Source of the DNA: Chloroflexota bacterium
GTDB lineage: Bacteria; Chloroflexota; Chloroflexia; Chloroflexales; Roseiflexaceae
DNA: 42,944 bases
Reading direction: 5' to 3'
Assembly: GCA_018969485.1 (NCBI GenBank)
Contig: JAGWYG010000022.1
Location: forward strand, 1-42,944
Made by a program: the position numbers and the translations under genes. Below the pieces are notes generated by a model. It ran no database searches. It was given only the letters and a program-made list of their open reading frames with translations, and was not told the origin of the DNA. Positions 1 through 42,944 of this stretch are shown here, piece after piece; position 1 is the first letter of the stretch; every line of letters begins with the position of its first letter.

Positions 1-1479
1 GCCAGGCCCGAACTGCTGGCGCTGCCCGATGCGCTGATCGCCGGCTGGCTGGCCGACGAGCCGGCGCTGGCTCCCTACGCCCGGTACTTCGCCGAGCTCG
101 CACGGCGCCGGCCGCACGTCCGCTCGGCCGACATCGAGGCACTGCTCGGCATGCTCAGCGCGCCATTCGCCAGCGCGGCGCGCATCCATGGCACGATCAC
201 CGATGCCGACCTGTGGTTCGCGCCGGCCCGCGATGCCGCCGGCCGGCCCCACGACGTGACCCAGGGGACGATCAGTGCGTTGCTGGCGCACCCTGATCGT
301 GAGGTGCGCCGTACGGCGTGGGAGCACTATGCCGATGCACACCTGGCGGTGCGCCATGGCCTGGCGAACTGCCTCGCCACCGGTGTGAAACAGCAGGTGA
401 TGCTGGCGCGGGTGCGCAATTACCCCTCGGCGATCGAGGCGTCGCTGGCGGCGGCGGATATCCCGCTCTCGGTGTTCGATGCGCTGATCGAGGCGTTTCG
501 TGCGCATCTGCCGGTGTGGCACCGCTACTGGGACGTGCGCCGCCGGGCGCTGGGTGTCGAACGCCTGCATGGCTATGATGTCAAGGCGCCGCTGGTCGAT
601 GCGCCGCTGCATGTGCCGTTCGCGACGGCCGTCGAGTGGATCTGCGGCGGACTGGCGCCGCTCGGCGCCGAGTATGTCGCCGTGGCGCGCCGGGGATTGC
701 TCGAGGAGCGCTGGGTCGATGTCGTGCCGAACCAGGGCAAGCGGATGGGCGCCTACTCGATGGGTGTGCCCGGGACGCCACCGTACATCTTCATGAGCTA
801 CAACGACGACATCTTCAGCGTCTCGACGCTCGCCCACGAGATCGGCCATTCGATGCACTCGTATCTGACGTGGCAGCAGCAGCCGCTGGTATATTGCGAC
901 TACACGCTGTTCGTCGCCGAGGTCGCGTCGAATCTCAATCAGGCGCTGGTGCGCGCCGCCCTGCTCGCCGCCGATGCCACGCCATCGTTCCAGATCCAGG
1001 TGATCGAGGAGGCGATGGCCAATTTCTACCGCTATCTGTTCGTGATGCCGACCCTGGCGCGTTTCGAACGCCAGATCCACGAGCAGGTCGAGCGCGGCGC
1101 CGCGCTCACGGCGCAGTCGCTCACGATGCTGATGGCTGAATTGTTCGCCGAGGCGTTCGGCCCGGCGGTCGAGATCGATGTGGAGCGGATCGGTTCGACC
1201 TGGGCGCAGTTCTCGACGCATCTGTATGCCAACTTCTACGTGTACCAGTACGCGACGGGCATCTCGGCGGCGCATGCGCTGGCGGCGCCGATGCTGCGGG
1301 GCGATGCGGCCGCGGTGGCGCGCTACCTCGCGTTTCTGGGGAGCGGCGGCTCGCTGCCGCCGATCGAGGCGCTGCGCCGCGCCGGCGTCGATATGCTGTC
1401 GCCCGAGCCGGTGGCCAGCGCGTTCGCGACGCTGGCAGCGCTGATTGAGCGCCTCGAGGCGCTGGTGGCGGCGCGCTGA
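1..1479 (+). CDS. M3-family oligoendopeptidase (PepF-like), 3' part
   Basis: This is the C-terminal 492 residues of a zinc metallopeptidase that cleaves short peptides in the cytoplasm. The frame is open from the first base of the window, so the true start lies upstream. The zinc motif HEIGH is encoded at 835-849, and the third ligand glutamate sits in FVAEVASN at 919-921. This spacing is typical of M3 peptidases (thimet oligopeptidase/PepF group). The stretch after the motif, ending in a helical region with [12 protein letters not shown], also matches PepF-type enzymes. The next gene starts 10 bases after the stop codon. The family call is firm from the motif pair; the exact subfamily (PepF or other M3B) is inferred. 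Confidence 0.9.
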
Positions 1480-1489
1480 GCGCCGTCTG

Positions 1490-3142
1490 ATGCCAATGCA
1501 GCGACGACGCATCCTCCGGCTGTGGCGCATCGCCGCCGTGATCGGCGCAGCGCTCGGGCTGGTGCTGGTGGTGTGGTTCGACAACGAGGCCAACCGTGGT
1601 GTGGTGCGGGTGCCGCGTGGCGCGCCGGTGCGCTGGGCCGATGTGCCGCAGCTCGGCGTCAACCTGCATAACATCCAGTACGAGCCGGATCCGGCGGTCG
1701 TGACGCGGACGCTGCTGGCGGCGCAGGCGCTCGGTGCGCGGACGGTGCGGCTGCAGCTGCCGTGGGATGACGTCGAGATCCACGGCAAGGGCGATTTCGT
1801 CGATCGCCGCCATGCGCCGGCCCGCGATGCCTGGGAGAAGTACGACTTCATCATCGCCGAGGCGCGTCGCCTCGGCCTCGAGCCGCAGGTGCGCATCGAT
1901 CGGGCGCCCGACTGGGCGCGCCCCAACGATCGCCGGGAGCCGCGGTTCGTGGCCGGCCTGGCCGAGAACCCGGACTCGACCGGCCCGCCGGAGCGCTACG
2001 CCGACTATGCCGACTTTGTCGGCGCGGTGGCGGCGCGCTATCGCGGCCAAGTGCGCTTCATCCAGCTGTGGAATGAGCCCAACCTGGCCTACGAGTGGAG
2101 CTGGCGCATCCCCGAGCCCGAGCGCTTCGCCGAGTTGCTGCGTCTGGCGGCGGCGGCGGCGCGGGCGGCCAATCCACAGGTGGTGATCCTCTTCCCGAGC
2201 CTGTCGCCGACCGACGGCAAGGAGCCGCGGCTGGCGCCGATGAGCGAGCTGGAGTACCTCGATCGGGTGTACCGCGCCGGGGCGGCGGATGATTTCGACA
2301 TCATGTCGGCGCAGGCGTATGGCCTGGGGCAGCCACCCGACGAGAATCGCTACGTCCGGCTGCGCTGGCATCCGTCGCGGCCGTTCACCGACCTCGAGCG
2401 GCCGATCGATTCGCGCATCGATGTCTCGCGGGTGGTGCTGCTGCGCGAGCTGATGGAGCGCCATGGCGATGCGGCCAAGGCGGTGTGGGTGAGCGAGTTT
2501 GGCTACAACAGCGCACCGGCACGGGTGCCCGAGCCGGCACGCAGCACCTGGGGGCCGCCGGTCGATGAACAGCGCAAGGCCGCGTGGCTGGTGGCACAGC
2601 TCGAGCGCGCGCGCCGCGAATGGCCGTGGATGGGGGTGATGCATGTCTGGATGCTGCGCTGGGGTGGCGAGCCGCCCGACCCGGCCAATCCGACGCCGTA
2701 TTTTGCCGTGCTGCAGCAGGATTTCACGCCGCTGCCGGCGTATGGCGCGCTGGCGGCCTATGCGGCTGCGCCCGCCTGGCTCGGCGCGGGCGTGCATGCG
2801 TCGGGCCACCCGGCGTTCCGGCCCGCCGACGGCGGCTGGCAGTTCACGTTCGAGGGAACATACCTGGCGCTGGGGCGGCGCGTGGCGCCGCTGACGGTGC
2901 GGCTCGCCGGGGGCGCCGCGCAGCAGATCTCCGCCGGCGACGCGCCGGTCGTGGTGGCCCAGGGCCTGGCCGATGGTCGCCACGACGTCACGCTGCTCGG
3001 CGCGGCGCTGCCGGCGACGGTGCTGGTGGGGCGCGATGCCATCGTGGCCGAGCGCGGCTGGCCGGCGCTGGCGGCGCTGGCGCTCGGCGCGCTGATGCTG
3101 GCGACCGCCTGGCTGGCGGCGGGAGGGCGCGATGATGCGTGA
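1490..3142 (+). CDS. Membrane-anchored clan-A glycoside hydrolase-like protein
   Basis: A 550-residue protein with an N-terminal membrane anchor (about residues 12-28, after a basic stretch), a TIM-barrel domain and a C-terminal hydrophobic segment (PALAALALGALMLATAWL). The motif LWNEPN puts a candidate acid/base glutamate at residue 196, and WVSEFGYN puts a candidate nucleophile at E336, the arrangement seen in clan GH-A (GH5/GH39-like). The substrate cannot be told from sequence. The start chosen is ATG 1490; a second ATG lies two codons on, and a TTG further upstream overlaps the previous gene. The 3' end overlaps the next gene (O-antigen ligase-like) by 11 bases, suggesting coupled expression and a role in surface polysaccharide processing (inference). 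Confidence 0.75.
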   Translation: MPMQRRRILRLWRIAAVIGAALGLVLVVWFDNEANRGVVRVPRGAPVRWADVPQLGVNLHNIQYEPDPAVVTRTLLAAQALGARTVRLQLPWDDVEIHGKGDFVDRRHAPARDAWEKYDFIIAEARRLGLEPQVRIDRAPDWARPNDRREPRFVAGLAENPDSTGPPERYADYADFVGAVAARYRGQVRFIQLWNEPNLAYEWSWRIPEPERFAELLRLAAAAARAANPQVVILFPSLSPTDGKEPRLAPMSELEYLDRVYRAGAADDFDIMSAQAYGLGQPPDENRYVRLRWHPSRPFTDLERPIDSRIDVSRVVLLRELMERHGDAAKAVWVSEFGYNSAPARVPEPARSTWGPPVDEQRKAAWLVAQLERARREWPWMGVMHVWMLRWGGEPPDPANPTPYFAVLQQDFTPLPAYGALAAYAAAPAWLGAGVHASGHPAFRPADGGWQFTFEGTYLALGRRVAPLTVRLAGGAAQQISAGDAPVVVAQGLADGRHDVTLLGAALPATVLVGRDAIVAERGWPALAALALGALMLATAWLAAGGRDDA

Positions 3143-4556
3143 CCGCGATCGGGTGCGCGATGGGCTGATCGGCGGCGGACTGGTGCTGGCGCTCGGCGGC
3201 GTCGCCCGGGGCGAGGAGCTGGCGCTGCGCCTGGTGGCGCTGCTGGCGCTGGTCGCGCTGGCATGCTGGCGTCCGGCGCTGGCGGTGCTGCTGGTGCCGC
3301 TCGGCGCGCCGCTGGCGCTGATCCCGGCGCAGTTCGCGCTGGCCGGCCGGACGCTGCTCGTGCCGCTGCACGAGTTGGCGCTGCTCGTGGCAGTGGCGGC
3401 GGCGGTGCTGCGCGCGCCACGGCTGGTGTGGCACGAGCTGCGCGATGCTGTCCGGCGTCGCACGCCACTGATGCTGGCCGGCATGGCATTGCTGCTCGCC
3501 GGCCTGCTGGGGGTCGCGCTCGCCGTGCCCGACGGGCGTGGCGCGGCGCTGCGCGAATGGCGCTGGATGCTGCTCGAGCCGCTGCTGTTCCTGTGGCTGC
3601 TGCGCCGCACCCCGGGCCAGGCCTGGCGCGCGGCCCGGGCGTTCACCATCGCCGGCGTGCTGGTCGCCGCCGTCGCCTGGCTGCAGTGGGTCGGCATCGA
3701 TCTGGCGCCATGGTTTGGCGAGAAGCAGAACTTCGGCACGCCGAATGTCGTCGAGGCCGATGGCGTGCGGCGCGTGACGTCGGTGTACGGCCACCCCAAC
3801 AACCTCGGGCTGACGCTGGGCCGGCTGTGGCCGCTGGCGCTGGTCGCGGCGCTGCTGGCGCACCACCGGGCAGCGCGGCTGGCGTGGGCTGCCGCGACGC
3901 TGCTGATCCTCGGCGGGGTGGCGCTGTCGTTCTCGCGCGGCGCCTGGATCGGCGCGCTGGCCGCCGGCGTGGTGCTGGGTGGTGCGCTGGCGGGCCGCTG
4001 GCGCCGCAGCATGCCGCTGCTGCTGGCCGGCGCCGTGCTGCTCGGCGGTGCCGCGCTGGTGATCGGCGCCCGCGGTGGCCTCGGTGGCGGGAGCGTCACC
4101 AATCGCGCGCTGCTGTGGCAGGAAGCTCTCGGCCTGCTCGCGCGGCATCCGCTCGGCCTCGGGCCGGATCAGTTCTACTTCTGGCACAATCCCGAGTTTG
4201 GCCGCAGCACCATCGACCCGGCCCTGATCGGCACGAGCGACCAGTATGCGTCGCATCCCCACCAGGGGCTGCTGGAGATCTGGCTCGCGGTCGGGCCAAT
4301 CGGGCTGCTCGCGCTGCTCGCCGGCGGTGGGCTGGCGCTGCGCCGGGCCTGGCATGCCGTCGGGCGGGGTGATTGGCGTGGCGCCGCCATCCTCGCCGCC
4401 GCCGCCGCCGCCGTCACCCATGGCATGGTCGACCAGTTCTACTTCGTGGAAGACCTGGCGCTGATCTTCTGGCTGCTGGTGGCGCTGGCCTGGCAGCTGC
4501 CCGCAGCGGATGGCCCGGCGCTGGAGGAGGAGCCATATGCGCTGCACCGTGCGTGA
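3132..4556 (+). CDS. O-antigen ligase/polymerase-family membrane protein
   Basis: A 474-residue, very hydrophobic protein with roughly ten or more membrane segments. It carries the [12 protein letters not shown] stretch and, near the C-terminus, [20 protein letters not shown], both typical of the Wzy/WaaL (PF04932) family. Such proteins join or polymerise undecaprenyl-linked glycans at the outer face of the membrane. The SFSRGAW motif before a hydrophobic segment also fits this family. The gene overlaps the upstream hydrolase-like gene by 11 bases, and panB starts 20 bases before its stop. As Chloroflexota generally lack LPS, a role in a surface polysaccharide or glycolipid is more likely than true O-antigen ligation (inference). 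Confidence 0.8.
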
Positions 4557-5403
4557 TCTCGCCCGAATGAAGCGCCGGGGCGAGAAGATCGCCATGATCA
4601 CGGCGTACGACTCGTCGTTCGCGCGGCTGGTCGACGACGCCGGCATTCCGCTGATCCTGGTGGGCGACTCGCTCGGCAGCACGATGCTCGGGCACCGCTC
4701 GACGGTGCCGGTGACACTCGACGACATGGTCCATCACACGGCGGCGGTGGTCCGGGCGACCAGCCGGGCGCTGGTCGTCGCGGATCTGCCGTTCTTCAGC
4801 TACGCCACGGTCGAGCGGGCGGTCGCTGCGGCGCAGCGCCTGCTGCAGCACGGCGGCGCGCAGGCGGTCAAGCTCGAGGGCGGCGCCGGGCAGGCCGCGA
4901 CGGTGGCCTGCCTGGTGCGCAATGGCGCGGCGGTGATGGGCCATCTCGGCTATACCCCGCAATCCGAGCACGCCGTCGGCCGGGCGCGCGTCCAGGGGCG
5001 CGGGCGGGCGGCGGCACAGCGCATGCTGGCCGATGCCCGGGCGCTCGAGGAGGCCGGGGCGTTCGCGCTGGTGCTGGAGCTGGTGCCGGAAGAGCTGGCC
5101 GGCGCGATCACGGCGCGCGCGCGCATTCCGGTGATCGGCATCGGCGCCGGCGCCCGGTGCGATGGCCAGGTTCAGGTGTTGCACGATGTTCTCGGCCTCG
5201 ATCGCACGTTCCAGCCCCGCCATGCGCGCCGCTACGCCGAACTGGGGCAGCTGGCATTCGCCGCGCTGTCGGCGTATGCCGCCGAGGTGCAGCAGGGCGC
5301 CTTCCCGGCGGCCGAACACGGCAGCACGATGGATGCCGCGGTGCTGGCCGAGGCGCTGGCGCACGCCGCCCGGCAGGAGGATCAGGCCGATGGATCCGAT
5401 TGA
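4537..5403 (+). CDS. panB: 3-methyl-2-oxobutanoate hydroxymethyltransferase (PanB)
   Basis: A 288-residue cytoplasmic enzyme that adds a hydroxymethyl group from methylene-tetrahydrofolate to 2-oxoisovalerate, giving ketopantoate, the first committed step of pantothenate synthesis. Family hallmarks are visible: [31 protein letters not shown] (metal and substrate binding), VKLEGG, and [10 protein letters not shown] with the catalytic glutamate. ATG 4537 is chosen because GGAGGAGG at 4523-4530 is well placed; an upstream in-frame ATG at 4510 would lengthen the overlap and lacks this site. It overlaps the membrane protein gene upstream by 20 bases and panC downstream by 14, so the two pan genes are probably translated together. 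Confidence 0.95.
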
Positions 5404-6229
5404 ATCGATCGCTGTGCTGCGCCGGGCGCGGGCTGCCCTCAGCGGCAGCGTCGGCTTTGTGCCCACCATGGGTGCGCTGCATCGCGGGCACCTCGAGTTG
5501 GTGCGCCGCGCCGCTGCCGAGCAGCAGCACGTCGTGGTGAGCATCTTCGTCAATCCGACGCAGTTCGCCGCCGGCGAGGATATTGCCCGCTACCCGCGGG
5601 ATCTGGCGCGCGACCTGGCCGCACTGGCCGACGAGCGGGTGTCGCTGGTCTTCGCGCCACAGGTGGCCGAGATGTACCCTGCCGGCGCCACGACGCGTAT
5701 CGACGTCGGGCCGCTCGCCACACGTCTCGAGGGCGCGCACCGCCCGGGCCACTTCATCGGCGTGGCGACGGTCGTGGCCAAACTCTGCCACATCGTGGCG
5801 CCGGACGCGCTGTATCTCGGGCAGAAGGATGTACAGCAGACGCTGGTGATCCGGCGGATGGCGCGCGATCTCGATCTGCCGGTGCAGGTGATCGTGTGCC
5901 CGACGGTGCGCGAGCCCGATGGCCTGGCGCTGAGCAGCCGCAATGCCTACCTCAGCCCGGCCGAGCGTGCGCTTGCGCCGGAACTGTTCGCGGCGCTCGC
6001 TGCCGCCGCGCAGCGCTTTGCCGCCGGCGAACGCCGGGCCGACGCGCTCCGCGGGCTGATCCGGCGACATCTCGCCGCATCGCCGGCGATCGCGGTCGAC
6101 TACGTCAGCGTGGCGGATCCGGTCGAGTTGCACGAACTGGACGGGTTGGTCGCCCATGCGGTGGTGTCGCTGGCGGCGACGATCGGCCGCACCCGGCTGA
6201 TCGATAACATCGTGCTGGGTGCGCCGTGA
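5390..6229 (+). CDS. panC: Pantoate--beta-alanine ligase (PanC)
   Basis: A 279-residue enzyme that condenses pantoate with beta-alanine, using ATP, to make pantothenate. The HIGH-like signature appears as [10 protein letters not shown] near residue 25, followed by [16 protein letters not shown] and LSSRNAYLS, all standard PanC motifs. Length matches the family. The start at ATG 5390 is supported by AGGAGG at 5375-5380; longer in-frame versions would reach deep into panB and are rejected. It directly follows panB and ends the operon; two hairpins lie just downstream. No panD (aspartate decarboxylase) is visible in the window. Confidence 0.95.
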
Positions 6230-6233
6230 ACGA

Positions 6234-6250
6234 CGCACGTGGTACGTGCG
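6234..6250 (+). terminator. Short hairpin just after panC
   Basis: CGCACGT and ACGTGCG form a perfect 7-base stem around a GGT loop, four bases after the panC stop codon. There is no T-run, so termination is only a possibility; it could equally protect the 3' end or bind a protein. Confidence 0.35.
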
Positions 6251-6295
6251 CCGTGTGACGATCGTGTGACGCTGATGCACTACAGTGTCAACGAT

Positions 6296-6323
6296 CGCCC
6301 GGGCGGCCCCTTGCGTCCGGGCG
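6296..6323 (+). terminator. GC-rich hairpin downstream of panC
   Basis: CGCCCGGGCG (6296-6305) pairs with CGTCCGGGCG (6314-6323) over ten positions with one G-U pair and an 8-base loop. It lies 67 bases after panC, between convergent units. There is no T-tract, so it is a candidate terminator by position and stability only. Confidence 0.4.
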
Positions 6324-6692
6324 ACGAACACCGCGCAGCATCCTGATGGCCTCACCGTCTGCGGCCTCGCCCGCCATCTGGTGTTCGGGCCGTCGTGACA
6401 CCCGCAGACCCGTGCCCGCTCTGCGGGATGTCGCGATGGCGCTGGTGCGTGGTGGCGTCGATCGTCACGACGCCGCGCCGGTCGTGTGGCGTCTGGTGCG
6501 ACTGCCGATGCCGCCCTGTGGGCCCGTGTCCGCTCCGCAGGGCGCCTCCGTCACCGGCGTCGTGCCGCGTCAGTCGCGCAGCGCCCGGGCACGGATCGCA
6601 CGGGGGCTGGCCGACGCGCCTGCCGTAGCCCGCCCACGTCCCGTTCCATCACCACGGGCTGTCCGTCCGGGCGACACCGGCCGCCCGGCGGT

Positions 6693-7073
6693 TCAGGTGG
6701 TGCGCAGATTGGCGGAGAACGCCGCGATCTTGGCGAGCAGGACGGCCAGCAGAATCCACATGATCGCGCCCGTGCCGGCCAGCGACCAGATCGCGAGCGG
6801 ATACACCGAGGCATGCAGCACGATGAAGGCCCACCGCCATCCCCGCGGTCGCGCTCGCCAGAACGCCCGGGTCGACGCGCTGAGATTGCTCACCAGGCCC
6901 GCAGCGAGATCGAATGCGAGGAACAGCAGGATCAGCCGCATCCACCAGACGCCGGGGCTGGCGAGCACGACCGCGACCGCAACGCCAGCGCCCAGCACAC
7001 CGGCGGCGACCACCGTCCGAGGCGTCGGGGTTTCGCCCAGGATCCATGCCAGCGGCTGTACAGGGCCTTTCAT
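6693..7073 (-). CDS. Small four-helix membrane protein, unknown function
   Basis: A 126-residue protein with about four hydrophobic segments (TVVAAGVLGAGVAVAVVLA, MRLILLFLAFDLAAGLVSNL, WAFIVLHASVYPLAIWSL and IMWILLAVLLAKIAAF). I do not recognise the family. Its ATG at 7073 overlaps the stop codon of the upstream gene in an ATGA junction (7070-7073), so the two are almost certainly translated together and the product probably works with that protein in the membrane. A longer start upstream would run far into the preceding gene and is rejected. Confidence 0.7.
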   Translation of the reverse strand: MKGPVQPLAWILGETPTPRTVVAAGVLGAGVAVAVVLASPGVWWMRLILLFLAFDLAAGLVSNLSASTRAFWRARPRGWRWAFIVLHASVYPLAIWSLAGTGAIMWILLAVLLAKIAAFSANLRTT

Positions 7074-7471
7074 GGTTGCTGCCCGGGCACGGTGTGCCTC
7101 AGGAAGCGCGCCAGTGGCCAGAGGGGAAACAGCAGCAAGACCAGGTTTGGCGCCCACCAGTACAGATCGACGAAGCCAGAGAGCGCCCAGTATCCGATAG
7201 CCATGCCGCCGGCAGTCGAGGTCAGGACGAGCGAGATCGTCAGCAGCACGGTCGTGTTGAACCGGCTGGTCGTGGTGCCGATGATCCCCGTGACTGCGGC
7301 CAGGATGTCGAGCGGAAGGAACGACCAGTTCCAGGCCTGAACCTCGGGCCTGTCATATCCGTCGAACAGGAGTTCTGGCGGAAGGACGCGGGCGATGATC
7401 AATGCCCAGTAGACAATCAGACCAATGTCGATGGCCAGGACGATCAGTTTCTCGGGTCTCGTGAGCATCAT
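7070..7471 (-). CDS. DUF5360 (YvaD-like) membrane protein
   Basis: A 133-residue protein with four hydrophobic segments. The pattern RPEKLIVLAIDIGLIVYWAL, then VQAWNWSFLPLDILAAVTG and WWAPNLVLLLFPLWPL, resembles what I recall of the Bacillus YvaD family (DUF5360), whose function is unknown. The start is the first of two adjacent ATG codons at 7471; the region further upstream in frame is arginine- and glycine-rich and looks like non-coding translation. It is coupled to the next gene by an ATGA overlap. The family match is from memory and should be confirmed with a profile search. Confidence 0.65.
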   Translation of the reverse strand: MMLTRPEKLIVLAIDIGLIVYWALIIARVLPPELLFDGYDRPEVQAWNWSFLPLDILAAVTGIIGTTTSRFNTTVLLTISLVLTSTAGGMAIGYWALSGFVDLYWWAPNLVLLLFPLWPLARFLRHTVPGQQP

Positions 7472-7653
7472 ATCGACCACCGCGCCCGTCGGGCACCCTG
7501 CGGGCACACCCCCGATGTCTCGCGGCACCGGCGCACGCCAGCCAGACCGCCACCATGTGTCGTGCTCCGCCCGCCGGTGACGCCGCGCGCCCGGACCGCA
7601 GGCCGCCCCGGAGCGCGGCCGACGCGCGCACCGCACCCCGGGGGCGCCAGCGG

Positions 7654-8697
7654 CTAGCTGATCACCTGATCGACCACCTCGACTGCCGCCTGGCCGCCGT
7701 AGATCGTCTGCCACGGGCGAGCGCCCTGGGCCAGCACCTCGTTGAGCAGCGTGATATTGCGCACGCCGCGGTCGAGCAGCCACTCCTCGAACGCAGCCGC
7801 GCCATCGCGCGCATAGACGGGAATGCCGTCCTGCCACGTCGCCCGGCCGCACAGCACCCCCGAGAACGCCGTGCCCGCCTCGGCTGCCAGCTCGAGGCTC
7901 TCGCGGAACACCTCATCGCTGACGCCCGCGCTCAGGTAGATGAACGGCTTCCGGGCCACGCTCGCCGCGTCGCGGAAGTGCTGCATCGCCTCGGCGCGGC
8001 TATAGACCGCCTCGCCAGCGAAGGCGCGCATCCCGGAGACGTAGCGCACGTTCACCGGAATCTCGACCTTGAGGATATCGACGCCGTAGCGCGGCTGGCT
8101 GAACTCTTCCATCGCCATGCGCACATACTCGGGCTTGGCGCGGGCGAACGCGGCGCCCTTCTCATCGCCCAGTTCGTCGTTGTAGGTGATTGGCTCGAGG
8201 AAGAACGGCACGTCGACCGCCGCACATTCGGCGCCGATGCGCTCGATGAACGCATGCTTGACCACATTGATCGCCGCGTCGTCCACCGGATTGTAGTACA
8301 GCAGGATCTTGATGCCATCGGCACCAGCCTCGACCAGGCGGCGGACGCTCCACTCCGACAGCAGGTCCGGCATGCGGCCCTTCACCGTCACATCATAGCC
8401 GGTCTTCTCGTAGGCCAGCAGCGCCCCGGTACCCGGCGCGCGCTCCTCGAGCGCCCCCAGGCCATACTCCGGATCCATCAGGATCGCGCTGGCATGCCGC
8501 GTCAGCACGCGCGTCACCAGCCCCTTGAACTCCGCCAGATCATCGGCCGAGGCCGTGCCGCCCGCGCCGCGCTGCTTCGCGATCGCCTTCTGCAGCGAAC
8601 CGCGCTGGTCCATCGCCGCCGCGGCGATGATGCCATGCGCGTCGGCGCACCTCGAGAGCCGCGCGAACTTCCCCTTCGTGAATTGCACCGTGGACAT
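7654..8697 (-). CDS. lacD: Tagatose-1,6-bisphosphate aldolase, LacD-like class I
   Basis: A 347-residue class I aldolase that would split tagatose- or a related ketohexose-1,6-bisphosphate into dihydroxyacetone phosphate and glyceraldehyde-3-phosphate. Family features: AAAMDQRGSL near residue 30, GADGIKILLYYNP (K130), FFLEPITY, and DILKVEIPVN with the Schiff-base lysine at about residue 210. ATG 8697 is preceded on its strand by AGGAGAGGAC and gives the expected N-terminus MSTVQFTKGK. It is slightly longer than typical LacD (about 326). No other tagatose pathway genes are near, so the physiological substrate could be another sugar bisphosphate, for example in inositol or sulfosugar breakdown (inference). 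Confidence 0.85.
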   Translation of the reverse strand: MSTVQFTKGKFARLSRCADAHGIIAAAAMDQRGSLQKAIAKQRGAGGTASADDLAEFKGLVTRVLTRHASAILMDPEYGLGALEERAPGTGALLAYEKTGYDVTVKGRMPDLLSEWSVRRLVEAGADGIKILLYYNPVDDAAINVVKHAFIERIGAECAAVDVPFFLEPITYNDELGDEKGAAFARAKPEYVRMAMEEFSQPRYGVDILKVEIPVNVRYVSGMRAFAGEAVYSRAEAMQHFRDAASVARKPFIYLSAGVSDEVFRESLELAAEAGTAFSGVLCGRATWQDGIPVYARDGAAAFEEWLLDRGVRNITLLNEVLAQGARPWQTIYGGQAAVEVVDQVIS

Positions 8698-8752
8698 GTC
8701 CTCTCCTGCACCATCGTGCATCCGCGCGACAGCGGCGCCGTCGCGCCGTCGT

Positions 8753-9376
8753 TCACACCGAATCAAAGACCGCGAACGCCGCCGAGATGATCGCGGCGGC
8801 GACCGCCAGGCCGGCGATGACCTGCAGTGTCGTGTGGTTGCGGGTGCGCACGCGCGCCCAGCCGACCGCCAGCGCACACAGCCAGAGCAGCGTACCGAGC
8901 GTCGCCGAATACAGCACACCCACCGTCGCCAGCATCGCGATCGCCACGGCATGCATGCTGATCTTCCAGAACAGGTTGATCACGCCACAGATGAGCCCCA
9001 GCACCAGGATGCCGACGGTCAGCGCCAGCACCGGCACTGGCGCACTGGCCAGCACCAGCACCAGCACCGTCACCAGCACCGACGTCGTGCCGACCAGGTA
9101 CATCTCGTTGCGCTCCTCGCGCACCGAGACGTCGGGGTCGGAGTAGATGCCCTGCCGCAGCCGCACGGTGTAGAGCGTCATCGAGGGCACGAGCTGGATG
9201 CCGAGCGCCAGCGCCGCCCAGGCCAGGCCGCTCGGTGGCGCCATCAGCGCGACGATCAGATAGCTGGCGATGCCGTTGACGAACGGATTGAAGCCTTGCG
9301 AGAGAATGCGCGCCACCGACAGGCTCCGGCCCGCGCCTGGCAAGACATCGTGCGACGCATGTGGCGGTTGCGCCAT
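8753..9376 (-). CDS. PAP2-superfamily-like membrane protein
   Basis: A 207-residue protein with about five to six membrane segments. WKISMHA resembles the PSGH/SxH motif and RVRTRNHTTLQVIAG the SRX5HX3D motif of the PAP2 phosphatase family; the last motif has Q where most members have D, and the first motif (KX6RP) is not obvious. It may therefore be a divergent lipid phosphatase or a relative with altered chemistry. ATG 9376 is preceded by GAGGAG on its strand with good spacing. It lies between a glycosyltransferase gene and the aldolase gene in the same direction; a role in lipid-carrier dephosphorylation next to a glycosyltransferase is plausible but unproven. Confidence 0.65.
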   Translation of the reverse strand: MAQPPHASHDVLPGAGRSLSVARILSQGFNPFVNGIASYLIVALMAPPSGLAWAALALGIQLVPSMTLYTVRLRQGIYSDPDVSVREERNEMYLVGTTSVLVTVLVLVLASAPVPVLALTVGILVLGLICGVINLFWKISMHAVAIAMLATVGVLYSATLGTLLWLCALAVGWARVRTRNHTTLQVIAGLAVAAAIISAAFAVFDSV

Positions 9377-9420
9377 GCAGCTAGCTCCTCAGTTCATGAT
9401 GCCGTGCGGCACCGCGCCGT

Positions 9421-10578
9421 TCACGATGACATCCGTTCGTAGAGCGCCAGCACGTCGTGGGCAGCGCGCTCCCATGTAAACTGCCGCGCACGCGGCGGCC
9501 CTGCGGCGCGCAGCCGCGCCCGCACGGCGTCGTCGTGGATGATGCACTCGAGCGCGTCAGCCAGCGCCCCGACGTCGTCGGCCCGGGTCAGCAGCGCCGC
9601 GTCGCCGGCAACCTCCGGCAGGCTCGAGTTGTCGCAGGTGAGCACCGGGGTGCCACAGGCGAGCGCCTCGAGGACGGGCAGGCCAAACCCCTCGTAGATC
9701 GATGGATAGACGAAGGCCCACGCCAGATTATACACCATCGGCAGATCGGCATCGGCGACGTAGTCGAGGAACCTGACCAGCGGCTGGATCTGGTGGAGCG
9801 CGATCGCGGCGTCGACTGGCTGGTGCATCCAGCCGCGCCGCCCGGCGAGCACCAGCACCAGGTCGTCGGGCCAGCGGCCGTGGCGGCGCAGCCGCGCGAC
9901 GGCCTCGATCAGGCGTGGCAGGTTCTTGCGCGGCTCGATGGTGCCGACGAACAGCACAAACCGCGCGGGCAGCCCCAGCCGCTGCCGCACGGCGGCGGTC
10001 GCCGCCTCGTCGTACGGCCGGAACGCCGGCGCGACGCCGGGGTAGACGACCTGGACGCGCGTCGGATCGATGTGCAGCAACCGCACCAGATCGGCCCGCG
10101 TGGCCTGCGAATCGGCCAGGACGTGCGCGGCGCGCCGGATGCTGCGCGGTACGGCGTCGCTCAGGTAGCGCGCGACGCCGGGGACGGCGCATTCGGGATG
10201 CACCATGTACGACAGGTCGTGGATGGTGACCAGGCTGCGCGCCCGGCTCGGCGGCAGGGTGAAGTCGGGCTGGTGCAGCAGATCGATCGGGCCGCTGAGC
10301 CACTCGAGCGCGAGCGGGACGCGCAGCCGGTGCCATAGCTGCACCAGCCGGCGCGGCGCCAGGGGGATTCCGACGATGCGCACCCGCGGCGCGCGCTGCG
10401 CGAGTTGCCACATGCCGACGACGAACGGGCTGCGCCGGTCGATCCCGCCGCTGGCGAAAAACAGGGTGTACCGGTGCTCGGGGGCGGCCGCGATGATCGC
10501 CGCGACCAGTTCGCGCGTGTAGCGCCCGATGCCGGCACCCTGCCACGCGGCCGCGGTGTAATCGATGGCGATGCGCAT
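9421..10578 (-). CDS. Glycosyltransferase family 4 (GT-B fold)
   Basis: A 385-residue enzyme of the GT4/GT1-like retaining glycosyltransferases, which move a sugar from a nucleotide donor to an acceptor such as a lipid or growing polysaccharide. It starts MRIAIDYTAAAWQGAGIGRYT, has the donor-site stretch FVLFVGTIEPRKNLPRLIEA, and the EX7E motif in YEGFGLPVLEALACGTPV. The start at ATG 10578 is preceded by GGAG on its strand; upstream in-frame codons encode low-complexity arginine-rich sequence. A promoter-like pair lies about 40-70 bases upstream. The acceptor and donor cannot be predicted from this sequence alone. Confidence 0.88.
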   Translation of the reverse strand: MRIAIDYTAAAWQGAGIGRYTRELVAAIIAAAPEHRYTLFFASGGIDRRSPFVVGMWQLAQRAPRVRIVGIPLAPRRLVQLWHRLRVPLALEWLSGPIDLLHQPDFTLPPSRARSLVTIHDLSYMVHPECAVPGVARYLSDAVPRSIRRAAHVLADSQATRADLVRLLHIDPTRVQVVYPGVAPAFRPYDEAATAAVRQRLGLPARFVLFVGTIEPRKNLPRLIEAVARLRRHGRWPDDLVLVLAGRRGWMHQPVDAAIALHQIQPLVRFLDYVADADLPMVYNLAWAFVYPSIYEGFGLPVLEALACGTPVLTCDNSSLPEVAGDAALLTRADDVGALADALECIIHDDAVRARLRAAGPPRARQFTWERAAHDVLALYERMSS

Positions 10579-10616
10579 GCCGCTCCGACCTCGCTCACGG
10601 CGCTTCCTCACGCGCC

Positions 10617-10646
10617 ATCCTATGCGATCTGCGCGATCACTGTCAA
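10617..10646 (-). promoter_or_regulatory. Promoter-like pair upstream of the GT4 gene
   Basis: Reading the minus strand, a perfect TTGACA -35 box (10646-10641) is followed after 18 bases by TAGGAT (10622-10617). This would give a transcript with a leader of about 30 bases before ATG 10578. Position and sequence fit a housekeeping sigma promoter. Confidence 0.5.
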
Positions 10647-10857
10647 CCGGGGCGCCGGGCAGCCTCCACGCGTCCCACGCCTGCCGCGGCGGTTTGCAGC
10701 CCACAGCCGTCTAACACAACTCTAACGCCAGATCTGTCACGCCACCACCGACGATCGGGTAGACTTGCAGCAGGTTACCGCGGCGACGGATGGGACAACC
10801 GCCCGGCTGATGCCCGGTCAACATGGATCAGCAACGACCAGCGAGGCAGGGAACATC

Positions 10858-12729
<1,872 letters not shown>

Positions 12730-12756
12730 CCGACAGTGACGCGCTCATCGTGGTGG

Positions 12757-12788
12757 CGCCGCCGATCACCTCCGGGTGGTCGGCGGCG
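12757..12788 (+). terminator. dnaK terminator hairpin
   Basis: A 14-base stem (12757-12770 with 12775-12788), including one T-G pair, closes a TCCG loop of the very stable UNCG type and is followed by TTGT. It begins 28 bases after the dnaK stop codon, which is typical for a factor-independent terminator. Confidence 0.7.
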
Positions 12789-12811
12789 TTGTCGTGCCGG
12801 GTGAGCTCATG

Positions 12812-12953
12812 CGAAGACACGAAGGGGCGGGAATATCACACGAAGACACGAAGACACGAAGGGGCGGGAATATCACACGAAGACACGAAGACACGAAGAG
12901 GCGGGAATATCACACGAAGACACGAAGACACGAAGAGGCGGGGAAAACTACAC
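12812..12953 (+). repeat. Tandem 37-base repeat array, left arm of GxxExxY element
   Basis: Units at 12812-12840 (29 bases), 12841-12877, 12878-12914 (37 each) and a diverging one at 12915-12953. Each consists of two or three copies of cgaagaca, then aag(g/a)ggcggg, then aatatcaca. The short first unit lacks one 8-base cgaagaca step. There are no unique spacers, so this is not a CRISPR array. The array begins about 23 bases after the dnaK terminator. Confidence 0.9.
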
Positions 12954-13011
12954 AAGAACTTGAGAGCGCACAGTTACGAATGTGCGCAGATATGAAAGAC
13001 ACATAGCTGGT

Positions 13012-13434
13012 ATGAATACGGAAGAACTATCGGCTATTGTTATCGATACTGCTTTCCACATCCACAAGGAGCTTGGACCAGGGCTGCTCGAGTCTGTCTA
13101 TGAATCGATTCTTGCACGGTCGTTGAAACGGCGTGGGCTGAGAGTGGAACGCCAGAAAACGATCGTCTTCGAATACGATGGAATGACATTTGATGAGGGC
13201 TTGCGAGTTGATCTATTGGTGAATGAACAGCTTGTCGTCGAGCTGAAATCCGTCGAAGCACTCGCTTCTGTGCATACCAAACAACTGCTCACATATCTCC
13301 GCCTGCTGAACCAACCAATGGGAATACTGATCAACTTCGGCGCAGCAACATTCAAGGAAGGCTGCAAACGCGTCGTGAATGGCCCTCAATCTTTTACATC
13401 TTCGCGTCTTCGCGTGAATCAGAACAAACCATAA
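13012..13434 (+). CDS. GxxExxY protein (PD-(D/E)XK nuclease-like, PF13366)
   Basis: A 140-residue protein of the GxxExxY family. The name-giving motif is GLLESVY (G24, E27, Y30), and a PD-(D/E)XK-type core is seen as RVDLLV (D67) followed by VVELKS (E77, K79), with QLLTYLR after it. These residues would form a nuclease-type metal site, but no biochemical role is established that I know of. ATG 13012 matches the usual family start MNTEEL; a GTG 10 codons upstream is possible. The gene is roughly 45-50% GC against about 70% around it, a sign of transfer. The last 16 or so residues are translated from repeat sequence. It sits between repeat arrays of opposite orientation. Confidence 0.88.
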   Translation: MNTEELSAIVIDTAFHIHKELGPGLLESVYESILARSLKRRGLRVERQKTIVFEYDGMTFDEGLRVDLLVNEQLVVELKSVEALASVHTKQLLTYLRLLNQPMGILINFGAATFKEGCKRVVNGPQSFTSSRLRVNQNKP

Positions 13435-13466
13435 GGCTGTACACATGCCATGAATGGTCCGCAATC
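13376..13466 (+). repeat. Duplicated 3' end of the GxxExxY gene
   Basis: tgaatggccctcaatc at 13376-13391 (inside the gene) recurs as tgaatggtccgcaatc at 13451-13466, 75 bases later, 14 of 16 bases identical. Both copies are followed by cttcg-type repeat sequence, so the gene end and the repeat were duplicated together. Confidence 0.65.
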
Positions 13467-13600
13467 CTTCGTGCCTTCGTGTGAGCCCGTCTCCCGGCCC
13501 GTCTCCCAGCCCTTCGTGGCTTCGTGGCTTCGTGTGACCCCGTCTCCCAGCCCTTCGTGGCTTCGTGTGAGCCGGTCTTCCAGCCCTTCGTGGCTTCGGG
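13400..13600 (-). repeat. Right arm repeat array of GxxExxY element (inverted orientation)
   Basis: A run of cttcgtg-type repeats, the reverse complement of the left arm's cacgaag. After an early copy at 13400-13416 (cttcgcgtcttcgcgtg), units from 13466 to 13600 follow the pattern cccttcgtggcttcgtg plus a GC-rich cccgtctcccag segment of varying length. Unit lengths differ, so this arm is less regular than the left one. It stops about 30 bases before the stop codon of the facing transketolase-like gene. Confidence 0.8.
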
Positions 13601-13631
13601 CAAACCCACACGGAGCGCATGGGGCAGGCCA

Positions 13632-15980
13632 TCACCGGCGCAGCGCGCGGTCCGCCGCGGCGAACCCGGCGGCGACGATCGCATCGGCATCGATGCCATG
13701 GCTCCGGTAGAGCGCCGTGCGCGCGCCCGACTGGCCGAAGCGATCGACGCCCAGCGCCTGCAGCGGTGCCCCATGGATCGAGCCGAGCCAGGCCAGCGCA
13801 TGGGATGCCGCATCATGGATGGTGACGATCGGCGCAGCCGCCTCGTCCGGCGGGATGAGCCAGTCCAGCGCGGCGCCGGCGCGCCAGCGCTCGTAGAGCT
13901 GTCGCGGGCTGGTCAGGTTCAGGACATTCACCGCGACCCCCTCATCAGCGAGGATGCGCGCCGCGTCCAGCACTTCGGGGATGATGGCGCCGGCGGCCGC
14001 GAGCTGGATCACCGGGGCATCAGCCGCGTGGGCAGCGTCGTGGCGATCGATCAGCCGATAGCCACCCTGGACGACCTGCTGGCGCAGCGTGGCGAGGCCG
14101 AGCCGCGCGATCACCGGCTCGAGCAGCGCCTGGTCGATCGGTCGGGTCGAGAGGCGCAGGTACGTCGCGCGGCCCGCTGTGCGATCACAGCACTGGCGCA
14201 GCCCTTCGAGCAGGGCCCAGCCCAGCTCGAGCGCGAAGCATGGCTCGTAGCTCAGCAGATCCGGCAGCTCCATGCCGAGCGACGGCGTCACCGCCGACTG
14301 ATGCGCGCCGCCCTCGGGGGCCAGCGTCACCCCCGACGGCGTGCCGGCGACGATGAACCGCGCGCCGGAGTAGAGCCCGTAGATCAGGGCATCGAGGCCG
14401 CGGCAGACGAACGGGTCGTAGACCGTGCCGATCGGCAGCAGCAGCTCACCGAGCAGCTCGTGGCTCAGGCCCAGCATCGACAGCGCCATGAACAGGTTCA
14501 TCTCGGAGATGCCCAGCTCGAGGTGCTGGCCGGTCGGGCCGCGCTGCCAGCGCAGCAGCCGATAGACCTCGGCGCTCTCGAAGTCGGGCTCGGCGTGCGG
14601 CGCGAAGACGCCCATGCGATTGATCCAGCCGGCGAGGTTGGTCGAGACCGACACGTCGGGTGAGGTGGTGATGATGCGGCGGGCCAGCGCGGGGATGTCG
14701 GCGAGGCGCGTCAGCGCGCGGCCGAAGCTCTCCTGGGTGCTCGCCAGCCCCTGCCGTGGCAGATCGAGCGTCTCGGGCAGCGCCGCGGCCAGCGCGCGCG
14801 CCTGGTCGGGTGCGGCGGCCGGCGTGGCGGCGGCCGGGTAGAGCCGGGCGGCAGCATGGCGACACCAGGCGCCTGCCGGGCTGTCGTCGGGAAAGCCAGC
14901 CCACAGATCCGCCGGATCGACATCGAGGCGCTGGCGCAACGCCTCGATCTGGCCATCCGAGAGCAATTGCGAGTGGTTGAGCGGATGGCCGGCGATCGGC
15001 AGGCCCCAGCCCTTGATGGTGTAGGCGAAGATGATCGTCGGCTGGCGCGGCGCCGCATCGGCCTGGGCCAGCGTATCGAGCAGCGTCGCGAGATCGTGGC
15101 CGCCCAGATTGGCCACCACCTCGGGCAGCACATCGTCGGCGACGCCGGCCACCAGCGCCGCGAGCCGCTGGTCATCGCCGATCAGGCGCTGGCGCAGCGC
15201 CGCGCCGGGGAGCCGGATCAGCGCCTGGTACTCCTCGTTCGCCATCGTATCGATGCGCTGGCGCAGCCGGTCGCCGTCGGGTTGGCCGAACAGCGCCTCC
15301 AGGCGCGTGCCATACTTGGCCTCGAGCACATGCCAGCCGCTCTCGGCGAACAGGCGCTTGAGCTGGGCCGCGCGGATCCCCGGCACGACGCGGTCGAGGC
15401 TCTGGCGGTTGAGGTCGACGATCCACAGCAGCTGCTCGAGGCCGGCCAGCGCCGGATCGAGGATGGCCTCCCACACGCTGCCCTCGTCGAGCTCGGCATC
15501 GCCGACCAGCGCGATGAAGCGGCGCGAGGTGGCCGTGCCGAACTGCGTGGCCACATAGCGTGCCGCCAGCGCGGCGAACGCCGGCGCCACCGCGCCCAGC
15601 CCCACCGAACCCGTCGAGAAATCCACCGGGTCGGGGTCCTTGGTGCGCGACGGATACGCCTGCAGCCCGCCGTACTCGCGCAAGGTGGCCAGGTAGCGTC
15701 GCGGCAGTTGCCCGAGCAGGTACTGGATGGCGTGGAAGACCGGCGAGGCATGCGGCTTGACGGCGACGCGGTCGCCATGCCGCAGCGCATGAAAGTACAG
15801 GGCGGTGAGGATGGTCACCATCGACGCCGATGACGCCTGATGGCCGCCGACCTTGGTGCCGTCGGCGTTGGGCCGGATGTGGTTTGCGTGATGGACCATC
15901 AGCGTCGCCAGCCAGAGCACGCGCCGCTGGATCACCTCAAGGGTGGCGATGGTCGCCTGATCGTACTGTGCCATGGTCAT
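13632..15980 (-). CDS. Transketolase / AceE-like thiamine-diphosphate enzyme
   Basis: A 782-residue thiamine-diphosphate enzyme. GGHQASSASMVTIL, HASPVFHAIQYLLG and the cofactor motif VGDAELDEGSVWEAI (near residue 160) ending in VDLNRQSLD resemble the homodimeric pyruvate dehydrogenase E1 (AceE) and its transketolase-like relatives rather than classical transketolase. The pyrimidine and C-terminal domains follow (LELGISEMNLFM; SVGLG earlier). It could act in the pentose phosphate pathway or as a 2-oxoacid decarboxylating enzyme; sequence alone does not decide, and no lipoyl acyltransferase gene is nearby. Two starts, ATG 15980 and ATG 15974, share an upstream GGAG; the more upstream one is listed. 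It follows minE in the same direction. Confidence 0.78.
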   Translation of the reverse strand: MTMAQYDQATIATLEVIQRRVLWLATLMVHHANHIRPNADGTKVGGHQASSASMVTILTALYFHALRHGDRVAVKPHASPVFHAIQYLLGQLPRRYLATLREYGGLQAYPSRTKDPDPVDFSTGSVGLGAVAPAFAALAARYVATQFGTATSRRFIALVGDAELDEGSVWEAILDPALAGLEQLLWIVDLNRQSLDRVVPGIRAAQLKRLFAESGWHVLEAKYGTRLEALFGQPDGDRLRQRIDTMANEEYQALIRLPGAALRQRLIGDDQRLAALVAGVADDVLPEVVANLGGHDLATLLDTLAQADAAPRQPTIIFAYTIKGWGLPIAGHPLNHSQLLSDGQIEALRQRLDVDPADLWAGFPDDSPAGAWCRHAAARLYPAAATPAAAPDQARALAAALPETLDLPRQGLASTQESFGRALTRLADIPALARRIITTSPDVSVSTNLAGWINRMGVFAPHAEPDFESAEVYRLLRWQRGPTGQHLELGISEMNLFMALSMLGLSHELLGELLLPIGTVYDPFVCRGLDALIYGLYSGARFIVAGTPSGVTLAPEGGAHQSAVTPSLGMELPDLLSYEPCFALELGWALLEGLRQCCDRTAGRATYLRLSTRPIDQALLEPVIARLGLATLRQQVVQGGYRLIDRHDAAHAADAPVIQLAAAGAIIPEVLDAARILADEGVAVNVLNLTSPRQLYERWRAGAALDWLIPPDEAAAPIVTIHDAASHALAWLGSIHGAPLQALGVDRFGQSGARTALYRSHGIDADAIVAAGFAAADRALRR

Positions 15981-16196
15981 CACGCTCCGCTCGCTTCGCC
16001 GGCCGCACGCTGCTCCGGCCATCATAGCAGATGCGCGACCGCTGGCCGCCGCGGCGTGCGGGGGGCATGCGCGGCGCCCGGGCCATCGGGGCTGCGCGCG
16101 CCGTAGCGCATCCGTCGGCGCAGCGCACCACAGGCACGCCGGGGGACGCAACGCGGGCGATCCGGCCGGGCGCAGCGGGACGGCGCGCACGCCCGG

Positions 16197-16451
16197 TCAG
16201 CGCTGGCGTCGCAGGGGGAACTCGGCCTTCAGGTGATCGATGAGCTCACCACGGAACAGCGTCACCTCGATCGTATCCGGATCGACGGTCGGCACATAGC
16301 GTGCGATCACCGCCGAGAGCTCCGCCTTGAGTTGCTCGAGCAGCTCCGGCGTGAGCTTCACACGATCGTGAACCAGGACTGTGAGCAGGCGTTCGCGCGC
16401 GATGTCCGAACTACGCTCTCGGCGGCGGAATAATCCATCCAAAACGCCCAC
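16197..16451 (-). CDS. minE: Cell division topological specificity factor MinE
   Basis: An 84-residue protein that drives MinD off the membrane and so creates the pole-to-pole pattern that confines septum formation to mid-cell. The N-terminus has LDGLFRRRERSSDIARERLL, with the anti-MinCD helix, and the C-terminus has the topological domain (LKAELSAVIARYVPTVDPDTIEVTL). GTG 16451 is preferred because AGGAG at 16463-16459 is seven bases upstream on its strand; a GTG at 16466 would overlap that site. It is the last gene of a minC-minD-minE order, 63 bases downstream of minD. Confidence 0.9.
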   Translation of the reverse strand: MGVLDGLFRRRERSSDIARERLLTVLVHDRVKLTPELLEQLKAELSAVIARYVPTVDPDTIEVTLFRGELIDHLKAEFPLRRQR

Positions 16452-16514
16452 CTTTCCGCTCCTCACGAGCGACCGACTGCGGGCATGTCAGCAGCGAGCG
16501 ACATGCCGTCACAC

Positions 16515-17327
16515 TCAGCGCTCACTCCCGCGCGGTCGCCGCGCCAGCATGCCGAATAGTTTGTCGAAGACCCCTTGCTCATCCTCGAGCGTCGGCATGG
16601 GTACCTGCTCGCCCGCGATCCGGCGTGCGACGTCGGAGAACGCCCGCCCGGCGCGGGAGGTGCGGTCGAGCACCGCGACTTCGCCGCGGTTCGTCGACGT
16701 GACGATCGTCTCGTCGTCGGGGATGGCACCGATCAGATCGATCGCCAGGATCTGCAGCACGTCATCGGTGCTCATCATGTCGCCACGGTTCACCATGCGC
16801 GGTTTGATGCGATTGATGATCAGCTGTGGCGAACCCTTCCCCGCCGCCTCGACCAGGCCGATGATGCGATCGGCATCGCGCACCGCCGAGACTTCGGGCG
16901 TGGTGATGATCAGCACCTCATCGGCGCCGGCGATCGCATTGCGGAACCCGCCTTCGATCCCGGCCGGGCTGTCGATGATCACGTAGTCGAATTCGGTGCG
17001 CAGTTGGTTGGCCAGGGCGATCATGTCCTCGGGACCGACCGCATCCTTATCGCGGGTCTGCGCGGCTGGCAGCAGAAACAGATCCGAGAAGTGCTTGTCC
17101 TTGATGAGCGCCTGACGCAGGCGGCAACGCCCCTCGACGACGTCGACCAGATCGTAGACGATGCGGTTCTCCAGCCCCATGACCACATCGAGGTTACGCA
17201 AGCCGATGTCGGCATCGACCACGGCGACCTTGGCGCCCTGCATCGCCAGCGCGGTGCCGAGGTTGGCCGTCGAGGTCGTCTTGCCGACGCCACCCTTGCC
17301 TGAGGTAATTGTGATCACCCGCGACAT
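16515..17327 (-). CDS. minD: Septum site-determining ATPase MinD
   Basis: A 270-residue ParA/MinD-type ATPase that binds the membrane as an ATP dimer and recruits MinC. The deviant Walker A motif KGGVGKTT is at residues 11-18, switch regions appear as VDADIGLRNLDVVMGLE and DYVIIDSPAGIEGG, and the C-terminus has an amphipathic stretch (FDKLFGMLARR) that would serve as the membrane-targeting helix. ATG 17327 has AGGAG upstream on its strand. It lies 69 bases downstream of minC and directly before minE. Confidence 0.97.
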   Translation of the reverse strand: MSRVITITSGKGGVGKTTSTANLGTALAMQGAKVAVVDADIGLRNLDVVMGLENRIVYDLVDVVEGRCRLRQALIKDKHFSDLFLLPAAQTRDKDAVGPEDMIALANQLRTEFDYVIIDSPAGIEGGFRNAIAGADEVLIITTPEVSAVRDADRIIGLVEAAGKGSPQLIINRIKPRMVNRGDMMSTDDVLQILAIDLIGAIPDDETIVTSTNRGEVAVLDRTSRAGRAFSDVARRIAGEQVPMPTLEDEQGVFDKLFGMLARRPRGSER

Positions 17328-17396
17328 CGTCCTCTCCTGTGTTCACGCACGCCGTGCGCGCGGGCACGGCCTCCAGATCGATATCAGCCGGCAGCA

Positions 17397-18065
17397 TCAC
17401 CGCAGGCGCGTCGTCTCCCATGGGCCGAAGACGATCGCACCATCGATGACCTGGGCGACTTCGGGATGGTTTCGCGCGCGGTCGCCGCGCGCGACGCTGA
17501 GGACGTCGCCGATCCCGAGCCGTGGTGGATTGAGGCTGAGCGCACCGATGAAGCAGCCCGGATCACCGAGCGCGCCGGCGTGGATGACGCCGCGGACGCG
17601 CCCCCAGACGATGATGCTGCCGCTGGCGACGACTTCGCTGCCGGCGTTGATGTCGCCGACGATGGTGAGGTTGCCGTGATGACGCACGACCTGGCCGGAA
17701 CGGATCGTCCGCCGCACGAGCAGCGCGTCGCTGCGGTCGTCGCGGTCGACGGTGGATGCGCGCGGCGTGGGGCGCAGCGTGACGCCTGCCGAACGCGCCG
17801 TGTCGCGGCTCGCCCGGGAGCGCGACGCCAGGCCGGCGGCCTCGATGCGGTGGCGGCGCAGCACGCTGAGGATCTGGCCGAGCTCGTCGTCGCCGATGTC
17901 GCGCTCGCCGAGCTCGACGGTGACGCGCGCGCCGTGAAAGAACATTGCGCCACGCTCAAGCTGCGCCTCGAGCCCCTGCACGACGCTGTCCCACGGCGCG
18001 GCTGCGTCGAGTACGAGCCGGAGGCCGTCCCGGCTCCCTTTGATTGCCAGCAGATTCGTCGTCAT
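17397..18065 (-). CDS. minC: Septum site-determining protein MinC
   Basis: A 222-residue inhibitor of FtsZ polymerisation, positioned by MinD. The N-terminal FtsZ-inhibiting domain (about residues 1-95) is followed by a short basic linker and the C-terminal beta-helix domain, seen as RRTIRSGQVVRHHGNLTIVG, then GDINAGSEVVASGSIIVWG and LGDPGCFIGALSLNPPRLGIG. ATG 18065 gives the expected MTTNLLAIKG start; a longer frame adds only MSSGGEA. The gene heads the min operon, and its promoter region has a perfect 8-base dyad overlapping a TATGAT box. Confidence 0.93.
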   Translation of the reverse strand: MTTNLLAIKGSRDGLRLVLDAAAPWDSVVQGLEAQLERGAMFFHGARVTVELGERDIGDDELGQILSVLRRHRIEAAGLASRSRASRDTARSAGVTLRPTPRASTVDRDDRSDALLVRRTIRSGQVVRHHGNLTIVGDINAGSEVVASGSIIVWGRVRGVIHAGALGDPGCFIGALSLNPPRLGIGDVLSVARGDRARNHPEVAQVIDGAIVFGPWETTRLR

Positions 18066-18087
18066 CGCCTCACCGCCCGAGCTCACG

Positions 18088-18110
18088 GTGGTATGGAATC
18101 ATCATACCAC
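18088..18110 (-). promoter_or_regulatory. Operator-like dyad over a -10 box upstream of minC
   Basis: GTGGTATG (18088-18095) and CATACCAC (18103-18110) form a perfect 8-base inverted repeat with a 7-base centre. On the minus strand the sequence TATGAT (18106-18101) inside the dyad is a good -10 box and would start transcription some 30 bases before minC. No clear -35 box is visible. A regulator bound here would block the promoter. Confidence 0.5.
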
Positions 18111-18153
18111 ACCGATGCAAGTGGTGCCGGGGATGTCGCTCGCCGCGCGCGAT

Positions 18154-18172
18154 GCGGTGGCTCGCCCACCGC
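18154..18172 (-). terminator. Hairpin downstream of iolB
   Basis: GCGGTGG and CCACCGC pair over seven bases around a 5-base loop, 50 bases after the iolB stop on the minus strand and before the minC promoter. There is no T-run, so it is only a candidate terminator. Confidence 0.3.
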
Positions 18173-18221
18173 TGCCGCCGGGCCTGCGCACGGCACCCAC
18201 GACGCAGCGCCGGAGCCGCGC

Positions 18222-19067
18222 TCAACGCACCAGCGGCACGCGTGGATCAGGAGCAGGCCAGCGCTCGCGCACCCAGGCGTAGCGTGGATCGTCGGCTGCA
18301 GTCATCGCGTGGGCGCTGCCCGCCAGCGCGTTGAGGTAGTACACATCGTAGCCCGGGGGTGCGACGACCGGGTGATAGCCCCACGGGATCAGGACCAGGT
18401 CGCCGTCGCGGGCGCGGATGAGCCGGTCGACACCGTGCGCCGGGCTGGTGATCTGCTGGAGCGCGTATCCCTCGGGCGCAGCGATGCGATAGTAGTAGAT
18501 CTCCTCGAGGGATACCTCGTGCGGCGGATTGTGGACATCGTGCTTGTGCGGTGGATAGCTCGACCAGTTGCCGGCGGGCGTGTAGACCTCGACCAGCAGC
18601 AGCCGGCGCGCGGGAAACTCGGCGGGCATGATGTGATTGATCTGTCGTGTGGCGTTGCCACCGCCCCGTACCTCGACCGCGATGTCGGCCGGGCTGATGA
18701 GGCGTAGCGCCAGGTCGTCGCCGGCGGCGGCCGGGCACCAGGCGATGCCCAGTTGAACGGTGGTTTCGGCGATCACCTCGACGTGCTGCCCCGGCGGGAT
18801 GTAGACGGCGAATGGCAGCCCGCTGAAGACATCGCGCCGCCCGATGGCCGTCCAGCGCGTGCCCGCGCCGATGACAGAGATGTAGCCATCGAGGACCACG
18901 ACGCCGGTCTCGTGGGCGGCGTGGCCGATGGTGAGCCGTTGCCCCGCGTCGAGGCGCCGGGCGGCGAAGCTCAGGTCGCTCCAGCCGGCGCCGGCGGGAT
19001 CGATGGCGACGAGCCGGCCGTCGGCGGCTGGTGGCTGGGCGATGATGTGGAGACGCTGCTCGGTCAT
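18222..19067 (-). CDS. iolB: 5-deoxy-glucuronate isomerase (IolB)
   Basis: A 281-residue bicupin enzyme of myo-inositol breakdown that turns 5-deoxy-glucuronate into 5-dehydro-2-deoxy-gluconate. The metal-site pattern is intact: SSYPPHKHDV, then LEEIYYYRIAAPEG, then LIPWGYHPVVAPPGYDVYYLN. ATG 19067 has GAGGAG upstream on its strand; longer frames extend into the aminotransferase gene's end. It lies 26 bases downstream of that gene, so they are probably one operon. No other iol genes (iolC, D, E, G) are in the window, so it is an orphan here and its substrate in this host could differ. Confidence 0.92.
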   Translation of the reverse strand: MTEQRLHIIAQPPAADGRLVAIDPAGAGWSDLSFAARRLDAGQRLTIGHAAHETGVVVLDGYISVIGAGTRWTAIGRRDVFSGLPFAVYIPPGQHVEVIAETTVQLGIAWCPAAAGDDLALRLISPADIAVEVRGGGNATRQINHIMPAEFPARRLLLVEVYTPAGNWSSYPPHKHDVHNPPHEVSLEEIYYYRIAAPEGYALQQITSPAHGVDRLIRARDGDLVLIPWGYHPVVAPPGYDVYYLNALAGSAHAMTAADDPRYAWVRERWPAPDPRVPLVR

Positions 19068-19093
19068 GCTGGGCTCCTCGCTGGCAGGCGCGC

Positions 19094-20245
19094 TCATGGG
19101 TGGGCGATGCCGCCGAGCAGCCGCGCCAGGCCTGCGCGGAGCTGTGATTCGGCGACGAGACACGAGATCATCAGGTGGGTGCCGTGGTCGTAGCTGTAGA
19201 AATATCCGGGATGCACGAGCACGCCATGCTCGAGCAGATGCAGTACCAGGCGCTCTTCATCGGGCCAGCCGGCGATGGCGGGGAACAGGTAGTAGCCACC
19301 ATCGGGCGGCTGGGCGGTGATCTGGTGGCTGGTGCCCAGGAGCTCCAGCGCGATGCGGATGTTGTGCCGGATGTGCCGGCGCATCTGCCCGATGAAGGCG
19401 CCACCATCCCGCATGATCACCGGCAGCATCGCCTGGATCAGTCCGCTCGACGACAGGTACATGTCGTTGAGGATCTCGAGGCGTTCACCGTACTGCTGGT
19501 GTGCCGGCGCGTTGCAGGCAATCCAGCCGAGCTTCAGGTCGGGCAGAGCGAACATCTTGGAGATGCCGTTGAGCATGAAGACCGGCAACTCGGGATGGAG
19601 CGCGGCGAACGGCGGCACGTGATCGACGCTGTAGCCGAACTCGGCGAAGACCTCGTCGCATACCACCGGCAGTTGCAGTGCGGTGAGCGCCGGAAGCGCC
19701 GCCCGGACCACCATGCCGGTCGGGTTGTGCGGCGAGATGACCAGCACCAGGCGCGTGCGCCCGTCGGCCTGGGCGCGCAGGCTCGCCTGGTCGATCTGCC
19801 AGCCGTGGCGCTCGTCGAGCGCGTAGGGGCGCAGCTCGACGCGGTGAATGCCGGCGAGATATTCGAGCAGCGGATAGCTGACCGCCGGCGTGAGAATGTT
19901 GTCGCCCGGATCGGTGAGCAGCGCCAGCAGCAGGCCGTACGCCTCACTGGTGCTGGCGGTGATCGCGATCTGCGCCGGCGGAATGCTGCAGGCGGGGGTA
20001 CGGCCAGCGTAGTAGTGTGCGATCGCCGCGCGTGCCGCCGGCGCACCGCGGGCATCGGGCTCATAGCGGCGCGCGACCCAGTACGCGTCGGCGGCCTGCG
20101 ACAGCAGCGCAGCCGGAAACACATGCCCGTGGTGCGTCGGATTGCTGCTGGTCAGATCAATGTAGCCGCCGCGGGCGATCCGGCGCTGGCGGGCGACCTC
20201 GATCGGGTTGGGCGTCAGATCGTCGAATGCGAGAAACCCGGTCAT
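19094..20245 (-). CDS. PLP-dependent aminotransferase, class I/II
   Basis: A 383-residue fold-type I aminotransferase. The pattern IDLTSSNPTHHG, RYEPDARGAPAARAAIAHYY, ISPHNPTGMVV, VVCDEVFAEF and LNGISKMFALPDLKLGW is typical of this family, with the PLP-binding lysine at about residue 230 in GISKMF. The amino acid acted on cannot be assigned from sequence. ATG 20245 is preceded by GAGGCAGGG on its strand. It is followed closely by iolB, an uncommon pairing. Confidence 0.88.
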   Translation of the reverse strand: MTGFLAFDDLTPNPIEVARQRRIARGGYIDLTSSNPTHHGHVFPAALLSQAADAYWVARRYEPDARGAPAARAAIAHYYAGRTPACSIPPAQIAITASTSEAYGLLLALLTDPGDNILTPAVSYPLLEYLAGIHRVELRPYALDERHGWQIDQASLRAQADGRTRLVLVISPHNPTGMVVRAALPALTALQLPVVCDEVFAEFGYSVDHVPPFAALHPELPVFMLNGISKMFALPDLKLGWIACNAPAHQQYGERLEILNDMYLSSSGLIQAMLPVIMRDGGAFIGQMRRHIRHNIRIALELLGTSHQITAQPPDGGYYLFPAIAGWPDEERLVLHLLEHGVLVHPGYFYSYDHGTHLMISCLVAESQLRAGLARLLGGIAHP

Positions 20246-20333
20246 GCCCTGCCTCGTCTGTGCCACACGGCCATGCGCGCCGCAGCGCTGGGCGCCGCCG
20301 TAGTATACCGCAGCACGCGTGGCCGCACCGGCG

Positions 20334-20690
20334 TCACGGCTGCGGGCGTTCGCCCAGCCGCATGATGAACAGCCGCTCGCCGAGCTCGAACGCGATGCTC
20401 CCCCGCGGCACGCGGGTCATCCGCCAGACGGCGAAGTACTCCGAGGTGGTGAAGACCGAGGACGGCGCACACAGGGAATCCGGCACCCCCGTGCCGCCGG
20501 GCGTCCGACAGTTGGGCGTATTGGTCACGAACGCCCGGTAGGTCACATCGCCGAACGTCAGCGACAGCGTCTGTGGCGTGACGACGCGGCGTTGCACCGC
20601 GACGACGCCGGCGGTCAGCGTGAAGGCTGCGACCAGCACGACGATCATGCTGCCGATCGCGGCACCCTGGAGCAATCGCCCGGGAGTCAT
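20334..20690 (-). CDS. Small membrane-anchored protein, unknown
   Basis: A 118-residue protein with one hydrophobic segment near the N-terminus (about residues 10-30) and a hydrophilic C-terminal part with two cysteines that could pair (NTPNCRTPGG and PDSLCAP). I do not recognise a family. ATG 20690 has AGGAGG on its strand at good spacing, which supports a real gene; the predicted topology puts most of the protein outside the cytoplasm. It is transcribed divergently from the rmlD-like gene and upstream of the aminotransferase. Confidence 0.6.
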   Translation of the reverse strand: MTPGRLLQGAAIGSMIVVLVAAFTLTAGVVAVQRRVVTPQTLSLTFGDVTYRAFVTNTPNCRTPGGTGVPDSLCAPSSVFTTSEYFAVWRMTRVPRGSIAFELGERLFIMRLGERPQP

Positions 20691-20775
20691 GGCGGCCTCC
20701 TGCGTGCAAACACTGTCCCCGACGGGCCGTGCGCGGCGCGGCGCCGCGGCCTCCTGCTTCATTGTACCTGAAAGG

Positions 20776-20804
20776 TTGACGGGTGTTCCCGGATCGCCTA
20801 TGAT
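20776..20804 (+). promoter_or_regulatory. Near-consensus promoter placing +1 at the rmlD start codon
   Basis: TTGACG (20776-20781), a 17-base spacer and TATGAT (20799-20804) match the housekeeping sigma consensus at ten of twelve positions. Transcription would begin about seven bases after the -10 box, at or next to ATG 20811, and no ribosome binding site lies between. This predicts a leaderless message. Confidence 0.65.
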
Positions 20805-20810
20805 GACGGC

Positions 20811-21644
20811 ATGCGAATCGCGATCACCGGCGCTGCCGGCCAGCTCGGCCGTGCGCTGTGCGCCGCCCTACAGCCCGCGCACGACATCGTGCCTCTCGAC
20901 CACGCGGCGCTCGAGCTGAGCGATCCGGCCAGCGCGTCGCGTATTGCCGCGACTGGTGCCGACGTCGTCATTCATAGCGCAGCCCACACCAACGTCGACG
21001 GCTGTGCCCGCGAGCCAGACCGGGCGTACCGGATCAACGGGCTGGGCACGCGCTACGTCGCGCTGGGCTGCCGGCGGATCGGCGCGACGCTGGTCTACAT
21101 CAGCACCAACGAGGTCTTCGGTGGCGATGCGGCGCAGCCGTACCTGGAATACGACGCCACGGCGCCGGTCAATCCGTATGGCGCCAGCAAACTGGTGGGC
21201 GAGCAGGCCGTCCGCGAGCGTCTCGCCGCCCACTACATCGTGCGGGTCGCGTGGCTGTTTGGGGGCGAGCGCAACTTTGTGCGCACCGTGCTGCGGCTGG
21301 CCGGCGAGCGCAGCGAACTGGCGATGGTCGCCGACGAGATCGGCAGCCCGACGGCGGCGCCGGACGCGGCGGCTGCCATCGCCCGGCTGATCGACACCGG
21401 CGTCTACGGTACCTACCACATCGTGAATGCCGGCCACTGCTCGCGCTTCGACCTCGCCCGCGCGGTGCTCGATGCGGCCGGGCGCCACGATGTCGCGCTG
21501 CGCCCGATCGCGCTGGCCGACTACCCGCGGCCGAGCCGTGTGCCGCTGTACACCCCGCTGCGCAATCTGGCCGCCGCCGAACTCGGGATCACCCTGCGCG
21601 ATTGGCGCGCTGCGGTCACCGAGGCGGTGCTGGCGCTGCGTTGA
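20811..21644 (+). CDS. dTDP-4-dehydrorhamnose reductase-like (RmlD family)
   Basis: A 277-residue short-chain dehydrogenase-like enzyme of the RmlD/extended SDR group, which uses NADPH to reduce a dTDP-4-keto-6-deoxysugar. The nucleotide motif GAAGQLGRAL is at the N-terminus, followed by HSAAHTNVDGCAREPDRAYRIN, STNEVFGG and the catalytic YGASK. The rest (GTYHIVNAGHCSRFDLA) matches RmlD proteins. The other rml genes are not present, so rhamnose as product is inferred from the family. It is 10 bases upstream of a GT2 gene and heads a three-gene operon. Confidence 0.88.
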   Translation: MRIAITGAAGQLGRALCAALQPAHDIVPLDHAALELSDPASASRIAATGADVVIHSAAHTNVDGCAREPDRAYRINGLGTRYVALGCRRIGATLVYISTNEVFGGDAAQPYLEYDATAPVNPYGASKLVGEQAVRERLAAHYIVRVAWLFGGERNFVRTVLRLAGERSELAMVADEIGSPTAAPDAAAAIARLIDTGVYGTYHIVNAGHCSRFDLARAVLDAAGRHDVALRPIALADYPRPSRVPLYTPLRNLAAAELGITLRDWRAAVTEAVLALR

Positions 21645-21654
21645 GGCCACTGTG

Positions 21655-22623
21655 ATGCGCGAGACCCTCTCGATCGATGTGATCATTCCGAATTACAACG
21701 GCGCAGCCTACCTGCCGGTGTGCCTCGCATCACTGCAGCGCCAGACGCGCGGCGACGCACGGATCACGGTCGTCGATGACGCCTCGACCGACGGTTCGGC
21801 GGCGGTGGTCGCGGCGTGTCCCGGGGTACGCTGGCTGGCGCTGCCGCACAATCTCGGCTTTGCCGCCGCGGCAAACGCCGCGATCGCCGCGACCGATGGC
21901 GACGTCGTGGTGTTGCTCAACAACGATACCGAGGCCAGCCCCGGCTGGCTCGCGGCGCTGGTCGGCGCACTCGAAGCCGATCCGACGGTGGCGTTCGCCG
22001 CCAGCAAGCTGATGCTGTTCGACGAGCGCGATCGCATCCATTCGGCTGGCGACACCTACCGTGCCGACGGCGTCCCGGGCAACCGCGGCGTCTGGCAGCG
22101 CGATACCGGGCAGTACGACGATCAGCCCGAGGTCTTCGGGCCATGTGCCGGTGCAGCGGCCTACCGCCGCAGCGCGCTGGCGGCGCTCGCCGAGGCTGGC
22201 CGGGTGTTCGACGAAGATCTCGTGATGTATTGCGAGGATGTCGATCTGAACCTGCGGGCGCGGCGCCAGGGCCTGCGCACGCGCTTCGTCCCCGAGGCGG
22301 TGGTGTATCATCGCCTGAGCGCGACGGGCGGCGGGCGGCTGGCGAGCTACTACTGCGGCCGCAACTTCCTGCTGGTCTGGGCGAAGAACATGCCCGCGCC
22401 GCTGGCGCGCCGACACTGGTGGGGCATGCTGCGCACCCAACTGCGGCTGGCCGGCGAGGCGGCGTGGCACAGCCGCGAGCCGGCAGCCCGGGCGCGGCTG
22501 GCCGGCCAGCTTGCCGGTCTGCGCGCGCTGCCGCGCTTCATCGCCAAGCGCCAGCCGCTCGATGACGCCGGCGTGTCGGCGCTGCAAGGCGCGTTGCTCG
22601 ACACGACAGGAGGGGCGTCGTGA
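21655..22623 (+). CDS. Glycosyltransferase family 2 (rhamnosyltransferase-like)
   Basis: A 322-residue GT-A enzyme. The N-terminus has DVIIPNYNGAAYLPVCLASL, DDASTDGS and LNNDTEASPGWL (the metal-binding DxD-like region), and CEDVDLNLRARRQGLRTRF further on, as in inverting GT2 transferases that add rhamnose or similar sugars to surface glycans. ATG 21655 lies 10 bases after the rmlD-like gene; the longer frame would read through that gene and is rejected. The stop overlaps the next gene's start (TGATG). The pairing with an RmlD-like reductase suggests that a deoxysugar is the donor moiety (inference). Confidence 0.88.
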   Translation: MRETLSIDVIIPNYNGAAYLPVCLASLQRQTRGDARITVVDDASTDGSAAVVAACPGVRWLALPHNLGFAAAANAAIAATDGDVVVLLNNDTEASPGWLAALVGALEADPTVAFAASKLMLFDERDRIHSAGDTYRADGVPGNRGVWQRDTGQYDDQPEVFGPCAGAAAYRRSALAALAEAGRVFDEDLVMYCEDVDLNLRARRQGLRTRFVPEAVVYHRLSATGGGRLASYYCGRNFLLVWAKNMPAPLARRHWWGMLRTQLRLAGEAAWHSREPAARARLAGQLAGLRALPRFIAKRQPLDDAGVSALQGALLDTTGGAS

Positions 22624-23396
22624 TGCGGCAAGGCGGTGATCCGCAGCTCTCGATTGTCGTACCGGTCTACAACGAGGCGCGGCGACTGCCGCCGTCGCTG
22701 GCGACGCTGCTGGCGTTCAGCGCGACGCTGCCGTATGGTGCCGAGGTGATCATCGCCGACGACGGCAGCACCGATGCGACGGCGGCGCTGGTCGAGGCGC
22801 TGGTGCCGTCGCAGGCGCAGCTGCGCCTGGTACGGCTGGCGCATCGTGGCAAGGGGTTTGCGGTGCGGGCGGGCGTGCTGGCGGCGCGTGGCGACTATGT
22901 GCTGGTGTGTGACGTCGATCTGGCTGTGCCGCTGGACGAGTGGTCGCGCCTGCGCGAGGCGCTCGAGGCCGGCTACGATGTGGCGATCGGCTCGCGCGAG
23001 GGGGCGGGTGCGCGCCGCGTGGGCGAGCCGTGGCATCGTCATGCGATGGGCAGGGTGTTCAACGCCATCGTGCGCGCCCTGGTGGTGGGTCAGTTCCAGG
23101 ATACCCAGTGTGGGTTCAAGGCGTTTCGCGGCGCGGTGGCGCGCGATCTGTTCGAGCGCGTGCAGATCTATGGCGAACATGCGCCGCTGGTGCGTGGTGC
23201 CGCGGTCACGGCATATGATGTCGAGGTGCTGTACCTGGCCGTCACCCGCGGCTATCGCGTCGCCGAAGTACCGGTGCCCTGGTTTTACGGCGAAGAGACG
23301 AAGGTCAGTGCGCTGCGCGACGCCTGGCGCAATCTGCGCGATGTCCTGCGGGTGCGCTGGCTGGCGTTGCGCGGGGTCTACGGCCGCGGGCGCTGA
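22623..23396 (+). CDS. Glycosyltransferase family 2, dolichyl-phosphate glucosyltransferase-like
   Basis: A 257-residue GT2 enzyme close to the ALG5/dolichyl-phosphate beta-glucosyltransferase type, which loads a sugar from a nucleotide onto a polyprenyl phosphate at the inner membrane face. Visible motifs: LSIVVPVYNEARRLPPSL, IADDGSTDAT, CDVDLAVPLDEW and TQCGFKAFRG. There is no membrane segment. ATG 22623 overlaps the upstream stop in TGATG, with AGGAGG at 22608-22613; GTG 22620 is an alternative. It is the last gene of the rmlD-gt2-gt2 operon. Confidence 0.85.
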   Translation: MRQGGDPQLSIVVPVYNEARRLPPSLATLLAFSATLPYGAEVIIADDGSTDATAALVEALVPSQAQLRLVRLAHRGKGFAVRAGVLAARGDYVLVCDVDLAVPLDEWSRLREALEAGYDVAIGSREGAGARRVGEPWHRHAMGRVFNAIVRALVVGQFQDTQCGFKAFRGAVARDLFERVQIYGEHAPLVRGAAVTAYDVEVLYLAVTRGYRVAEVPVPWFYGEETKVSALRDAWRNLRDVLRVRWLALRGVYGRGR

Positions 23397-23451
23397 TCCG
23401 GCCAGCCCGCCCTGTCGCTCGGTGGCCTGGCATGGGGCCGCGCGCGGCGCC

Positions 23452-23621
23452 GCCGCCGGCCCGCCGGACGCCCGCGATCCTGCGCCACCGCATCGCCGCA
23501 CACCGCTGCTGCCGGTGGCCCCGCCGCCTGGCGCGGATCGGGTTGCCGCCGGCCCGCCGGACGCCCGCGGTTCCACGCCACCGCATCGCCGCACACCGCT
23601 GCTGCCGGTGGCCCCGCCGCC
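23452..23621. repeat. Two copies of a 77-base direct repeat
   Basis: Copies at 23452-23528 and 23545-23621 (period 93) are identical except in a six-base block (ATCCTG versus GTTCCA) in the middle. Both begin GCCGCCGGCCCGCCGG and end GTGGCCCCGCCGCC. The even spacing and near identity suggest recent duplication or gene conversion. Confidence 0.85.
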
Positions 23622-23640
23622 GGGCGTGCCGACCGCCATG

Positions 23641-23729
23641 CCCCGGCCCTGCGCCCGCGTGGCGGCTCGCGAGGTGCTGGCCGGCAGCCTGCCGACCCCG
23701 CCCCGGCCCTGCGCCCGCGTGGCGGCTCG
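23641..23729. repeat. Two copies of a 29-base direct repeat
   Basis: A 29-base segment beginning CCCCGGCCCTGCGCCCG occurs at 23641-23669 and again at 23701-23729, exactly 60 bases apart and identical. It lies just after the 77-base repeats and before the ssb gene's end. Confidence 0.85.
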
Positions 23730-23918
23730 GCGGGTGCGGTTACACCGGCGGCACAAATCGCCGGCGCGTGGCATACCGCCCCGCGCCAGCGCCACCCAGC
23801 ACCCGGCGTGTCACGTATGCGCCGTGCGCCGAGATCAGCCGCCCCACCCGCGGCCAGCGCAACATGCACCGGCGTGCGGCACGCTGCCAGCACACACGGT
23901 CGTGCGGCGACGAGCGCG

Positions 23919-24308
23919 TCACTCGGCGGCGTCGGCCGCCTCCGCCCCGGCCGAGTCATCGCGGCCGTCGAGGATCAGCACCTCTTCAGCGCGCACCAGC
24001 ACGCGCCAGCGCCGCGCGCCGCTCTCACGATCCTCCCAGCTCTGTGTCTGCAGGCTCCCCGACACCCACACGCGACTCCCGCGGTGCACCAGCGAGCTGA
24101 CCTGCACCGCCAGCCGTTCCCAGGCCTCAACCGTCGTCCACTCGGTCTCGTAGCTGCGCTCGCCGTCTTCGCCGCGTGGGCCGATGCGGCGGGTTGCGAT
24201 GCGGAACGACGCCACATCGACACCCGAGGCGAGGTTGCGGTGCTCGGGAGCATCGCCAGCCCAGCCCAACAACTCCACGCGATTGACCGTTCCCCTGATG
24301 GCACGCAT
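23919..24308 (-). CDS. ssb: Single-stranded DNA-binding protein
   Basis: A 129-residue SSB that coats single-stranded DNA in replication, repair and recombination. The OB-fold is seen in IRGTVNRVELLGWAGDAPEHR, VASFRIATRR, TTVEAWERLAVQVSSLVHRGSRVWVSG and a C-terminal acidic tail (AGAEAADAAE), which differs from the usual DDDIPF tip. That missing tip would weaken partner binding if the family rule applies. It stands alone, not beside rpsF/rpsR, so it could be an accessory paralogue. Confidence 0.85.
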   Translation of the reverse strand: MRAIRGTVNRVELLGWAGDAPEHRNLASGVDVASFRIATRRIGPRGEDGERSYETEWTTVEAWERLAVQVSSLVHRGSRVWVSGSLQTQSWEDRESGARRWRVLVRAEEVLILDGRDDSAGAEAADAAE

Positions 24309-24525
24309 GCGCGGTCCCCGTCATGCGCCGGCCGCGCTGGCCAGCGCGTCTGTGCATCGCACAGATGGCGATGCTATTCAGATACCGCAAGACCCGCGCC
24401 TGCGTGATGGGTGAATCGGGGATATACTGACATCCGGTCGAGCATGCTGCGGCTGCCATGCCGCGTGCTCGTCGTGCCATTCCAGATTGCTCCCGCCGGG
24501 ATGCCCATGACGGACAGGAGGGTGC

Positions 24526-25359
24526 ATGCAGCTCGGAATCTTCTCGACGGTCTTCGAGCGACCGACGCTGGCGGCGCGGCTCGACGCCATCCGCGACGCC
24601 GGATTCGGCGCGGTGCAGTTTCACATGCAGTGCGCCGGGCTGGCGCCCATGCCGGAGGTCATCGATGATGCGCTGGCGCAGGCGATCGGCGACGCGCACC
24701 GTGCCCGCGGCCTGACGGTCGCGGCGCTGTCTGGCACGTTCAATATGATCCACCCCGACGAGGGCGTGCGCGAGCGCGGATTCGCGGGGCTGGCCGCGGT
24801 CGCCCGCGCGGCAGCGCTGATGGGTGCGCCGGTCGTGACGCTCTGCAGCGGCACCTGGGACACCGAATCGATGTGGCGCGCCCACCCCGACAACCAGAAC
24901 GCTGCCGCCTGGGCGCGGTGTGAAGCCGCGATGCAGCGGGCGGCCGCGCTCGGCGGGCAGCACGGCGTCATCATGGCCTTCGAGCCCGAAGTTGCCAACG
25001 TCCTGGATTCGGCGGCGCGGGCGCGGCGCATGCTCGACAGCATCGGTTCGCCATGGCTGAAGGTCGTCTTCGACGGCGCCAACATCTTTCACCACGGCGA
25101 ACTCGCGCGACAGCACGCGATCATCGACGAGGCGATCGCGCTGCTCGGGCGCGACATCGTGCACGCCCATGCCAAGGACCTCGACCAGGACGGTGCGGCG
25201 GGCAAACTGGCGGCGGGCACCGGCGTGCTCGATTACCCGCACTATCTGGCCGGGCTGCGGCGTGCCGGCTTCGCCGGGCCGCTGGTGCTCCACGGCCTCA
25301 GCGAGGCGCAGGTCGCCGCGTGCCGTGCGTTCGTCGCCGACGCGCTGGCGCGCGCCTGA
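24526..25359 (+). CDS. Xylose isomerase-like TIM barrel (sugar phosphate isomerase/epimerase)
   Basis: A 277-residue protein of the AP-endonuclease-2/xylose-isomerase-like superfamily. It starts MQLGIFSTVFERPTLAARLDAI and has the barrel-strand patterns AGFGAVQFHM, VVTLCSGT, GVIMAFEPE, WLKVVFDGANIF and VHAHAKDL, with acidic and histidine residues suited to a metal site. Such proteins isomerise or epimerise sugars, or act as inosose/hydroxypyruvate-type enzymes; the substrate is open. ATG 24526 is preceded by AGGAGG at 24516-24521. It is transcribed away from ssb and towards the act operon, ending in a shared hairpin. Confidence 0.8.
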   Translation: MQLGIFSTVFERPTLAARLDAIRDAGFGAVQFHMQCAGLAPMPEVIDDALAQAIGDAHRARGLTVAALSGTFNMIHPDEGVRERGFAGLAAVARAAALMGAPVVTLCSGTWDTESMWRAHPDNQNAAAWARCEAAMQRAAALGGQHGVIMAFEPEVANVLDSAARARRMLDSIGSPWLKVVFDGANIFHHGELARQHAIIDEAIALLGRDIVHAHAKDLDQDGAAGKLAAGTGVLDYPHYLAGLRRAGFAGPLVLHGLSEAQVAACRAFVADALARA

Positions 25360-25407
25360 GCGCACATGCCACGGATGGTCGTGCCGGCGTGGCACCGCCA
25401 GAGACGC

Positions 25408-25438
25408 ACACAGCCCCGCCGATCCGGCGGGGCTGTGT
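25408..25438. terminator. Bidirectional terminator hairpin
   Basis: A perfect 13-base stem (25408-25420 with 25426-25438) with a 5-base GATCC loop lies between the convergent TIM-barrel gene and actF. Both transcripts would meet it 22 to 49 bases after their stop codons. T-runs are absent, but the stem alone is strong. Confidence 0.65.
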
Positions 25439-25459
25439 CGCATCGGCAGCGCGCCGGGC

Positions 25460-26680
25460 TCAGTGTGCCGCCGCCTCGTGCTGACCATGGCCATGCCCGG
25501 CGTGCTGCTGCTCGAGCAGCGCCAGGCGATGATCATGCTTCGGCAGCAGCGAACGGCTCGCCAGATTGCGCAGATACAGCGCCAGCCACAGCCCGCCGAT
25601 CGCCACCAGCGCCAGTGGATCCAGCCAGTGGATGTGGAACCCCGTCTCGTGATGGAATGCCGGCATGATCGTCCAGAAGACGAACACCACCTCGATGCCG
25701 ATGATGTACGCGGCCACCGCCGTGAGGAACGTGATGTTGCGCTTGGCATGGCGCGACAGCAGCAGGAAGAACGGCACAAAGAAGTGGCCGAAGAACAGCA
25801 TCAGCGCCACGACTTCCCAGCCGCCCTTGAAGCGGTACGCGTACCAGAACGTCTCTTCGGGGATGTTGCCCGACCAGATGATCAGAAACTGCGAGAAGTT
25901 CAGGTACGTCCATACCACGATGAAGGCGAACTGGAACTTGCCCAGATCGTGCAGCCGATCGACCGGGATGGTGTAGGGGAGCAGGCCACGCGACGACAGA
26001 AACCACATCACCAGGATGCTGAAGGCGAACGTCGATACCAGCATCCCGGCGACGAATGCCACCGGATACATCGACGAGAACCACTCCGGCTCGAGCGACA
26101 TGCCCCAGTCGGTGGCCGCGAGCATCCAGCTCAATGCCAGCACCACGATCCCCGGGCCGGCGATCGTGCGCATCCGGTCGCGCAGGCGCGCATCGCCGGT
26201 GCGATCGCGCTCGTTCGACGTCCGGTACAGCAGCAGGGCAAGGCCGATCCACAGCACGAAATAGATCACCGATCGCAGGATGAAGCCCGTCTGATTGAGG
26301 AACGGCGTCTTCAGCGCGATCACCTCGTACTTGGCCACGATCTTCGGATCCATCCAGGGATAGAGCGCCCCCATCCCGATGATCACCGGAATGAACAGCA
26401 GCGCCATCAGCGGCAGCGTCAGCGCTGCCGACTCCAGGTGGCGCCGCAGCATCAGGCCCCACACACCATCGGTGACCGACTCGATCATCAGCACCAGGAG
26501 TGCGCCGAGCGCCAAGACCATCCAGAAGAAGTAGGCGAACAGATACGAGTGAAAGAACTGGGCGCCGCTGACCACGCCACCGATCACCGCAAGCAGCGCC
26601 GCGACGCCACCCACGATCAGGGCGATGCGCTGGATGCGCTGCAGCGTGCCGCGGGCCGCATCGGAAAGTTCTGAAACCAT
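25460..26680 (-). CDS. actF: Alternative complex III subunit ActF (membrane)
   Basis: A 406-residue membrane protein with about ten hydrophobic segments, the ActF/NrfD-like subunit of alternative complex III. Typical patterns: FFHSYLFAYFFWMVLALGALL, SNERDRTGDARLRDRMR, DWGMSLEPEWFSSMYPV and WTYLNFSQFLIIWSGNIPEE. It anchors the complex and probably takes part in the quinol-linked proton path (known of the family). The histidine-rich C-terminal tail (HGHGQHEAAAH) is notable. ATG 26680 has AGGGGG upstream on its strand; a longer frame enters actE and is rejected. Last gene of the operon. Confidence 0.93.
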   Translation of the reverse strand: MVSELSDAARGTLQRIQRIALIVGGVAALLAVIGGVVSGAQFFHSYLFAYFFWMVLALGALLVLMIESVTDGVWGLMLRRHLESAALTLPLMALLFIPVIIGMGALYPWMDPKIVAKYEVIALKTPFLNQTGFILRSVIYFVLWIGLALLLYRTSNERDRTGDARLRDRMRTIAGPGIVVLALSWMLAATDWGMSLEPEWFSSMYPVAFVAGMLVSTFAFSILVMWFLSSRGLLPYTIPVDRLHDLGKFQFAFIVVWTYLNFSQFLIIWSGNIPEETFWYAYRFKGGWEVVALMLFFGHFFVPFFLLLSRHAKRNITFLTAVAAYIIGIEVVFVFWTIMPAFHHETGFHIHWLDPLALVAIGGLWLALYLRNLASRSLLPKHDHRLALLEQQHAGHGHGQHEAAAH

Positions 26681-26733
26681 GCGTTCCCCCTGGGTCGCCG
26701 TGCGACGCCGCCAGGCAGCGTCGCACCCACTGG

Positions 26734-27315
26734 CTATTCGGCCGGCGGATTCTTCTGCAGCTCGCGGATGTACGCGATGATCGCCCAGCGATCCTCGACG
26801 GTCTGGATGCGCGAGCGATAGCCGTACATGTTGCGGCGACCATTGCTGATCACATCGAACAGCTCGCCATCCGGCATCGCGACGATCCGCGGATCGTAGA
26901 ACGACGCCGGCCTGGGATTGAACTGCGGATAGACCGCCGAGCCCTTGCCATTCCCCACGCGGCCATGGCACACCGCACAGTAGATCGCGAAGCGCTCCTC
27001 GCCGCGGCTGAGCAGCTCCGGGGTGACCGTCAGCGGATTGCTCGGCACGTAGGCGCCTTCGGGCATGCCACCGACGCGGCCGGTCGCCGCCTCGTCGAGG
27101 CGCGTCGCGCCGCGGGCGACCGTATGCTCGACCAGCGGCCGCTGGGCCGCGCCATCGGCGAAGAAGTCGCTCTGCTGCAGCGGCTTGTACTTGGGCTGAT
27201 CATACATCTCGAGGTGGCACGCCGTCGTGAACCAGAGCAGACAGCATGCCGCCACGGCGAACTTCGCGAAGCCGGCGGGCGTCGGCCGCCGACGATGGGC
27301 TGTAATGCGCGACAT
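26734..27315 (-). CDS. actE: Alternative complex III subunit ActE (monoheme cytochrome c lipoprotein)
   Basis: A 193-residue protein with a signal segment (FAVAACCLLWFTTAC) whose last cysteine fits a lipobox, and one heme site CAVCH in a cytochrome c domain. In alternative complex III, ActE holds a single heme and passes electrons towards the acceptor. GAGGAG on the minus strand is five bases before ATG 27315; the codon three bases earlier is GTG. It lies between actD and actF with short gaps. Confidence 0.93.
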   Translation of the reverse strand: MSRITAHRRRPTPAGFAKFAVAACCLLWFTTACHLEMYDQPKYKPLQQSDFFADGAAQRPLVEHTVARGATRLDEAATGRVGGMPEGAYVPSNPLTVTPELLSRGEERFAIYCAVCHGRVGNGKGSAVYPQFNPRPASFYDPRIVAMPDGELFDVISNGRRNMYGYRSRIQTVEDRWAIIAYIRELQKNPPAE

Positions 27316-27324
27316 CACGGCTCC

Positions 27325-27894
27325 TCAGTTGTCGACGCGTGAGACAGCCTGCGCGCCCAGCCCTTCGAGGAAGCGCGTCGTCGCCGCCTCGTCGAACTTC
27401 GGATCGGCAGCCTCGACGCACAGAAAGAACAGATCGACCGACGCCCGATCGAAGCGCGGCGCATTGAACACCGGATGATGCAGCCGCGGCAGGCCGCAGG
27501 CGGCGAACAGGCCGAACACCGCACAGAACGCCGCCAGCAACACCATCCCTTCGAACGTGACCGGAATGAACGCGGGCCAGCTGAACTCCGGGCGGCCGCC
27601 GATGTTCATCGGATACGCCACCGTGTTGACCCACGTCTGGAAGCCAAACATGAAGCTGGCGCCCGTCATGCCGCCGGCAAAGATCAGCCATGGCAGCCGC
27701 GTGCCACGGAACCCGACCGCCTCGTCGAGGCCGTGGATCGGGATGGGCGTGTACGCCTCGATCCGGGTGTAGCCGGCATCCCGCGTGCGGCTGGCGGCGG
27801 CGAGCAGCGTGTCGGCATCAGCAAACTCGGCCATCACGCCGTACAATCCCGACGCTTCGGGCGCCGGCGATGGGGCAGATCGTTTGAACATCAT
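27325..27894 (-). CDS. actD: Alternative complex III subunit ActD (DUF3341)
   Basis: A 189-residue protein with two membrane segments (LIFAGGMTGASFMFGFQ and FEGMVLLAAFCAVFGLFAACGL) after a soluble N-terminal domain (GVMAEFADADTLLAAASRTRDAGYTRIEAYTP). This DUF3341 pattern is the ActD subunit, a structural membrane component. Two adjacent ATG codons lie at 27894/27891 with GGAG upstream on the strand. It starts 12 bases after actC and ends 9 bases before actE. Confidence 0.93.
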   Translation of the reverse strand: MMFKRSAPSPAPEASGLYGVMAEFADADTLLAAASRTRDAGYTRIEAYTPIPIHGLDEAVGFRGTRLPWLIFAGGMTGASFMFGFQTWVNTVAYPMNIGGRPEFSWPAFIPVTFEGMVLLAAFCAVFGLFAACGLPRLHHPVFNAPRFDRASVDLFFLCVEAADPKFDEAATTRFLEGLGAQAVSRVDN

Positions 27895-27906
27895 CTCACT
27901 CCACGC

Positions 27907-29331
27907 TCACGCCTCGCCGCCGTGGCTCGGCCCGGTCGGCGCTGCACCGTGCTTGCCGCTCATCTTGTGCACCAGATCGCGCACCTCGAACATCGAGATC
28001 ATCGGCAACAGACGGACGAACAGGAAGAACAGGAAGAAGAACAGGCCGAATGAGCTGATGTAGGTCGTCCAGTCCCACACTGATGGCGTGTACGACCCCC
28101 ACGACGACGGCAGGAAGTCGCGGTGCAGGCTGAGCACCACGATCACCCAGCGCTCGAACCACATGCCGATGTTGATGCAGATCGAGATGAGGAACAGGAT
28201 CGGAATGTTGGTGCGGAAGCGCTTGAACCACAGTAGCTGCGGGATGACGATGTTGAAGATGATCAGCGCCCAGTAGCTCCAGGCGTAGGGCCCGGCGGTA
28301 CGGTTGACGATCATGAAGTATTCGTAGATGTTGGCGCTGTACCAGGCGTAGAACATCTCGCTGACGTAGCCATACGCCACCACCAGACCGCTCGCCAGCA
28401 TCACCTGGCCCATCAGGTCGAAGTGCTTCATGGTGATCAGGCTGTGCAGCCCATACCAGCGGCGGATCGGCACCAGCAGGTTGATCACCATCGCGAACCC
28501 GCAGTAGACCGCGCCAGCCACGAAGTAGGGCGGGAACACGGTGACGTGCCAGCCGGGGAGCTGCGACACCGCGAAGTCGAAGCTGATGATGCTGTGCACC
28601 GAGAGCACCAGCGGCGTCGACAGCCCCGCCAGGATGAGCGACGCCATCTCGTAGCGGTTCCAGTCGCGCGCACCACCGCGCCAGCCGAGCGACAGCAGGC
28701 CATAGAAGCGCTTGACCCAGATGTTGGTCGCGCGATCCCGCAGCGATGCCAGATCGGGAACCAGCCCGACGAACCAGAACAGCACCGAGACGGTGGCATA
28801 CGTCGACACGGCGAAGACGTCCCACTCGAGCGGGCTGCGGAACTGCGGCCACATGCCGAGCGTGCCCGGGTACGGCAGCAGCCAGTAGTCGAGCCAGGGC
28901 CGCCCGGTGTGGATCAGCGGATAGATGCCGGCGCAGGCGACCGCAAAGATCGTCATCGCCTCGGCCGCCCGGTTGATCGAGGTGCGCCAGTCTTGGCGGA
29001 ACAGCAGCAAGATCGCCGAGATCAGCGTTCCGGCGTGGCCGATGCCGATCCACCACACGAAGTTGATGATGTCGAAGCCCCACGCGACCGGGATGTTGAT
29101 GCCCCAGATGCCGACGCCGACGGTGAACAGCACGACCAGCGAGTAGAGGTAGACCAGCAGCCCGATGGCGGCGACGACGAACCCGATCGGCCAGCCGAAC
29201 GGTGTCTTGCGCAACGGCGTCAGCACGATGTCGCCGATCTTCGCCGTCACTGATGCAAGGGTCTGCTTCGGCCCGAGGAAGGCGTCGGTGGTCTCGACGA
29301 CCGCTGGTTTGTCGATGGGTGATGATTGCAT
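27907..29331 (-). CDS. actC: Alternative complex III subunit ActC (NrfD-like quinol-binding)
   Basis: A 474-residue NrfD/PsrC-like protein with about ten membrane segments. Patterns include [44 protein letters not shown] and PAYFV-type stretches ([15 protein letters not shown]). In alternative complex III this subunit forms the quinol site beside ActB. ATG 29331 is supported by GGAG five bases upstream on its strand; a GTG two codons earlier overlaps that site. It lies 11 bases after actB. Confidence 0.94.
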
Positions 29332-29342
29332 GGGCACTCCGA

Positions 29343-32300
29343 TCAGGCTTCGCCGCCGAGCTCGGCGTTCGGATTCGACAACTTCGCCAGATAGCTCACG
29401 CGCGGCCGGGTGTTGAGGACGTCGAGCGAGGTGTACTTGAGGGGCTCCTGCTTGAGGGCCGACACGCGCGCCGACGGGTCGTTGAGATCACCAAACACGA
29501 TCGCCTGGGTCGGGCAGGCCTGCTGGCAGGCGGTGACGATGCTGCCATCGACGATCGGCTGGCCGAGGCGCTGCGAATCGATGCGGGCCTCGTTGATGCG
29601 CTGCACGCAGAAGGTGCACTTCTCCATCACACCGCGCGCACGCACCGTCACATCGGGGTTGCGCTGCAGCTTGAGCGATGGTGTGGTCTCGTCGACGTAC
29701 TGCAGGAAGTTGAAGCGCCGCACCTTGTACGGGCAGTTGTTCGAGCAGTACTTGGTGCCGACGCACCGGTTGTAGACCATGTTGTTGAGGCCTTCGCTGT
29801 CGTGCACGGTGGCGGCGACCGGGCAGACGATCTCGCATGGCGCGTTCTCGCACTGCTGGCACAGCATCACCATGTTGTACACCGCCGGGTTGTCGAGATC
29901 GCCCGAGAAGTACTGATCGATGCGGATCCAGTGCATCTCACGGCCGAGCGCGACCTGCTCCTTGCCGACGACCGGGATGTTGTTTTCGGCCTGGCAGGCG
30001 ACGACACAGGCGTTGCAGCCGGTGCAGACGTTCAGGTCGATCGACATGCCCCAGGCGTGCCCGGAGGTGCGCGCGGCGCGCTGCGCCTCGAGGCTGTAGT
30101 CGTGCAGCGGGAACAGTGGCAGCACTTCGTGGTGCGCGCCGTGGTGCAGGAACTCCTCGTCGGCGATGAATTCGGCGACCGTGCCGTGCTGCACCAGGTC
30201 CTTGTCGCGCCCTTCCATGGCGAAGTGGCCCTGTGTGCTGACGAGTTGGTGCGTCCGGCCGAGCGGAGTGATGTCGACGCCGGCGGCGAACCACATGGCG
30301 CCACTGCTGCGCAGTTGGTTGGCGTCGAAGCCCACGGCGGCGCCATCGGGCGAGCCGACGCGCCCGGCACGGGTGCGGCCGTAGCCGAGATGGACGGTGA
30401 CGGCGTCATCGGCCTGGCCGGGCTGGATGAACGCGGGGGCATCGACGGTGCGCCCGCCGAGGTCGAGTTGCACGACATCGCCGCTGGCCAGGCCGAGGCG
30501 CTCGGCGGTGCGCGGCGACACCATGGCGACGTTATCCCACACCAGCTTGGTGAACGGCCTGGGTAGCTCGTGGAGCCAGGCATTGTTGCCGTAGACCGGA
30601 TCCGCGCTGAGACCGGGGTCGGGCCGGAAGACGATCTCGAGGCCATCGCCGACCGCCGCCGGTGGCGCGCCCAGGTCGCCGGTGATGGCGGGGCGGCGCG
30701 TGGCAGCGCTGGTGTTGGCGATCACGCCACGGTTGAGCACCTGCTGCCAGAACGCCTGGAAGTTGGCGCCACCCTGGGCCTGCCAGTACGCGGATACCAG
30801 TTCGTAGCCGGTGCGGCTGCCGCCCTGGAGGGCCTCCAGCAGTTCGTGCGCCGACTTGCCGTCGTACAGCGGGGCGATCAGCGGCTGCACGATGCCCGCC
30901 GTGCCATCGAACGCGCGCGCATCGCTCCAGCCCTCGAGGAAGTGCGCCGCGTTCACGTGCCAGCTCGCCAGCGCGGCAGTCTCATCGGGATACAGCCCGA
31001 GGTGGATGCTGGTGCCGGCCATCGGCAGCGCCGCGGCGATGTCGAGATCGGCCGGCGCGCTGACGACCGGATTGCTCTCGAGGATGACCAGCAGCTCGAC
31101 TGCACCGCCCTTGAGGTCGGCGATCAGCTGCTGCAGCGCGGCCAACTGGCCGCCCGGCGCCGGTTCGACCGGATCGATGAAGCTGATCGTCTTGCCGTGG
31201 TTGCCGAGCGCGGCGTTGATCGCGTGACCGATGGCATGCACGATCGCCGGCTGGCTTTCGCCCACCGCGACGATGCTGCGGCCGGCGGCCGCACGCAGAT
31301 CGGCGGCCGCGGCGCGCACCCAGGCCTGATGTGGCGCATCCAGCGCCGCCCCGGCGGCGACACCCGCGACGCCGAGCTCGAGCGCCAGCGCCCGCGCCAG
31401 CGGCTCGACCAGCGCCGAGCGCACCGCCAGCCGGTGGTCGGCCATGAACCCGGTGGTGCTCGGCGTCGGCTCGGCGACGTAGACCCGGTTGCTCTGCTTG
31501 TTGGCCTTGCTGACGCGGCGCTTCTCGGCGAATTCGCGGGCATGGCGCACGCCGACACCCGGTTCGCTGAGGATGTCGGCGTCGAGCGCGACGACGACAT
31601 CGGCGTAGTTGTACCGGTAGAGCGCCGTCAGCGGCGTGCCGAATGCCAGCTGCGCACCCGCCAGCGTCTGGTCGCGGTGGTTCGGATCGTACTGCACCCA
31701 GCGCGCCTGCGGCTGGGCCGCCAGAATCGCCTGGATCTGCGCGACCAGCGTCGGCGACGTGACGGTGCCGCTCAGGATGCGCAGCCCGGCGCCCTGGCGT
31801 GCCGCCTGGGCGGCGAACAGCGGCGCGGCGGCGGCGACAAAATCCGCCCAGCTTGACGCATTCCCCCCCGCCGTCACGCCCGTCGAGCGGTCGGGATCGT
31901 ACAGGTTCAGGATCGCCGCCTGCGCCAACGTGTCGCTGCTGCCCAAGCTCGCCGGATGATCCGGGTTGCCCTCGAGCTTCGTCGGCCGGCCTTCATGGCT
32001 CTCGGCGACCAGCCCGACGCCGAATCCGCCGACCGTCATCGCGGTGGCGAAGTGCAGCGGCTTGCCCGGGATCACCAACTCCGGCTGCCGCACATACGGC
32101 ACGATCTTCTCTTGTGGCTGCTTCAGCGCGAATTGACAGCCCGACAGGCCGCCGAGCGCCAGCGATGCGCCCATCAGTTTCAGGAACGTGCGCCGCGTCA
32201 CCGGATCGCGCATCTCCGATGCACCCTGGGGGAACTCGCGGTCGACCAGTTGCTGGAATGCCCGCGTCCCCGCGAGCTCGTCCAGACTGCGCCAGAATTC

Positions 32301-32363
32301 ACGCGCGCTCCCGGCCTTCAAACGCTCGCGAACCGCCGCGAGATCGATCGTTTCGTGCGTCAT
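29343..32363 (-). CDS. actB: Alternative complex III subunit ActB (molybdopterin-like and Fe-S)
   Basis: A 1006-residue peripheral subunit. It begins with a twin-arginine signal ([10 protein letters not shown] at about 57-66) with a lipobox-like LSGC, continues in a molybdopterin-oxidoreductase-like domain, and ends in a ferredoxin-like domain: [14 protein letters not shown] near residue 780, [14 protein letters not shown] near 835, [15 protein letters not shown] and KCTFCVQ near 914, then [12 protein letters not shown]. These cysteines fit three [4Fe-4S] and one [3Fe-4S] cluster, which pass electrons in the complex. Known members lack the molybdenum cofactor. ATG 32363 is chosen; a GTG three codons upstream is possible. 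It lies 19 bases after actA. Confidence 0.95.
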
Positions 32364-32382
32364 ACGCTTCACAGTCTCCGAC

Positions 32383-33045
32383 CTATCGGTGGCAAATGGC
32401 GCAGTTTGTCAACTGGTCTGCCGAACGGATACGATATTCCTCGACAAGCTTCTTCCCCTGCGCGAGCTGATCGGCCGGCGGCGTCCACGCCGTGTTGTAG
32501 ATCTGGTCGCGCGGGCGGACGTATTGCTCGGGGTTGCGATGGCAGTCGAGACACCACGACATGAACAGCGCCTTGGATTTGGCGACGACTGGCATCGCAG
32601 CAATGTTGCCGTGGCAGGTCGAGCATCCGACGCCCTTGGCGACGTGCAGGCTGTGATTGAAGTAGACAAACTTCGGCAGGTCGTGGACCCGGTTCCACTG
32701 GATGGGCGTGTTGGTCTCCCAGCTCTCCCGTACGAAGGCGAGCTTCTCGCTCTGGGTCAGGATCTGCGAGTGGCAGCCCATGCAGGTCTCAGTGGGCGGG
32801 ACATTGGCGCTGGAGGAGACTTCGACGGCGTTGTGGCAGTAGCGGCAGTCGAGCTTGAGGCCGACGTGAAGCTGGTGGTTGAACCCGCCGCCCGGTTGGG
32901 CGACCGGGACGCCGACGTCGCGGTGCCAGTCGGACCAGCCGAAGAGGTACCAGATCCCTCCGAGAATGGCGAGGACGAGCGGGACACCGACGAAGAGGGT
33001 GAGCCTGACAAGCGTGTTCGCTCGCCGATCAAAGATCTGAGCCAT
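32383..33045 (-). CDS. actA: Alternative complex III subunit ActA (pentaheme cytochrome c)
   Basis: A 220-residue protein with an N-terminal membrane anchor (about residues 12-34) and five heme-binding CXXCH motifs: CRYCH (67-71), CMGCH (88-92), CSTCH (141-145), CLDCH (165-169) and CAICH (215-219). In alternative complex III, ActA carries electrons from the quinol site on the periplasmic side. ATG 33045 begins the operon; a minus-strand TATAAT box at 33144-33139 lies about 95 bases upstream. Confidence 0.96.
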   Translation of the reverse strand: MAQIFDRRANTLVRLTLFVGVPLVLAILGGIWYLFGWSDWHRDVGVPVAQPGGGFNHQLHVGLKLDCRYCHNAVEVSSSANVPPTETCMGCHSQILTQSEKLAFVRESWETNTPIQWNRVHDLPKFVYFNHSLHVAKGVGCSTCHGNIAAMPVVAKSKALFMSWCLDCHRNPEQYVRPRDQIYNTAWTPPADQLAQGKKLVEEYRIRSADQLTNCAICHR

Positions 33046-33138
33046 CGGGAGCCTTTCTACAATCTCGGATGGAGCGGTGCGTCGTTCGGACGTTGGTACG
33101 CATCGCGATCTGTGCCGGATGCGCGGGCGTCGCGGTCC

Positions 33139-33144
33139 ATTATA
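33139..33144 (-). promoter_or_regulatory. TATAAT -10 box for the act operon
   Basis: Read on the minus strand, 33144-33139 is an exact TATAAT. The position 17 bases upstream (GCAGCC) is a poor -35 box, so the promoter may need an activator. Transcription from it would give a leader of about 85 bases. Confidence 0.4.
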
Positions 33145-33301
33145 GATCCAAAATCAGTGGTGGCTGCGCGTCGGATGCTGTGCTGACGACCGGTCAGCGC
33201 GCGTCTGGCCCCGCGTGGTGGTGTGCCGCCCGTCAGTTGGCCACATCGCGCGGCATGGTGATGCGCTGCGCACGCTGTGGCTCACGGCGGCAGTGCGGGA
33301 T

Positions 33302-33342
33302 CCGCCGGCTCACTCGACAGCCGGCGGCGCGCATGGTATTGT
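33302..33342 (+). promoter_or_regulatory. Promoter with overlapping 9-base dyad
   Basis: TCGACA (33314-33319), a 17-base spacer and TATTGT (33337-33342) form a moderate promoter for the Gfo/Idh gene at 33420. The perfect inverted repeat CCGCCGGCT/AGCCGGCGG (33302-33310 and 33319-33327, 8-base centre) spans the -35 box, an arrangement that suits a repressor. No regulator gene is nearby. Confidence 0.5.
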
Positions 33343-33419
33343 TTTGTGCCGTCGCACGCACCAGATCACCGTGGATGGAACGCTGCCGTTGGCGTGCGCC
33401 GCGAGAGAGGGAGCACAAC

Positions 33420-34523
33420 ATGTCCGAGCGCACCCGGGTCGGCGTGATCGGTGTCGGCCAGATCGGCAAGCGGCACGTCGCCCAGTATGCCGAGATGCCC
33501 AACGTCGAACTGGTGGCCATCGCCGACCTCGATCAGGCCGAGGCACAGCGCGTCGCGGCGCAGTACCACATCCCGGCAGTCCATCAGGATGTGCGGCAGT
33601 TGCTGGCCGATCCGACGATCACGGCGGTGGACGTCTGTCTGCACAACAATTTCCACGCGCCGGTGACCATCGCCGCACTCGAGGCCGGCAAGCATGTCTT
33701 CTGCGAGAAGCCGATGGCGGGCACCTACATCGATGCGCTGGCGATGCACGAGGCGGCGCAGCGAACCGGCCGGCGCCTGGGCGTCCAGCTGGCGACGCTG
33801 TTCTCGAACGAGACCAAGGCGGCGCGGCGCCTGATCGACGACGGGGCGCTGGGCGACCCCTACCATGCGCGGGCGGTCGCATTCCGCCGGCGCGGGCGGC
33901 CGTTCGTCGACGGGTACGGCACCAGCAACTTTGTGCGGCGCGCCACCGCCTCGGGCGGTGCCCTGATCGACCTGGGCGTGTATTTCATCGGGCAGGCGCT
34001 GTACCTGCTGGGCAACCCGCCGGTGATGACGGTCAGCGGCACCACGCACCAGCGCATCGCGATGGACGAGGCGCGGCGCGAGCGCGGCGGCTACGACGTC
34101 GAGGAGATGGCGCTGGGATATGTGCGGCTCGCCGGCGGCATCACGCTCGACATCGAGGTCAGCTGGGCGCAGCACTATTCGGCCGATGAGAGCAGCAAGG
34201 TCCTGGGAACGCGCGGCGGGCTCAAGCTCAATCCGCTCACCTACTTCGCCAGCATCGGCGACATGGACATGGACGGCACCTTCAACCTGAACAGCGCCGA
34301 GTTCCGGCTGCACGCGAATGACGCCAGCTATGCCGCCTACGACGGGCCGCAGCAGCACTGGATCGCCGGGCTGCAGGGCGTCGTCGCCGGGATCGACACC
34401 GCCGGTCTGGCGCTGTCGACCGCACTCATTTCCGAGGGCATCTACCTGTCATCGCGCCTCGGCCGCGAAGTGACGCCCGACGATATTCTGGCGCAGTCGA
34501 CCTCGACGGCGTTCACGCTGTGA
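33420..34523 (+). CDS. Gfo/Idh/MocA-family oxidoreductase
   Basis: A 367-residue NAD(P)-dependent oxidoreductase of the Gfo/Idh/MocA family. The Rossmann motif GVIGVGQIGKRHVAQ is at the N-terminus, followed by VFCEKPMAGTY, with the conserved EKP lysine, and a C-terminal alpha/beta domain with a typical ASGGALIDLGVYFIGQALYL pattern. Such enzymes oxidise or reduce sugars or their derivatives; the substrate is open. GAGAGAGGGAG precedes ATG 33420. It starts the cluster of sugar-utilisation genes. Confidence 0.88.
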   Translation: MSERTRVGVIGVGQIGKRHVAQYAEMPNVELVAIADLDQAEAQRVAAQYHIPAVHQDVRQLLADPTITAVDVCLHNNFHAPVTIAALEAGKHVFCEKPMAGTYIDALAMHEAAQRTGRRLGVQLATLFSNETKAARRLIDDGALGDPYHARAVAFRRRGRPFVDGYGTSNFVRRATASGGALIDLGVYFIGQALYLLGNPPVMTVSGTTHQRIAMDEARRERGGYDVEEMALGYVRLAGGITLDIEVSWAQHYSADESSKVLGTRGGLKLNPLTYFASIGDMDMDGTFNLNSAEFRLHANDASYAAYDGPQQHWIAGLQGVVAGIDTAGLALSTALISEGIYLSSRLGREVTPDDILAQSTSTAFTL

Positions 34524-34536
34524 TGGCCCATGCCGC

Positions 34537-35760
34537 GTGGGCGGCATAGCGAAAGTGCGGTTCAGCGTGCGATTCTCCCTGCCGCGGTTCGATGTCCGTG
34601 ATCGCGACGCATTCGTCCGGCTGATCGGCGTGCAGATGCTGGTCTTCATGGCGGTCGGCACCTCGGCACCATTGATGGTGCGCTATGTCGGCAGCCTCGA
34701 GGCCGACACCTTCCAGATCGGCCTGGTGTTCGCCACGTTTCAGGTGGCGACGCTGGCGTCCCAGTACGCCTGGGGGCGGCGTTCGGATCGACTGGGCCGG
34801 CGGAAGCCCCTGCTGCTGATCGGCACGGTCGGGCTGGCGGCGTCGCTGGCGCTGACGGCGCTGGTGCCCTGGTACGGCTACCTGTTCATCGTCCGGCTGG
34901 TGGAGGGGCTGTCGATGGCGGCCTACCAGTCGGGCAGCCTGGCGATGATCGGCGATCTGCTCGAGCACGAGCCGGACCGTGGGCGGCTGATGGGCACCTA
35001 CCGGATGTTTGGCTCGCTGGCGTTCGCCGGCGCGGCGCTGGCTGGTGGCATCGTGGCCGACGTCGCGGGTTTGCGTGCGGCTGTCGCGCTGACGGCGCTC
35101 GGGTTCGGCCTGGCGGCGCTGCTGGTGCTGCGCGTGCGCGAGTCGGCGCCGGCTGCTGCGCCACGCCCGGCCGCCATCGACCAGCCGCTGCATGCCGGCG
35201 TCGATACGGCGGTGCTCTGGCCATTCCTGATCGTCACGGTGTCGTGGTTCCTCGGCATGGGTTCGGTGGCCACCTTCTGGCCCCAGTACATGGCGAGCAG
35301 CGGCTACCCCCAGTGGCAGATCAGCGGCCTGTGGGCGCTGGCCGCGCTCGGCGAAGTGCCCTGCCTGTACCTGGCAGGGCTGCTGGCCGACCGGTTCGGC
35401 CGCAAATGGGTGCTGGTGACCGGCGTCGCCGGCATGGCGACCGTCTATCTGGCGTACACCGTCTCGACGGCGATCGCCTGGATCCTGCCGGTCCAGCTCA
35501 TTCGCTCATTCGTCTACTCGTGCTTCGAGACGCCTTCGCTGATGTACACCACCGAGCTGGGGCTGCGCGAGCGGCGCGGCCGACTGGCGGGGCTGTTCTA
35601 CACCGCCAACGGCAGCGGTGGGATCATCGGCTCGGCGCTCGGTGGCGCACTGGCCCAGGCTGCCGATCTGGTGACGCTGTTCCGCACTGCGTCGGGGTTG
35701 ATGTGGGGCGCCGCGCTGTTCGCCGCCTGGCGCATGCCCGACCGCCGGCGGCAGTCCTGA
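34537..35760 (+). CDS. MFS transporter (putative sugar importer)
   Basis: A 407-residue major facilitator superfamily transporter with about 12 membrane segments in two halves. The family motif A is seen as GRRSDRLGRRKPLLL between segments 2 and 3, and a second copy as GLLADRFGRKWVLV in the other half. By position between sugar-breakdown genes, it probably moves an amino sugar or its glycoside. The start is uncertain: GTG 34537 lacks a clear ribosome binding site, with further GTG codons at 34555 and 34567. Confidence 0.82.
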   Translation: MGGIAKVRFSVRFSLPRFDVRDRDAFVRLIGVQMLVFMAVGTSAPLMVRYVGSLEADTFQIGLVFATFQVATLASQYAWGRRSDRLGRRKPLLLIGTVGLAASLALTALVPWYGYLFIVRLVEGLSMAAYQSGSLAMIGDLLEHEPDRGRLMGTYRMFGSLAFAGAALAGGIVADVAGLRAAVALTALGFGLAALLVLRVRESAPAAAPRPAAIDQPLHAGVDTAVLWPFLIVTVSWFLGMGSVATFWPQYMASSGYPQWQISGLWALAALGEVPCLYLAGLLADRFGRKWVLVTGVAGMATVYLAYTVSTAIAWILPVQLIRSFVYSCFETPSLMYTTELGLRERRGRLAGLFYTANGSGGIIGSALGGALAQAADLVTLFRTASGLMWGAALFAAWRMPDRRRQS

Positions 35761-35773
35761 CGGGGAGGGATCG

Positions 35774-37618
35774 ATGGATGTGCCGCCGCTGCTGCCGCCA
35801 CCGCAGCACCTGACGCTGACCGACGCCGTGTGTGTCCTGCCGACGGCCGGGCTGGTGGTGCTGCGCGGCCGGGAGCCGTGGCGCAATCTCGCGGCGGCGC
35901 GCTGTGTCCAGCAGGCGCTGCACACCGGCGCCGGCCTGGCCTGGTCGCTCGGCGCGGCGCACGGCGGCGGCGTGGCGATCGAGCTGGTGGACGACCCGGC
36001 GGCCGATGTGCCCGAGCAGGGCTACACGCTGACGGTCGACGCCGCTGGCATCGTGGTGCGCGCCGCCGCGCCGGTCGGCGTGTGGTACGGCGCCCAGACG
36101 CTGGCCCAGCTGCTGCGCTGGCGCGGCCGCGTCGTGCCCGGCCTGCAGATACGCGACTGGCCGGATCTGGCGTGTCGTGGTGTGATGCTGGACGTCAGCC
36201 GCGACCGCGTGCCGACGATGGCGACGCTGCGCGCGCTGGTGGATCGCCTGGCGGGCTGGAAGTTCAACCAGCTTCAGCTCTACACCGAGCATACGTTCGC
36301 GTATCAGGCGCACCGCGAGGTGTGGGCCGACGCGTCGCCGCTCACCGGCGAGGATATCCTCGAGCTCGATGCCTGGTGCGCCGAGCGCTTCATCGAGCTG
36401 GTGCCCAACCAGAATTCGCTCGGCCATCTCGAGCGCTGGCTGAGGCATCCGCGCTATGCGCCGCTGGCCGAGACCCACAGCCAGTTCGAGGCGCCGTGGG
36501 GGCCGATGCAGGGGCCGTTCGGCCTGGCGCCCGACGATCCCGCCGCGCTGGCGCTGATCGAAGGGCTGTACGATGAGCTGCTGCCGCACTTTCGCAGCCG
36601 CTGGATCAATGTCGGCTGCGATGAGGCGGTGGATCTGGGGCAGGGGCGCACCGCCGCGCGCGTCGCACGCGATGGCGTCGGCCGGGTCTATCTCGATTTC
36701 GTGCTGAAGATCGACCAGGCGGTGCGACGGCGTGGCCGCCGGACGATGCTCTGGGGCGATATCGTGACGCGGCATCCCGAGCTGATCGCCGAACTGCCGC
36801 GCGATGTGCTGGCGATCGAGTGGGGCTACGACGCCGACCATCCGTTCGATGCGGCGCTGGCGCGCTATGCGGCGGCCGGAGTGCCACGCATGGCGTGCTG
36901 TGGGACGTCGACCTGGAATAGCCTCGCCGGGCGCACCACGAACGCGCTCGAGAATATCCGCAATGCTGCGCTGGCGGCACAGCGCCACGGCGCGTATGGG
37001 CTGCTGGTCGCCGACTGGGGCGACAACGGCCACTGGCAGCAACTGCCCTGGAGCTATCTGCCGTGGGCGGCGGCGGCAGCGCACGCCTGGGCCGGTCAGC
37101 CGGCGCGCGCCGCCGATCTGCCGGCGCTGGCCGGGCGCTGGGCGTTCGGTGATCCCAGCGGCGCCACTGGCGCGATCATCGCCGATCTGGGCGATTGCTA
37201 CCGGCTGGTGGGCAGCGAGCCGCACAATGCCTCGGTGCTGGCGCTGGTGCTGCAGGAGTGCGACGAGCTCACGCCGGCGCTGCTCGCGTCGCTCGACTTC
37301 GCGACGCCGGCGCGTGCGCTCGAATCGCTGGCGGCGTCGCTGGCGCGCGCCACCATCACCGGCCCGGATGCGGTGCTGGTTCGCGCTGAATGTGACTGGA
37401 CGATCGACCTGCTGCGGCTGGCGTGTCACCTGGGGGGCGCGCTGCAACGCGCGGCGCCGGCCGAAACCTACGCCACGCTGCACGCCACACTGCGCCGGCT
37501 GATCGGCGAATACCGCCGGCTGTGGCTCGAGCGCTGCCGGCCCGGCGGGCTGCCCGACAGCGTCGCACATTTCGAGCGGCTGTCACGCGTGCTGGCCGAC
37601 CGGGCATCGATACCCTGA
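35774..37618 (+). CDS. Glycoside hydrolase family 20 (beta-N-acetylhexosaminidase)
   Basis: A 614-residue hydrolase that would remove terminal N-acetylhexosamine. After an N-terminal domain (about residues 1-125), the catalytic barrel shows GVMLDVSRDRVPT, FNQLQLYTEHTF, and INVGCDEAVDLGQGR, where the adjacent Asp-Glu is the GH20 catalytic pair. No signal peptide or membrane segment is seen, so the enzyme should work in the cytoplasm on imported material. GGGAGG precedes ATG 35774. It lies 13 bases after the transporter gene. Confidence 0.85.
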   Translation: MDVPPLLPPPQHLTLTDAVCVLPTAGLVVLRGREPWRNLAAARCVQQALHTGAGLAWSLGAAHGGGVAIELVDDPAADVPEQGYTLTVDAAGIVVRAAAPVGVWYGAQTLAQLLRWRGRVVPGLQIRDWPDLACRGVMLDVSRDRVPTMATLRALVDRLAGWKFNQLQLYTEHTFAYQAHREVWADASPLTGEDILELDAWCAERFIELVPNQNSLGHLERWLRHPRYAPLAETHSQFEAPWGPMQGPFGLAPDDPAALALIEGLYDELLPHFRSRWINVGCDEAVDLGQGRTAARVARDGVGRVYLDFVLKIDQAVRRRGRRTMLWGDIVTRHPELIAELPRDVLAIEWGYDADHPFDAALARYAAAGVPRMACCGTSTWNSLAGRTTNALENIRNAALAAQRHGAYGLLVADWGDNGHWQQLPWSYLPWAAAAAHAWAGQPARAADLPALAGRWAFGDPSGATGAIIADLGDCYRLVGSEPHNASVLALVLQECDELTPALLASLDFATPARALESLAASLARATITGPDAVLVRAECDWTIDLLRLACHLGGALQRAAPAETYATLHATLRRLIGEYRRLWLERCRPGGLPDSVAHFERLSRVLADRASIP

Positions 37619-37648
37619 ACCGCCGGCGACGAGAGGAGGAGAACGACG

Positions 37649-38899
37649 ATGCTGCGCATTGGAATCATCGGCTGTGGCCGCATCCTGAATGCACACCTGC
37701 AGGGATACATGCGGCTCCGCGAGTTGGGGATCGACACCTTCCGCATCACCGCGCTGTGCGCGCGCCAGGAATCCGACGCGCTGATGTTCCGTCGGCGCGG
37801 CGCCGGCCCGCCGCCACGCCCGCCGGTGCTCGATCCGGCGACCGGCGACCCGCTGGCTGCGCCGCACACCTATCTGAGCGACTTCCAGGACGATGTCGAC
37901 GTGGCGGTCTATACCGACTACCGCGAACTGATCGCCAGCGGCACCGTCGATGCCATCAATGATCTGACCACGCTGGCGCTGCACCATCAGATCGCGGCCC
38001 TGGCGATCGATGCCGGCCTGCATCTGCTGACCCAGAAGCCGCTGGCGGTGTCGGTGCGCGCCGCGCGGCAGATGGTCGACGCGGCCGCCGCCCGCGGCGT
38101 GACGCTCGGCGTGTTCGAGAATGTCCGCCAGATCCGGTTGGTGCGGGCGATGGCCTGGGCGGTGCGCCACGGCCTGATCGGCGAACCGCAGGTCGCGGTG
38201 ATGGGATCGCTCGGCGGCCTGTGGTCGCCCGACCGCGTGGTGGCCGACACGCCATGGCGCCACCGCAAGTTGCTGGGCGGCGGCGGCGGGAGCATCGACA
38301 TCGGCGTGCACCAGATGCACTGGCAGCGCTATGTCGTCGGCGAGATCGCCGCCGTGAGCGCGGTGGCGCGTACGCTGGTGCCCGAACGCCGGCGGCGCGA
38401 CGCCGATGGTGCGGTGATCGAACGGGTGAGCGCCGAGGTCGATGACACCTATCTGGCGACGCTGCGCTTTGCGCGCGGCACCATCGGCCAACTGTGGTGG
38501 TCGTGGGCGCTCGGCCAGGACGCGCTCGGCATCGAGGGGGCGCCGGCGGTGTTGGGCAGCGCCGGTGCCATTCGCGGCGGCGAACTGCTGACGGCCGACG
38601 GTGTGCGCCGGCCGCTGCTCGAGGTGTTCGACGAAGGCCTCACCCCCGACGAGCGCGAGGCGATGTTCCCGCTGGGCCTGAGCGATCCCTGCGCCATCCA
38701 GAACCTGGACTGGCTGCGGGCGATCGCCGCCGGCGGCGACCCCGAGACGAGTGGCCGCGAGGGGCTGCGCGATCTGGCGTGTGCCTTTGCCATCCTCGAG
38801 TCGTCGCTGGCCCGCCGCGAGGTGACTGTCGACGAGGTGCTGTCGGGCGCGGTGGACGGGTACCAGCGCGAGATTGACGAGCACTACGGTCTGGTGTGA
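37649..38899 (+). CDS. Gfo/Idh/MocA-family oxidoreductase, second copy
   Basis: A 416-residue member of the same oxidoreductase family as the gene at 33420, but longer and clearly different. Visible are GIIGCGRILNAHLQGYM at the N-terminus, LLTQKPLAV (the EKP position has QKP) and GGGGGSIDIGVHQMH. The change of Glu to Gln in EKP occurs in some family subgroups. Extra sequence near residues 48-75 is proline-rich (PPPRPPVLDPATGDP). GAGGAGG precedes ATG 37649. Sitting between GH20 and MurQ, it probably works on an amino-sugar-derived product (inference). Confidence 0.85.
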   Translation: MLRIGIIGCGRILNAHLQGYMRLRELGIDTFRITALCARQESDALMFRRRGAGPPPRPPVLDPATGDPLAAPHTYLSDFQDDVDVAVYTDYRELIASGTVDAINDLTTLALHHQIAALAIDAGLHLLTQKPLAVSVRAARQMVDAAAARGVTLGVFENVRQIRLVRAMAWAVRHGLIGEPQVAVMGSLGGLWSPDRVVADTPWRHRKLLGGGGGSIDIGVHQMHWQRYVVGEIAAVSAVARTLVPERRRRDADGAVIERVSAEVDDTYLATLRFARGTIGQLWWSWALGQDALGIEGAPAVLGSAGAIRGGELLTADGVRRPLLEVFDEGLTPDEREAMFPLGLSDPCAIQNLDWLRAIAAGGDPETSGREGLRDLACAFAILESSLARREVTVDEVLSGAVDGYQREIDEHYGLV

Positions 38900-38926
38900 G
38901 CGTTGGCGCGCCGCGGGAGGATCGTG

Positions 38927-39778
38927 ATGACGGCACTGGATGGGCTGTCGGCCGAGGAGCTTGTGGCGCGCATCCTTGCGGCCGACGCCGCGGTGCCGGC
39001 GCTGGTGGCCGCCGAGCAGGCGCGCATCGCGGCGCTGGCCGAGGCGGCGGCGTGGCGCATCCGGCGTGGTGGCCGTGTGCGCTACGTCGGCGCCGGGACC
39101 TCGGGGCGGCTGGCGGCGCTCGATGCCGCCGAGATTCCACCGACGTTCGGCGTCGCGGCATCCCTGGTGAGCGCCGCGCTGGCGGGCGGCGCCGCGGCGT
39201 TCCATGCGGCGCGCGAGGGCGCCGAGGACGATGCCGCGCAGGGCGCCACCGACCTGCGCCAGTGGCAGGTGACGCCGGCGGATCTGGTGATCGGCATCGC
39301 CGCCAGCGGTACCACGCCGTATGTGCTCGGCGCCCTGGCCGAGGCGCGCCGCGTCGGTGCGCTGGTGGCGGCGATCACGACCAGCCGCGATACGCCGCTC
39401 GAGCGCCTCGCCGATCTGGCGATCGTCGTGCCGGTCGGCGACGAGGTGCTGCGCGGCTCGACGCGGATGAAGGCTGGCACGGCACAGAAACTGGTGCTGC
39501 ACAGCTTCAGCACCACGCTGTTTGTGCTGCTCGGCCATGTGTTCGGTGATGTCATGATCGATGTCCAGCCGACCAACCACAAACTGCGCGCCCGCGCCCG
39601 CGAGATCGTGGCGACCATCGCCGGCGTCGGGGCGGCGACGGCCGAGGCGGCGCTGCTGGCGGCCGGCATGCGCATCCGGCCGGCGGTGCTGATGGCACGC
39701 GACGGCATCGATTGCGCTGCTGCCGAGGAGCGGCTGCGGCGGACCGACGGCGATCTGCGACGGGCACTGGAGACCTGA
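38927..39778 (+). CDS. murQ: N-acetylmuramic acid 6-phosphate etherase (MurQ)
   Basis: A 283-residue SIS-domain enzyme that removes lactate from MurNAc-6-phosphate to give GlcNAc-6-phosphate. The sugar-binding and catalytic sequences are there: VGAGTSGRLAALDAAEIPPTFG, with the E69 position of the family's catalytic glutamate, AREGAEDDA, GIAASGTTPYVLGAL, and STRMKAGTAQKL. It lacks the usual N-terminal TE..N stretch, making it slightly short. GGGAGG six bases before ATG 38927 decides the start. It precedes anmK by one base. Confidence 0.93.
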   Translation: MTALDGLSAEELVARILAADAAVPALVAAEQARIAALAEAAAWRIRRGGRVRYVGAGTSGRLAALDAAEIPPTFGVAASLVSAALAGGAAAFHAAREGAEDDAAQGATDLRQWQVTPADLVIGIAASGTTPYVLGALAEARRVGALVAAITTSRDTPLERLADLAIVVPVGDEVLRGSTRMKAGTAQKLVLHSFSTTLFVLLGHVFGDVMIDVQPTNHKLRARAREIVATIAGVGAATAEAALLAAGMRIRPAVLMARDGIDCAAAEERLRRTDGDLRRALET

Positions 39779-39779
39779 G

Positions 39780-40982
39780 ATGCGCATCATCGGCCTGCTC
39801 TCGGGCACCAGCGTCGATGCGATCGATGCGGCGCTGGTGCATATGCACCAGCACGATGACGAGCTCGCGCTCACGATCGAGGCGTTCGCCAGCATGCCGT
39901 TTGAACCGGCGCTGCGCCAGCGCATCCAGGCGCTGATCGATCATGGCGGCGGCGGCGTCGCGGCGGTGTGCGAGCTCAACGTCGAGATCGGCGTCGCGTT
40001 TGCCGCAGCGGCCTGCGCGCTGATGCAGGCGCATCCCGCGCGGCCGGTCGATCTGATCGCCAGCCATGGCCAGACGGTCTACCACCAGGTGGCCGCCGGG
40101 CATACGCGGGCGACCTTGCAGCTTGGCGCGGCGGCCGAGATCGCCGAGCGCACCGGCGTCGCGACGGTGAGCGATGTTCGTAGCCGCGATGTGGCGGCGG
40201 GCGGCCAGGGGGCGCCGCTGGCGCCGTACCTCGATGCCCTGCTGTTCGGCTCGGCCCAGCACGATCGGGTGCTGCTGAACATCGGCGGCATCGCCAACGT
40301 CACCCTCATTCCCGCCGGTGCGCCCTGGTCGGCGCTGGCGTGCGATACGGGCCCGGGCAACGCGCTGATCGACGGCGCGATGATGCACATCAGCGCCGGC
40401 GCCGAGCGCTTCGACCGCGATGGCGCGCGGGCGGCGCGCGGCCGGATCGCCGGTGCGCTGCTCGCCGGCTGGCTGTCCGATCCGTACTTTGCCGCGGCCG
40501 CACCCAAGAGTACGGGCCGCGAGCGGTTTGGCCGGGCGTTTCTCGACGCGGCGCTGGCGCACGATCTGGCCGACGATGATCTGCTCGCGACGCTGACGGC
40601 ACTGAGCGCGCGCTCGATCGCGGCGATGATCCGGCGGCTGACGCCCGCCGCCGAGGTGATCGTGAGCGGCGGTGGCGCCCACAACCACACCCTGTGGCGC
40701 GGGCTGCATGCCGCGCTCGGCGCCGCATACCCGCTGCGGCCATCGCGCGCCTTCGGCCTCGCCGAAGACGCCAAGGAGGCCGTGCTGTTCGCTGTGCTCG
40801 GGCTGGCTCACGTGCAGCGCTGGCCGGCCAACCTGCCACGCTGCACCGGCGCCGGCAGCGGCGTGGTGCTCGGCAGCCTGACCCCCGGGCGCGATGGCGC
40901 CGTGCCCGTAGTTCACCCGCGCCCCGCGCCCCGCCGGGCGCGGCTGGTCATCGCTGAAGAGGAGGCGGAACACGATGCTTGA
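39780..40982 (+). CDS. anmK: Anhydro-N-acetylmuramic acid kinase (AnmK)
   Basis: A 400-residue enzyme that phosphorylates and opens 1,6-anhydro-MurNAc to MurNAc-6-phosphate, the substrate of MurQ. Motifs: GLLSGTSVDAIDAALV (usual form GTSMDGIDAALV), IASHGQTVYH, LLNIGGIANVTLI and CDTGPGNALID, with the catalytic Asp in DTGPGN. The exchange of MDG for VDA near the ATP site is a change from most members. It begins one base after murQ and overlaps the next gene by 8 bases, as expected of a joint recycling unit. Confidence 0.93.
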   Translation: MRIIGLLSGTSVDAIDAALVHMHQHDDELALTIEAFASMPFEPALRQRIQALIDHGGGGVAAVCELNVEIGVAFAAAACALMQAHPARPVDLIASHGQTVYHQVAAGHTRATLQLGAAAEIAERTGVATVSDVRSRDVAAGGQGAPLAPYLDALLFGSAQHDRVLLNIGGIANVTLIPAGAPWSALACDTGPGNALIDGAMMHISAGAERFDRDGARAARGRIAGALLAGWLSDPYFAAAAPKSTGRERFGRAFLDAALAHDLADDDLLATLTALSARSIAAMIRRLTPAAEVIVSGGGAHNHTLWRGLHAALGAAYPLRPSRAFGLAEDAKEAVLFAVLGLAHVQRWPANLPRCTGAGSGVVLGSLTPGRDGAVPVVHPRPAPRRARLVIAEEEAEHDA

Positions 40983-41919
40983 GTATGTTCTGGGGATCGA
41001 TGGCGGCGCCAGCAAGACGGTCGCCTTGCTCGCGACGCGCGACGGTCACGTCGTGGCGCGCGCGCAGGTCGGCGGCAGCAACAAGCAGGTCGCCGGCGTC
41101 GCCGCCACGCTGGCGACCCTCGACGCCGCGGTGGCGGCGGTGTTCGCCGAAGCACAGCTGTCGCCCGGCATGCTTGCCGCCGCCTGCCTCGGCCTCTCGG
41201 GCGTGGATCGCGCCGAGGACCTGGCGCTGATCTCCGGCTGGGCGCACGAGCGTCGTCTGGCGGCGACGCTCGACATCGCCAACGATGCCCGGCTGGTGAT
41301 CGCTGCCGGCACGCCGGCGGGCGTCGGCGTGGGCCTGATCTGCGGCACCGGCTCGATCGCATTCGGCGCGACGCCCGATGGCCGCGAGGCGCGTGCCGGC
41401 GGGTGGGGTTTTGCGCTGGGCGACGAAGGGAGCGGTTTCGACATCGCCCGCATGGCGCTGCGCGCCGCGACCGCCGCCGCCGATGGCCGGGGGCCGGCGA
41501 CGCTGCTGCTCGACGCGCTGCTCGAGCACTGGGAGCTGTCACAGGCGTCGGATCTGATCCCGCTGGTGTATCACCAGTACGAGCCGCGTCGCTTCATGGT
41601 CGAGATTCCGCCGCTGGTGAAGCGCTGCGCCGATGCAGGCGACCCGCTGGCGTGCGACGTCCTGCGGTGCGCCGGCGCCGAGCTGGCCCAGGCCGTCCTC
41701 GCAGTGGCGCGGGCGCTCGGCTTCGGCGACGGTGCCCCGCTCGCGCTGGCGGGCAGCGTCATCCGCCACACCCCCCAGTTGCAGCACGCGCTGGTCGCCG
41801 CGCTGCGCCAGCAGGGCTTTCTGGCCGAGCCGGTGCAACTGGTCGATGAGCCGGCGCGCGGGGCGGTGAATGTGGCCTGTCGCGCGGCAGGCCGGTGGGC
41901 GACTGCGCCCCGGCAGTGA
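40975..41919 (+). CDS. BadF/BcrA-type kinase, N-acetylglucosamine or MurNAc kinase-like
   Basis: A 314-residue actin-fold ATPase of the BadF/BadG/BcrA/D family. LGIDGGASKTVALL, the phosphate-loop CGTGSIAFG and GDEGSGFDIARMAL are typical of the GlcNAc/MurNAc kinase group (NagK/MurK-like). In this context, the enzyme would phosphorylate GlcNAc or MurNAc freed by the hexosaminidase, feeding it to MurQ or to GlcNAc-6-phosphate use. It overlaps anmK by 8 bases and is probably translated with it. Confidence 0.85.
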   Translation: MLEYVLGIDGGASKTVALLATRDGHVVARAQVGGSNKQVAGVAATLATLDAAVAAVFAEAQLSPGMLAAACLGLSGVDRAEDLALISGWAHERRLAATLDIANDARLVIAAGTPAGVGVGLICGTGSIAFGATPDGREARAGGWGFALGDEGSGFDIARMALRAATAAADGRGPATLLLDALLEHWELSQASDLIPLVYHQYEPRRFMVEIPPLVKRCADAGDPLACDVLRCAGAELAQAVLAVARALGFGDGAPLALAGSVIRHTPQLQHALVAALRQQGFLAEPVQLVDEPARGAVNVACRAAGRWATAPRQ

Positions 41920-41973
41920 AGCACCGCCGCCGGCGTCAGGCTGGCCGTGGGCTGTGAGTGCAGGAGCGACACG

Positions 41974-42894
41974 ATGCCAACCCCGCCAGCGGCTCGGCGC
42001 TGGGCGCCGTTCGCCGTCCTCGCGATCGCCGTGCTGGTCGTCTCGTCGGCGGCGATCATCATTCGCCTGCTGCAGCAGCCACCCTACGCGCTGCCCTCGG
42101 CGCTGATCGCGGCCGGGCGGCTGACGCTGGCGACGCTGCTGCTGCTGCCGCTGGTGCTGCTCCGCGAGCCCGACGGCTGGCGGCGCATCGGCCGGCGCGA
42201 TGTGGCGCTGGCTGCGGCATCGGGAGTGTTCCTCGCGGTGCACTTCGCCAGTTGGATCGCCTCGCTCGAGTACACCTCGGTGGCCTCGTCGGTGGCGCTG
42301 GTGACGACCAATCCGATCTGGGTGGCGCTGGCGGCGGCGCTGTTCCTGGGCGAACGGCCGGCGCGTGGCACGCTGATCGGCGTGGCGCTCACGGTCGCCG
42401 GCAGCCTGGTGATCATCGTCGGCGATCGGGGCAGCGGCGGCGGCGACAGCCTGCTCGGCAACGGGCTGGCGCTGCTCGGCGCCGCCTCGGTGTCGGGGTA
42501 CTTCCTGCTCGGGCGCGCGCTGCAGCGCCGGATCAGCACGCTCTGGTATGTCACGCTGGTGTACGGCGCGGCGGCGCTGGTGCTGCTCGCGATGTTTGCG
42601 TGGCAATCCGGCGCCCGGCTCGCTGCAGCGCCGGCGTTGATCGGCCCGGGTGCCGCGCTGCTGCTGCTGGCGCTGGCGGCCGGCCCACAGGTCATCGGCC
42701 ACACCGCCTTCAACTGGTCGCTCAAGCGCCTCTCGCCCACCTTCATCGCGCTCGCGCTGCTCGGCGAGCCGATCGGCTCGGCGGTGCTGGCCTACCTGGC
42801 GTTCGGCGAAGGGTTTCGCCCGCTGCAACTGCTCGGCTTCGTCGTGCTGCTCGGCGGCATCGTGGTCGCCGCACGCGACGAGGGCCGCACCTGA
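41974..42894 (+). CDS. EamA/DMT-family transporter
   Basis: A 306-residue membrane protein with about ten hydrophobic segments arranged as two EamA repeats, for example VFLAVHFASWIASLEYTSVA and SPTFIALALLGEPIGSAVLAYL, of the drug/metabolite transporter superfamily. Substrate cannot be assigned. AGGAG at 41962-41966 lies 7 bases before ATG 41974. It follows the kinase gene in the same direction after 54 bases and may belong to the amino-sugar cluster or be independent. Confidence 0.88.
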   Translation: MPTPPAARRWAPFAVLAIAVLVVSSAAIIIRLLQQPPYALPSALIAAGRLTLATLLLLPLVLLREPDGWRRIGRRDVALAAASGVFLAVHFASWIASLEYTSVASSVALVTTNPIWVALAAALFLGERPARGTLIGVALTVAGSLVIIVGDRGSGGGDSLLGNGLALLGAASVSGYFLLGRALQRRISTLWYVTLVYGAAALVLLAMFAWQSGARLAAAPALIGPGAALLLLALAAGPQVIGHTAFNWSLKRLSPTFIALALLGEPIGSAVLAYLAFGEGFRPLQLLGFVVLLGGIVVAARDEGRT

Positions 42895-42910
42895 GAAGCC
42901 GTCCCACGCT

Positions 42911-42944
42911 CGAAGGCACGAAGGGGCGGGAGACGGGAGGCGGG
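42911..42944 (+). repeat. Start of another cacgaag-type repeat at the window edge
   Basis: The last 34 bases hold cgaaggcacgaaggggcggg followed by agacgggaggcggg. The first part equals the left arm unit of the element at 12812 (acgaaggggcggga) and the second equals the reverse complement of the right arm's cccgtctccc segment. It begins 16 bases after the transporter stop codon and runs out of the window. Confidence 0.75.

Follow-up and report, generated by a model that had tools for sequence, protein, structure and literature searches.

GxxExxY nuclease genes between inverted heptamer arrays: a candidate two-part repeat-spreading element in bacteria

Introduction

The closest described counterpart of the locus discussed here is the pairing of REP sequences with REP-associated tyrosine transposases (RAYTs). 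This pairing was established by three lines of evidence, i.e., inverted repeats flanking the gene, coevolution of gene and repeat, and a correlation with repeat abundance (PMC2817692). Repeats built of heptamers have been described as well. Excerpts of PMC4679880 present the TAACTGA heptamers of Beggiatoaceae, Cyanobacteria and Bacteroidetes as intergenic direct repeats with two to six copies per set, and no nuclease is tied to these repeats in the excerpts. A literature search by family name and accession, by repeat sequence and by REP and nuclease terms, covering mostly papers outside subscription journals, gave no link between GxxExxY proteins and repeats.

The window analyzed here is a stretch of 42,944 nucleotides from a Chloroflexota bacterium. 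It contains a GxxExxY gene between two arrays of short inverted repeats, and the comparison of this locus with GxxExxY loci in other bacteria points to a kind of repeat-spreading element that has not been described before, consisting of a small orphan nuclease gene and its matched repeats.

Organization of the home locus

The cassette spans window positions 12812-13598, where the GxxExxY gene is enclosed by inward-facing CACGAAG arrays in the convergent gap between dnaK and an aceE-like gene. The upstream neighbor dnaK (10858..12729, plus strand, stop at 12729) is recognized by HSP70 (850 bits) and by the DnaK models. On the other side, with its stop at 13632, lies a convergent gene for an AceE/transketolase-like ThDP enzyme (13632..16190, minus strand). 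Its product matches Transketolase_N above the cut-off and the aceE model with 211 bits, which is under that model's own cut-off, and it resembles a homodimeric PDH E1/AceE-like protein more than a transketolase. The initial annotation had placed the cassette between the convergent 3′ ends of dnaK and a transketolase-like gene, which is correct for dnaK but has to be revised for its partner. Since the neighbors encode DnaK and an AceE-like enzyme and no reverse transcriptase is found nearby, the retron-like nature that it proposed is abandoned. The GxxExxY gene itself (13012..13434, plus strand, with an alternative GTG start at 12982) encodes a predicted PD-(D/E)XK nuclease of 140 amino acids that matches the TIGR04256 and PF13366 profiles. 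It was rightly described as GC-poor in a GC-rich setting, with 48.2% GC compared to 66.8% for dnaK, 72.0% for the aceE-like gene and 69.6% for the window.

The left array (12812..12942, plus strand) holds ten gene-facing CACGAAG heptamers arranged as spacer-separated triplets, at 12818, at 12839/12847/12855, at 12876/12884/12892 and at 12913/12921/12929. The same stretch is read by TRF as 3.5 copies of a 37-bp unit with 98% match. On the right, all heptamers are on the minus strand. The gene-proximal ones are two CGCGAAG copies at 13400 and 13408 (13400..13414), falling within the 3′ coding end of the GxxExxY gene, where they code for ...SSRLRVN. A second group consists of two CACGAAG copies at 13467 and 13475 (13467..13481), and the outer part (13512..13598) has gene-facing CACGAAG at 13512, 13520, 13528, 13553, 13561 and 13586, with 33-bp units at 13520-13598 (93% match, TRF). 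The outer part is also covered by the inverted-repeat pairs I1-I16. Allowing at most two mismatches, the octad pair CACGAAGNCACGAAG is present 14 times in the window, where 0.41 occurrences would be expected. The basic repeat unit consists of a 7-mer and one additional free base and occurs in triplets, and the 37-mer is a higher-order unit. The three and a half 37-base units first noticed on the left, and the oppositely oriented units on the right, are real, but the 37-mer is not the elementary repeat.

A terminator-like inverted repeat just 3′ of dnaK (I18, 12757..12788, no strand assigned) delimits the insertion on its outer left side. Because window positions 12752-12785 match the same-genus genome G001, this inverted repeat is partly common to both genomes. 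At the far end of the window (42909-42944), the contig stops inside another CACGAAG unit with GC-rich spacer, of which a degenerate pair is seen at 42909-42923.

The GxxExxY protein

Nucleases of the RecB/Cas4 type have their active-site residues in the layout E...D...ExK...QxxxY. The window protein matches TIGR04256 over its full length with 134.1 bits (cut-off 35) and PF13366 (PDDEXK_3), its sole Pfam match, with 134.7 bits (cut-off 22). In 34 aligned GxxExxY proteins, the invariant residues are G22, G24, E27, Y30, D67, E77, K79, N108 and F109, while Q91 and Y95 are almost invariant. From this conservation, the catalytic residues are predicted to be E27, D67, E77xK79 and Q91xxxY95. The AlphaFold2 model (pLDDT 91.6) has as its best structural match SSO0001, a Cas4 nuclease (Foldseek E 2e-3; VIA Z 10.1, 109 residues, 19% identity), with Hjc, BamHI-like and LHK-Exo folds ranking below it. 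The Cas4 profile in PADLOC gives a weak match (E 6.5e-4), and a sequence-profile search of the PDB with the window protein found no solved structure. Motifs and modeled fold together assign the protein to the PD-(D/E)XK nuclease superfamily, with nuclease activity as the predicted function.

A divergent GxxExxY subfamily (L135, L136, L139, L140 and L141) scores only ~30-65 bits with the HMM, and no heptamer arrays were found in the flanks of its genes. Possibly this subfamily has been domesticated or represents a separate branch.

Heptamer arrays at other GxxExxY loci

GxxExxY loci were collected from the order of the home genome, from its phylum and from named genomes of other phyla, 194 in total. 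As the 34-sequence alignment was too diverse for scanning contigs, a narrower alignment was used for the genomes of other phyla, and the resulting locus set is biased to relatives of the window protein.

With a pattern derived from the first cases, tandem heptamers facing inward on both sides are found at 48 of the 70 loci in the order, and outward-facing ones on both sides at nine. The same inward pattern is absent on either side of AceE-like control loci (0/28 flank pairs) and of four-helix-bundle genes from the same genomes (0/29). A motif-free test leads to a comparable result. An identical inverted tandem heptamer is present on both sides of 34 of 68 loci in the order (re-paired flanks: mean 3.1, maximum 6) and of 36 of 89 other loci, mostly from other phyla (re-paired: mean 4.3, maximum 9). 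The heptamers retrieved in this way are overwhelmingly C[AG]CN[AG]A[GT], in this or a shifted register. Altogether, inward arrays on both sides are counted at 123 of the 194 loci, which is a lower bound, as part of the remaining 71 bear other repeats such as CTATGATT or CGCGAAA. At 97 of these 123 loci the left and right arrays lead with the same heptamer, compared to a mean of 11 and a maximum of 24 after re-pairing. The earlier view of gene and inverted arrays as a unit is borne out by the recurrence of the combination across phyla.

In general, an array has three heptamers per side, which is the commonest number, at a spacing of 8, 9 or 10 nt, and the median distance of the arrays from the conserved domain is 55 bp on the upstream and 35 bp on the downstream side. 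Nineteen heptamer types were counted, all fitting C[AG]CN[AG]A[GT]. One GxxExxY clade (L115, L118, L310, L314 and L315) is flanked by CTATGATT-type repeats instead, the type of L118 being deduced from its kinship to L115, and L308 is flanked by CGCGAAA. The heptamer repertoire is thus wider than counted.

Four-helix-bundle (TIGR02436) genes of the order have short tandem repeats of their own, with the unrelated sequences GAGTGAY, TGAGAAC and TAGAACA. At 3 of 27 loci, and at none of the re-paired controls, a heptamer recurs in inverted orientation on the other side of the gene; repeats are seen at L262, L282 and L286 (also L270/L271). These genes and their repeats may form a second protein/repeat pairing of similar logic.

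Coupling of heptamer and protein

On a tree of 117 GxxExxY proteins, the heptamer changes 48 times, while shuffling gives a mean of 86 and a minimum of 81 changes. Protein pairs with at least 90% identity always have their heptamer in common; sharing drops to 58% of the pairs at 70-80% identity and to 3-6% at 30-50% identity. The heptamer type thus follows the protein tree.

In addition, gene and heptamers are exchanged at orthologous sites as one cassette. One example is a site occupied within a single genus by a CACAGAT cassette in four species (L049) and by a CACGAAT cassette in two (L106/L113). Between L049 and L106, the flanks are 92-96% identical and the proteins 62%. The L049 cassette moreover holds a stray ATTCGTGGCTAAAAA that resembles the right-hand terminus of the L106/L113 cassette. 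Similarly, L037, with CACAGAG, and L112, with a CGGAT-type repeat that escaped the automatic detector and was recognized by eye, have flanks of 95-98% identity and proteins of 46% identity. At L061, a CGCGAAG cassette adjoins a CGCAGAT cassette that is broken there but intact in L105. Visual inspection of L061 also revealed an ORF resembling an MNT-type nucleotidyltransferase between two adjacent GxxExxY cassettes of genome G057 (L061:2234-2524, reverse-complement coordinates).

At some orthologous sites the element is absent or gene-free, and present in relatives. Other sites are stably occupied. In sphingomonads (L347, L147-L183), the GxxExxY gene keeps its place in a fatty-acid operon, with fabD and fabG on either side, in different species, and in genus g11 two sites are occupied in all six species. 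From this fixed position and full occupancy it follows that movement is not frequent everywhere.

Gene-free copies and repeat abundance

In the home genome (G000, 4.02 Mb), CGAAGNCNCGAAG matches 308 times on the forward and 288 times on the reverse strand, with 1 and 0 matches for the reversed control. This genome has a single GxxExxY gene, so its CACGAAG arrays are nearly always without one; the genome-wide check proposed at the outset, whether such a gene is always inside, has a negative outcome for the roughly 600 tandem matches. A stricter CACGAAG pattern matches 550 times in G000 and six times in G001, in which no GxxExxY gene was found. Many G000 contigs terminate within CACGAAG arrays; these arrays probably broke the assembly, and their true number is probably higher.

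The dnaK junction was compared with that of close relatives, as had been proposed. In G001, where the flanks of the dnaK/AceE-like junction are 89-91% identical, the cassette is missing: the junction has no gene and no long array, only an octad hairpin that is degenerate and about 62 bp long. CACGAAG arrays were likewise found in none of the other relatives read on the 3′ side of the AceE-like gene. Because of these absences, the cassette at this junction is considered lineage-specific.

In relatives, gene-free solo copies are compact hairpins of three heptamers, a loop and three reversed heptamers, resembling a cassette minus its gene. An example is L247, which has the form CCACGAAGCCACGAAGGCACGAAG-loop-CTTCGTGCCTTCGTGGCTTCGTGG and sits in an intergenic gap. 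The solo hairpins L240-L248 begin at CCACGAAG and have no GTAG or CGTC tag at their foot. Solo copies are located in intergenic gaps, often directly after stop codons. When polymorphic solo sites are aligned, an intergenic stretch turns out to be replaced rather than cleanly interrupted, and at sites B and C the solo copy replaces a terminator-like hairpin between relatives. The proposed alignment of boundaries revealed no clean target-site duplication at the G001 junction or the polymorphic solo sites, whose flanks have diverged, nor at the L032 site in seven congeners, nor in about 100 kb of three g21 genomes, and no sharp insertion boundary was found at the sites compared.

Unlike these compact hairpins, the triplets of G000 have been amplified into units of like orientation that include a GC-rich spacer. 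A long array of a single direction is also seen at L375 (G047:C1:1516800-1520500), with units of about 96 bp of which most carry three CACAGAG/CACGGAG heptamers. Local amplification of units would be a separate and later process.

Genomes with a cognate GxxExxY gene hold more copies of the matching repeat. At least 15 tandem CACAGAG matches are present in all 12 genomes with a CACAGAG-flanked GxxExxY gene and in 4 of the 70 others (Mann-Whitney p 4e-9, for genome counts that are not phylogenetically independent). The enrichment persists at 6e-8, likewise ignoring kinship between genomes, when 12 matches are removed for the own locus. Genomes with non-cognate GxxExxY genes do not differ in CACAGAG counts from genomes without GxxExxY, and in the nine genera that include both kinds of genomes, the mean CACAGAG count of the cognate genomes is higher in all nine. 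The test was repeated for CGCAGAT, whose cognate set had been fixed in advance, and gave a p of 3e-5, again ignoring kinship. There are exceptions. The complete genome G045 has 88 CACAGAG matches and no GxxExxY gene, and scanning the regions between its CACAGAG arrays for decayed GxxExxY found none. G075 has 49 CGCAGAT matches; a CGCAGAT-flanked gene was expected among its further GxxExxY copies, and the two further copies read carry other heptamers. The possibility raised at the outset of repeats scattered independently of GxxExxY genes is thus half right: copies of the repeat lie dispersed with no gene inside them, yet there is a statistical link with a cognate gene in the genome.

Several carriers and drivers were considered and rejected. 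No GxxExxY match was present among 50,697 phage records, three loci were found in 2.9 million viral contigs, and 8 of 72,556 plasmid records had a match, all of them typed as non-mobilizable. The rejection of a RAYT as hidden driver applies to two genomes, the home genome with one weak Y1 match and its congener G001 with none.

Proposed mechanism and alternative explanations

Probably, the gene and arrays of the window are one copy of a widespread two-part nuclease/heptamer element that works as follows. The nuclease would bind its cognate heptamers, most likely as folded single strands or hairpins of the inverted triplets, and would nick or cut there. Repair or strand transfer could then move or copy the unit of heptamers to new sites, mostly between genes. 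Both the cassette that encodes the nuclease (in cis) and the gene-free copies (in trans) would serve as substrates, much as has been proposed for RAYT transposases and REPs. The cassette itself would be self-mobile, and the route of spread transposition-like or of a cut-and-repair (homing-like) type. The association of GxxExxY genes with cognate inverted heptamers is held with much higher confidence than this mechanistic statement. More tentative, at a little under even odds, is the idea of a new element class in which a lone RecB/Cas4-like nuclease without known transposase or recombinase reads inverted-triplet heptamers and disperses gene-free hairpins, with a specificity that is readable from the protein.

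An unlikely but coherent alternative is a homing-type cassette, whose nuclease cuts arrays or cassette-free sites and which spreads by host homologous repair; solo arrays would then be decayed or resident landing pads instead of elements multiplied by the nuclease. The differing nuclease-heptamer cassettes at the same orthologous site (L049/L106, L037/L112 and L061/L105), the leftover right-end-like sequence in the CACAGAT cassette of L049 and the small octad hairpin already present at the gene-free G001 junction all fit such a history. Homing alone, however, does not account for hundreds of gene-free copies beside one cognate gene, nor for solo hairpins at many unrelated intergenic sites. Less probable still, the arrays could be hairpin terminators or mRNA-stabilizing repeats spread by another agent, with the nuclease gene merely lying among them and using them for its own expression or autoregulation. 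Solo copies are indeed strong intergenic hairpins, often just past stop codons, and two of them take the place of a terminator-like hairpin. This explanation fails on the tracking of the protein tree by the heptamer, on the left/right match per gene and on the higher repeat numbers in carriers of the cognate gene, and the home genome shows no evident alternative driver.

Two further possibilities are more remote. It is very doubtful that the protein is a Cas4-like anti-phage or anti-plasmid nuclease, with arrays that label the chromosome as self or control the nuclease. The PD-(D/E)XK core and the weak Cas4 similarity in PADLOC would agree with a defense function, but beyond this shared core no convincing model match was obtained, GxxExxY is almost absent from phage and viral records, and the neighbors are housekeeping genes. 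That the arrays are microsatellite-like products of chance or passive slippage, confined to the home genome, is scarcely credible: although local amplification does occur, as shown by the 37-bp and 33-bp units in the window and the about 96-bp units of G047, the same architecture is found with differing heptamers across phyla, far above re-paired controls.

If the two-part element is real, it would tell what a nuclease family of many bacterial phyla, which lacks a known role, does and on which DNA it acts. It would likewise explain where the common short tandem repeats come from that clutter environmental genomes and interrupt their assemblies. Since each protein seems to have its own 7-base word, the family would be a natural set of sequence-specific nucleases with a readable code. 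Finally, it would constitute a second, independent case of REP/RAYT logic.

Comparison with known systems

With Cas4 and RecB nucleases, GxxExxY proteins share the predicted fold and the motifs (E, D, ExK and QxxxY). They differ in consisting of the ~120-residue core alone and in occurring outside a CRISPR or RecBCD context. The TAACTGA repeats, as far as covered by the excerpts of PMC4679880, are likewise heptamers with a patchy distribution between phyla, but their sequence is outside C[AG]CN[AG]A[GT] and their orientation is nearly always direct.

The strongest resemblance is to the REP/RAYT system, and the REP-type comparison made in the initial annotation is supported on each of its three lines of evidence. 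The GxxExxY gene lies between two inverted repeats (at 123 of 194 loci, and so at the window locus), repeats and protein coevolve (48 changes compared to 86 after shuffling), and the abundance of cognate repeats tracks the presence of the gene for two heptamers, with G045 and G075 as exceptions. Gene-free palindromic copies in intergenic gaps are a further similarity. The proteins, on the other hand, are PD-(D/E)XK (Cas4/RecB-like) and not Y1 HUH transposases (PF01797), and the repeat is a C[AG]CN[AG]A[GT] heptamer triplet and not a GTAG- or CGTC-tagged palindrome. As GxxExxY proteins lack the Y1 HUH domain and their repeats lack the REP tag, they are not RAYTs; the GxxExxY system operates like REP/RAYT without being a member of it.
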